37,160 nt of DNA, from positions 1-37,160 of IMG/VR virus record IMGVR_UViG_3300042317_001219, one strand, 5' to 3'. Shown piece by piece: positions 1 through 37,160 of the stretch (its first letter is position 1; each line of letters starts with the position of its first letter). The notes under the pieces are model-generated. The model was given only the letters and a program-made list of their open reading frames with translations. It was not told where the DNA came from and did not search any database. Origin of the DNA: a virus. The translations under genes and the position numbers were made by a program.

Positions 1-192
1 TGAAGCTATCCAGCAACAGCAATGGATGACGGCTGTTAGCAGGGAAACTAAAGGTGAAGATAGAGTTCACGCATGTGGTTCTGTCGATGGCATTAACTTG
101 ATTTTGTCTACACTTGTCCAATTCAGACAAGACGCCAGAAAACTAAATGGCTTGACACCTAACGAAGATTTGGCATAACGCCAACAACGGGC
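1..192. repeat. Left copy of the terminal repeat (circle-closure overlap)
   Basis: Positions 1-192 match 36969-37160 base for base except at 10, 40, 49 and 65, all transitions (C/T, C/T, T/C, G/A against 36978, 37008, 37017 and 37033). The repeat covers the last two thirds of the small gene after the portal plus 14 bases beyond its stop. I infer a circular assembly or a circularly permuted, headful-packaged genome, with the mismatches reflecting strain variation. A true short terminal repeat would normally be identical at both ends. Confidence 0.9.
2..178 (+). CDS. C-terminal part of the post-portal hypothetical protein (5' end lies at the other end of the window)
   Basis: This frame is open from the first base and ends with TAA at 176-178. 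It encodes the last 58 residues of the 83-residue protein at 36895-37146. Three of the four differences between the copies are silent; the fourth (position 65) changes Ile to Val. It is one gene cut by the linear representation of a circular genome, not a second gene. Function unknown. Confidence 0.85.
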   Translation, partial: EAIQQQQWMTAVSRETKGEDRVHACGSVDGINLILSTLVQFRQDARKLNGLTPNEDLA

Positions 193-193
193 T

Positions 194-210
194 GACCAGC
201 GTTACTGGTC
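194..210 (+). other. Short perfect hairpin ahead of the scaffold gene
   Basis: GACCAG (194-199) and CTGGTC (205-210) form a perfect 6-bp stem with a 5-base loop, in the 63-base gap between the stop at 178 and the ATG at 242. No T run follows, so it is not an obvious intrinsic terminator. It could be an mRNA processing or stability element. Purely structural evidence. Confidence 0.4.
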
Positions 211-241
211 TGAGATAGTAAAGGGCTTGCTGCCTTACAGC

Positions 242-1240
242 ATGGAAAACACAAACACACAGCCTGATTCCGGGAGTCAGGAGGGAGCAAATGTACCCGA
301 AAACCTCGGTAAGTTTGTTGATGAACACAGCATAGCTGATTTTATCAAGAACAACTTCCTTGACGAGGAAGGGGCGGCTCCAGCCTCAGAGGAGCAGACT
401 AAACCCGAAGCTGAAGATTCAACGCCCGAGGATTCCTCGGCAGTTGAAGTGGAAGCTCAGGATGAAGTCGAACAGTCCAACGACGAAGAAGATGTCGATG
501 GCAGCCAGTTGAGTCGAGGGGTTCAGAAGCGCATCAACAAATTAGTTGCTGCGAAGAAAGCCGCTCAGGCAAAGCTGCAAGAACAGGAAGCAAGGGTTGC
601 TGCAATGCAGCGGGAGTTAGAGGCTGCAAAGTCTTTAGCTGCTACTACGCGACAGCAGTCTGTATCGAGCGAAGTCGAGTCTTTGAACTCAATCCCAGAG
701 GTTGAGGCAGAGTACAAGAGAGCGATCGATGTGCTTTTGTGGTGTGAAGCAAATCCGGACGGAGGAGAAATCAAAAGTCCAGATGGCCAGACAATCGAGC
801 TAACTAACGAACAAGTTAGAATGATGAAAATGGCTGCGCTTCGCAACAAAGAGGTAGAGCTTCCGCAGCGGCACAAATACCTGCAACAGCAGGCAGCAGT
901 TGCTCCGCAAATTGTGCAGAACTTTCCGTGGCTCAGCAAGCCAGAGTCTCAGGAGTTTCAAGCTGCAACAAGATTGCTGCAAGACTTTCCGGAGATTCGC
1001 CGAAGACCAGACTACTTGCATTTGATTGGAATTTTTGTGGAGGGTCTTAAAACGCATGTTCAAAAACAAGCGACTCCCAAAGCAACAGCACCAATCAAAC
1101 GTGCTCCAGCACAACCGAGCGTTAAAGCGCCCCCGGCTCCAGCCAAGGACGACAGCGTTCGAGCAAGTAAAGCGTTTCTGCAAGACACTTCGAGTCGAGA
1201 TGGATTGAGCAGTTTGCTAAAAGCCAAAGGGTTTGTGTAA
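242..1240 (+). CDS. Putative capsid scaffolding protein
   Basis: A 332-residue protein between portal and major capsid genes, the standard place for a scaffold. Residues 1-95 are acidic and low-complexity (runs of E, D, S). About residues 95-150 are rich in K, A, E and Q and look like a coiled coil. Near 275-305 is a Pro/Ala/Lys linker, and the C-terminus is a short amphipathic segment ending LLKAKGFV, as in scaffolds that dock on coat protein through their C-terminus. I chose ATG 242 because it opens the acidic segment; alternative in-frame starts lie at 227. Scaffolds diverge quickly, so the call rests on composition and position. It could instead be a minor capsid protein. Confidence 0.6.
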   Translation: MENTNTQPDSGSQEGANVPENLGKFVDEHSIADFIKNNFLDEEGAAPASEEQTKPEAEDSTPEDSSAVEVEAQDEVEQSNDEEDVDGSQLSRGVQKRINKLVAAKKAAQAKLQEQEARVAAMQRELEAAKSLAATTRQQSVSSEVESLNSIPEVEAEYKRAIDVLLWCEANPDGGEIKSPDGQTIELTNEQVRMMKMAALRNKEVELPQRHKYLQQQAAVAPQIVQNFPWLSKPESQEFQAATRLLQDFPEIRRRPDYLHLIGIFVEGLKTHVQKQATPKATAPIKRAPAQPSVKAPPAPAKDDSVRASKAFLQDTSSRDGLSSLLKAKGFV

Positions 1241-1270
1241 GCCCAACAACAACCAACCAACTCGTTTCTT

Positions 1271-2323
1271 ATGCCTCTTCTAACTGAACCTAATCTCTCC
1301 GGTCGCGGTAAACGCGAAGACCTCATGGACATGATCGCGCTTGTAGACGCGAAGGATACTCCCTTCACGTCGATGGCGCGCAAAGGCAGCAAGCCTGGAA
1401 ATATGTTTTTCCGCTGGCAAGCTGACTCTAACCCGGCTCCCAAAGTCGGCGGCACGATCGACGGCACGGACGTCAGCTCGTACACCAACTGGGATGTGGG
1501 CTATCGTGCGGAACTTGCCAACTACGCGCAGGTTTTCCGCATGGATGCTGTCCGCGTCTCCAAGCTGTCCACTGACATTGCTCAGGTGGCCGGTGTGCGT
1601 GACGAACTGGCGTACAACGTCAGCAAGTCGATCCTTCAGTGCAAGCGTTCCATCGAAGTAACGCTGTGCTCGAACCAAACTGCCCAGCAAGACAACGGCT
1701 CGGTGCCTTACCTCACGGCTGGAATCCAGACGTGGATCAGCACTGCTGGAACTGGAACTCCGACCCCCGGAGATATTCCTTCCGCATTCCGTACGCCTTC
1801 TAACAGCATCCTTACCGGTGCTTCCAGCGGGTTGACGGACACGGCTGTGCAGGGCTTGCTCAAATCGATCTACGACCAGACCGGCCAATACAAGAGCTAC
1901 GACGCGATTGTTGGCACGGATCTGAAGCGTGCGTTCACGAGCTTGCTTGGAACGACTCAGTTGACCACAACCAGCACTGCTGGTGTGTTGGCTGCTGGAG
2001 CCACCAAGGTGCAGACGTTCCAGCGTGATGCTGCGGCGGATGCTTACGTCCAGTCTGTGGATGTGTTCCAGGGTGACTTCGGGACGGTCAAACTGCATCC
2101 GACCACGTTCATTGGAACGATCTCCGGTGGAACCTACACTGCTACGCCTTTCAAGGGTTTGGTCCTGAATATGGATCTGATCGAAGTGCGTTACGGTGGA
2201 AACGTAGCTGCTGTGCAGTCCTTGCCGGACTTCGGTGGCGGTCCTGCCCGTGTGGTTGAAGCGGTGTGCGGTCTTGTGGTCGGCAACCCGCTTGGACTTG
2301 GCAAGTTCGATTACTCGAGCTAG
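1271..2323 (+). CDS. Major capsid protein, SU10/DUF5309-like
   Basis: A 350-residue protein that forms the icosahedral shell. The N-terminus (DLMDMIALVDAKDTPFTSM, then a GNMFFRWQAD segment) is the signature I associate with the SU10-type capsid family, where 'D-x-TPF' and a following 'W-x-D' are conserved. A central Gly/Ser/Thr-rich stretch and C-terminal beta segments (TPFKGLVLNMDLIEVRY) fit an HK97-like fold. It follows the scaffold after 30 bases. The leader (1241-1270) is rich in A and C with no Shine-Dalgarno sequence, surprising for what should be the most strongly translated gene. A structured non-coding segment follows the stop. Family from motif recognition; role supported by position. 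Confidence 0.8.
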   Translation: MPLLTEPNLSGRGKREDLMDMIALVDAKDTPFTSMARKGSKPGNMFFRWQADSNPAPKVGGTIDGTDVSSYTNWDVGYRAELANYAQVFRMDAVRVSKLSTDIAQVAGVRDELAYNVSKSILQCKRSIEVTLCSNQTAQQDNGSVPYLTAGIQTWISTAGTGTPTPGDIPSAFRTPSNSILTGASSGLTDTAVQGLLKSIYDQTGQYKSYDAIVGTDLKRAFTSLLGTTQLTTTSTAGVLAAGATKVQTFQRDAAADAYVQSVDVFQGDFGTVKLHPTTFIGTISGGTYTATPFKGLVLNMDLIEVRYGGNVAAVQSLPDFGGGPARVVEAVCGLVVGNPLGLGKFDYSS

Positions 2324-2511
2324 TCTGTCCCCCTCCGCGACACCTGCCGATCCGTGGTCACGGGTAATGCCGATGACGGACGCAAATGAGAGTGGTGTGA
2401 CAGTCGGCAGAGAATCCGACGGCAGCATGGGGTGACTAGGCCCATGCCTCAAACGCAGAGAGGTCAGTGGCCAGCGTGACAGCCGGGAGAGACCGGCACA
2501 CTTTTAAGCAT
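2324..2511 (+). other. Non-coding segment after the capsid gene with several inverted repeats
   Basis: These 188 bases hold no convincing gene but many complementary pairs: CTGCCGA (2344-2350) with TCGGCAG (2404-2410); GTCGG (2403-2407) with CCGAC (2416-2420) as an alternative; GCATGGG (2425-2431) with CCCATGC (2441-2447), 9-base loop; GCCGG (2482-2486) with CCGGC (2493-2497), 6-base loop; and a nested GTCAC (2357-2361) with GTGAC (2397-2401). Two pairings compete for the same bases. No T run marks a terminator. I infer a structured 3' UTR or a small RNA that may stabilise or process the capsid mRNA. Confidence 0.5.
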
Positions 2512-2643
2512 ATGGGATCCAGAAAGAAACCAGCTCCACCGCCACCGGCAAACATTCCCAAGCCTATTTTGCGGGAAGTTCCTACTGATCTTGCTGGTCC
2601 ACTTTGTGGATACGCTGCTTACAAAACCAGTCGCTCACTGTAG
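2512..2643 (+). CDS. Small proline-rich hypothetical protein (43 aa)
   Basis: ATG 2512 opens a 43-residue frame ending at TAG 2641-2643. It begins MGSRKKPAPPPPANIPKPI: a basic start followed by a polyproline stretch. Short Lys/Pro-rich proteins of this kind are common in podovirus-like structural modules between capsid and adaptor genes, but I know of no assigned function. The next gene starts four bases after the stop, suggesting translational coupling. No close Shine-Dalgarno sequence is visible. Confidence 0.6.
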   Translation: MGSRKKPAPPPPANIPKPILREVPTDLAGPLCGYAAYKTSRSL

Positions 2644-2647
2644 CGTT

Positions 2648-2995
2648 ATGCTCAACGTCGATCCTAATCTTGTTCCCCAGCTTGAAGCCGAGTTTCGGCG
2701 CGGCTGGCAGATAAAACGTGTAGAGGCAGAAGTGGCATCTAAACGTGCGGCTAAGTACACGCGGGTGCGCCACAAGTCGATTGATGGGATCGGACAGAAG
2801 GTCGCCAGCATTCCTGGAGATGTTTACCATTTCTGGGGTACAAAACTGGGATACAACTGTTGGGATGACAAAAAGTTCATGGCCGAATTTTTGCGCGACA
2901 ATCCGCAGTGCCGAGTTAATTCTGGCGGAACCAAGGAAATCAGTGTAGGTTGGGTGCCTTCTTCTTCGCCCCGTAGTCGCACTGTATACAAATGA
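2648..2995 (+). CDS. Hypothetical protein in the head module (115 aa)
   Basis: ATG 2648 lies four bases after the previous stop; the in-frame start at 2591 would run back through that gene, so I prefer 2648. The protein is basic (repeated K and R between residues 15 and 45), has no membrane segment or cysteine cluster, and contains GDVYHFWGTKLGYNCWDD near the middle. Its stop overlaps the ATG of the next gene (2992). Its place between capsid and adaptor suggests a minor head or head-completion protein, but nothing in the sequence proves this. Confidence 0.65.
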   Translation: MLNVDPNLVPQLEAEFRRGWQIKRVEAEVASKRAAKYTRVRHKSIDGIGQKVASIPGDVYHFWGTKLGYNCWDDKKFMAEFLRDNPQCRVNSGGTKEISVGWVPSSSPRSRTVYK

Positions 2996-4200
2996 AGACT
3001 GTTCCGTTTAGCGACATTCTTGCCGAGGTTTGCCAACTTATCGGGCTAGATCGCTCGACGCTAAACGACAAAAGTTTCAACGCGATCAGGGACTTTGCTA
3101 GTCGGCGCATTGGAACCATTTGGGATCGTGAAGAGTGGCCGGATGCAAACAGGTACATCCGCACATTTCCCGGTAATCCAATCAATGGTCTGACGTTGAT
3201 TCCGTTGTCTGAACTGGAAACTCAGACACAAATTGACCTTCAGACGCAGACTGGAGATCCACTTTGGGTCCAGACTTCCGACAACACCATTGCTCTGAAG
3301 TTGGATTTGGATCCAAACTTTCCCAGGGTGTACACCGCTGATTTTGCTGGAGACGCTTTGCGTAAAGGCATCATTGGCCAAAGCGAGTTAATCTTTAACA
3401 ACCCGTTTTACTACAGCTACAATGGGGAGTTGGTCAGTGTTGCAAACAAGCGGTACACGTTTGCTTACGATTCAGCTACGGATGTTTTGGGACAGTACAT
3501 CACCAGCGTGTACATTCAGATTCCGTTTACTTCGACCGTGACGCTCCCAACATACGAAGGGCCAAACGGCAGGCTGACTACAACTGTGATTTTCTCGGGG
3601 AATCCACAAAGGATCGTGCAAATGCCAACCGGATCCCTGCAAGGGTTGTCTGCATGGGAACAAGATCCTCGGAGCACCACCAGAGCAGTACAGTTGGACT
3701 TCATGGTGGAAGATCTAATCACGGTTCCAAACACCACCAGGACCGTAGACGTGACTTATCTGCGGTTTCTTGAAGACGGAGAAAAGTTCGTTCAGTATCG
3801 ATTGGACGCCCCAAGACTATTTGGCGCACGATACATCGACGGCACAAATTATTTGATTGGGTCGCAGGTGTACTACGACATTCTGCAAGGAAACTCGAAC
3901 TACAATCCGACAGACATCACCAAAGGGGTTCGCGCAAACTTTTGGACGGCTGTTGGAAACTCTGCGTTTGTTGCTCCGCAAGATCCGCCGAATACTTCTT
4001 GGCAGCAAGTGAGCATCCCTTATCGGTTTAAAGACTTTTTGGTGAATGGCGTGACGGCAGACTTTTTGAAGTCTGAAGGCCGAACTGACGAAGGGGTTGT
4101 TTTTGATGGGTTGGCTGAACAAGCGGTCCAACAACAAATTGATGTTTTGATTCGTCAACAGGGCCAGATTCAAAAACTGAACATGGCTTACACTTACTAA
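2992..4200 (+). CDS. Putative head-tail adaptor / tail tubular protein A-like protein
   Basis: A 402-residue protein starting with ATG 2992 inside the end of the previous gene. The N-terminus is helical (DILAEVCQLIGLDRSTLNDK, then a segment with RRIGTIWDREEWP), resembling the helical N-terminal half of podovirus adaptor proteins that bind the portal. The rest is predicted beta-rich, and the C-terminus returns to helix (QQQIDVLIRQQGQIQKLNM). Order after capsid and before tail genes fits an adaptor bridging portal and nozzle. I see no diagnostic catalytic motif; a minor structural protein is the alternative. Confidence 0.5.
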   Translation: MKTVPFSDILAEVCQLIGLDRSTLNDKSFNAIRDFASRRIGTIWDREEWPDANRYIRTFPGNPINGLTLIPLSELETQTQIDLQTQTGDPLWVQTSDNTIALKLDLDPNFPRVYTADFAGDALRKGIIGQSELIFNNPFYYSYNGELVSVANKRYTFAYDSATDVLGQYITSVYIQIPFTSTVTLPTYEGPNGRLTTTVIFSGNPQRIVQMPTGSLQGLSAWEQDPRSTTRAVQLDFMVEDLITVPNTTRTVDVTYLRFLEDGEKFVQYRLDAPRLFGARYIDGTNYLIGSQVYYDILQGNSNYNPTDITKGVRANFWTAVGNSAFVAPQDPPNTSWQQVSIPYRFKDFLVNGVTADFLKSEGRTDEGVVFDGLAEQAVQQQIDVLIRQQGQIQKLNMAYTY

Positions 4201-4201
4201 G

Positions 4202-4405
4202 ATGAACAAGTTCATCATCCGCCGAAATGGCACTGTTGCAGCTCCGGGAACAAAAGTTGTAATTCGCGGAACGGTAAAGGGCAGCAAGGTCACATATAAA
4301 ACCCAGAAACAGGGGCATTTTACGCCGGTCACTGGGGATCTTATATTGACCGAAAACGACGACTATCTTAATAGTGAACTGAGCGACCGCATAACCACTG
4401 GCTAG
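4202..4405 (+). CDS. Hypothetical small structural-module protein (67 aa)
   Basis: ATG 4202 sits one base after the adaptor stop (TAAG-ATG) and the stop is one base before the fibre start (TAGT-ATG), so it belongs to a tightly coupled transcript. The sequence is basic and beta-like (KVVIRGTVKGSKVTYKTQ), without signal, membrane segment or cysteine motif. A small tail or fibre-associated protein is a reasonable guess; not recognised. Confidence 0.6.
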   Translation: MNKFIIRRNGTVAAPGTKVVIRGTVKGSKVTYKTQKQGHFTPVTGDLILTENDDYLNSELSDRITTG

Positions 4406-4406
4406 T

Positions 4407-6401
4407 ATGGGCACACGCATTACCGATCTTCCTGTTGCAACCACTGTCAACTCGGCAGATGTCCTGCCTATCGTGCAGGGAGGAAACACTAAGCAAGCGG
4501 CGTCTTCTTTGATTAAGACAACGAACGCTTCTGATTTGACGACCGGCACGGTAGCAGCAGCCAGGCTTCCTTCTGCAACCACTGGAGCTGCTGGCATCGT
4601 ACAGCTTGGCAATACAGCTGGAACGGCTTGTGAAGGGAACGATGCTCGGCTCACAAACAGTCGTGCTCCTTCTGGAGCTGCTGGAGGCGACTTAACTGGA
4701 ACGTATCCCAACCCGACCTTGGTTCCATTGAATCCAAGTCCTGCTGGCACGTTTGGATCGGCTTCTACGATTCCTGTTGTTAGCGTCAACAACAAGGGAC
4801 AGGTGACCGGCGTGTCTACTGTGACCCCTGCCGCTCGGGTTTCCAGCGTGGATGTGTCTGGAGGAACAACTGGGTTGTCTTTCAACAACGGTCCAATTAC
4901 GACCGCAGGCACACTGTTGATGACTGGCACGGTGAATATCGCCAGTGGAGGAACAGGAGCCACAAGTGCCGCTCAGGCGCGCACAAACCTTGGGCTGCCT
5001 GCGTCTGCAACAGTAGACACGACAAACGCCAGCAACATCACGAGTGGCACTTTAAATCCGGCGCGTTTGCCGGGGTTGACCGGAGATGTGATCGCCGCTG
5101 CTAGCAGCAACTTTACGGCGCTTACAACGACTGGAGTGGCTGCCGGAACATGGGGTGGACCTTCTCAGATTCCGGTTGTGACCGTAGACGCCAAAGGACG
5201 CGTGACGGCCATTACAGATGTTGTCCCTTCGATTAGTGCGTCTAACATTACAGGTGGCACATTAGCCACAGCGCAGCTTCCTGCAAGTGGAGTCATTTCT
5301 GGAATAATTGGGTCTTCATCCCAGATTCCGGTGTTGACGGTAGATGAAAAAGGCAGGATTACAGCAGCGGCTACAGCAAACTTCCCTAACACTGGCGTAA
5401 CACCTGGAACGTATGGCCAGAACAATGCAATACCTCAAATTGAAGTAGACGCTCAGGGCCGGATTACGAATGTAACCAACATTGGCATTTCCGGATCTGC
5501 TGGAGGAACGGTGACCAGCGTTGGTATTACGAGTTCCACATTAAGTGTTACCAACACGCCGGTAACGGTTACTGGAGATATTGGCCTTGAGTTGCCAACA
5601 GTGTTGTCCCCCGACACAGTTGGTTCTTCTGCTGCAATCCCAGTGATTACAGCGGATGCGCAGGGGCGAATCACCGCTCTTGCGACTGCTGCTATTTCCG
5701 GCTTGTCTGCGACTGGAGTAGTCGCTGGAACGTACGGTGACAGTGGGTCTGTTGGATCGTTTTCAGTCAACCAGTTTGGTCAATTGACCGGAGCGACAAG
5801 CTCGCTAATTGCCATTAGCTCGGCTCAGATTACCGGGGTACTAGCCACTTCGCAGATTCCGACAATCAGCACGTCGCAAATCAGTGGGCTTGCTGCTTCA
5901 GCCACAACAAACACTACCAACGCGAGCAACATTACATCGGGCACGCTTGCGACCGCCCAACTGCCTGCTAGCGGCGTGACTCCGGGGACTTTCGGCTCCA
6001 GCGCGGCAATTCCGGTGCTGACCGTGGATGCCCTTGGGCGCATCACTTCCGCCAACACGGCAGACGTTTCCGGCGGCACTCAAAGCGTCAAAGCGTTTAT
6101 AAATTTTAACGGCTCCGGCACGCCCGCAATTCGGGCGAGTCTAAATGTCTCGTCCATCACAGATTTTGGGGTAGGAAATTTCGGCTTTACTTTTACTTCG
6201 CCGCTAGCGTCTGCAAATTATGTCGTCGCGGGGAATGCAAGCGTAACGACAACAAACGGCTTAGGAGTTGTGACCTTGTTTTTTAACTCTCTGGGAAACA
6301 CAAGAGTCGCTCCATCGGCAAGCGATTTTCGCATTTACATTTCGAACGTCGTCAGCGCAGCAACCGATCCGCAAGATATCTGCCTAACTGTTTGTCAGTG
6401 A
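4407..6401 (+). CDS. Tail fibre protein with seven tandem beta-repeats
   Basis: A 664-residue Gly/Thr/Ser/Ala-rich fibre. Residues 1-35 (ITDLPVATTVNSADVLPIVQ) form an N-terminal motif that recurs in the fibre gene at 6956 and probably docks the fibre on the virion. The shaft carries at least seven copies of a unit of the type GTxGSSxxIPVLTVDxxGRIT, starting near 4745, 5147, 5299, 5405, 5615, 5727 and 5985, mixed with units of the type NASNITSGTLxxARLP. About the last 95 residues (from KAFINFNGSGTPAI) lose the repeats and likely form the receptor-facing head. Such repeats are known from trimeric phage fibres. Receptor binding is inferred. Confidence 0.8.
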   Translation: MGTRITDLPVATTVNSADVLPIVQGGNTKQAASSLIKTTNASDLTTGTVAAARLPSATTGAAGIVQLGNTAGTACEGNDARLTNSRAPSGAAGGDLTGTYPNPTLVPLNPSPAGTFGSASTIPVVSVNNKGQVTGVSTVTPAARVSSVDVSGGTTGLSFNNGPITTAGTLLMTGTVNIASGGTGATSAAQARTNLGLPASATVDTTNASNITSGTLNPARLPGLTGDVIAAASSNFTALTTTGVAAGTWGGPSQIPVVTVDAKGRVTAITDVVPSISASNITGGTLATAQLPASGVISGIIGSSSQIPVLTVDEKGRITAAATANFPNTGVTPGTYGQNNAIPQIEVDAQGRITNVTNIGISGSAGGTVTSVGITSSTLSVTNTPVTVTGDIGLELPTVLSPDTVGSSAAIPVITADAQGRITALATAAISGLSATGVVAGTYGDSGSVGSFSVNQFGQLTGATSSLIAISSAQITGVLATSQIPTISTSQISGLAASATTNTTNASNITSGTLATAQLPASGVTPGTFGSSAAIPVLTVDALGRITSANTADVSGGTQSVKAFINFNGSGTPAIRASLNVSSITDFGVGNFGFTFTSPLASANYVVAGNASVTTTNGLGVVTLFFNSLGNTRVAPSASDFRIYISNVVSAATDPQDICLTVCQ

Positions 6402-6402
6402 T

Positions 6403-6594
6403 ATGAATAAGAAAATCATCTACCCAACTCAGGATGGCGGCGTTGCGGTCGTCACTCCGATTTTAGAATGCGGGCTGACGGCAGAAGAAATTGCAGCAAA
6501 AGACGTTCCGGAAGGCGTCCCGTTTAAAATTGTGAATGCATCCGAGGTTCCAACGGACCGCACATTCCGCAACGCGTGGGAATTTCAGCCATGA
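6403..6594 (+). CDS. Small tail-fibre-associated protein (63 aa)
   Basis: ATG 6403 follows the fibre stop by one base. The product (MNKKIIYPTQDGGVAVVTPI, then GLTAEEIAAKDVPEGVPFKI) resembles a family of short proteins that often follow fibre genes in podophage and siphophage genomes, ahead of a fibre-assembly chaperone domain. It overlaps the next start by four bases (ATGA at 6591). A role in fibre folding or attachment is inferred from position only. Confidence 0.65.
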   Translation: MNKKIIYPTQDGGVAVVTPILECGLTAEEIAAKDVPEGVPFKIVNASEVPTDRTFRNAWEFQP

Positions 6595-6827
6595 GTATTT
6601 TAGTAAACATCGCAAAAGCAAAGGGCATCGGGCACGGCCTTCGGCGAGAAGCTCGCGCAAAAGAGTTTGCTCCGTATGACGAAATCGTAGCCAAGCAAAT
6701 CCCCGGAAACTCGGTCGCGGAAGCTGAAGCGGCGAGACAGGCAATTCGAGAGAAATATGCAGCCATGCAATCACAAATCGACGCTGCATTGACCCCTGAC
6801 GAAATTAAGCAAGCCCTTGGCATCTAA
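6591..6827 (+). CDS. Hypothetical helical protein (78 aa)
   Basis: ATG 6591 overlaps the preceding TGA in an ATGA arrangement. The 78 residues are mostly charged or alanine-rich helix (EAEAARQAIREKYAAMQSQI), ending LTPDEIKQALGI. It lies between a fibre-associated protein and a short fibre-assembly-like protein, so it may be part of a split fibre-assembly chaperone. No family is recognised with confidence. Confidence 0.65.
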   Translation: MSILVNIAKAKGIGHGLRREARAKEFAPYDEIVAKQIPGNSVAEAEAARQAIREKYAAMQSQIDAALTPDEIKQALGI

Positions 6828-6829
6828 TT

Positions 6830-6952
6830 ATGGCCCAAAAAATATCGGCGGATAAGCTCGCGTGGGGCGCGTATCGTCAGGCTTTGCGTGATTTGCCTGC
6901 TGCGATTGTTGATCCGCGTGATGCTGTCACTTGGCCCCAAGCTCCTCAGTAA
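6830..6952 (+). CDS. Short tail-fibre assembly-like protein (40 aa)
   Basis: ATG 6830 follows the previous stop by two bases and the frame ends with TAA at 6950-6952. The product contains WGAYRQALRDLPAAI, then VDPRDAVTWPQAP, which matches the C-terminal signature of phage tail-fibre assembly (Tfa-like) proteins: an aromatic-AYRQALRDLP helix followed by a W-P segment. Here it stands alone as a 40-residue gene, so it may act with its upstream neighbours as a split chaperone. Confidence 0.6.
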   Translation: MAQKISADKLAWGAYRQALRDLPAAIVDPRDAVTWPQAPQ

Positions 6953-6955
6953 TTT

Positions 6956-8191
6956 ATGGCTGACGTAAAAATCTCTCAACTTCCAGCAGCAAGCGTTGTC
7001 AACACCAATGACATCCTTGTGCTCAATCAGGGTGGAACCACCAAAACGGCATCGAAAGCCTTGGTTGTGGCTGGATTGGCAACCACCGCTCAGATTGCGG
7101 CAATCACCCCAGCATCGATTGGAGCAGCAACAACTTCACAGGTTGCAGCACTGACCACGCAGCAGTTGTCTGCTATCACGTTTACCGCAGGGACCGGGTT
7201 GACTGGCGGAGGACCGCTGTCAGCAAGCAGCACGATTGCTATTGCTGCCTTGTCGCCCGATCCGACCGGAACATACGGCAGTTCGACGCAGATACCCGTG
7301 CTGACGGTCAACCAGATCGGTCAGATCACCGGAGTGACGACTCAGGCTGTGTCCGGCGGGGGGAGCGCAACCCCTACGGATGTGCAGATTTTTACATCCA
7401 GCGGAACATGGACGAAACCGGCTGGAGCAAAAGCAGTGTATGTTACCTGTATTGGGGCGGGTGGAGGAGGAGCTGGTGGGCGCAAAGGTCAATCAACGGC
7501 AAGCGTTGGGACTGGAGGGGGAGGCGGAGCGGGAGGAGGTTTTTCTACTCGAATCTTCGACGCTGCTATTCTTGGCGCAACGGAGGCTGTTACTGTTGGC
7601 GTTGGAGGTTCCGGCGGAGCGTCGCAGACTACCACAGGCACAAACGGACTACCTGGCGGCGCGGGTGGAGCCAGCTCGTTCAATGATTGGATTTCCGCAG
7701 CGGGCGGGCTTGGCGGCGGAGTTACAACGACTGCAAGCGGTCCAGGTGGAGCCGTTACAGCCCAACGAGCTATGTTCCCAGGGGGAGCCGGGGGCACGGG
7801 GTCACCTACAGCAAATGGCGGCGCAGGCATCACTTCTTACGCGGGAGCAGCGGGAGGAGGTGGCGGCGGAGCAATGCCAACAACGCCGGCAAACAACAAC
7901 GGCGGCGGCGGCGCTGTCGCGCTTGGAAGTTTTTCAGCCTCAGGACAAGCTGGAGGCGGCAGCGCCGGCGGCGCGGGTGGCAGTGGAGCCAGCACAACTC
8001 CAACAAACCCAATGCCCGGTGGAGGAGGTGGAGGAGGTGGGACTATTACCAGCGGTAACGGTGGTGCAGGGGGTGTTGGTGGACTTTATGGCGGCGGAGG
8101 CGGCGGAGGCGGAGGATGCAACGAAAATGGAAATTCTGGGGCGGGTGGAAACGGTGGAGACGGAGCTGTTGTGGTGGTAACGTACTTCTAA
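6956..8191 (+). CDS. Second tail fibre, glycine-rich distal domain
   Basis: A 411-residue fibre. Its N-terminus (ISQLPAASVVNTNDILVLNQ) parallels that of the fibre at 4407, pointing to duplication of the docking segment. One copy of the IPVLTV/GQITGV repeat lies near 7267. From about residue 140 (PTDVQIFTSSGTWTKPAGA) the sequence becomes a long glycine-rich region with runs of GGGG and GGAGG. 'SGTWTKPAG' followed by polyglycine is typical of phage tip proteins whose distal part forms a polyglycine-II-like brick. Another frame of this GC-rich tract is also open but is a composition artefact. Confidence 0.75.
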   Translation: MADVKISQLPAASVVNTNDILVLNQGGTTKTASKALVVAGLATTAQIAAITPASIGAATTSQVAALTTQQLSAITFTAGTGLTGGGPLSASSTIAIAALSPDPTGTYGSSTQIPVLTVNQIGQITGVTTQAVSGGGSATPTDVQIFTSSGTWTKPAGAKAVYVTCIGAGGGGAGGRKGQSTASVGTGGGGGAGGGFSTRIFDAAILGATEAVTVGVGGSGGASQTTTGTNGLPGGAGGASSFNDWISAAGGLGGGVTTTASGPGGAVTAQRAMFPGGAGGTGSPTANGGAGITSYAGAAGGGGGGAMPTTPANNNGGGGAVALGSFSASGQAGGGSAGGAGGSGASTTPTNPMPGGGGGGGGTITSGNGGAGGVGGLYGGGGGGGGGCNENGNSGAGGNGGDGAVVVVTYF

Positions 8192-8192
8192 T

Positions 8193-8375
8193 ATGCGATA
8201 CGCAATTGTTGAAAACGCCACAAAGATAGTGGTTAACATTGTTAAGTGGGACGGAGTCACTCCGTGGACTCCTCCGGCAGGAACCACTGCGGTAAATGTA
8301 GAAGGGGTTCAGTGCAACATTGGCTGGATCGAACAACCCGACGGCAGTTTTGCACCTCCTGAAGACAATGGCTAA
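8193..8375 (+). CDS. Small tail-module protein (60 aa)
   Basis: ATG 8193 follows the fibre stop by one base. The protein begins MRYAIVENATKIVVNIVKWD and ends in a Pro-rich GWIEQPDGSFAPPEDNG segment; short proteins of this form commonly follow fibre genes in tailed phages. The stop overlaps the next ATG (8368) by eight bases. Function unknown; a fibre accessory role is inferred. Confidence 0.65.
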   Translation: MRYAIVENATKIVVNIVKWDGVTPWTPPAGTTAVNVEGVQCNIGWIEQPDGSFAPPEDNG

Positions 8376-8640
8376 AAAAGGCGTATCCCTAGCAGTTGGC
8401 CGAGGCGAAAAGCTCCCTGTGTCGAAAGGTGCAGGGCTCACAGCAAAAGGCCGCGCCAAATACAATGCGGCGACCGGCAGCAACCTCAAGGCTCCTGCTC
8501 CTAATCCTAAGACAAAGGCAGACGCTGCTCGCCGGAAGTCTTTCTGTGCCCGCATGAGTGGAATGCCGGGACCAATGAAAGATGAGAAAGGGCGGCCAAC
8601 CCGGAAAGCAGCAAGCCTCAAACGCTGGAACTGCAAATGA
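8368..8640 (+). CDS. DUF6321-like basic phage protein (90 aa)
   Basis: ATG 8368 is chosen because the product then begins MAKKGVSLAVGRGEKLPVSK; the longer in-frame start (8320) overlaps the previous gene heavily. The core LTAKGRAKYNAATGSNLKAP, a conserved SFCARMSGMPG segment and the terminal LKRWNC are the signature I associate with DUF6321, a small basic family common in aquatic phages. Function unknown. Its TGA overlaps the next ATG. Lys/Arg-rich composition would allow DNA binding, but there is no direct support. Confidence 0.7.
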   Translation: MAKKGVSLAVGRGEKLPVSKGAGLTAKGRAKYNAATGSNLKAPAPNPKTKADAARRKSFCARMSGMPGPMKDEKGRPTRKAASLKRWNCK

Positions 8641-8783
8641 AAAAGGGACTCTACGCCAACATCCACGCTAAGCGTGAGCGCATTGCTGCTGGCAGCAAGG
8701 AAAAGATGCGGAAGCCGGGGAGCAAAGGGGCTCCAACCGCAGCAGCATTTCGCGCATCTGCTAAGACAGTCAAAAAGAAGTAG
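8637..8783 (+). CDS. Small lysine-rich hypothetical protein (48 aa)
   Basis: ATG 8637 overlaps the previous TGA (ATGA) and the frame ends with TAG at 8781-8783. The product is strongly basic (MKKGLYANIHAKRERIAAGS, later KPGSKGAPTAAAF) and of a type repeatedly found beside DUF6321-like genes in environmental phages. It has no membrane segment. Function unknown. Confidence 0.65.
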   Translation: MKKGLYANIHAKRERIAAGSKEKMRKPGSKGAPTAAAFRASAKTVKKK

Positions 8784-8785
8784 CT

Positions 8786-8962
8786 ATGGAGCCTTTTATC
8801 AGCCGTTTGCTAGACAGCATCTTCAATCAAGGTCTGACGTTTGCGATGATGGCACTCGCTCTTTGGTACATGCATGTTAAGCTGACCAAGGTTGAGACAA
8901 AGATTGCTGAATGCGAGCAGGATAGGCTGAAACTTTGGGAACGAATATCTGAACTGAAGTAG
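8786..8962 (+). CDS. Small membrane protein with coiled-coil tail; holin/spanin-type candidate (58 aa)
   Basis: ATG 8786 to TAG 8960-8962. After a short amphipathic start comes one hydrophobic segment (about residues 16-31, LTFAMMALALWYMHV), followed by a charged helix (KVETKIAECEQDRLKLWERI) to the end. One membrane span plus a charged helix, directly ahead of a holin-like gene and endolysin, suggests a lysis accessory protein (second holin, antiholin or inner spanin). The topology is visible; the role is inferred from context. Confidence 0.6.
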   Translation: MEPFISRLLDSIFNQGLTFAMMALALWYMHVKLTKVETKIAECEQDRLKLWERISELK

Positions 8963-8963
8963 T

Positions 8964-9122
8964 ATGAACAAAGATTATTTTAAGCAACCCTCGACATGGC
9001 TCGGTCTTCTGAAGTGGCTTCTTGCTGGATTCGGAGTGAAGACTGGGCATGTGGACGCAGTCGGTGCCGCCGCCCTTACGATCCTCGGTACATACGACAT
9101 CATCCGAAAAGAGAAGTTGTGA
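8964..9122 (+). CDS. Putative holin (52 aa)
   Basis: ATG 8964 follows the previous stop by one base. The product begins MNKDYFKQPSTWLGLLKWLL and has hydrophobic stretches at about residues 12-22 and 29-42 (AVGAAALTILGTYDII) with a charged end (RKEKL). This 'KQPSTW-x-GL' start with a two-segment body resembles small phage holins. The TGA overlaps the endolysin start (GTGA at 9119-9122), the usual coupling of holin and endolysin. Holins form inner-membrane lesions that release the endolysin. Confidence 0.7.
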   Translation: MNKDYFKQPSTWLGLLKWLLAGFGVKTGHVDAVGAAALTILGTYDIIRKEKL

Positions 9123-9592
9123 TTGACGAGCGATCAGCCAAGTACTTGGACACGCTTGTCCCGCAGGTAAAACAAGCGTTTACGGACTTTCTGCTCGAAG
9201 CCAAAGAGCTTTTGAAGGAGGAAGGCTTGGACTATCGCGCCATTTGTGGCACACGTTCTTGGGAAGCTCAGGAAGCTCTTTATGCAAAAGGACGCACAGC
9301 GCCAGGCCCGAAGGTCACGAATGCTCGCCCCGGCTCGAGCATGCACAACTTTGGGCTCGCGATTGACTGCGGTGTTTTCCGGGGGAAATCGTACCTTGAC
9401 GGAGGCAGCCCAGAAGAGCAACGGCTTGCAGACCGGATGCACAAACTATGCGGAGCACTTGCATCGAAGCACAGCCTCCGTTGGGGCGGAAACTTCAAGT
9501 CCATCTATGATCCGCCTCATTACGAGTATAACACTCCTCACTCTCTTGCTGTGTTGCGTATTCGCAGGGAACAAAACCAACCGTTGATTTGA
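9119..9592 (+). CDS. M15-family peptidoglycan endopeptidase (endolysin)
   Basis: A 157-residue enzyme likely cleaving peptide stems of peptidoglycan at lysis. From GTG 9119, SMHNFGLAID (74-83) supplies zinc ligands His76 and Asp83, and DPPHYE (131-136) supplies the catalytic Asp131 and third ligand His134. That is the H-x6-D ... D-x2-H arrangement of M15 L-alanyl-D-glutamate peptidases such as T5 endolysin. I chose GTG 9119 because an upstream in-frame start (8996) would cover most of the holin gene and adds residues with no domain resemblance. No signal peptide, so export depends on the holin. Confidence 0.85.
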   Translation: MIDERSAKYLDTLVPQVKQAFTDFLLEAKELLKEEGLDYRAICGTRSWEAQEALYAKGRTAPGPKVTNARPGSSMHNFGLAIDCGVFRGKSYLDGGSPEEQRLADRMHKLCGALASKHSLRWGGNFKSIYDPPHYEYNTPHSLAVLRIRREQNQPLI

Positions 9593-9593
9593 T

Positions 9594-9839
9594 ATGGCCA
9601 AGAAACTAACTGACGCTTTGATGCTGATTATTGGGGCTCCTAAAAAGGGCAAATCTCATTCCTGCCCAGAATGTGATTCTCCTATGGAATCAGACAACAC
9701 CTGTTCCGAGTGTGGATACGGTGAGGTCGAAGATGAGGGGGAAGAATACGAGGGTGAAGAAATGTCGAGCGATCGTCTGATGGAGATTCGCGATGATCTT
9801 CAACGTGTGGTAGACAAGATCAGCAAGCTTCTTTCCTGA
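9594..9839 (+). CDS. Small zinc-ribbon protein with acidic linker (81 aa)
   Basis: ATG 9594 follows the endolysin stop by one base. Two CxxC pairs, CPEC (24-27) and CSEC (37-40), make a four-cysteine zinc ribbon. A very acidic stretch (42-56) and a C-terminal helix (RLMEIRDDLQRVVDKISKLL) follow. The stop shares a base with the nozzle gene start (TGATG, 9837-9841). A ribbon plus coiled helix suggests protein or nucleic-acid binding; a metal-stabilised structural part is equally possible. Confidence 0.65.
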   Translation: MAKKLTDALMLIIGAPKKGKSHSCPECDSPMESDNTCSECGYGEVEDEGEEYEGEEMSSDRLMEIRDDLQRVVDKISKLLS

Positions 9840-11764
9840 TGCCTTCTCAGCTACAAGCTGAATCCGATCAGTCTTACATGGGGTTTGCCAGTCGTCTTGA
9901 CCCGGCAAATCTTCCTGAAGGCATTCTTCAGGCTGCGGTAAACGTTCGTCTTGAGCGGGGGATTGCACAGCCCCGCAAAGGTTGCCAGCGACTTACCAGC
10001 GCAACACTGAATGCGCTGACAATGGTGGGATCTGGCCTCTGGGTGGACTCTTTAGGTCGAGACAACCTTGTGATGGTCTTTACAGATCGGTTGTATTTGT
10101 ACCGTCCTCAACAAGGATTGGATCCTTCCACTGGAACGTTTTATCCAGAGGCAACCATTCTGGTTGGAACTTTTCCGACTGGCAGAACAATAGCTGCCGG
10201 AGGCGTTGTTGACTGCGTTCAAGCGTTGAACAAACTGATTATTTTCCGTGGCCAATACGATGCGCTTGAGCTTTCAGCTACACTTAGCAACTCAGCTATT
10301 CAGACAGGGCAAAGCGGACTTGTTACAGTAACAACAAGCAGTCCACATGGTTATGTGACTGGGAATGAAGTCACGGTTCGTTATTCCACGCACGACAATG
10401 GACATTCTGCCGTTGATGGGAACTACATCATCACAGTAACTTCTCCAACGCAGTTTACATTCACCTTTACAAACAACACTCCTAACAATTTTCCGGCAAG
10501 TCAGCCTAGCAATATTTACTTGGTGCAGCGAGGCAAGCCTCCGCTAATTTGGGACTCAGTTGCCAACACAATTACCGTAGCAAGCCAGAGATACATTCCT
10601 CCAAGCAGCGGCACTACGTTGACTTATATTACTGAGTCTATTCCTCCGGGAGACTTTGGTTTTTATTTTCAGAACCGTCTTGTTGTAAAGTACTCGAATC
10701 AAAGAATTATTGTTAGCGACATTCTTGAGTTTAACTTTGATGTTCAGTTTAACAACTTTCTCATTAACCAAGGCGGGAACGACAGCATTGTAGGCATTTT
10801 GCCGTGGATTGAAGATCAGTTTTTGGTGTTCATGCGCAACTCAATCTATGTTGCGTATGTTGAGACAACGTCTTTTATCCAAGGCGCAGCACCTGGGGCG
10901 CAAAGCTCTGTCACGGTAGTTACCACTGAGCTTGGGTGTTTGGCTCGGAGAACTATCGTAAATGCAGGGCAGTTTGTGTTTTTTCTTTCTGCAAAAGGCG
11001 TTCACCTGCTTACTCCGCAGTTGGACCTCAAGGTAATAGGGAACACCATGCCCTTGTCCGAGCCTATATCAGACAAGTTTCAGGCACTAAACTTTAGCGC
11101 AGCGCAAGGATCTGTTGGGATTTACTACAACAACAGGCTTTATGTTGCCATTCCAATAGGAGCCTCAAAAAACAACAACATCTTTATTTACAACACTCTC
11201 AACAAAGCTTGGGAGTCCAACGATACTTACCCCGATGGGTTGTATTTAGACAATTTGATTGCCGCGTCTTATCAAAATGAAAAGCGGTTGTTCGTTTTGA
11301 CAAATTTTATTGGCAACCTTGACCAATACGGAGGGGTGTTTTTAACCGAACAACGAGAGGATGGAGACTTTTTCAAAGATGGAAACGGTGTTGTTTTGCC
11401 GTTTTCGTTTCCGGCCAACTTAAATGAGGGCGGTCAGATTAACAGCATCAACTCGTTTGTCCGGACCCGCGAGTTTACGATGAAGTCGTTGTCTGAAAAG
11501 CGGTTTAGTAGAGGCGAGTTTCAGTTTAACAACATCCAGAATGACATTGTTGGGATTGACGCAAACCTGCATGATCCTGACGCTTTTGAGACGTTGATGG
11601 GGTATCAGTTTTCTGGAACCAGCGACGGAACCCTGCGCCCTCGCATTGCAAGCCGAGGCTCTTCAATTGATTTTGTGGTTGGCTTTACAAGCGGCAGACC
11701 GGCCTTGAAAGGTATTACCGTTTATGGTATAACAGCAGATAGGCCCATGATTTCCCAAGAATAG
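9839..11764 (+). CDS. Putative tail nozzle protein (tail tubular protein B-like)
   Basis: A 641-residue, almost entirely beta-rich protein. The start has FASRLDPANLPEGILQAAVN followed by VRLERGIAQPRKGCQRL; the pattern of a D-P-x-x-L-P-E-G segment, an N-V-R segment and QPRKG is what I associate with podovirus nozzle proteins that form the channel below the adaptor. Later segments (FYFQNRLVVKYSNQRIIVSD; YYNNRLYVAIPIG) look like beta-propeller blades. An Ig-like insert rich in T, S and N lies near residues 150-230. It precedes a fibre gene and internal protein genes, consistent with tail assembly. Confidence 0.65.
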   Translation: MPSQLQAESDQSYMGFASRLDPANLPEGILQAAVNVRLERGIAQPRKGCQRLTSATLNALTMVGSGLWVDSLGRDNLVMVFTDRLYLYRPQQGLDPSTGTFYPEATILVGTFPTGRTIAAGGVVDCVQALNKLIIFRGQYDALELSATLSNSAIQTGQSGLVTVTTSSPHGYVTGNEVTVRYSTHDNGHSAVDGNYIITVTSPTQFTFTFTNNTPNNFPASQPSNIYLVQRGKPPLIWDSVANTITVASQRYIPPSSGTTLTYITESIPPGDFGFYFQNRLVVKYSNQRIIVSDILEFNFDVQFNNFLINQGGNDSIVGILPWIEDQFLVFMRNSIYVAYVETTSFIQGAAPGAQSSVTVVTTELGCLARRTIVNAGQFVFFLSAKGVHLLTPQLDLKVIGNTMPLSEPISDKFQALNFSAAQGSVGIYYNNRLYVAIPIGASKNNNIFIYNTLNKAWESNDTYPDGLYLDNLIAASYQNEKRLFVLTNFIGNLDQYGGVFLTEQREDGDFFKDGNGVVLPFSFPANLNEGGQINSINSFVRTREFTMKSLSEKRFSRGEFQFNNIQNDIVGIDANLHDPDAFETLMGYQFSGTSDGTLRPRIASRGSSIDFVVGFTSGRPALKGITVYGITADRPMISQE

Positions 11765-11765
11765 T

Positions 11766-13151
11766 ATGGCACAGCTTCAAAAAGGGACCATTTACTCGCC
11801 GGTAAACGCAACCGTTACCGTTGATAACCTGAACGCGCACGTTGACAACGCTCAGTTGTTGTCTGGGGCAATTAGCGAGCAAGCGGCGCTTTCTGGGCCT
11901 GGCACTCCAGCGTCAGATCAAGTGTTGTTGCTTAATGGCGGCAACCTAAAAAAGGCAACAGTGGTGCAGGCTTTAGGGAACATTACTCCTTCAGAGCTGC
12001 TCAACCGCAACAACAACTTGTCTGATCTTGTTAACGCGACAACTGCCAGAAGCAATCTGGGGTTGGGGAATGTCGAGAACAAGTCGTCTGAGACAATTCG
12101 GTCGGAGATTACACTGGCAAATGTAACTACCGCCTTAACGTACCTGCCAACGTCTCCTACACAACTGTCTGCTGGTTTAGACAGCAGGATTGCGACAAGC
12201 CAGCTTGGTGCAATTAACGGTGTTGCTCAACTTGGATCTGATGGAAAGTTGGCATCTAATCAGATTGCAGCTTTAACGACAGCATCTCAGCTTGCCCTGC
12301 TTGGCACAACGGCTTTGCCGGTGATTGGAGCGCAGCCGCTATTGACCTTGCCACTGCCCACTTCACAAGGCGGCACAGGGCAGTCTACGTTTGCCAATGG
12401 ACAGCTTTTGATTGGGAACGGAACCGGGCTTACAAAAGCAACTCTAACGGCAGGAGCAAACATTGATATTACCAACGGAAGCGGGTCCATTTCGTTGGCG
12501 GTAAACGCAATCTTGCCAAAAGCTATTGTAAACTTCAGCGGTCAATTAGCTGATGCTGTTACAATTACTTGTCCGTATGAAAAGATCGGAAATGCGTTTT
12601 TGGTAGACTACAGTTTGGCTGGAGGAAAGTCTGCGCTTGCGGTTGGAAACAGAATTTATTTCACCAGTTTTACCGGTGGAGCAAACGCGCCTACTTCTAC
12701 ATACTACACTGTTGAGTCGTTCGGCTTCAAAGACAATGGTGCAGTTCAGGTGCTTCAGTTTACTTCTGCTGTTGCAGGAAACGCTCTTGGAAATGCTGTT
12801 TTCAAGGAGTGTCTTGTTCACTACAAACAGTTTGTAAACAACGTTGTTCTTGTTGATCCTGCTTCTAGCGACCTTACGCTTTCGTACATTGTAAATCTTA
12901 ACTCAAGTTTGTCTGGAAAGATTTTTGGCCCGGTTGTTTCAGGAAACACGTTTGCATCAAGTGTTTCTCCGATTGGATCTACTACTGGTGTTGTGGCTAT
13001 GCTAGATTACACTGGAGTTGATGGAGACAGTTTTAGAATTGCCAGGACTAGCACTTCTTTTGTGTTTAGCGGATCATACGATCCACTTGGAGGGGCTCCT
13101 GCTGTGCGCCCAATGGGTTATTTCACAAACGCAGTGGTTTACACTAACTAA
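11766..13151 (+). CDS. Third tail fibre protein (461 aa)
   Basis: The shaft contains motifs typical of phage fibres: NNNLSDLVNATTARSNLGLG, then NVENKSSETI, and further on TSQGGTGQSTFANGQLLIGN. These 'NLSDL-x-N-x-x-TAR-x-NLGLG' and 'GGTG' units occur in long and short fibres of many tailed phages. The N-terminus (MAQLQKGTIYSPVNATVTVD) differs from the other two fibres, so it probably docks elsewhere, perhaps on the nozzle encoded immediately upstream. From about residue 255 (PKAIVNFSGQLADAVTITCP) a distinct C-terminal domain begins, likely receptor-facing. Confidence 0.75.
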   Translation: MAQLQKGTIYSPVNATVTVDNLNAHVDNAQLLSGAISEQAALSGPGTPASDQVLLLNGGNLKKATVVQALGNITPSELLNRNNNLSDLVNATTARSNLGLGNVENKSSETIRSEITLANVTTALTYLPTSPTQLSAGLDSRIATSQLGAINGVAQLGSDGKLASNQIAALTTASQLALLGTTALPVIGAQPLLTLPLPTSQGGTGQSTFANGQLLIGNGTGLTKATLTAGANIDITNGSGSISLAVNAILPKAIVNFSGQLADAVTITCPYEKIGNAFLVDYSLAGGKSALAVGNRIYFTSFTGGANAPTSTYYTVESFGFKDNGAVQVLQFTSAVAGNALGNAVFKECLVHYKQFVNNVVLVDPASSDLTLSYIVNLNSSLSGKIFGPVVSGNTFASSVSPIGSTTGVVAMLDYTGVDGDSFRIARTSTSFVFSGSYDPLGGAPAVRPMGYFTNAVVYTN

Positions 13152-13157
13152 TTTTTT

Positions 13158-15491
13158 ATGGCTTCACAATATAAGAATTGGGAAGATTTTTTAAAACAAA
13201 ACGGTTATGTCAAGCTCCCGACTTTAGGTTGGGTTACTGCGGAAACACCTCAGTTCAACGACGCTGATTACAAACGAGGTGGGCCATCAGAGGACACTTC
13301 TGAATTTAGTCCTTATAATCCAGCAAGTATAAATTTAAAAGTAAAAGACAATCATGCTCTTTGGGAAAGAGCAAATAAAGACGAACGCGATTCAATACAA
13401 TTAAAAATTAATGATGCTACTCAAAATCTAGCGTTAGCTAAAGAAATTGGAGATAAAGACGGCGTAGCAGATGCACAGCACGAAAAAACAGCATGGGAAC
13501 AAGTTCTAAAAGGTTTAAATAGTTTATACAATAGTTTATACCGCAACACATTAAACAACGCGGCAAAAGCTCCAGGCGGCATTACCTCAAAGCCAGTTGA
13601 GGCTCCTACAACTGGTGAAACCATGCGGGAGACTTATACGGCGTACAGGGATTTATTGCCTCAAATTTATCCGCTTGAAGCTGAAGCTGAAAAAGCTTTT
13701 ACGAAAGCATCTGGGCAAGCAATCCGAGAGGAAACGCTTAGAAATTTAGCTGCGGCAGAAGAGCCTGCTAAAGTTTCTGCCGCACGACAAAAAATTGCAG
13801 CAGACGAATCGATTCTCGCAAGAATTGAAGCTGAAAAAAATCCTGCGGCAAAAGAGCGTTTAGCTAAATATTTATCTACGGCTGAAGATCAAGCGTTAGT
13901 TGCTGACTATGACCAAAGCATTTCTGAGCTAACCCCTTATCAGCGGCAAGCTGCCATTGAAGGCACGTACAATTTAGCAGGAAAACAGCAAGAGTTTGGA
14001 ATGCTGGAAAGCCAGCTTCCTCGGTATCAACAGCTTTTGCAGTCATATCTTCCTGGGCAACAGCAAATCATTCAAGGGCTTGGGCAGCTTGGGATGTCCA
14101 GCACAACAGACGCTCAACGCGGTTTAGCGCTTGAAGATTACTTGGCTCCATTTCGAGAACAAGTACAGGCAACAGGCCCCGGAGGAACTCCTGTTGTAGA
14201 CGCGCAAGGCAATCCAGTAATGCAATCGACTGGGCCTTTAAGACAACTTGACATCACAAGTGGGCTTCAAGCAGTCGCGCCATTTCAGCCGGATCTTACG
14301 TTAGGAGGACTTGCTGAGTACGCTCCTGGATCTCGCTTGCAAGGGCTTCAGGAGTATACTCCTGGAGCTTACCTGCAAGGTCTTCAAGAATACGCTCCCG
14401 GTTCTTATTTGCAGGGGATTCCCGACCCTGAATTGCAGTCAAACCTGCTCTCCATAAACCAAAACTTGGTAAACCAGTATATGGGAACCATGCCGGGGGT
14501 GCAGGAGGGGGCTCAGCAAATGGCAGATATTGCCAACGAACGTTTGGCAGCCGGAGCAGATTTAAGTCCTGAAGAGCTAAGAATAGCCACTCAAGCGGCT
14601 AGAGACGCATACGCCTCAAGAGGAACTGCCCTTGGACCTCAAGCAATTGGCAGCGAGATTTTAGCTCGCACAGAACTTGCGCGTCAAAGGGAGATGGAAA
14701 ACATCAACCTTGGGTCCAAGCTTCTTGGAAACGTGTCTGCTCTTTACAGCCCTGCCTTAGCAGATGTCTTACAAAGACAAGGGGGCGCAGAGCAATATGG
14801 ATTGAAGGCGCAAGCTCAAATGTTTAGCCAAGGGCTTGGAGAAGAAGAGTTGGCAAGGATAGCTCAACAGCAAGCGTTTGCCCAACGATTGGGGCGCGAA
14901 ACTTTAGGAAAAGAAGCTCAGCAACAAGCTTTTGCCCAGCGAATGGGAATGGAAGGCTTGGATATGCAAGCTCAACAGCAAACGTTTGGGCAGAGAAAGT
15001 CCATGCAGGATATGGCAGCGGCAGCTCAAGCCCAACGGTTTAATCAAGCTGGAACCATTGGCAGCCTGACCGGGCAAGAGTTTCAAGCTAACTTAGCTGC
15101 TGCTACTCAAGCGCAGAACATGGCAACGCAAGCGGTTCAGGCAAAACAAGGTTTTTCTGCAAACGCAGCACAGATTGCTTCCGGAATTCTTGGAACGCAA
15201 CAAGGAGCATTGTCTCCAATCCTTAGTGCATATTATAATACTCCGCCTAATCTAGGCACAGTTGGAACTGCAATGGGAGGAGCAACAAATGCGTTCCAGC
15301 TTGGTGGTTTAAATATTGTAAATCCCTTGGATCCAACTGCTACATCAATAAACATGTATCCATCACAAGCGAATTTGCAAGAACGCCTAGGAGAAATGCA
15401 AATTAATGCCGCAAAAAATACCGCAGCCGCCCAATTAAACGCAGCGCAAGCGTCTGTGCCTAAGAGAAAGAAATTTTTGGGAATTTTTTAA
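13158..15491 (+). CDS. Large internal/virion protein with two internal repeat families (777 aa)
   Basis: A 777-residue, Gln/Ala-rich, mostly helical protein. Near residues 382-428 about four copies of a 13-residue unit (LQGLQEYAPGSYL type) occur in tandem (nt ~14300-14420). Further on, nt ~14860-15040, is a second family with at least three copies of AQQQAFAQRxGxExL. The C-terminus is basic (KRKKFLGIF). The size, composition and place before the Ala/Gly-rich proteins fit podovirus internal core or ejection proteins carried in the head and delivered with the DNA. No lytic transglycosylase motif is seen. The local base composition is noticeably more AT-rich at 13158-13500. Confidence 0.55.
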   Translation: MASQYKNWEDFLKQNGYVKLPTLGWVTAETPQFNDADYKRGGPSEDTSEFSPYNPASINLKVKDNHALWERANKDERDSIQLKINDATQNLALAKEIGDKDGVADAQHEKTAWEQVLKGLNSLYNSLYRNTLNNAAKAPGGITSKPVEAPTTGETMRETYTAYRDLLPQIYPLEAEAEKAFTKASGQAIREETLRNLAAAEEPAKVSAARQKIAADESILARIEAEKNPAAKERLAKYLSTAEDQALVADYDQSISELTPYQRQAAIEGTYNLAGKQQEFGMLESQLPRYQQLLQSYLPGQQQIIQGLGQLGMSSTTDAQRGLALEDYLAPFREQVQATGPGGTPVVDAQGNPVMQSTGPLRQLDITSGLQAVAPFQPDLTLGGLAEYAPGSRLQGLQEYTPGAYLQGLQEYAPGSYLQGIPDPELQSNLLSINQNLVNQYMGTMPGVQEGAQQMADIANERLAAGADLSPEELRIATQAARDAYASRGTALGPQAIGSEILARTELARQREMENINLGSKLLGNVSALYSPALADVLQRQGGAEQYGLKAQAQMFSQGLGEEELARIAQQQAFAQRLGRETLGKEAQQQAFAQRMGMEGLDMQAQQQTFGQRKSMQDMAAAAQAQRFNQAGTIGSLTGQEFQANLAAATQAQNMATQAVQAKQGFSANAAQIASGILGTQQGALSPILSAYYNTPPNLGTVGTAMGGATNAFQLGGLNIVNPLDPTATSINMYPSQANLQERLGEMQINAAKNTAAAQLNAAQASVPKRKKFLGIF

Positions 15492-15495
15492 CATT

Positions 15496-16407
15496 ATGAG
15501 AGGATCACAATCTGGCTATATTTTACAACCTGCTAATGTTCAGGGAGCTTACGCTAACATTGCCAATCAAATTACAGAAGCTGGGCGTTACGATGCCATG
15601 GCAGAACAGTTGCGTCTTCAACAGGCGGCTGCTCGCAAGGCCCAGCAAGACAAATTAAAAACCGCCGGAATTATACTTGGTGCGGCGGTACTTACAGGCG
15701 GAGCTGCTGCTTTGGCTGCCCCTGCGGCAGCTGGAGCTGCCGGAGCCGGAGCTGCCGGGGCCGCAGGAGCCGGGGCTGGAGCTGCGGGGGCGGGAGCGTC
15801 TTCTGGCTTTTTAGCGGGGCTTGGCACTTTTGGTAAAGGTGCTATGGGAGCCCTTACAGGAAGCGGATCTGTTCCTGCTGGGACTGGAGGATTTGCTGGA
15901 GGACTTGGAGCAACCTCTGGTTTTTTAGGTAAAATGGGAACAAACATGTTGCAGTCATCAGATGATTCTCTGGCTTCATCTTTAGGCTCTTATTTTGCTC
16001 AGGCACAACAAGCCAACAAGACATCCAGTGCGTTTGAGAACACTTTTAAGGATCCGACAGTTCGCCAGGCAATGTATGGAGACATGGGCGAGGATCAAGT
16101 TAGCGCAGTAATGCAGTACGCCAAAACTTTGGGCTCACAAGATCGAGCAAATTTTTACCAGATGGCTGCGCCACAGTTGATGAAGTTTGCCCAATCTCAG
16201 CGTGAGTTTGAGCAGCAAAAACAACTGCAAGATCTTCGGTTAAGAAATGCATTTGATATTGCAGAATTAACCACTGGAGCAAAATTAAGTGGACAACGAT
16301 CCACGGGGTATTTGCGTCCTATAAATCCAAAAGATATTGGGCTTGAAAATGATGACGACGTAATGGATGTGCCTAATTTTAGGGCGGGCGTACCAAGCGT
16401 TCGTTAA
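15496..16407 (+). CDS. Ala/Gly-rich putative ejection protein (303 aa)
   Basis: Residues about 55-105 are a long Ala/Gly run beginning GIILGAAVLTGGAAALAAPA, with glycine-zipper spacing suited to packing helices in a membrane. The flanks are helical and Gln-rich (EQLRLQQAAARKAQQDKLKT before, FEQQKQLQDLRLRNAFDIAE after). Proteins like this in podophages leave the head and line a channel across the cell envelope. The context of three neighbouring internal proteins supports that reading. Alternative: a general structural protein of low complexity. Confidence 0.55.
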   Translation: MRGSQSGYILQPANVQGAYANIANQITEAGRYDAMAEQLRLQQAAARKAQQDKLKTAGIILGAAVLTGGAAALAAPAAAGAAGAGAAGAAGAGAGAAGAGASSGFLAGLGTFGKGAMGALTGSGSVPAGTGGFAGGLGATSGFLGKMGTNMLQSSDDSLASSLGSYFAQAQQANKTSSAFENTFKDPTVRQAMYGDMGEDQVSAVMQYAKTLGSQDRANFYQMAAPQLMKFAQSQREFEQQKQLQDLRLRNAFDIAELTTGAKLSGQRSTGYLRPINPKDIGLENDDDVMDVPNFRAGVPSVR

Positions 16408-16415
16408 TGTAGCTT

Positions 16416-17477
16416 ATGAATAACATAGCTGAAGATCCAATTTTTTTGTATGCTGCAAAAGCTAACGCAGATGCAATTCGCAAAAAACTTGCCGAAGAGC
16501 GCAATGAAATGCCTTTTTTGCCTTCATCTTCGCAATCCAACTCTACACCGTCAATGGCTGCGCCAGCGGCACCGCAATCTTTTTCCGCAGAAGAAGAGTA
16601 CACTAAGAAATACGAGCTGCATCGAACTAAACGCGCAAAAGCTTTTGCTAAAATAAACGAACTTTTGAGTAGTCCTGAATACATGGGACTACCTGCGCAT
16701 GTAATAGAAACGCGCAGAAAAGCTTACGAGGCAATGATTGATGAGCGATATCCTGAAATAAAGCCGTTCAATGAAACGCCTCCAGCAAAATTGATAATGC
16801 AAGAAGTTCCAGCCTTGGAAAAAAAGGATGACATGTTGCAGAACATCCGGGAGGAACTTCAAGCGGCGTCTAAAATTTCTGACAAAAAAGACAAGATGGC
16901 TCGAATAATGACCATTGTTCCAAAGTTGATTCAATCTTCTGGAACAGGTGGATCAGATGCTTTGCAGCCTGCTGAGGTAATTTTGGGTGCTCCAGAATCG
17001 CAAACGTTTTTTACATGGGCCGCAGCAACAGGCAGAGACATATCTTCTCCTGCTACTTGGATATCATTTTTTAATGATCCAAAAATACAAAGCAGCCAGT
17101 TGTTTCAAGCGGACCCTGATAGTTATCTTAAAAAGACAAAAGGGGTATATAATTCTTTGGTAAACACAAGGAATACCAGAGTTGATCGCTATCGTGAAAT
17201 GACTTCTGATAAGTGGTTGAAGACTAACACTGGATTAAAATTGTTTCCAAAGTTTGAAGATGCAGATTTGCCCGCTGAAACAACGGCACAGCAACCTGTG
17301 TCACAGCAGACACAAGCTACATTTGATGTGGTTAATGGAAGGGTTGTTCGCAAAGATGTTTTGCCGTCACAAACTTCAACAACGCCATCTGCTGTTCAAG
17401 TTCCGGTTCCTCAACCGACTGCTCCTCGCAAACGAATTAAATTTGTTTTTAAAGACGGACAACTTGTTTCTGAATAA
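16416..17477 (+). CDS. Hypothetical internal/virion protein (353 aa)
   Basis: A 353-residue charged, helical protein with Pro/Gln/Thr-rich linkers (around residues 45-60 and 288-340). No membrane segment or catalytic motif is visible. It lies between two Ala/Gly-rich internal proteins with short spacers (8 and 3 bases), so it is probably co-transcribed and may be part of the same ejected core complex. The basic C-terminus (RKRIKFVFKDGQLVSE) is notable. Function not recognised. Confidence 0.6.
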   Translation: MNNIAEDPIFLYAAKANADAIRKKLAEERNEMPFLPSSSQSNSTPSMAAPAAPQSFSAEEEYTKKYELHRTKRAKAFAKINELLSSPEYMGLPAHVIETRRKAYEAMIDERYPEIKPFNETPPAKLIMQEVPALEKKDDMLQNIREELQAASKISDKKDKMARIMTIVPKLIQSSGTGGSDALQPAEVILGAPESQTFFTWAAATGRDISSPATWISFFNDPKIQSSQLFQADPDSYLKKTKGVYNSLVNTRNTRVDRYREMTSDKWLKTNTGLKLFPKFEDADLPAETTAQQPVSQQTQATFDVVNGRVVRKDVLPSQTSTTPSAVQVPVPQPTAPRKRIKFVFKDGQLVSE

Positions 17478-17480
17478 ATT

Positions 17481-19856
17481 ATGCCGCAAGAAGCTGTACT
17501 TCCAGATGGCACGACGCTTGAGTTCCCTGATGATGCCTCTATTGAGCAAATTCAAGATGTTGTTAACAAGTATAATGTAAAGCCGGAAGCGGAAAAGCCG
17601 TCTTTTGGCAAACAAGCTCTTGAAGCTGTTGCTCCTTTTGTTAGAGGTGTTAGCCCAACCGCTTTAGGCGCAGGAGTTGGAATGGCTCTTGGTGGCCCTC
17701 CCGGCGCATTGGCAGGAGCAGCAATTGCGGACTTGGGATTGTTAGCAACCGACACAAGTGTGCATGTGCTCAATAAATATCTGGGCACAAATTACGTTCC
17801 TCCAAGTCAAACCATCCAGTCTGCACTTAGTGCGATCGGTTTTCCGGAAAGTGAAACAACTGGGGCGAAATATTCAGAAGCGGCAGCCAGAGGTGTTGCA
17901 GGAGCCCTGGGTGGAATTGCTGGAGGAGTTCGACTAGCATCTGCTGCTGCTGCTGCTGGCAGAGAAACTGGGCTAGCTGCGGCGATTGGAAAAACTTTAG
18001 CAGATCAACCGGGGCGACAAATGGTTGCTGGGGCCACTGGAGGGCTTGCTGCTGAAAAGGCTCGATCAGAACTTGAGAAGTTAGAAGTTCCGGATTGGGT
18101 GAGCACTTATGTTTTTCCTGTGGCTCAAATGGCTGCTGGGATTGCTGGAGGAGCCGCTGGCTCAATGGCCGCAGGAGCAGTATCTAAAGCCAGATCCATG
18201 CGAACCGGCCAATACCCAGCTCGCCCTGGATTAACTCCGGAAGAAACAGCGACAACCATTGCTGAGATGGAAGCAAAAGGGCAACAGGTGCCCACATCAT
18301 ATGCCTTCCCTCCAGAAGGAGTGATTGGCAGAACAGCTCAACGGCTGGCGCGAGCCGGGGCTGCTGGGGATCTTGATCAAGAATTGTTGGACTTCAGAAA
18401 CAAAGAGGTCAAAAAATTCTTTGCCGACCGAGGAATTACTCAGCCGACCAATGAGTTTCTCAAGGAAGTAACCGCAGATCTTGATCGCTTGAGGACATTC
18501 AAGATTGGACGCAACAAACAGATTACGAGCGATATTGTTGCCCAAGGAGATCAGGTTGGCTTTGTAGTGCCCGTGGACAACTCAATTTCTGTCATCGACA
18601 AGTGGATTGAAAAGTTCAAGCAAAGCAACGAGCCAGCTATGGCTGGGGCGATTCAGAAGCTGGAAGCTGCCAAGGAAGGGCTTCGAGGCAAGCCTTTAGA
18701 CGACCCTTTGTCGTCAATTTTGGACGCTTCAGGGCAGCAAATCAGTCGCCCTCCAACATTCCCTGGGAAACTGCTGTCTGAGGTTGATTTTAACCGAGAT
18801 CTTGTTGGACAATGGACTAACGATCCGAGTCTTGCGTCAGTTAAGACCCAGCTAGGCAAGGCTGCTGATGAAGTCTACGGAGCAATCAAGGACGACATGC
18901 GCTCGTTCATGCAAGACAACGGGTTGAATGCGCAGCTTTGGGATGAGGCAACTGCTCGTTTGAAAGACAGTTTTGGAGAACTGGAGTCCACAGCTTTAAG
19001 ATACGTTCTTAACAAGGGTCAAGTGCAGCCTGAAGCTGTTGAAAGGCTTTTGTTTAACAAGGCTCCCAGCCAGGTTGAATTGTTGTACAAAAACCTAAGC
19101 CCCGAGGGGCGCAGAAACGCGCAGTTTGCCCTGCTTGAAAAGGCTTACTCAGACTCGATGGATTTGGCGACCGGAGAGATCAGTACAGTGAAAGTGGAGA
19201 AAAAACTGAACGACCTTAAAAAGGAGTACGGCATTTACTTTCCTAATCCATTGGACAAAACAGAAATGGAAGGATTGACCAGGATGTTGCGACTGACGGC
19301 TCCGGCAGTTGAATTGACCGCAGATCCAGCTACAGGTCAACGTGCTGTGACACCCATGATTGGGCTTGCGCTTGCAGGAAAAGGTTTTGGCAAAGCGGCA
19401 GCGATTGCAACTACACTTGATCGTTTTGCGAGCTTTTACGAGTCTCCGGTAGCCCGAAAAATTTTGCGGGCCATACCAAAAGCGCCAGAAAACAGCCCTG
19501 AACAACTTGCGCTTGTAAAGCGGCTTGTGAACTCATACGAAATCTTTTTGGACCAGAAAGATGTTGAAGACCTTGAAAAACGGAGAGTTGCAGCAGCCTT
19601 TTTGCCGCAATTTACTGCGGTTGAAGAGATGCCTGATGGAGGCGTTGTTAAAACAGACAACTCTCTTGGGCTCAAGATGTACCAAGTCAAAGGAAAGCCT
19701 GTTCGCGTTTTTGACTCAAACAATCAACCGATTGGAATTTTTGGTTCCGAAGCAGAAGCTATAAAGAAGGCTACTGACCTGACTTACAAAAGAGTGAAGA
19801 GTGAAATCAAGAGAAAGGAAAAAATTTATGCCATTGAAGAAAAGTCCATCCGATAA
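17481..19856 (+). CDS. Large putative DNA-ejection protein (791 aa)
   Basis: The N-terminus (AVLPDGTTLEFPDDASIEQI) matches a short 'P-D-G-T-x-x-x-F-P-D-x-A-S-x-E-Q-I' motif seen at the start of many phage internal proteins. Residues about 50-90 and 130-240 contain several Ala/Gly glycine-zipper stretches (VGMALGGPPGALAGAAIADL; GGVRLASAAAAAG; GIAGGAAGSMAAGAV) able to insert in membranes. The remainder is a long charged helical body. This resembles the largest ejection protein of podophages, which helps move DNA through the envelope. Its end overlaps the next gene by 29 bases. Confidence 0.55.
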   Translation: MPQEAVLPDGTTLEFPDDASIEQIQDVVNKYNVKPEAEKPSFGKQALEAVAPFVRGVSPTALGAGVGMALGGPPGALAGAAIADLGLLATDTSVHVLNKYLGTNYVPPSQTIQSALSAIGFPESETTGAKYSEAAARGVAGALGGIAGGVRLASAAAAAGRETGLAAAIGKTLADQPGRQMVAGATGGLAAEKARSELEKLEVPDWVSTYVFPVAQMAAGIAGGAAGSMAAGAVSKARSMRTGQYPARPGLTPEETATTIAEMEAKGQQVPTSYAFPPEGVIGRTAQRLARAGAAGDLDQELLDFRNKEVKKFFADRGITQPTNEFLKEVTADLDRLRTFKIGRNKQITSDIVAQGDQVGFVVPVDNSISVIDKWIEKFKQSNEPAMAGAIQKLEAAKEGLRGKPLDDPLSSILDASGQQISRPPTFPGKLLSEVDFNRDLVGQWTNDPSLASVKTQLGKAADEVYGAIKDDMRSFMQDNGLNAQLWDEATARLKDSFGELESTALRYVLNKGQVQPEAVERLLFNKAPSQVELLYKNLSPEGRRNAQFALLEKAYSDSMDLATGEISTVKVEKKLNDLKKEYGIYFPNPLDKTEMEGLTRMLRLTAPAVELTADPATGQRAVTPMIGLALAGKGFGKAAAIATTLDRFASFYESPVARKILRAIPKAPENSPEQLALVKRLVNSYEIFLDQKDVEDLEKRRVAAAFLPQFTAVEEMPDGGVVKTDNSLGLKMYQVKGKPVRVFDSNNQPIGIFGSEAEAIKKATDLTYKRVKSEIKRKEKIYAIEEKSIR

Positions 19857-19983
19857 GGCGTTTACGTACAACCTCAAGAAGGAGCTTGGGGCCGGGGTGC
19901 CCAAGAAACAGGCACTTGCTGTTGCGTACTCCGTGCAGCGTGAAGCAGCGAAAAAAGAGGCCGCCAACAGAAGAAAACGCTAA
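19828..19983 (+). CDS. Small basic protein, DUF6496-like (51 aa)
   Basis: ATG 19828 has an upstream purine stretch (GAGAAAGG, 19811-19818), about nine bases away, that could act as a ribosome binding site. The product (MPLKKSPSDKAFTYNLKKEL, then KKQALAVAYSVQREA) is Lys/Ala-rich with a KQALAVAYSVQ core resembling a family of small phage proteins (DUF6496-like). It overlaps the previous gene by 29 bases. It is the last gene of the structural block. Function unknown. Confidence 0.65.
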   Translation: MPLKKSPSDKAFTYNLKKELGAGVPKKQALAVAYSVQREAAKKEAANRRKR

Positions 19984-20077
19984 AAAGCACAAAAAAGTTG
20001 TTGTCAGCTTGTTCTCAGCCTTGTAGGTGTTCGTCCGCCGCAATGACGCGGCATCAAACGAAAAAACACTACAAGGT
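19984..20077 (+). promoter_or_regulatory. Boundary between late and early modules with a small hairpin
   Basis: This 94-base gap separates the structural genes from the DNA-metabolism operon. It contains GCCGC (20037-20041) paired with GCGGC (20048-20052), six-base loop. TTGTCA near 20002 would be a passable -35 box, but I see no good -10 box 16-18 bases later, so a sigma70-type promoter is only a weak possibility. CAAGG just ahead of ATG 20078 is a poor Shine-Dalgarno candidate because it is very close. Confidence 0.3.
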
Positions 20078-20725
20078 ATGAAAGTAGCACAGATCAAAGA
20101 CTTAGCCAATCTTGCCGACGGCTCCACGATTGGCGAAATGCGTGTCACCATCAAGAAAGCGTTCCCTCCTCGCACTGGGAAGGGAAAGTTTGGTGACTGG
20201 AGGGTGCAGAACTGTATCATCTCGGATGGCACTGGCGAAGCTCGCGCCAGCTTTTGGCTTCCGAGTGAGATGAAAGACTTCGAGGGTCAGATGTTGACCT
20301 TGAGGAGCCAGGCTGGGAAGAAGGGGTTGGCTGGAATTTCAGTGCAGTGGAGCGACCACAGTTCATCGAATGAACTTAAAGTCACTGAGCAGGCAGCAAT
20401 CGTTGACGACGCTGGAGGTAAAGTGGCCGAGGTTGCTGCCCAGGCGGCGCGAATCCCGCAGCACAAAGCTGCTGTCAACTCTCCTGCTGACGCGAAGAAG
20501 TTTCTCTTCCAGTGTGCGCAGTTGATGGTTGATGCGATTAAGGCGTCTCACTGGGTTGGCGAGCAGGTAAAGTGTTCTCCTGAGCAGTTGCAGGCAATTG
20601 CCAGCTCACTGTTTATCTCCGGTGATCGTGCGGGTTTGTCTCGCGTGTACCCTACCGGGGTGAAGGTTGAGGAGCCCGTAAAGGAACAAGCAGACGACGA
20701 GGAGGGAGATGAAATTGGATTCTAG
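20078..20725 (+). CDS. OB-fold single-stranded-DNA-binding-like protein (215 aa)
   Basis: Residues about 10-105 look like an OB-fold nucleic-acid domain: ADGSTIGEMRVTIKKAFPPR, then GKFGDWRVQNCIISDGTGEA, then RASFWLPSEMKDFEGQML, i.e. beta strands around the 'IISDGTGEARASFW' segment shared with tRNA-anti/RPA-type OB folds. The C-terminus is acidic (KEQADDEEGDEIGF), as in single-strand binding proteins that use an acidic tail to recruit partners. It opens the replication/recombination operon. I chose ATG 20078; the earlier in-frame start (20027) lies in the hairpin region. Binding is inferred. Confidence 0.65.
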   Translation: MKVAQIKDLANLADGSTIGEMRVTIKKAFPPRTGKGKFGDWRVQNCIISDGTGEARASFWLPSEMKDFEGQMLTLRSQAGKKGLAGISVQWSDHSSSNELKVTEQAAIVDDAGGKVAEVAAQAARIPQHKAAVNSPADAKKFLFQCAQLMVDAIKASHWVGEQVKCSPEQLQAIASSLFISGDRAGLSRVYPTGVKVEEPVKEQADDEEGDEIGF

Positions 20726-20909
20726 ACCTGCGCGGCTTATGACCTGTCAGGAGATTGCTGAAATGGTCAGCGTCACTCCGCAAATCATCTACAAGCTTGT
20801 GAAGAAGAAGCAGATTCCTCACCTCCGTTTGGGAAAAATCATTCGCTTCAAAAGTGATGTGATTGAGAGATGGCTTGAATCCAGCACTGTCCATGAACAG
20901 TCGAGCTAA
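20709..20909 (+). CDS. Helix-turn-helix DNA-binding protein, MerR/excisionase type (66 aa)
   Basis: A single HTH domain: MTCQEIAEMVSVTPQIIYKL, then VKKKQIPHLRLGKIIRFKSD and VIERWLE. This is the classic HTH_17 layout (recognition helix, a wing 'IPHxRLGKxIRF', then 'xVxxWLE') shared by excisionases and small phage regulators. The gene overlaps the OB-fold gene by 17 bases and the resolvase gene by 17 bases, so it is embedded in the operon. With no integrase found, a role as transcription or replication regulator is more likely than excision. Confidence 0.75.
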   Translation: MKLDSRPARLMTCQEIAEMVSVTPQIIYKLVKKKQIPHLRLGKIIRFKSDVIERWLESSTVHEQSS

Positions 20910-21267
20910 AGGCTGCCGAGGAGAGCGCATGTGGCGCGATGAACTCCGCGAAGCTGGCTTCACCGCAAGGCGGGGTCAGCAGTTCGCCGGGGGCGCAGAC
21001 TCGCCAGATGTGATCTGTGAAGAGCTGCGCGGACTACACCAAGAGGTTAAGTTCGTGCAGACTCTCAACCTCGACAAAGCCTGTGAACAAGCCGAACGTG
21101 ACGGCAAGGGAAAGCCTTGGATCGTCGCTCACAAAAAGAACCGGACGAAGTGGAAGGTCACGATGGACGCTGAGTTGTTCTTCCGCTTACTTCGAGATGG
21201 GATGGAAACTTTCGCGACACCTGCCCCGCTGGTTTCCGGCGAGCAAGGACCGGTTTCCGGTCGATGA
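20893..21267 (+). CDS. PD-(D/E)XK nuclease, putative Holliday junction resolvase (124 aa)
   Basis: The core reads KGCRGERMW (Glu11), ARRGQQFAGGADSPDVI (Asp39), LHQEVKFVQ (Glu51-Val-Lys53), then a helix with QAERD (66-70). Spacing E ... D-x11-E-x-K ... Q matches small phage and archaeal-type resolvases of the PD-(D/E)XK fold, which resolve branched DNA before packaging. The following strand KPWIVAHKKNRTKWKVTM is also typical. I start at ATG 20893 because the family signature begins right after it; 20863 would add ten residues overlapping the HTH gene. Structure-specific cleavage is inferred from family. Confidence 0.75.
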   Translation: MNSRAKGCRGERMWRDELREAGFTARRGQQFAGGADSPDVICEELRGLHQEVKFVQTLNLDKACEQAERDGKGKPWIVAHKKNRTKWKVTMDAELFFRLLRDGMETFATPAPLVSGEQGPVSGR

Positions 21268-21301
21268 AGGTGTAATAGTTTAGCAGGGGCGCGACTGTGG
21301 C

Positions 21302-21325
21302 AACGCGCAACATAATACACTAAAC
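21302..21325 (+). repeat. Leader element, copy 1 (AACGCG...TAAACA)
   Basis: The bases before ATG 21326 read AACGCG, a variable base, then AACATAATACACTAAACA. A very similar stretch (AACGCG, then AACAAAACACATTAAACA) precedes ATG 26545 at 26515-26538. Both are A-rich, lack a Shine-Dalgarno sequence and lie just before a gene that is not overlapped by its upstream neighbour. They could be promoter or translation-leader elements. Confidence 0.35.
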
Positions 21326-21631
21326 ATGAGACATATACTTGAAATTCCACAGAACGTCGTCACCGCATTTTTTACGATGCGCGATGAAAACGGCAGCATC
21401 TACTCTGGTGTTGCCAAGGGAGAACCGCACTACACCGAAAGCCTGGCGATCTCGTTTGGGGCTTTTGTTGCGATTGTGCAGGCTATTGAGAAACTCGGAG
21501 GGCCGGAGGTCAAAGTGATCAGCGACCTGCGCAAGGTGATCGCCGAGCAGAGTCTGGAGGATGTTCGCGAAACTTTAACCGAGATTGCGGCAGCAACACG
21601 CACTTTCTTGGATGAGGAGGAGTCGAAATGA
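21326..21631 (+). CDS. Hypothetical early protein (101 aa)
   Basis: ATG 21326 lies 58 bases after the resolvase stop, one of few real gaps in this region, and carries the AACGCG-type leader upstream. The protein has a beta-like first half (VVTAFFTMRDENGSIYSGVA) and an acidic helical C-terminus (EIAAATRTFLDEEESK). Nothing catalytic is visible. It overlaps the next ATG by four bases. Not recognised. Confidence 0.6.
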   Translation: MRHILEIPQNVVTAFFTMRDENGSIYSGVAKGEPHYTESLAISFGAFVAIVQAIEKLGGPEVKVISDLRKVIAEQSLEDVRETLTEIAAATRTFLDEEESK

Positions 21632-22185
21632 GGCTCATCGTCAAATACCAAAATGGGCACATGTCAGAGCTGTTTGGGGTGTATTCCGCTCTCATGTATC
21701 ACGACGAGGCTGAAACGGCCTCTGGCGGGGCTTCTAACGCTTGCGGTGAGCAGTCCTTGTTTGCATCAATGAACGAAACTGCCCCTTTAATGATGACCGG
21801 AGGGGATGAGCAGAGGGGTGATGGAGTGGGGTTAGGTAAGATAGGGGGTGTGGGGGAAAGAGAGGAAAGGGGCGAGGAAGCGGGGAGAGAGAAGGGGAAC
21901 CCATGCATCTACAAGATGGTCTTTCGGTGCTCCGACGGGGAGACCTTTGCCCCGGTTGCCGTGCTCGATCTCGCGGTTAGCAAATTTGGGGAGCAAAGCA
22001 CTCACGAGGAGTGTGTGAAAGCGGCGCAGTGGCTCATCGCCAACCCCGGAAAGAAACGGAAGAAGAAGGGCCTTGGCACCTTCTTGATGTCATGGTTTGA
22101 CCGGGCGGCCCAGTATCGGGCAGAGCGCAGAAAGATGAACTCAGGAAATTTGCTGAATGAAGAAACTACCGACCAAGCCTGGTGA
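21628..22185 (+). CDS. Hypothetical protein with a purine-encoded low-complexity insert (185 aa)
   Basis: ATG 21628 has a good Shine-Dalgarno sequence (GAGGAGGAG, 21614-21622), unusual in this genome. Residues about 57-91 are a low-complexity Gly/Glu/Arg stretch encoded by an almost pure purine tract with many G runs (21797-21901). The flanks look ordinary: MRLIVKYQNGHMSELF before, and a Cys-containing YKMVFRCSDGETFAPVAVLD after. The C-terminus is basic (GKKRKKKGLG). The last 29 bases overlap the helicase N-part gene. The insert may be a later expansion in a smaller conserved gene. Not recognised. Confidence 0.55.
   Translation: MRLIVKYQNGHMSELFGVYSALMYHDEAETASGGASNACGEQSLFASMNETAPLMMTGGDEQRGDGVGLGKIGGVGEREERGEEAGREKGNPCIYKMVFRCSDGETFAPVAVLDLAVSKFGEQSTHEECVKAAQWLIANPGKKRKKKGLGTFLMSWFDRAAQYRAERRKMNSGNLLNEETTDQAW
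21797..21901 (+). repeat. G-rich purine tract inside a coding region
   Basis: About 105 bases with hardly any C or T and repeated runs of four or five G. Within 21840-21898 are runs GGGGG, GGGGG, GGGG, GGGG with short loops (first loop TGT), enough for a possible G-quadruplex on the + strand. It encodes the low-complexity insert of the overlapping gene. Similar words (AGGGG, GGGGAAC) recur at 31592-31701. Confidence 0.5.
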
Positions 22186-22843
22186 AGACCTGGTTCTACC
22201 GCAAGCCACAGAAGCTGAACGAGGAATAGCGAGCATTGCCCTCAATAATCCTCGAACAGTTCTGAACGTGATCGCTGAAAGAGGCTTTCAACCGGCGGAC
22301 ATCTTCGACCCAGCATCACGTGCAGCCGTTGAGGTTGTGCTCGATCTGAACGCGAAGGGCATCACGCCGGATGCTCGAGTCATCTTCGAGCGGATGCGCG
22401 AGAGGATCCCGGAGATCAGCTTTGCGACATTGACCGATTTGTACACGGTCATGCCGATCGAGTCGGCTTTGCCTGAGTTGCTCGCCATCGTGACTGCAAC
22501 GGCGAAGCGGAGGACGCTGATGGTCGTTCTCCACGAGGCAATGGGGGCCATCCACAAAACGGATCTTCCAACCGTTGAGCTTGTGCAGGATGTAGCCATG
22601 AAGGTGGATGCCATCCAGACCAAGCTTGCCCCTCCCAGACGCATGGATACTCAGTCTCTTTTGCTGGAGGCAGTGCAGCGATACGAGACTGGAGACGACG
22701 AGACTCAGCGAATCCGCACTGGCTACGAGAAGCTCGACAATCTCACACCTATCCGCTACGGCGACTTCGTTGTTGTCGGCGGCGAGACAAAGTCGGGTAA
22801 AACCATGTTCGCCCTTAACATCATTGCAAACTTAATAGCATGA
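22157..22843 (+). CDS. DnaB-type replicative helicase, N-terminal part ending just after Walker A
   Basis: A 228-residue protein. Residues about 15-125 match the DnaB N-terminal helical domain (EAERGIASIALNNPRTVLNV; GFQPADIFDPASRAAVEVVL). After a linker comes the start of the RecA-like motor: RIRTGYEKLDNLTPIRYGDF, then VVVGGETKSGKTMFALNIIA with Walker A GGETKSGKT (208-216). Translation stops 12 residues after Walker A, where a normal DnaB continues for about 200 residues. The missing half is encoded by the separate gene at 24917-25507. On its own this part could bind the nucleotide phosphates but lacks Walker B, so it cannot be a complete ATPase. The stop overlaps the next ATG (ATGA). Confidence 0.8.
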   Translation: MKKLPTKPGEDLVLPQATEAERGIASIALNNPRTVLNVIAERGFQPADIFDPASRAAVEVVLDLNAKGITPDARVIFERMRERIPEISFATLTDLYTVMPIESALPELLAIVTATAKRRTLMVVLHEAMGAIHKTDLPTVELVQDVAMKVDAIQTKLAPPRRMDTQSLLLEAVQRYETGDDETQRIRTGYEKLDNLTPIRYGDFVVVGGETKSGKTMFALNIIANLIA

Positions 22844-23154
22844 AACTTATCAACTTAACACCACACGACATTAAGGTTGGGGACATGGTGATCCCTGCAT
22901 CGGGAGAGATTGCGCGCATGAACGTCAGCACGATGGATGCTGGTCAGATTGAAGGCATTTCGATTGTGGAAACCCGCATCCTTGGCTTCAGTGGAATCCC
23001 TGAGCCCACACCTGGCACGGCCTACATTGTGCCGTCTATGGTCCGGGTACAATTCCCTAAACGTCGTGATCTACTCAGCCCTTCCAAATTTCTTCGAGAC
23101 CGACACGGTTCAATCACCGGTTGTTTGGGATTGGAGATTAACCCCGAACAGTAA
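22840..23154 (+). CDS. Conserved hypothetical protein, NLTPHDI-type (104 aa)
   Basis: ATG 22840 overlaps the helicase N-part stop. The product begins MKLINLTPHDIKVGDMVIPA, followed by an R-(V/I)-type segment, IPEPTPGTAYIVPSMVRVQF, and KRRDLLSPSKFLRDRHGSIT. This 'NLTPH-x-I ... PEP-x-x-GT-x-YIVS ... R-x-DLLSP-x-x-x-RD' pattern belongs to a small family spread in phages and bacteria with no function known to me. It is the first gene inside the interval separating the helicase halves. Confidence 0.65.
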   Translation: MKLINLTPHDIKVGDMVIPASGEIARMNVSTMDAGQIEGISIVETRILGFSGIPEPTPGTAYIVPSMVRVQFPKRRDLLSPSKFLRDRHGSITGCLGLEINPEQ

Positions 23155-23167
23155 GCACCACACCCAC

Positions 23168-23401
23168 ATGAACATTGCACCCATCAGTTCAGTCTACCAA
23201 GTCGCCAGTTACATGCAGTTGCGTCCGCTTGTGAAAGCGGTCGTGGATAGCCTGGATCGCATGCCGAAAACCAGTCTCCCAACGGAGATTCCGGGGACGG
23301 TCCAGTCACATGCCAGAATGCCCGCGGTAACGCTCTACACGCAACACGGTGAAGTCATCCGAAAGTCAGCAGAGAAAGGACATTTAATCGGACACGCATG
23401 A
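23168..23401 (+). CDS. Hypothetical protein (77 aa)
   Basis: ATG 23168 follows the previous stop by 13 bases; a longer in-frame start at 22937 would overlap the whole preceding gene, so I reject it. The protein is basic with no membrane segment (begins MNIAPISSVYQVASYMQLRP). Its stop overlaps the kinase ATG (ATGA at 23398). Not recognised. Confidence 0.55.
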   Translation: MNIAPISSVYQVASYMQLRPLVKAVVDSLDRMPKTSLPTEIPGTVQSHARMPAVTLYTQHGEVIRKSAEKGHLIGHA

Positions 23402-23877
23402 ACACAAAACTTATAGGACTCGTTGGAAACGCGAGGGTTGGGAAGGACACGGCTGCGGAAATCTTCTTCCGTGCCGGGTTTGAACGGGCAGCATTTGCTG
23501 ACCCAATCAAAGCTCTAGCCGTGCAGCATTTCGGCTGGCATGGCGTGAAGGACGAACGGGGGCGCAAGCTCTTGCAGGACTTAGGCATGGCGGGGCGCGA
23601 GTTCGATCCGGAGGTATGGATCCGACACATGCGCTGGAGTAATCCCATCCGCTATGGAAAACCTTGCGTCATCACAGATGTGCGTTTCGAGAACGAAGCA
23701 CAGTGGATTCAGCGTCAAGGAGGCAAGTTGGTCAGAATTATTCGTCCAGACATCCCTGTCATCCAACATGTTAGCGAAACGGAGCAAAAAAAGATTGCGT
23801 GTCACTACGAGATCGTGAACGCTGGAACCGTGCAAGACCTGCACAAGTTGGTCGAAGATCTAATAAACTCACTATAA
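23398..23877 (+). CDS. Deoxynucleoside monophosphate kinase
   Basis: A 159-residue P-loop kinase that probably phosphorylates dNMPs to dNDPs for phage DNA synthesis. It opens with LIGLVGNARVGKDTAAEIFF, whose G-x4-GKDT (10-18) is the dNMP-kinase form of Walker A. RAAFADPIKALA and CVITDVRFENEAQWI follow; the 'D-V-R-F-x-N-E-A' segment and 'HVSE' (about 123-126) are family hallmarks of phage dNMP kinases such as T4 gp1-like enzymes. It lies between the helicase halves. The cofactor site is visible; substrate range is not. Confidence 0.8.
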   Translation: MNTKLIGLVGNARVGKDTAAEIFFRAGFERAAFADPIKALAVQHFGWHGVKDERGRKLLQDLGMAGREFDPEVWIRHMRWSNPIRYGKPCVITDVRFENEAQWIQRQGGKLVRIIRPDIPVIQHVSETEQKKIACHYEIVNAGTVQDLHKLVEDLINSL

Positions 23878-23882
23878 TTACT

Positions 23883-24707
23883 ATGACGGACTTCATACTT
23901 CACAATGCAGAGATGCAGGACTACCGGGCCATGCCCGGATTATCAAAACACCAGTTCGACTGGTTTATGCAGGATCCGGCTTATTTCGCGTGGAGGCGCA
24001 CGCAAGACTTTAAGCCCAGCCGGGACATGGTCCTCGGCACACTCATTCACGCTCAGACGCTAGAGGGGCGCATTGACTACGCTGTCGGTCCCCAGGTTGA
24101 CCGCAGGACAAAGATCGGAAAGGAAACATGGGAGGCTTTCTGCCATGAAAATATTGGCAAAGAGGTTGTGAATGAGGAGGAGGCGCGCAGGATCGAAGGG
24201 TCAGTCCTGACGGCAGAGGTGTTGTTGTCTGAATTGGGCTACAACAAAAAAGAAGACCAGAGCAAACTCTGGGTGGAGCCCTCAATGTTTTGGGAGGATG
24301 ACCGGTTTGAAGGTGCCCAATTCAAAGGGCGGCCAGATCTAATAATCCCTCCGGGGGCGAATGACCCGGATGGCGTGTGGACGGTTGTGGACATCAAGAC
24401 CACCAGTGATTTCTTCAAGTTCACCTCCAAGTTTTGGAGCTTTCATTACGACCGGCAGGCAGTCTGGTATCAGTGGGGATTGAGACAACTCGGCAAAGAA
24501 AACACCCGGTTTATCTTTGCGGTGGTGGACACTGAGGAACCGCACCTCGGGCAACTCATGCAACTCGATCCGCTGGCGGAGAAGTTCGCTTGGGACGTGA
24601 TCCGGCCCAGCTTGTTCCACTATGCTTTGTGCCACAAAAACAACGAGTGGCCGGGACCTCGGGGGATCAGGATGCTCAATCGTCATGGGCTGGGTGCTTT
24701 TACGTAA
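23883..24707 (+). CDS. PD-(D/E)XK exonuclease, RecE/YqaJ-like (DUF3799 type)
   Basis: A 274-residue nuclease. LSKHQFDWFMQDPAYFAWRR near the N-terminus is the usual opening of this group; LGTLIHAQTLEG (51-62) carries the conserved His; RPDLI (140-144) supplies Asp142; VVDIKTT (158-164) gives the D-x-K pair Asp160 and Lys162; RQAVWYQ (181-187) is the downstream Q-x3-Y motif. These make a complete PD-(D/E)XK site for resecting DNA ends in recombination. It probably works with the OB-fold protein and resolvase. A TATAAT at 23873-23878 upstream is not clearly paired with a -35 box. Confidence 0.75.
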   Translation: MTDFILHNAEMQDYRAMPGLSKHQFDWFMQDPAYFAWRRTQDFKPSRDMVLGTLIHAQTLEGRIDYAVGPQVDRRTKIGKETWEAFCHENIGKEVVNEEEARRIEGSVLTAEVLLSELGYNKKEDQSKLWVEPSMFWEDDRFEGAQFKGRPDLIIPPGANDPDGVWTVVDIKTTSDFFKFTSKFWSFHYDRQAVWYQWGLRQLGKENTRFIFAVVDTEEPHLGQLMQLDPLAEKFAWDVIRPSLFHYALCHKNNEWPGPRGIRMLNRHGLGAFT

Positions 24708-24972
24708 GTCAACGGTCGAAGATCACGTTCGCAATCTGCCTCGTCCGCGCATCGTTCAGACGGTGTTGCGGCGGGGCACGCGGAAGGAGTGTTCAGAACT
24801 GCTGGAGCAGATTGTGCATCTGCCCGAACACCAAAGCTCTGATCAAATCCGCGTTGTGCTCGAGATCATCATCGACCGCAAACAAAAGGACTACACATCG
24901 AGAGAGATTCACAAGAATGAAAAAAGGCATACTCATCATCTCGCTAGAGATGCCAGCGAGTCAGATCATTGA
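24685..24972 (+). CDS. Hypothetical protein bridging nuclease and helicase C-part (95 aa)
   Basis: ATG 24685 overlaps the nuclease end by 23 bases, and the frame runs 56 bases into the helicase C-part gene. The first ~75 residues look protein-like and charged (KSTVEDHVRNLPRPRIVQTV; CSELLEQIVHLPEHQSS; IRVVLEIIIDRKQ). The last ~18 are dictated by the overlapping helicase frame. Without it 209 bases would be empty. It might be residual helicase-linked or regulatory sequence. Moderate evidence only. Confidence 0.45.
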   Translation: MGWVLLRKSTVEDHVRNLPRPRIVQTVLRRGTRKECSELLEQIVHLPEHQSSDQIRVVLEIIIDRKQKDYTSREIHKNEKRHTHHLARDASESDH

Positions 24973-25507
24973 CCGGTTGGTGGCCAAGCTGGGGAACGTG
25001 CGGCTACGCACCCTGGCAGAGGGAGTAAAGACACCTGTGGACATGACTGCTGTTGCTAGGGCAACACAGGTGATTGCCAGCTCCAAGCTGGTCATCCGGG
25101 ATGACCTGCATGACATCGGGGCCATTGTGGCGACCGCTCGCGCCATGGCCAAATCCCCGGATGGGTTGGGCGTGTTGCTGGTGGACTACATCCAGCTTGT
25201 GCGGTGTGACCTGGGGCGCGAATCCACTCGTGAGCGTGAGGTGGCAGAGGTCTCCCGTGCGCTGCGCCTGATCGGCTTAGAGCTGGGCTGCCTAGTGATC
25301 GGGATCACCCAGCTTAACGAGCAGGGAAAGGCTCGGGAATCGCGTGCAATCCAGCAGGATGCCACCTGCATCATGGCGATCAAGATCCACGAAGAGGAAG
25401 GGAGCGAGATCCGTAAAATCTCGATTCCCTTCCAGCGGAATGGTCCGTGTGGAGTGGGAACGGAGCTTCGTTTCAACGGTAAAACAGCATCTTTTGTGAA
25501 CCCATGA
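24917..25507 (+). CDS. DnaB-type replicative helicase, C-terminal part (Walker B to arginine finger)
   Basis: A 196-residue protein beginning exactly where the N-part stops in the family order: KKGILIISLEM (2-12, with the catalytic Glu11 of the strand after Walker A), LLVDYIQLV (87-95, Walker B Asp90), VIGITQLNEQ (127-136, sensor Gln132), ESRAIQQDA (141-149) and FQRNGPCG (172-179, arginine-finger Arg174). It lacks any Walker A, so it needs the product of 22157-22843. I chose ATG 24917; the open frame extends upstream to 24590 but there overlaps the nuclease and shows no DnaB resemblance. Both halves are in the same reading phase of the genome. Confidence 0.8.
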   Translation: MKKGILIISLEMPASQIIDRLVAKLGNVRLRTLAEGVKTPVDMTAVARATQVIASSKLVIRDDLHDIGAIVATARAMAKSPDGLGVLLVDYIQLVRCDLGRESTREREVAEVSRALRLIGLELGCLVIGITQLNEQGKARESRAIQQDATCIMAIKIHEEEGSEIRKISIPFQRNGPCGVGTELRFNGKTASFVNP

Positions 25508-25602
25508 AGCGTTCAAACAAACACCCAGAGTGGGTCATCGTGTTTTCGTCAATCACGGCACTCATATTAGCAATAATTAACATTCTAACCGACAATGACT
25601 AA
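25504..25602 (+). CDS. Single-span small membrane protein (32 aa)
   Basis: ATG 25504 overlaps the helicase stop (ATGA). The 32 residues consist of a basic start (MKRSNKHPEW) and one hydrophobic span (VIVFSSITALILAIINIL), ending TDND. The stop overlaps the next gene start at 25595. This tight packing makes a real gene likely despite its size. Role unknown; small early membrane proteins often alter the host envelope or anchor complexes. Confidence 0.55.
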   Translation: MKRSNKHPEWVIVFSSITALILAIINILTDND

Positions 25603-25822
25603 ACCAATACAAATCGCAGAACTAAAATCAGAGCTGATCCGTCACCGGCACTTTACCGAGATGGCAGCAAAAGCTGTTCAACAACTTGCCACACGTCTCA
25701 GACAACGTCTGATTGACGACACCCAAAGCATGCCAGGAGACCGGTCGGCATTACTGGACGCCGATCTAGTGATGGCCGAAGCCTATAAACTCACAACCCT
25801 CAAAGATCATCAAAATGACTAA
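25595..25822 (+). CDS. Hypothetical helical early protein (75 aa)
   Basis: ATG 25595 lies inside the end of the preceding small gene and its stop overlaps the next ATG (25815). The 75 residues are predicted helical and charged (IAELKSELIRHRHFTEMAAK; QLATRLRQRLIDD). No cysteine motif or membrane segment. Part of the early operon by overlap. Not recognised. Confidence 0.6.
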   Translation: MTKPIQIAELKSELIRHRHFTEMAAKAVQQLATRLRQRLIDDTQSMPGDRSALLDADLVMAEAYKLTTLKDHQND

Positions 25823-26144
25823 CGCACAGAAGGATCGACTCGCTTACAGAATTAAAGTTGCCCAAGAGTTGGGTGTGCTTTTGGATCCGCCTTTGAGCTT
25901 CCGGGCTGCCCGGTTTGCCTCGATGCATAGCAGCCGCGATGAACTGGTGCATTGGCTTCTCCGCCCCAGCACGGTCAACACACGAGGGTTTGGCCGGAAA
26001 ACCTACACGGAGCTATGCATGGCTTTCGGGCTTGCTGTCCCGGCAAAAGCGCCTCGGACGATTGGGCGCAAGCTGGCGGAAGCGCAAAAGCGCATCGTTG
26101 AACTTCAACAAGAGATTGTCTTATTAAAGGGTCAGGCTAAATGA
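25815..26144 (+). CDS. Hypothetical protein with RNA-polymerase alpha-CTD/HhH-like motif (109 aa)
   Basis: Residues about 51-71 (STVNTRGFGRKTYTELCMAF) resemble the helix-hairpin-helix of the RNA polymerase alpha C-terminal domain, where 'RN-x-GRKS-x-x-E-[IL]' is conserved. The C-terminus is a coiled helix (LAEAQKRIVELQQEIVLLKG). A small protein combining these could bind DNA or touch the transcription machinery, perhaps as a regulator. It overlaps both neighbours. Motif similarity is seen; function is inferred. Confidence 0.55.
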   Translation: MTNAQKDRLAYRIKVAQELGVLLDPPLSFRAARFASMHSSRDELVHWLLRPSTVNTRGFGRKTYTELCMAFGLAVPAKAPRTIGRKLAEAQKRIVELQQEIVLLKGQAK

Positions 26145-26515
26145 CACCGGAACAACAGCAAGTTTTCAACGAGCTTGGACTGCCCAAAATTCTCAGCAAC
26201 CTGCGGCAGGACATGTGGTACTTCTGCAACTCTCACGCCGCTGCTGTAAGCCTCATCGAGGAAGCTATGCAGCCTGAGTTTGGTAAGTGCCCTGTGGATT
26301 ATGCCTCTTGGGTCAGATGCGCTGAAGCTGTGGTAAATCGCGAAAGCAACCGCACTATAAACACGGTCAGACAAGCTTTTGACAAAGCGCGTGAGGCGTT
26401 GGCGTCCGTGCTTTGCGCCGAAGAACCCGAGTGCCCAACTCGCAGGGAATCCCGTCGTTTGTGCGTGGAGGCAATACAAGCACTCAACAAACTGACAGAA
26501 TTGAACACGAATTAA
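26141..26515 (+). CDS. Hypothetical protein (124 aa)
   Basis: ATG 26141 overlaps the previous TGA (ATGA). The 124 residues are helical with five cysteines that do not form close CxxC pairs (VDYASWVRCAEAVVNRESNR; LCAEEPECPTRRESRRLCVE). Nothing catalytic is visible. The last gene of this overlap chain before a 29-base gap. Not recognised. Confidence 0.6.
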   Translation: MTPEQQQVFNELGLPKILSNLRQDMWYFCNSHAAAVSLIEEAMQPEFGKCPVDYASWVRCAEAVVNRESNRTINTVRQAFDKAREALASVLCAEEPECPTRRESRRLCVEAIQALNKLTELNTN

Positions 26516-26538
26516 ACGCGAACAAAACACATTAAACA
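26515..26538 (+). repeat. Leader element, copy 2 (AACGCG...TAAACA)
   Basis: AACGCG followed by AACAAAACACATTAAACA, matching the element at 21302-21325 at most positions, seven bases upstream of ATG 26545. It spans the end of the previous gene and the gap. No Shine-Dalgarno sequence is present here either. Confidence 0.35.
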
Positions 26539-26544
26539 CGCAAT

Positions 26545-26772
26545 ATGACTGACAAAACAACAATTGACATAAGTAAAATTATTGCACCACTCCCGGCGTT
26601 CATTCGACATCAGACGGACGCTGTGTGCTGTGCGGTTCTCATGCTAGATGCCGACGGGGAATACCACATTGTGGCCGAGGGTAGAGGCTGGAAATCAATG
26701 ATAGTGAAAGCCGCAAGCCGAGTGCTCGAAGCTTCTGAATTTTTAAAACCGGAGCAAGCCCGCAATGACTGA
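26545..26772 (+). CDS. Hypothetical protein (75 aa)
   Basis: A 75-residue product with a central pair of cysteines (AVCCAVLMLDADGEYHIVAE) and a C-terminal helix. It follows the repeated leader element and overlaps the next ATG by eight bases. No family recognised; a small early protein. Confidence 0.6.
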   Translation: MTDKTTIDISKIIAPLPAFIRHQTDAVCCAVLMLDADGEYHIVAEGRGWKSMIVKAASRVLEASEFLKPEQARND

Positions 26773-27211
26773 CGAGCAACTCAACGCAGCGATTGCGGAA
26801 GCGTGCGGGTGGACTGAAATTCAGGACAGCGGTGTTTGGCATCACCACAAGTTGTGGGGCTATCCGCCGCTCAAGCCAGGCCAAGGCGGAAATTCGTTTC
26901 ACTATTTGCCCAACTACTGCAACGACCTCAACGCTATGCATGAAGCGGAAAAGACCATTTTTCCTTACTATGCAACGGTTTACTCAAACAAGCTTGCTCA
27001 GGTGACGGGCGCGGAAATGTCGGATGACACCGATTATTTCTGCGCGACCGCTCGCCAGCGCGCTGAGGCATTCTTGCGAACGCTCGGGAAGTGGAAGGCA
27101 ACTGACAAGGGCTTCTTGACGGTTGGCGGCGCAACTACCGAGGAATTCTCGGCAGATCATCTGCGTGACGGCACGGAAATGATGGAGGAGGTGAAGGATG
27201 CACCGCAGTAG
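26765..27211 (+). CDS. Hypothetical phage protein, ABA-sandwich-like (148 aa)
   Basis: The layout LNAAIAEACGWTEIQDSGVW, then YLPNYCNDLNAMHEAEKTIF, then ARQRAEAFLRTLGKWKA is characteristic of a widespread small phage protein group (the 'phage ABA sandwich' type): an N-terminal helix with 'E-x-x-G-W', a 'P-x-Y-x-x-D-x-x-A-x-x-x-x-E' helix, and an 'A-x-A-R-A-x-L-x-x-L-G-W' helix. Function of the family is unknown. It overlaps its neighbours at both ends. Confidence 0.65.
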   Translation: MTDEQLNAAIAEACGWTEIQDSGVWHHHKLWGYPPLKPGQGGNSFHYLPNYCNDLNAMHEAEKTIFPYYATVYSNKLAQVTGAEMSDDTDYFCATARQRAEAFLRTLGKWKATDKGFLTVGGATTEEFSADHLRDGTEMMEEVKDAPQ

Positions 27212-27362
27212 CTTGGCCTACCAAGGCGGTCCGTTGTTAATTTTGCAAAGGCAAGCCGCAGACATGCGGGCTCGCGGGACCCTGTACGCTGACATGGTTA
27301 AACACTTTGGTGTTTCACGAGAGACGCTCCGGAAGTGGGTTAAACGAGCGCAAAAACGATAA
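27198..27362 (+). CDS. Short helix-turn-helix protein (54 aa)
   Basis: ATG 27198 to TAA 27360-27362. The C-terminal half ADMVKHFGVSRETLRKWVKR is a textbook HTH (helix, GVS turn, recognition helix ETLRKWVKRA). It ends in a compact junction, TAATGTGG, where its stop overlaps ATG 27362 of one frame and is followed at 27364 by the GTG of the methyltransferase frame. It may regulate the methyltransferase or the convergent block. Confidence 0.65.
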   Translation: MHRSSLAYQGGPLLILQRQAADMRARGTLYADMVKHFGVSRETLRKWVKRAQKR

Positions 27363-28249
27363 TGTGGATACTACCCAAACAATTACGCACATCTCTTTGT
27401 GCAGCGGATACGGAGGCATTGACCTCGGACTCCGCCGCTGCATCCCAGGCTTGCGCACAATCGCTTATAGTGAGATCGAAGCCGCAGCGTGCGAACTACT
27501 TCTTGCGCGCATGGAAGGCGGGCAACTTGACCCGGCTCCGATCTGGACTGATCTCAAGTCCTTTCCTTGGGGGGCTTTTCACGGCAAAGTGGACATCGTC
27601 TCTGGCGGATATCCCTGCCAGCCTTTCAGCGCAGCCGGAAAGCGAGCCGGAAAAGACGATCCTCGGCACCTCTGGCCTTGGATCGCAGATGGAATTGCTG
27701 CCATGCAGCCCCGACTCTGTTTCTTTAAAAACGTCGAAGGGCACATTTCGTTGGGACTCTCCACAGTCGTTAGCGATTTGGAAGAGCTGGGTTATCGAGC
27801 GGCGTGGGGACTATTCTCGGCGAGCGAAGTTGGCGCGCCACACCAGCGGAAGCGGGTGTTTATCCTGGCCTACCGCAATGGCACGCGACTGGAAGGGAAC
27901 ATCACCGAATGCGCACGTCAGAAAAACCGGTGTGAGCCGGTGCGATCAACTGCCCGTTGCAGTGGATCAGGCGGAGAAAGGGATGTGGCCAACACCATGT
28001 GCGATGGAAGCGGAAAAAGCGGGTTTGTTCAGCAAAGGGCAGATGGGCCAGAGTCTGTCAGCGATGGCAAATCGAGGCGAACTTGGCCTAGCCGCCCCGG
28101 CGAACCTCAACACGAATGGGAGCCGCTGCGGGCTGTTGAACCCGGATTGGGTCGAAACACTAATGGGATTACCAGTAGGGTGGACAGACTCCGCATGCTT
28201 GGCAACGGAGTCGTGCCAGCAACTGCCGAAAGAGCATTTCAAATTCTAA
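27362..28249 (+). CDS. Second open frame overlapping the methyltransferase (295 aa); possible overprinted gene
   Basis: The frame opens with ATG 27362, overlapping the previous TAA, and stays open for 295 codons across the methyltransferase gene in the +1 frame. Its product carries LKTSKGTFRWDSPQSLAIW, then SGSGCLSWPTAMARDWKGT, MWPTPCAMEAEKAG and LLNPDWVETLMGLPVGWT. I associate this W-P-T-x-x-A-x-D-W-K ... LNP-x-W-V-E-x-L-M-G-x-P-x-GWT set with proteins often deposited from phages. Either it is a genuine dual-coding gene or the same second frame is repeatedly left open by codon bias in the methyltransferase. No enzymatic motif is apparent. Confidence 0.4.
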   Translation: MWILPKQLRTSLCAADTEALTSDSAAASQACAQSLIVRSKPQRANYFLRAWKAGNLTRLRSGLISSPFLGGLFTAKWTSSLADIPASLSAQPESEPEKTILGTSGLGSQMELLPCSPDSVSLKTSKGTFRWDSPQSLAIWKSWVIERRGDYSRRAKLARHTSGSGCLSWPTAMARDWKGTSPNAHVRKTGVSRCDQLPVAVDQAEKGMWPTPCAMEAEKAGLFSKGQMGQSLSAMANRGELGLAAPANLNTNGSRCGLLNPDWVETLMGLPVGWTDSACLATESCQQLPKEHFKF

Positions 28250-28275
28250 TTTCGGAATTGCAAAATCAAAATTGA
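27364..28275 (+). CDS. DNA cytosine-C5 methyltransferase with altered motif VI
   Basis: From GTG 27364 a 303-residue protein carries the C5-methyltransferase motifs in order: I (SLCSGYGGIDLGL, 11-23, S-adenosylmethionine site), IV (GGYPCQPFSAAGKR, nucleophile Cys85), VI (FFKNVEGH, where the usual ENV has become KNV, Lys122), VIII (APHQRKRVFIL, 148-158) and X (RMLGNGVVPAT near the end). Motif VI glutamate normally activates the cytosine ring, so activity is doubtful. An upstream TTG (27307) in frame would overlap the HTH gene; GTG 27364 directly precedes the domain. It would mark phage DNA against restriction if active. No partner restriction enzyme is present. Confidence 0.8.
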   Translation: MDTTQTITHISLCSGYGGIDLGLRRCIPGLRTIAYSEIEAAACELLLARMEGGQLDPAPIWTDLKSFPWGAFHGKVDIVSGGYPCQPFSAAGKRAGKDDPRHLWPWIADGIAAMQPRLCFFKNVEGHISLGLSTVVSDLEELGYRAAWGLFSASEVGAPHQRKRVFILAYRNGTRLEGNITECARQKNRCEPVRSTARCSGSGGERDVANTMCDGSGKSGFVQQRADGPESVSDGKSRRTWPSRPGEPQHEWEPLRAVEPGLGRNTNGITSRVDRLRMLGNGVVPATAERAFQILISELQNQN

Positions 28276-28283
28276 AAATCGAA
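28262..28283. repeat. Left arm of a 22-base inverted repeat
   Basis: An A/T-rich 22-mer between the methyltransferase stop and the gene at 28292, whose exact reverse complement is at 29553-29574. The arms enclose the terminase-small-subunit candidate and two minus-strand genes. Both lie in simple A/T-rich sequence made of AAAATC/GATTTT words, so chance or repeat expansion is possible. Confidence 0.5.
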
Positions 28284-28291
28284 TTTCGAAA

Positions 28292-28924
28292 ATGAAAAAG
28301 CAAAACCCAAAACCAAAAAAGAAATATAAATCCGCTGAAAGCCGCGCCCGACAGTTATCCGGGCTGACGCATGTCAAGATCAGTGATCATGTGCATGGCT
28401 GCGATCACATCCAAAAGATAGATGGCAAGGGACTCTGGGCGAGTGTGAGTGAGGAGCAGCGCAAACGAATCTTGCAGCTCTATTGTGAGGGTAAAACGAT
28501 CACGAGCATCGCTGAGACGATGGGACTTTCGAAAACGGTAGTGGGCGATGTCAAGTTGCGGGCATTGGATGAGGACACCCAATTCGCAAATGACATGTTC
28601 AAGCTGAACTTCCGCCGCAAACTACAACAGACTGCCAGCTCCGCCCTCGAAAGGGTGGAGGAACTCATGCCTGAGATGGAGGCACGCGATGCCGTGCTGG
28701 CCTTTGACAAGGCAGCGAATATCTTGATGGAGATGGAAGCCCAACAGAAGCCTGAGATAGGCTCCGTGAACCTGCACCTCCACAGCTCGGATAATGACCT
28801 TGCCGGCCAGTTCCTCGCCGCGATGGGCGAGCCTAAGCAGGAACACCCGGTGATCGACATCACCCCAAAAGAAGAACCCCGCCCTCCGGGAGAGAAGAGC
28901 GGGGCTGATGTGCCTGGTGTTTAG
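28292..28924 (+). CDS. HTH protein, candidate terminase small subunit (210 aa)
   Basis: After a basic start (KKQNPKPKKKYKSAESRARQ) an HTH segment (QLYCEGKTITSIAETMGLSK, about residues 63-82) matches the homeodomain-like recognition helix of many small terminases and transposase-type regulators. A coiled helix (SALERVEELMPEMEARDAVL) and an acidic, Pro-rich tail follow. Small terminases recognise packaging sites and form rings through such helices. The large subunit lies 4 kb away at 32998. Alternatives: a transcription regulator. It converges with the minus-strand gene, overlapping it by four bases. Confidence 0.45.
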   Translation: MKKQNPKPKKKYKSAESRARQLSGLTHVKISDHVHGCDHIQKIDGKGLWASVSEEQRKRILQLYCEGKTITSIAETMGLSKTVVGDVKLRALDEDTQFANDMFKLNFRRKLQQTASSALERVEELMPEMEARDAVLAFDKAANILMEMEAQQKPEIGSVNLHLHSSDNDLAGQFLAAMGEPKQEHPVIDITPKEEPRPPGEKSGADVPGV

Positions 28925-29196
28925 AACGTGCAGCACCCGCAGCATGGCGCATCCTCACAGCGTCCCCGGCGGTTGCGGTAGCCTGTCCACCCGGTGGACG
29001 TTACGACACCGAACGAGACGCTGTCGCCGCGAGACGCGGCCAAAGCCTCGGCGTCGGGTGACTCAGGATCAAGGCAACCGGGACAGGTGACAATCCACAC
29101 CGTACGGCGGTTGACGGTAGCACGGGAGAGAGTGCCCGCCTGAGAAGGCACGGACTCGGAACAAGTGGAACAGGTGGAAGGATAACGGTTTTTCAT
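28921..29196 (-). CDS. Cysteine-rich zinc-binding hypothetical protein (91 aa)
   Basis: Pairs Cys9/Cys12 (STCSTCSESVPSQAG) and Cys38/Cys41 (WIVTCPGCLDP) form a treble-clef-like zinc site: a C-x2-C knuckle, a 'V-x-A/S-G' turn, then 'W-x-V-x-C-x-x-C'. The C-terminus is unusually cysteine-dense (RCEDAPCCGCCTF). Similar small proteins occur on phages and plasmids without known function. It is the last gene of the minus-strand block; its start overlaps the upstream gene's stop. Confidence 0.65.
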   Translation of the reverse strand: MKNRYPSTCSTCSESVPSQAGTLSRATVNRRTVWIVTCPGCLDPESPDAEALAASRGDSVSFGVVTSTGWTGYRNRRGRCEDAPCCGCCTF

Positions 29197-29471
29197 ACAA
29201 GGAACGCTTTGCGGATTAATCCGTGATCTTCAGGTTTAACAATCAGGAGGACTGACTTTTCAGTCTCACACTCACAAATTGGGAAAATTCCGTGTGCTTT
29301 GAGCCAATCAAGAGCGGTTTCAGGTGCTCCTCCAAGTCCGTAATCGTAGGGCACAAATACCGTGTGCGGCTTGGCAAACGCGGCTGTGCGTAGGCTGACT
29401 CTGGCCCCCTTGGTGTCGGTGGGTCCGTGATACCGGACCTCTATAGCAATAGCGAATGGGATGTTTTTCAT
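29193..29471 (-). CDS. Conserved hypothetical protein (92 aa)
   Basis: The product contains AIEVRYHGPTDTKGARVSLR and HTVFVPYDYGLGGAPETALD, matching a small environmental-phage family with 'E-V-x-Y-x-GPT-[DN]-T-x-G-[AS]-R-[VI]' and 'PYDY' motifs. Predicted alpha/beta, no membrane segment. Function unknown. It overlaps the downstream gene start by four bases. Confidence 0.65.
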   Translation of the reverse strand: MKNIPFAIAIEVRYHGPTDTKGARVSLRTAAFAKPHTVFVPYDYGLGGAPETALDWLKAHGIFPICECETEKSVLLIVKPEDHGLIRKAFLV

Positions 29472-29552
29472 TTTTGATTTTTGATTTTAGTTCTGCGTAT
29501 CTGAAACCGGTTTTCGATTTCAGATTTCAAAACTCAAATTTCAAATTCGATT

Positions 29553-29574
29553 TTCGATTTTCAATTTTGATTTT
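29553..29574. repeat. Right arm of the 22-base inverted repeat
   Basis: Exact reverse complement of 28262-28283, 1.27 kb away. It sits in a stretch of repeated CGATTTT words, upstream of the minus-strand gene that starts at 29471. Confidence 0.5.
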
Positions 29575-29679
29575 CAAAAAAGGTTTCTAGCAACCGGGAT
29601 GCGAGCCTAGAGCATGGCAACACAAAGGCTGAGCCTGGGCGTGAGCGTGAGCGTGGGCGTGGATCAGGGCAAAGGGAAA

Positions 29680-29707
29680 GGGAACCCCTCACCAAAGAAG
29701 GGTTCCC
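29680..29707 (-). terminator. Candidate intrinsic terminator (possibly bidirectional)
   Basis: GGGAACCC (29680-29687) pairs perfectly with GGGTTCCC (29700-29707) around a 12-base loop. On the + strand the hairpin is followed by CTTTT; on the minus strand it is preceded by an A run and followed by a pyrimidine-rich stretch. It starts 12 bases downstream of the minus-strand stop at 29719, so it most likely ends that transcript. Confidence 0.55.
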
Positions 29708-29718
29708 CTTTTCGCGTT

Positions 29719-29886
29719 CTAGGCTTCTCTGACTTCCCAGCTTATACCCTCTAGGCCGCCGTGCTCTATGAGCCATTCGCGAGCATAGGCGCGCGCGGAT
29801 TCGAGGGATTCAGCTTGGAAAAGGTGCGTTCCGTTGCATTGAACGAACGCGTATCTGTCGCGGTAAAAGAGGGAGAAAGCTTTCAT
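29719..29886 (-). CDS. Small hypothetical protein (55 aa)
   Basis: Reading leftward from 29886, ATG opens a 55-residue frame (MKAFSLFYRDRYAFVQCNGT, then FQAESLESARAYAREWLIEH) ending with TAG at 29721-29719. It has a beta-strand start and a helix, the pattern of many short phage proteins that begin 'MK-x-[FY]-x-[VL]-x-x-x-x-x-x-x-[FV]-x-A-x-[ST]-x-E-x-A-R-x-x-A'. A different minus-strand frame across 29561-29776 is rejected in its favour. Followed by the terminator-like hairpin. Confidence 0.6.
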   Translation of the reverse strand: MKAFSLFYRDRYAFVQCNGTHLFQAESLESARAYAREWLIEHGGLEGISWEVREA

Positions 29887-29899
29887 AAAAAGGGAAGGT

Positions 29900-30595
29900 T
29901 TACTTGTTCAAAATTGCTTCGATTGCTTTTCTTTTTTGGCTTCCATGCGGACGAATCCAAACGCTAGGAAGCGTTTCCCGTCGGTTAGTGCCATCGCATA
30001 AGCCACACTCCGAACAAGAAAGCCCCTTTGCATCGGAAAGGCATTCAATGGCTCCTCTGGGCGCGGCTGTACCCTCGGGAAGGGTAGCGAAGAAACGAAG
30101 TCCTAGGCTTTTGGCTAGGGAAATCCGATGTGGTTCCACGCTTGCCATGAAAAAGCGACCGTATGCAACCGCCGTTTCAGGCTCCATCCAGTGCCAGTCG
30201 TGGAAATATCCTGTGTGACGACGGGCTCGGGAAACGATATCGGAGACCATCGCCAAGGGTAACAAGGAGGGATTGCCAAACGCGCCGAATCGAACGGCTT
30301 TCCCTTCCCAGAACGCTTGCCATTCAGGAGAGCCGAACGCCAAGGGTTTATATGAGCCCCTTTTGTAGGCTTTCCATATTGCAATTAAAGGCTTGTCTTC
30401 AACGTAACATCCTTGACGCTTTGCAAGAGGACATCCTTTGCAGGTTGTTTCCGTGTCTGTACCAGAGGAACGGCTTTCTGATGGGTGTTTGTCTTTCTCC
30501 AAAAGCCATATCTGGAGCATGTTCCCTGTTTTCCGATTTTTACTCTTACGCGTTACGATGGCGACGATGGAGGGTGTTTCGTGGATAATGTACAT
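29900..30595 (-). CDS. Conserved hypothetical protein, DUF7227-like (231 aa)
   Basis: From the ATG at 30595 the protein carries KTGNMLQIWLLEKD, then TETTCKGCPLAKRQGCYV with Cys52, Cys55 and Cys63, then IAIWKAYKRGSY. A second cysteine cluster (LSCSECGLCDG) lies near the C-terminus. 'K-x-G-x-M-x-Q' with 'C-x-x-CP ... CYV ... [AV]W-x-AY-x-RG-x-Y' is the signature of a phage/plasmid family (DUF7227) of unknown function, with metal-binding or Fe-S potential. The in-frame extension to 30748 has no resemblance and is left out. Confidence 0.65.
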   Translation of the reverse strand: MYIIHETPSIVAIVTRKSKNRKTGNMLQIWLLEKDKHPSESRSSGTDTETTCKGCPLAKRQGCYVEDKPLIAIWKAYKRGSYKPLAFGSPEWQAFWEGKAVRFGAFGNPSLLPLAMVSDIVSRARRHTGYFHDWHWMEPETAVAYGRFFMASVEPHRISLAKSLGLRFFATLPEGTAAPRGAIECLSDAKGLSCSECGLCDGTNRRETLPSVWIRPHGSQKRKAIEAILNK

Positions 30596-30668
30596 GTTTT
30601 GAGTGTGCAGTGTTAAACGGAGCAAACGCTCCCTTCTGCCGCCCCGGAAAGAGCGGCAGTGTGGGAAC

Positions 30669-30911
30669 CTAGTCGAGCCGTTTTCCAGTGTGTCCACAGT
30701 AGGCGTGGATATCTCGGAACCATTTTCGCAGGATTTCGCATTGAGCATATCGCCCCCAAGATACAGCGTCCTTTCTTGTCGACGACGTACAGCGCCAATC
30801 GCCCCCAGTTGTGTAGACTACCCATTTGCGCGGATTAGACTTGCGCCTAACTATGACACAGTGTGGGTCTGTTATTGCAAGAGCTTGTCTGATTTCGGAG
30901 TATTTTTTCAT
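30669..30911 (-). CDS. Hypothetical protein (80 aa)
   Basis: An 80-residue basic product (MKKYSEIRQALAITDPHCVI, then VRRKSNPRKWVVYTTGGDWR) with four scattered cysteines or tryptophans but no paired motif. It shares direction and spacing (about 50-75 bases) with the flanking minus-strand genes. Function not recognised. Confidence 0.55.
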   Translation of the reverse strand: MKKYSEIRQALAITDPHCVIVRRKSNPRKWVVYTTGGDWRCTSSTRKDAVSWGRYAQCEILRKWFRDIHAYCGHTGKRLD

Positions 30912-30956
30912 GGAGTGTGGAGTTTACTTGTTTTTTGCGACTGAGAGAATAGGAGC

Positions 30957-31154
30957 CTAGTCACCGACCAGCATAGCGCATAGTTCAGCGGAGGGATCTT
31001 CCGGAAGGGTAGGTATCAAAAGACGCGCTCGATGCGCCTCTTCTTGGTATCCTTGCACCTGTTCTATGGCCTCTCGCAAAAGTTCCTCACAGAGCGCCAA
31101 AGAGCCACATTCTAGGGCTCTAAGAGCCGATTGGAGGATAGGAGTAGGCTTCAT
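30957..31154 (-). CDS. Hypothetical helical protein (65 aa)
   Basis: I use the ATG at 31154 (MKPTPILQSALRALECGSLA), because the earlier part of the open frame is covered by a neighbouring small gene and lacks protein character. The product is mostly helix (LCEELLREAIEQVQGYQEEA). No motif is known to me. Confidence 0.55.
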   Translation of the reverse strand: MKPTPILQSALRALECGSLALCEELLREAIEQVQGYQEEAHRARLLIPTLPEDPSAELCAMLVGD

Positions 31155-31158
31155 GGGA

Positions 31159-31305
31159 TCAAACGGATTTCGCAGCCCGTAGGAAAAGGGGAAGTGTGAG
31201 TGTTGCCAAAACGGCAAAGATGATCGCCTCAGGCTGGTTGGCAAAGGTACGCAAGGCGAGGGTGTCAAAGCAGAGCAAAGAAAAGGCGAGAAAGAACGTT
31301 TTCAT
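31159..31305 (-). CDS. Small membrane protein with two hydrophobic segments (48 aa)
   Basis: From ATG 31305 a 48-residue frame has hydrophobic segments at about 3-16 (TFFLAFSLLCFDTL) and 27-42 (AIIFAVLATLTLPLFL), separated by a short polar loop (RTFANQPE), with a basic end (RAAKSV). Two short spans of this type recall small holins or membrane-anchoring proteins, but it lies far from the endolysin, so another role is likely. It sits four bases after its upstream neighbour in direction of transcription. Confidence 0.55.
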   Translation of the reverse strand: MKTFFLAFSLLCFDTLALRTFANQPEAIIFAVLATLTLPLFLRAAKSV

Positions 31306-31309
31306 GAGT

Positions 31310-31498
31310 TTACAGAGTAGAAGCTTCTAGGCGGGCGATGGTTTGTTCCAGCTCATCCGCCAATTGGAGCGGGCAGAGCCCATCGAGCAAATCTGAGATA
31401 CAAAGGGAGGCTCCATTGGGATCAAGCATCCAGAAGCGGATGAGAAGCCGATGCGTTACGAGTGGGAGTGGGAAGCAACAGTGATTGTCCATGCGCAT
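31310..31498 (-). CDS. Hypothetical small protein, first gene of the minus-strand block (62 aa)
   Basis: I start at ATG 31498 (a second ATG lies at 31492); upstream in the same frame is low-complexity sequence arising from the G-rich and CA repeats. The product (HRLLIRFWMLDPNGASLCIS, then LADELEQTIARLEASTL) has a plausible beta start and helical end. Its promoter should lie in the repeat-rich region just upstream (31499-31600). Not recognised. Confidence 0.45.
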   Translation of the reverse strand: MRMDNHCCFPLPLVTHRLLIRFWMLDPNGASLCISDLLDGLCPLQLADELEQTIARLEASTL

Positions 31499-31591
31499 AT
31501 CATCGGCAGAAAAGCGTGAAGGTTTAGCAAAAAAAGCAGAAAAAAGCACTGCACCAACGCAAAGAGCACAAAACCAGGCAAATGCGCACGC

Positions 31592-31701
31592 GAAGGGGAG
31601 CAAGGGGAGCATGAAGGGGAGCGCGAAGGGAGTAGCGAGGGGAACGGTAGGGGAACGATAGGGGAGAGTAGTAGGGGAACGGTAGGGGATACTAGGGGAA
31701 C
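31592..31701 (+). repeat. G-rich iteron-like array (AAGGGGAGC and TAGGGGAACG units)
   Basis: At least three AAGGGGAGC-type units (near 31593, 31602, 31614) are followed by about five units of GAGGGGAACG/TAGGGGAACG type (to 31701). Runs of four G recur every 9-13 bases, so the + strand could form G-quadruplexes. Arrays of short direct repeats in a divergent intergenic region are typical of replication initiator or regulator sites, though simple-repeat expansion is an alternative. Confidence 0.65.
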
Positions 31702-31798
31702 GCGTTTCCCCACCATTCCGGTCACGCGAGGGCTCGCAATCGTCCAACGCTACCCTCGCGAGGCGGTTTCCTCGCCTCCGCTCCAACGGTAGACAGAC

Positions 31799-31872
31799 TG
31801 CATGCGCACACGCGCACACACACGCGCACACGTACACGCCAGCGCACACGTACGCACGCACACGCACACGGG
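31799..31872. repeat. Long alternating purine-pyrimidine (CA/CG) tract
   Basis: About 70 bases of nearly unbroken CA, CG and TA dinucleotides (CGCACACACACGCGCACACG and similar), interrupted once at CCAG (~31842). It is followed by a G7CG5 run. Such tracts favour left-handed Z-DNA under negative supercoiling. I see no coding reason for it. Confidence 0.65.
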
Positions 31873-32111
31873 GGGGCGGGGGTGCGCGCGTATGAAAAGT
31901 TGTCGACGACGACGCATACCCCCCCCTAGGAAAAATGCGGTTACGTGAGGCTTTTTGTTGTGCTGCTGGTGGGGAAGGGTGTACGGACGGTGGTGGTCAG
32001 GTTTGAGAAAAGGAACACCGGGGTTGGTATATTTGCCGCTTGTGGAAGCAAGTTGATGGCACTGTGTTGCTGTCTGGTCCCGGTGTTTTCTCTTTTTGAC
32101 GTTGTGAATGT

Positions 32112-32501
32112 ATGAGTGACGTAAAGTTTGGGGTGTACGAGCGTGAGGTGAAACAAGTGTTGGCTGGGAAGTACGCACTTGAGAAGTTTGTGGAGGGTGT
32201 GGATTACAAGAGGGTACGGGTGCGGGTTGGGACCAGGGTGATGTTTCGCAACAGCATTTGGGAGAGTTTAGGGGTTGAACAAGCGGTGGTTTCCCCGGCA
32301 CAACCGGCTGAGCAAAGCGAACTACAGAAGCAAGGGGACGAGATACAGGAAGCTGTGGTGACGCAGCGGTATCCCAATCCGAGGTATGTGAACACGACGA
32401 TTGGACGTGTGTTTGTAGGAGGGAAGCCGGTGAAGCTCGGCCAGAAGATCCGGGTTCGCAACAGCGAATTGGCTTTAAAACCCGTAAGTTATTTGGGTTG
32501 A
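32112..32501 (+). CDS. Hypothetical protein upstream of the terminase (129 aa)
   Basis: ATG 32112 opens a 129-residue frame. The first half is basic (YEREVKQVLAGKYALEKFVE; YKRVRVRVGTRVMFR), and the C-terminal half contains RVFVGGKPVKLGQKIRVRNS. Two beta-like halves with 'RVR-V' patterns are separated by a Gln/Glu-rich linker. The minus-strand frame over the same bases looks like a shadow. Position before the packaging genes might suggest a DNA-binding or terminase-associated protein, but that is speculative. Confidence 0.55.
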   Translation: MSDVKFGVYEREVKQVLAGKYALEKFVEGVDYKRVRVRVGTRVMFRNSIWESLGVEQAVVSPAQPAEQSELQKQGDEIQEAVVTQRYPNPRYVNTTIGRVFVGGKPVKLGQKIRVRNSELALKPVSYLG

Positions 32502-32670
32502 GTCGGTAAAAAACCAGCCTCAAGTTTATTCTCTTTAGACTTTCTCTTACTATTGACTCTCTTGTTCCCGTCTTTTCCCCTCCGGTATCTGTGTTATTCC
32601 CCTTTCACTTGTGTATTCACCGGGTCTCGGAGGGGAAACTCAACCAGGCAGGGAAGAGCTTGGAGAAGAG

Positions 32671-32721
32671 CATAGTACCCCCAAGACTCAGCATTACTGC
32701 CTATCTTGGGGGAGTACTATG
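32671..32721 (+). other. Large imperfect hairpin with a mini-ORF starting in its 3' arm
   Basis: The arm CATAGTACCCCCAAGA (32671-32686) pairs with TCTTGGGGG (32704-32712) and TACTATG (32715-32721), leaving a two-base bulge (AG) and a 17-base loop: 16 paired bases in all. The ATG at 32719-32721 in the 3' arm, preceded by GGGGGAG, opens a ten-codon frame (MNKKGEEQPV) ending at 32751. The hairpin would hide this start, as leader peptides or attenuators do. Confidence 0.65.
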
Positions 32722-32843
32722 AACAAAAAAGGAGAGGAACAACCAGTGTAGGTTTTCGCCTGTCGTGTCGCATTACAGTCGTGCAGAAATGGTTACCCGT
32801 TCAAGGATCTGCTTGGCACTCTCGTGGCCTGACTGTCAGTACT

Positions 32844-32874
32844 CTGTGATTTTGAGGCCATCACAGATTTTTAA
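32844..32874 (+). terminator. Candidate intrinsic terminator ahead of the terminase
   Basis: CTGTGAT (32844-32850) pairs perfectly with ATCACAG (32860-32866), nine-base loop, followed by ATTTTTAA. The stem is rather AT-rich, so efficiency is uncertain. It would stop transcripts entering from the control region, or act as an attenuator ahead of the packaging and head genes. Confidence 0.55.
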
Positions 32875-32997
32875 TCCAGCCCAAGGGGTATGGCTGGAAC
32901 CATTGAGTCGCCTGTGCGTCCGATTGTTTCAGGTTGCGCAGAGGGTACACGACAAGCTATAGGCTTGCGGGAAGAATCATCATCGAAAAACTGATCT

Positions 32998-34746
32998 ATG
33001 TCAACGGAAACAGAGAGAAAATTTGAGGAGATTGACCAGCGGGAGAAGCTTATTCAGAAGATCCTGAAGTTTCCGATGCAGGAGCATCCTTTGTTTCCGG
33101 CTCCGAACGAGGAGCAGAGGCGGCAGATGGTGGCGAATGTGGGGACGGAACAGGTGATGCGGATGTTTTTGGCAAGGGAACAGAGGATTCGAGCGGAGCA
33201 GGATGATCCTTATCGGTATGGCTCGGAATTGGCGACTTGGCCCGATGCCGACGATTTGCTCAACCGGTTTAACGAGATTCTTGTGTTGGGAGGGAACCGG
33301 GCAGGCAAAACGGAGTGGGCAGCCAAACGTGTGGCTCAAGCTTTTGTGGGGATGGATTTGAACGGAAAGATGCCAGCATGGGTCAAGGAGAGGAGCCAGA
33401 AGCGTGGCATCAACATTTGGTGTCTGCACACAACTCACATGACGAGTGTGGCGATGCAGCAGAATGTTTTTCACAAGTATCTGCCGAAAGAGTTGAAGGA
33501 GGCAAAGCGCACTCAACAGATTCAGTTGAGTTGGTCGCAGAAGAACGGGTTTACCGACAACACAGCAGTGTACCAGAAGAACCAGATTTGGTTTTTGAAC
33601 TACAGCCAGGACATCAAGGTGGTAGAAGGTGGAGAAGTAGACATTGTCTGGTGTGACGAGTTGGTGCCGCAGGATTGGCTGGAAACACTTCGTTACCGGT
33701 TGATCACAAGATCAGGGAAGTTGCTTGTGACCTTTACGCCGATTCTTGGGTACACTCAGGTTGTAAAAGAATTTATCACGACAGCAAAAGTGACGGACTA
33801 CAAGGAGTCTGAGCTTTTGCCGGAGAACAACGTGATTGGAGTGCCAAAAGGGCACATGCCTTACCGGGCAGAAGGGGTGTACGGGAAGCACGGTGTGATT
33901 TGGTTTCATTCTAAACTAAATCCGTACAACAATTGGGAACGGATGAAACAGACGCTTCGTGGCCGAAGCAGTCACGACATCAAGATTCGTGCGTATGGCT
34001 GGGCAGATCAGACAGCGGGCAGCCAGTTCCCTATGTTTGGGGATGTAAACATTTTTAAGGGAAGTGTGACGGAAGTTGTTCCGGAAGGAACTAACTACAT
34101 GGTGGCTGATCCTGCTGGAGCCCGGAACTGGTTTATGATTTGGGCTAGGGTAGATGCTTACGGGATTATTTGGGTGTACCGGGAGTGGCCGGACCAGAGT
34201 TACGGAGAGTGGGCCTTACCTTCGGAACGACCGGACGGAAAGCCTGGCCCTGCTCAACGCAGTGGAGCTGGTCGTGGAGTCAACGAGTACACGGATCTTG
34301 TCTGGTCCCTTGAGACACACGAAGACAGGGAAGAAGAAATTGCGGAGCGATATATTGACCCTAGGAGTGCTGGATCTGAAGTGACCACCAAAGAAGGTGG
34401 AATTACACTGTTAGACCTGATTGCCAACGCCGATAATCCGCTGCATTTTATACCTTCAGCCGGGGTAAGCGTGGATGAGCGAGTGCTCGTCATTAACGAT
34501 CTTTTGTGTTATGACAGAGATTTGCCGGTAGAAATTGGCAAGAATCATCCAAAGTTGATGATCCATGAGAGCTGTCAGAACTTGATTTACAGCATGCGAG
34601 AATGGACAGGAGCAGACGGGCAAAAGGGAGCCAGCAAAGACCCGATTGATGCTCTTGGGTATTTGGTAGTGATGCAGCCAAGATACTACGGGGGAGAAAG
34701 CTGGCAAAAACAGATGCAAGAAATGGCTCGATGTGGCTCCTATTGA
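32998..34746 (+). CDS. Terminase large subunit
   Basis: A 582-residue packaging motor. The ATPase has LVLGGNRAGKTEWAAKRVAQ with Walker A GGNRAGKT (98-105) and Walker B VDIVWCDE (214-221, acidic pair Asp220/Glu221). The nuclease domain starts at NYMVADPAGA with Asp371 and continues to the DPIDALGYLVV motif near the C-terminus. Length and motifs fit the terminase_6-type family used by headful-packaging phages. It pumps DNA through the portal encoded next. ATG 32998 follows the hairpin-rich leader; no clear Shine-Dalgarno sequence. Confidence 0.9.
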   Translation: MSTETERKFEEIDQREKLIQKILKFPMQEHPLFPAPNEEQRRQMVANVGTEQVMRMFLAREQRIRAEQDDPYRYGSELATWPDADDLLNRFNEILVLGGNRAGKTEWAAKRVAQAFVGMDLNGKMPAWVKERSQKRGINIWCLHTTHMTSVAMQQNVFHKYLPKELKEAKRTQQIQLSWSQKNGFTDNTAVYQKNQIWFLNYSQDIKVVEGGEVDIVWCDELVPQDWLETLRYRLITRSGKLLVTFTPILGYTQVVKEFITTAKVTDYKESELLPENNVIGVPKGHMPYRAEGVYGKHGVIWFHSKLNPYNNWERMKQTLRGRSSHDIKIRAYGWADQTAGSQFPMFGDVNIFKGSVTEVVPEGTNYMVADPAGARNWFMIWARVDAYGIIWVYREWPDQSYGEWALPSERPDGKPGPAQRSGAGRGVNEYTDLVWSLETHEDREEEIAERYIDPRSAGSEVTTKEGGITLLDLIANADNPLHFIPSAGVSVDERVLVINDLLCYDRDLPVEIGKNHPKLMIHESCQNLIYSMREWTGADGQKGASKDPIDALGYLVVMQPRYYGGESWQKQMQEMARCGSY

Positions 34747-34750
34747 CCTT

Positions 34751-34780
34751 TCACATAAATTCACGTAATTTGACGTAAAT
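34751..34780 (+). repeat. Three tandem 10-base repeats directly before the portal start
   Basis: The 30 bases before ATG 34781 read TCACATAAAT, TCACGTAATT, TGACGTAAAT: three 10-base units differing at one to three positions. A 10-base period matches one helical turn. They occupy nearly the whole gap between terminase and portal. A protein-binding site or unstructured translation leader is possible. Confidence 0.6.
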
Positions 34781-36898
34781 ATGTACTCGGCTTCTTCTGA
34801 TCCGCTCGCTATTGCCACAAATATCCCTGATGTTGGCGATCTTTTGAGCGAGTACAACCGGGCAATGATCAACTCGACGCAGGGAAACCTGACGACGAAG
34901 TATGATGATGTTCGTTTTGCGAGGTGGGCTGGACAGAGTGAGGACGGCAAAAAGCACAGCAATCTTCGCAACGACGGAGATCCGGCGTGGCCGTTTGAAG
35001 GGGCTAGCGACGTTCGCAACAGGCTGATTGACAGCACCTGTAACGAGTTAAGTGGAATGCTTGTGACTGCGTTTGAGCGGGCAAACATACGCTCTAGTGG
35101 CACAGAGCTTCAGGACACAAACATAAGCGGGGTTGCAACAACGCTATTGCGTTGGATTCGAGACAATAAGATGCCGCTTGAGTTGCGCCGGGAAGCGGAG
35201 CTGGGAGCACAGTACGCTTTTCAGTATGGATGGACTGCGTTTTTTGTAGGGTGGAGACAAAACATCAGCAAACGGTCGCAGCCGTTTAGCATGGAACAAG
35301 TGTTGCAGGCAGCACAGGTGTCTCAAAGCCCAACGCTGATGCAGTTGCCTCAGCTTATTGTAGATCAAGCTGAAGAGGCTGCGGTTATTTTGCAGACAGC
35401 AATTCCGGGGCTGACGCTAAAAGAAGCCAAGAGGATGGTCAAAGAGTTGGCTGAGACAGGTCAGACAACGCGAGACGAAGAGTATGTCAGCAAGAATTTG
35501 CCTGAGATCATTGCGTTGAAGCCTTGGGATGAGGTTATTTTTCCGCCTGAAACAGCAGATTTGCAGCGATCCAGGGTGATTTTCCGTCGGACATGGATGT
35601 CTGAGGTGGAGATCCGTGAAAAAATCACGACAGAAGGATGGAACAAGGAATGGGTGGAGTTGGCGGTACAGATGGCTGGCAAAAGCAGTACCATGTACAA
35701 CATGGATTTGTTGCCCAGCACGGAAATGCTGGTGTACAACGACCTCAACTACAAAAACATGATTGAGGTGGTGTATTGCTACACCAAGAGCTTGGATGGA
35801 ACAGCTCCGTGCATTTATTACACGGTGATTTGTCCACAGGCAGCGGTGGATCACCGTGGAGACCCGATCTCGTATGCTATTCACGAGAGGCTAGATTACG
35901 CGCATGGAGAGTATCCCTTTGTTGAGTTTCGTCGTGAGTGCATTCGTCGGGCTATTTTTGACACTCGTGGTGTTCCGGAACTTGCATCCACCGATCAAGA
36001 CGAGATCAAGGCACAACACGACTCGATCCGGGATCACACGGCCTTTTCCACTCTTCCGCCCATCAAGGTCGTCAAACGAATTGGTGCCATCAACAAGATC
36101 GGACCGGGCGTACAGATCCCGGTGGTAAATCCGAGTGATTACACCTTCATGGATCCACCGGCGCGCCAGCCCACTGTGGCGTTTGAGTTGATCCAGCGAG
36201 TGGAAGCAAATCATGCGGCTTACTTTGGAACGGTGAATCCAAACGTAGATCCGCGTAAGACACAGTTGCTCCAGCAGATGCTGGTCAACACTTGGCTTTT
36301 GACCTGGAGGACCATTTTCCGGCAGATGTTCAGCTTGTGTTGCCAGTACATGAGCCCTGCTGAAATCGAGCGAATTACTGGAGGACAGTTGCCTCAGAAT
36401 TTGTCTGACATCCACAACGAGTTTGATCTTACGGTCAAGTTTGACATCAACGACCTTGATAAAGAGTACATTTCTCAGAAGATTGATTTTCTGACTAAGG
36501 TAGCTCAGTTGGATACGGGTGGCGTTTTGAACCGAAACAAGCTCACTGAGATGATGATTCGAGCGATTGCGCCAGAGGTAGCGCAAGAGTTGATTTTGAA
36601 TCCGCAGGATGCAGGTCGCCAGATGTTCAAAGAGGTTCAGTCAGACATTGCGCTGATGCTACTTGGGAACGAGGCGTTGTATCAGGAGAACGATCCGGCA
36701 GCTCAGACAAAACTTCAGTACGCCCAGCAGATCATACAAGCGAACCCGAAGGCGCAAGCTGCTCTTCAGCAGGACCAAAACTTCCAGGCTTTGTTCCAGA
36801 ACTACGTGAAGAGCCTTCAGATGAGTGTAATGCAGCAGCAGAACGCTCAGATTGGCCGGATTGGTGTGACTCCTGTGTCTCAACAGCAACAGCAATGA
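34781..36898 (+). CDS. Portal (head-tail connector) protein
   Basis: A 705-residue protein directly downstream of the terminase. The N-terminal region reads KYDDVRFARWAGQSEDGKKH, then DPAWPFEGASDVRNRLIDST; the 'R-x-x-x-W-x-G-Q-x-x-D-G' and 'WP-[FW]-EGASD-x-R' motifs are those I associate with large portal proteins of podophage-type genomes. A long helical middle and a Gln-rich C-terminus (AQAALQQDQNFQALFQN; QQQQQ end) follow, the latter probably facing the capsid interior. It forms the dodecameric ring through which DNA enters and leaves. Its stop overlaps the next ATG (ATGA). Confidence 0.85.
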   Translation: MYSASSDPLAIATNIPDVGDLLSEYNRAMINSTQGNLTTKYDDVRFARWAGQSEDGKKHSNLRNDGDPAWPFEGASDVRNRLIDSTCNELSGMLVTAFERANIRSSGTELQDTNISGVATTLLRWIRDNKMPLELRREAELGAQYAFQYGWTAFFVGWRQNISKRSQPFSMEQVLQAAQVSQSPTLMQLPQLIVDQAEEAAVILQTAIPGLTLKEAKRMVKELAETGQTTRDEEYVSKNLPEIIALKPWDEVIFPPETADLQRSRVIFRRTWMSEVEIREKITTEGWNKEWVELAVQMAGKSSTMYNMDLLPSTEMLVYNDLNYKNMIEVVYCYTKSLDGTAPCIYYTVICPQAAVDHRGDPISYAIHERLDYAHGEYPFVEFRRECIRRAIFDTRGVPELASTDQDEIKAQHDSIRDHTAFSTLPPIKVVKRIGAINKIGPGVQIPVVNPSDYTFMDPPARQPTVAFELIQRVEANHAAYFGTVNPNVDPRKTQLLQQMLVNTWLLTWRTIFRQMFSLCCQYMSPAEIERITGGQLPQNLSDIHNEFDLTVKFDINDLDKEYISQKIDFLTKVAQLDTGGVLNRNKLTEMMIRAIAPEVAQELILNPQDAGRQMFKEVQSDIALMLLGNEALYQENDPAAQTKLQYAQQIIQANPKAQAALQQDQNFQALFQNYVKSLQMSVMQQQNAQIGRIGVTPVSQQQQQ

Positions 36899-37146
36899 CC
36901 AACGACCAAAAAACCGCGTTTGGATTTGCGGGCAAAAACATCACCTGGACAGAGACCATTAAGCTGATTGAAGCTATTCAGCAACAGCAATGGATGACGG
37001 CTGTTAGTAGGGAAACCAAAGGTGAAGATAGAATTCACGCATGTGGTTCTGTCGATGGCATTAACTTGATTTTGTCTACACTTGTCCAATTCAGACAAGA
37101 CGCCAGAAAACTAAATGGCTTGACACCTAACGAAGATTTGGCATAA
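36895..37146 (+). CDS. Hypothetical protein after the portal (83 aa), complete copy
   Basis: ATG 36895 overlaps the portal TGA. The product begins MTNDQKTAFGFAGKNITWTE and is helical and polar, with HACGSVDGINLILSTLVQFR near the middle. It has no recognisable domain; small genes coupled to the portal often encode minor head proteins or assembly factors. Most of this gene is duplicated at 2-178 because the window closes a circle; by continuity the next gene is the scaffold at 242. Confidence 0.75.
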   Translation: MTNDQKTAFGFAGKNITWTETIKLIEAIQQQQWMTAVSRETKGEDRIHACGSVDGINLILSTLVQFRQDARKLNGLTPNEDLA

Positions 37147-37160
37147 CGCCAACAACGGGC
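36969..37160. repeat. Right copy of the terminal repeat
   Basis: Counterpart of 1-192, offset by 36,968 bases, with four transitions at 36978, 37008, 37017 and 37033. All four fall in the first 65 bases of the repeat; the remaining 127 bases are identical. Confidence 0.9.

What the first reader, a model, noticed from the sequence alone, without database searches (positions are those of the whole stretch)
22157..25507. DnaB-type helicase split into two genes between Walker A and the catalytic-glutamate strand
Seen: 22157-22843 ends 12 residues after GGETKSGKT; 24917-25507 begins KKGILIISLEM and holds Walker B, sensor Gln, AIQQDA and the arginine finger. Joined, Walker A and SLEM are 20 residues apart, close to the 21 I count from memory in E. 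coli DnaB, so nothing of the core is missing. Neither half can be an ATPase alone. Between them (2.07 kb) lie a conserved small gene, a hypothetical, a dNMP kinase, a PD-(D/E)XK nuclease and most of a further ORF. No intein motifs are visible at either edge. Both halves are in the same genomic phase. Options: a helicase assembled from two chains in trans, an unusual gene-carrying intron, or a module shuffled into the gene.
Basis: partly seen in the sequence, partly recalled or inferred. Interest (0 to 1): 0.82.

Follow-up and report, generated by a model that had tools for sequence, protein, structure and literature searches.

The report
Phage replicative helicase split in two
A large group of uncultured phages encodes its DNA-unwinding motor (a DnaB-type helicase) as two separate genes that cut the ATP-burning domain in half, so the working motor must be built from two protein chains, which to my knowledge has not been described for a replicative helicase.

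Summary
Window 22157-22843 encodes the DnaB N-terminal domain plus Walker A. Window 24917-25507 encodes the rest of the RecA-like ATPase core. About 2.07 kb of other genes lies between them. It is not an assembly error or a decaying gene: 73 distinct related loci from many metagenomes carry the same split, between the Walker A helix and the SLEM strand, and none is contiguous. Both halves are under strong purifying selection (median dN/dS 0.05 and 0.04), and the Walker A residues, catalytic Glu, Walker B and sensor Gln are invariant in every sequence that can be read. Three complete genomes contain these two halves as their only DnaB. Intein and intron explanations fail: there is no intein sequence, no Rfam intron, the gap is almost fully coding in many loci, its content and frame vary, and the C half starts with ATG in 73/73. 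Related phages, sharing capsid, portal, terminase and RusA genes, keep an uninterrupted DnaB with the same spacing. Best reading: an ancient gene fission giving a helicase reassembled from two chains. Complex formation and activity are inferred, not shown. It resembles the known "genes-in-pieces" phage enzymes, but here the P-loop ATPase domain of the replicative motor is bisected.

The parts
22157..22843 (+). N half: DnaB N-terminal collar domain, linker, Walker A (GGETKSGKT) and its helix
   Evidence: Pfam DnaB 2.9e-5 and DnaB_C 2-43; phrog_19 2.6e-20; AF2 model resembles DnaB N domain 2r5u, TMt 0.77-0.83 over about 143 columns
24917..25507 (+). C half: rest of RecA-like core, with SLEM Glu, Walker B VDYIQL, sensor ITQLN, RES..QQD motif, QRNGP arginine finger
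   Evidence: Pfam DnaB_C 49-255, 2.4e-29; AF2 model to PDB DnaB, E 6e-13, TMq about 0.83
22840..23154 (+). intervening conserved small gene (F2), unknown function, ATG overlaps the N-half stop
   Evidence: phrog_30542 3e-15; recurs in relatives
23398..23877 (+). intervening deoxynucleoside monophosphate kinase
   Evidence: phrog_139 2.5e-38, Pfam DNMK 2.3e-11
23883..24707 (+). intervening PD-(D/E)XK exonuclease VIII-like gene, present between the halves in essentially every relative
   Evidence: phrog_412 7.6e-40, DUF3799 5e-12; family F0 in 73 gap ORFs
24685..24972 (+). intervening small ORF (F1) whose tail overlaps the start of the C half
   Evidence: ORF; relatives carry similarly placed ORFs; no family match

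Best explanation
This is a fissioned replicative helicase gene. Two separately translated chains, one carrying the collar domain, first core strand, P-loop and helix A, the other carrying the catalytic Glu, Walker B, sensor and arginine finger, fold together into one DnaB-like protomer, and six such pairs form the ring that unwinds phage DNA. Shown: two separate ORFs with their own stop and start, full core coverage, deep conservation of the split, invariant catalytic residues, no other DnaB in complete genomes, no intein or intron signature. Inferred: that the chains bind, hydrolyse ATP, form a hexamer and unwind DNA.
For: 73 distinct loci split at the same site, none contiguous within the clade. 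Median dN/dS 0.054 (N) and 0.040 (C). N and C distance matrices correlate at r = 0.98, although linkage alone would give a high value. G, K, S, G, K, T of Walker A and SLEM invariant in 73/73; Walker B D and sensor Q invariant where readable. 35 viral records hold exactly the two DnaB_C pieces and no third; three of them have exact 123-127 bp terminal repeats, so are taken as complete; a Pfam/PHROG scan of one complete genome shows no other replicative helicase, polymerase or primase among the families listed. C half starts with ATG in 73/73, in-frame stop within 20 codons upstream in 57/73 and immediately upstream in 18/73. Contiguous homologues exist, including in phages sharing portal (55%), MCP (53%), terminase (40-51%) and RusA (56-57%), with GKT-to-SLEM spacing of 20. 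The break falls between the end of the Walker A helix and the next strand in the models.
Against: No direct evidence that the two chains bind each other. The second trans-acting finger, Lys of KxR in other DnaBs, is replaced by Ile/Phe/Tyr/Trp throughout the clade, so catalysis may be altered. Each half was modelled alone with modest confidence (mean pLDDT 79 and 76); no two-chain or hexamer model could be run.
Confidence: 0.85

Rival explanations
1. A gene-carrying self-splicing intron (group I or II, or a trans-spliced form) removes the intervening genes from the mRNA and restores one helicase chain.
For: Herpesvirus UL15 terminase shows a gene-carrying intron can interrupt an ATPase gene (paper found; details from general knowledge). 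The split site is strictly conserved.
Against: No Rfam intron in the window or in 15 related loci. Gap length 1.3-3.8 kb with variable gene content. 0-51 non-coding bases between the halves in 23 loci, leaving no room for a ribozyme core. ATG at the C-half start in 73/73 and stop codons directly before it in 18, features a 3' exon would not need.
Confidence: 0.04
2. Split intein ('fractured gene'): the chains are ligated by protein trans-splicing.
For: Fractured genes joined by split inteins are known (Dassa et al. 2009, cited in PMC12350094; not itself held).
Against: The N half ends 11-16 residues after GKT in 68 of 73 loci and at most 37 after it; the C half starts directly at the strand, with no intein-sized extension on either side.
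Confidence: 0.01
3. The two halves are no longer a helicase: each is an adaptor or inhibitor, for example acting on the host DnaB.
For: Neither half alone holds a full active site; the Lys finger is lost.
Against: Residues needed only for joint ATP hydrolysis stay invariant on both chains across divergence to 40% (N) and 64% (C) identity. No replacement replicative helicase was found in complete genomes.
Confidence: 0.08
4. Assembly artefact or recent pseudogene.
For: Single-contig observations can be artefacts; one other contig here (L389) is an inverted duplication with a stop in dnaB.
Against: Same arrangement in 73 loci from many metagenomes with different intervening genes, and dN/dS far below 1.
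Confidence: 0.01

Closest known systems
Genes-in-pieces phage enzymes: Aeh1 NrdA, phage 25/44RR gp43A/B, T4 topoisomerase
   Same: A conserved phage enzyme gene broken into two ORFs; for Aeh1 NrdA and the phage 25 gp43A/B, activity of the two-part enzyme is reported (PMC2988022).
   Different: Those splits are tied to homing endonucleases or an intercistronic insert and are described from T4-like phages. Here it is the replicative helicase, bisected inside its RecA core, fixed across a large clade, with several ordinary phage genes and no detected homing endonuclease in the window's gap.
DnaB / SF4 replicative helicases, including phage short-loop DnaBs (this work: L402, L332, L286 and others)
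   Same: Domain order, motifs and fold; the shortened QLN..RESRAI loop is shared with contiguous phage relatives.
   Different: Two chains instead of one; Lys finger lost.
Fractured genes with split inteins (Dassa et al. 2009)
   Same: A gene broken in two with other genes between.
   Different: No intein halves, so no ligation.
Rad50/SMC ATPases (general knowledge, not tested here)
   Same: Walker A and Walker B lie on distant segments that assemble into one ATPase; separately expressed Rad50 N and C segments reconstitute it.
   Different: ABC-type heads linked by a coiled coil in nature, not a RecA-fold ring helicase with separate genes.
Minimal DNA polymerase III core of jumbo phages, split into two standalone proteins
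   Same: Phage replication enzyme inferred to be reconstituted from two proteins (PMC7824862).
   Different: A polymerase, not a helicase.

Membership tests
DnaB / SF4 replicative helicase | Walker A, catalytic Glu (SLEM), Walker B, sensor Gln, Arg finger all present | tested here: met
   Invariant across 73 loci where readable
DnaB / SF4 replicative helicase | DnaB N-terminal collar domain plus RecA-like core fold | tested here: met
   Pfam and PHROG; Foldseek to PDB DnaB for both halves
DnaB / SF4 replicative helicase | Core on a single polypeptide | tested here: not met
   Two ORFs in all 73 loci
DnaB / SF4 replicative helicase | Lys finger of KxR | tested here: not met
   Position is I/F/Y/W in the split clade; K in contiguous homologues where the motif could be read
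DnaB / SF4 replicative helicase | Hexamer formation, ATPase and unwinding | not testable with these tools
   No multimer modelling or biochemistry available
Split intein (fractured gene) | Intein N and C parts at the break | tested here: not met
   Short tails only
Group I/II intron | Conserved ribozyme RNA between the exons | tested here: not met
   No Rfam match; gap almost entirely coding in many loci
Genes-in-pieces (split phage enzyme) | Two ORFs jointly cover the whole enzyme while relatives have one ORF | tested here: met
Genes-in-pieces (split phage enzyme) | Homing endonuclease at the break | tested here: not met
   None among the window's scanned gap genes or in complete genome G005; not every relative's gap ORF was scanned
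Genes-in-pieces (split phage enzyme) | Activity of the reassembled enzyme | not testable with these tools
   Needs co-expression

The most novel reading that the evidence does not exclude
A natural two-chain ring helicase in which every ATP site is built from a split RecA domain, and the split (with loss of the Lys finger) is functional: ring assembly, opening or activity is controlled by joining the N and C chains.
Probability: 0.3. Interest if true: 0.85.

Novelty: new variant of a known kind. Interest (0 to 1): 0.72.

Why it matters
Replicative helicases are essential, heavily studied ring motors, and the solved DnaB structures matched here are single chains. A clade that has kept a bisected P-loop ATPase through deep divergence would show that this motor domain can assemble from two chains in nature. 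It gives a ready-made split helicase for studying ring assembly and for engineering switchable helicases, and it extends genes-in-pieces from a few T4-like enzymes to a fixed, clade-wide state.

Tried and rejected
DNA-level search of phage records found nothing. Intein, intron, pseudogene and assembly-error readings were tested and rejected (see rivals). A KTM..SLEM pattern scan gave only unrelated or distant contiguous DnaBs. A search with contiguous relative L286 found no viral kin, but a pattern on the short loop did. In the C-half tree L286 was sister to the split clade; with N+C and more relatives the split clade stays monophyletic (100/100) but its sister is unresolved and long branches meet, so I do not name a parent gene. 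phrog_23150 (217 aa) and phrog_11530 (184 aa), unknown-function families resembling DnaB fragments, were followed through Bromden, CheeseTouch, a Helicobacter prophage and a Vibrio phage, all with contiguous helicases; whether those PHROGs hold other split DnaBs is unresolved. Literature searches found no report of a split DnaB without an intein, but only open-access text was searched.

Full report
OBSERVATION. The two ORFs are as described. The N half (22157-22843) matches the DnaB N domain and the first 43 positions of DnaB_C. The C half (24917-25507) matches DnaB_C 49-255. PHROG phrog_19 is covered at 156-377 and 381-580, and PDB DnaB chains are covered on both sides with about 6 residues between the aligned ends. 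AF2 models of each half alone (mean pLDDT 76 for N and 79 for C) match solved DnaB structures, and the break falls between the end of the Walker A helix and the next strand.

CONSERVATION. The pattern scans of IMG/VR returned 123 relatives of the C half and 117 of the N half. In the 73 distinct loci where both halves are present they are always separate, in the same order, 1.3-3.8 kb apart. Identity between members falls to 40% (N) and 64% (C), yet the Walker A G, K, S, G, K, T and the SLEM residues are invariant, and Walker B Asp, sensor Gln and the Arg finger are invariant in every sequence that can be read. Median dN/dS is 0.054 and 0.040. The split clade is monophyletic with full support.

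NO BACKUP HELICASE. A DnaB_C search of 35 viral records finds exactly the two pieces in each. Three records have exact 123-127 bp terminal repeats and are taken as complete. One of these, scanned with Pfam and PHROGs, shows no other replicative helicase, no polymerase and no primase among the families listed, but does have SU10-like capsid and portal genes (the PHROG list was cut at 25 of 43 families, the Pfam list was complete).

HOW THE HALVES ARE EXPRESSED. The N half stops with TAA or TGA. The C half starts with ATG in 73/73, with an in-frame stop within 20 codons upstream in 57 and immediately before it in 18; the gap length is not a fixed phase. In 23 loci there are 0-51 non-coding bases between the halves. 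Rfam finds no intron. No intein-sized sequence exists at either edge. The gap nearly always holds an exonuclease VIII-like gene, often a dNMP kinase and, in some phages, a C5 methyltransferase or a Mom-type modification gene just before the C half. The main intervening genes are on the same strand as the halves, so co-transcription is likely (inference).

ORIGIN. Phages sharing portal, major capsid, terminase or RusA genes with this window (40-57% identity) carry an uninterrupted DnaB with GKT-to-SLEM spacing of 20, and in one of them (L392) the exonuclease lies elsewhere in the replication region. The short QLN..RES loop, 11 residues shorter than in bacterial DnaB, is shared with these contiguous phage DnaBs. 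The split is therefore most simply read as a derived fission with no loss of core residues. The Lys of the Lys/Arg trans-acting finger pair, described for DnaB in PMC8421360, is replaced in the split clade and kept in contiguous relatives where the motif could be read.

MECHANISM. Most likely the two chains co-fold into one protomer, with the P-loop strand from the N chain inserted in the sheet of the C chain (known RecA topology; inference), and six protomers form the helicase ring. Catalysis across the subunit interface would then rely on the Arg finger alone. Complex formation and activity are not shown.

COMPARISON AND NOVELTY. It works like the genes-in-pieces phage enzymes, for two of which a functional reassembled enzyme is reported (PMC2988022), but it is a new variant: a bisected RecA-type ATPase in a replicative helicase, fixed across a whole clade, without a detected homing endonuclease or intein. 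I found no earlier report in the searchable open-access literature.

Noticed in passing
window 27307-28275 and 27362-28249 (+): A C5 cytosine methyltransferase ORF (phrog_363, 6e-63) overlaps almost completely a second 295-aa ORF in another frame that is itself homologous to a phage protein family (phrog_1008, 1e-23), which looks like a dual-coding overlapping pair; Paenibacillus phage records annotate two methyltransferase features under the same kind of match.
   Followed up: partly
L025:2202-2888, L063:7315-8004, L119:9137-10360, L144:4452-5966: In relatives, DNA-modification genes (Mom family PF25680; C5 methyltransferase) sit directly upstream of the helicase C half, so the gap between the halves looks like an insertion site for modification genes.
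   Followed up: partly
L389 (whole locus; stop at 2999-3001): The contig is an inverted duplication and its otherwise contiguous short-loop DnaB has a TAG stop after the Walker A helix, near the split site of the other clade; probably an assembly artefact.
   Followed up: partly
phrog_23150 and phrog_11530 matches of window 22157-22843 and 24917-25507: Two PHROG families of unknown function (217 and 184 positions) resemble a DnaB N part ending at Walker A and a DnaB C part; they may hold further DnaB fragments in known phages.
   Followed up: partly
L192 around 8000-9400: C-type and N-type DnaB matches lie on the same strand in the order C then N, suggesting two tandem DnaB-like genes in a 103-kb viral contig.
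   Followed up: no
L286 (from the phylum search around the Pedosphaera MAG): A contiguous short-loop DnaB groups with the split clade in the C-half tree, though not in the larger N+C tree.
   Followed up: yes
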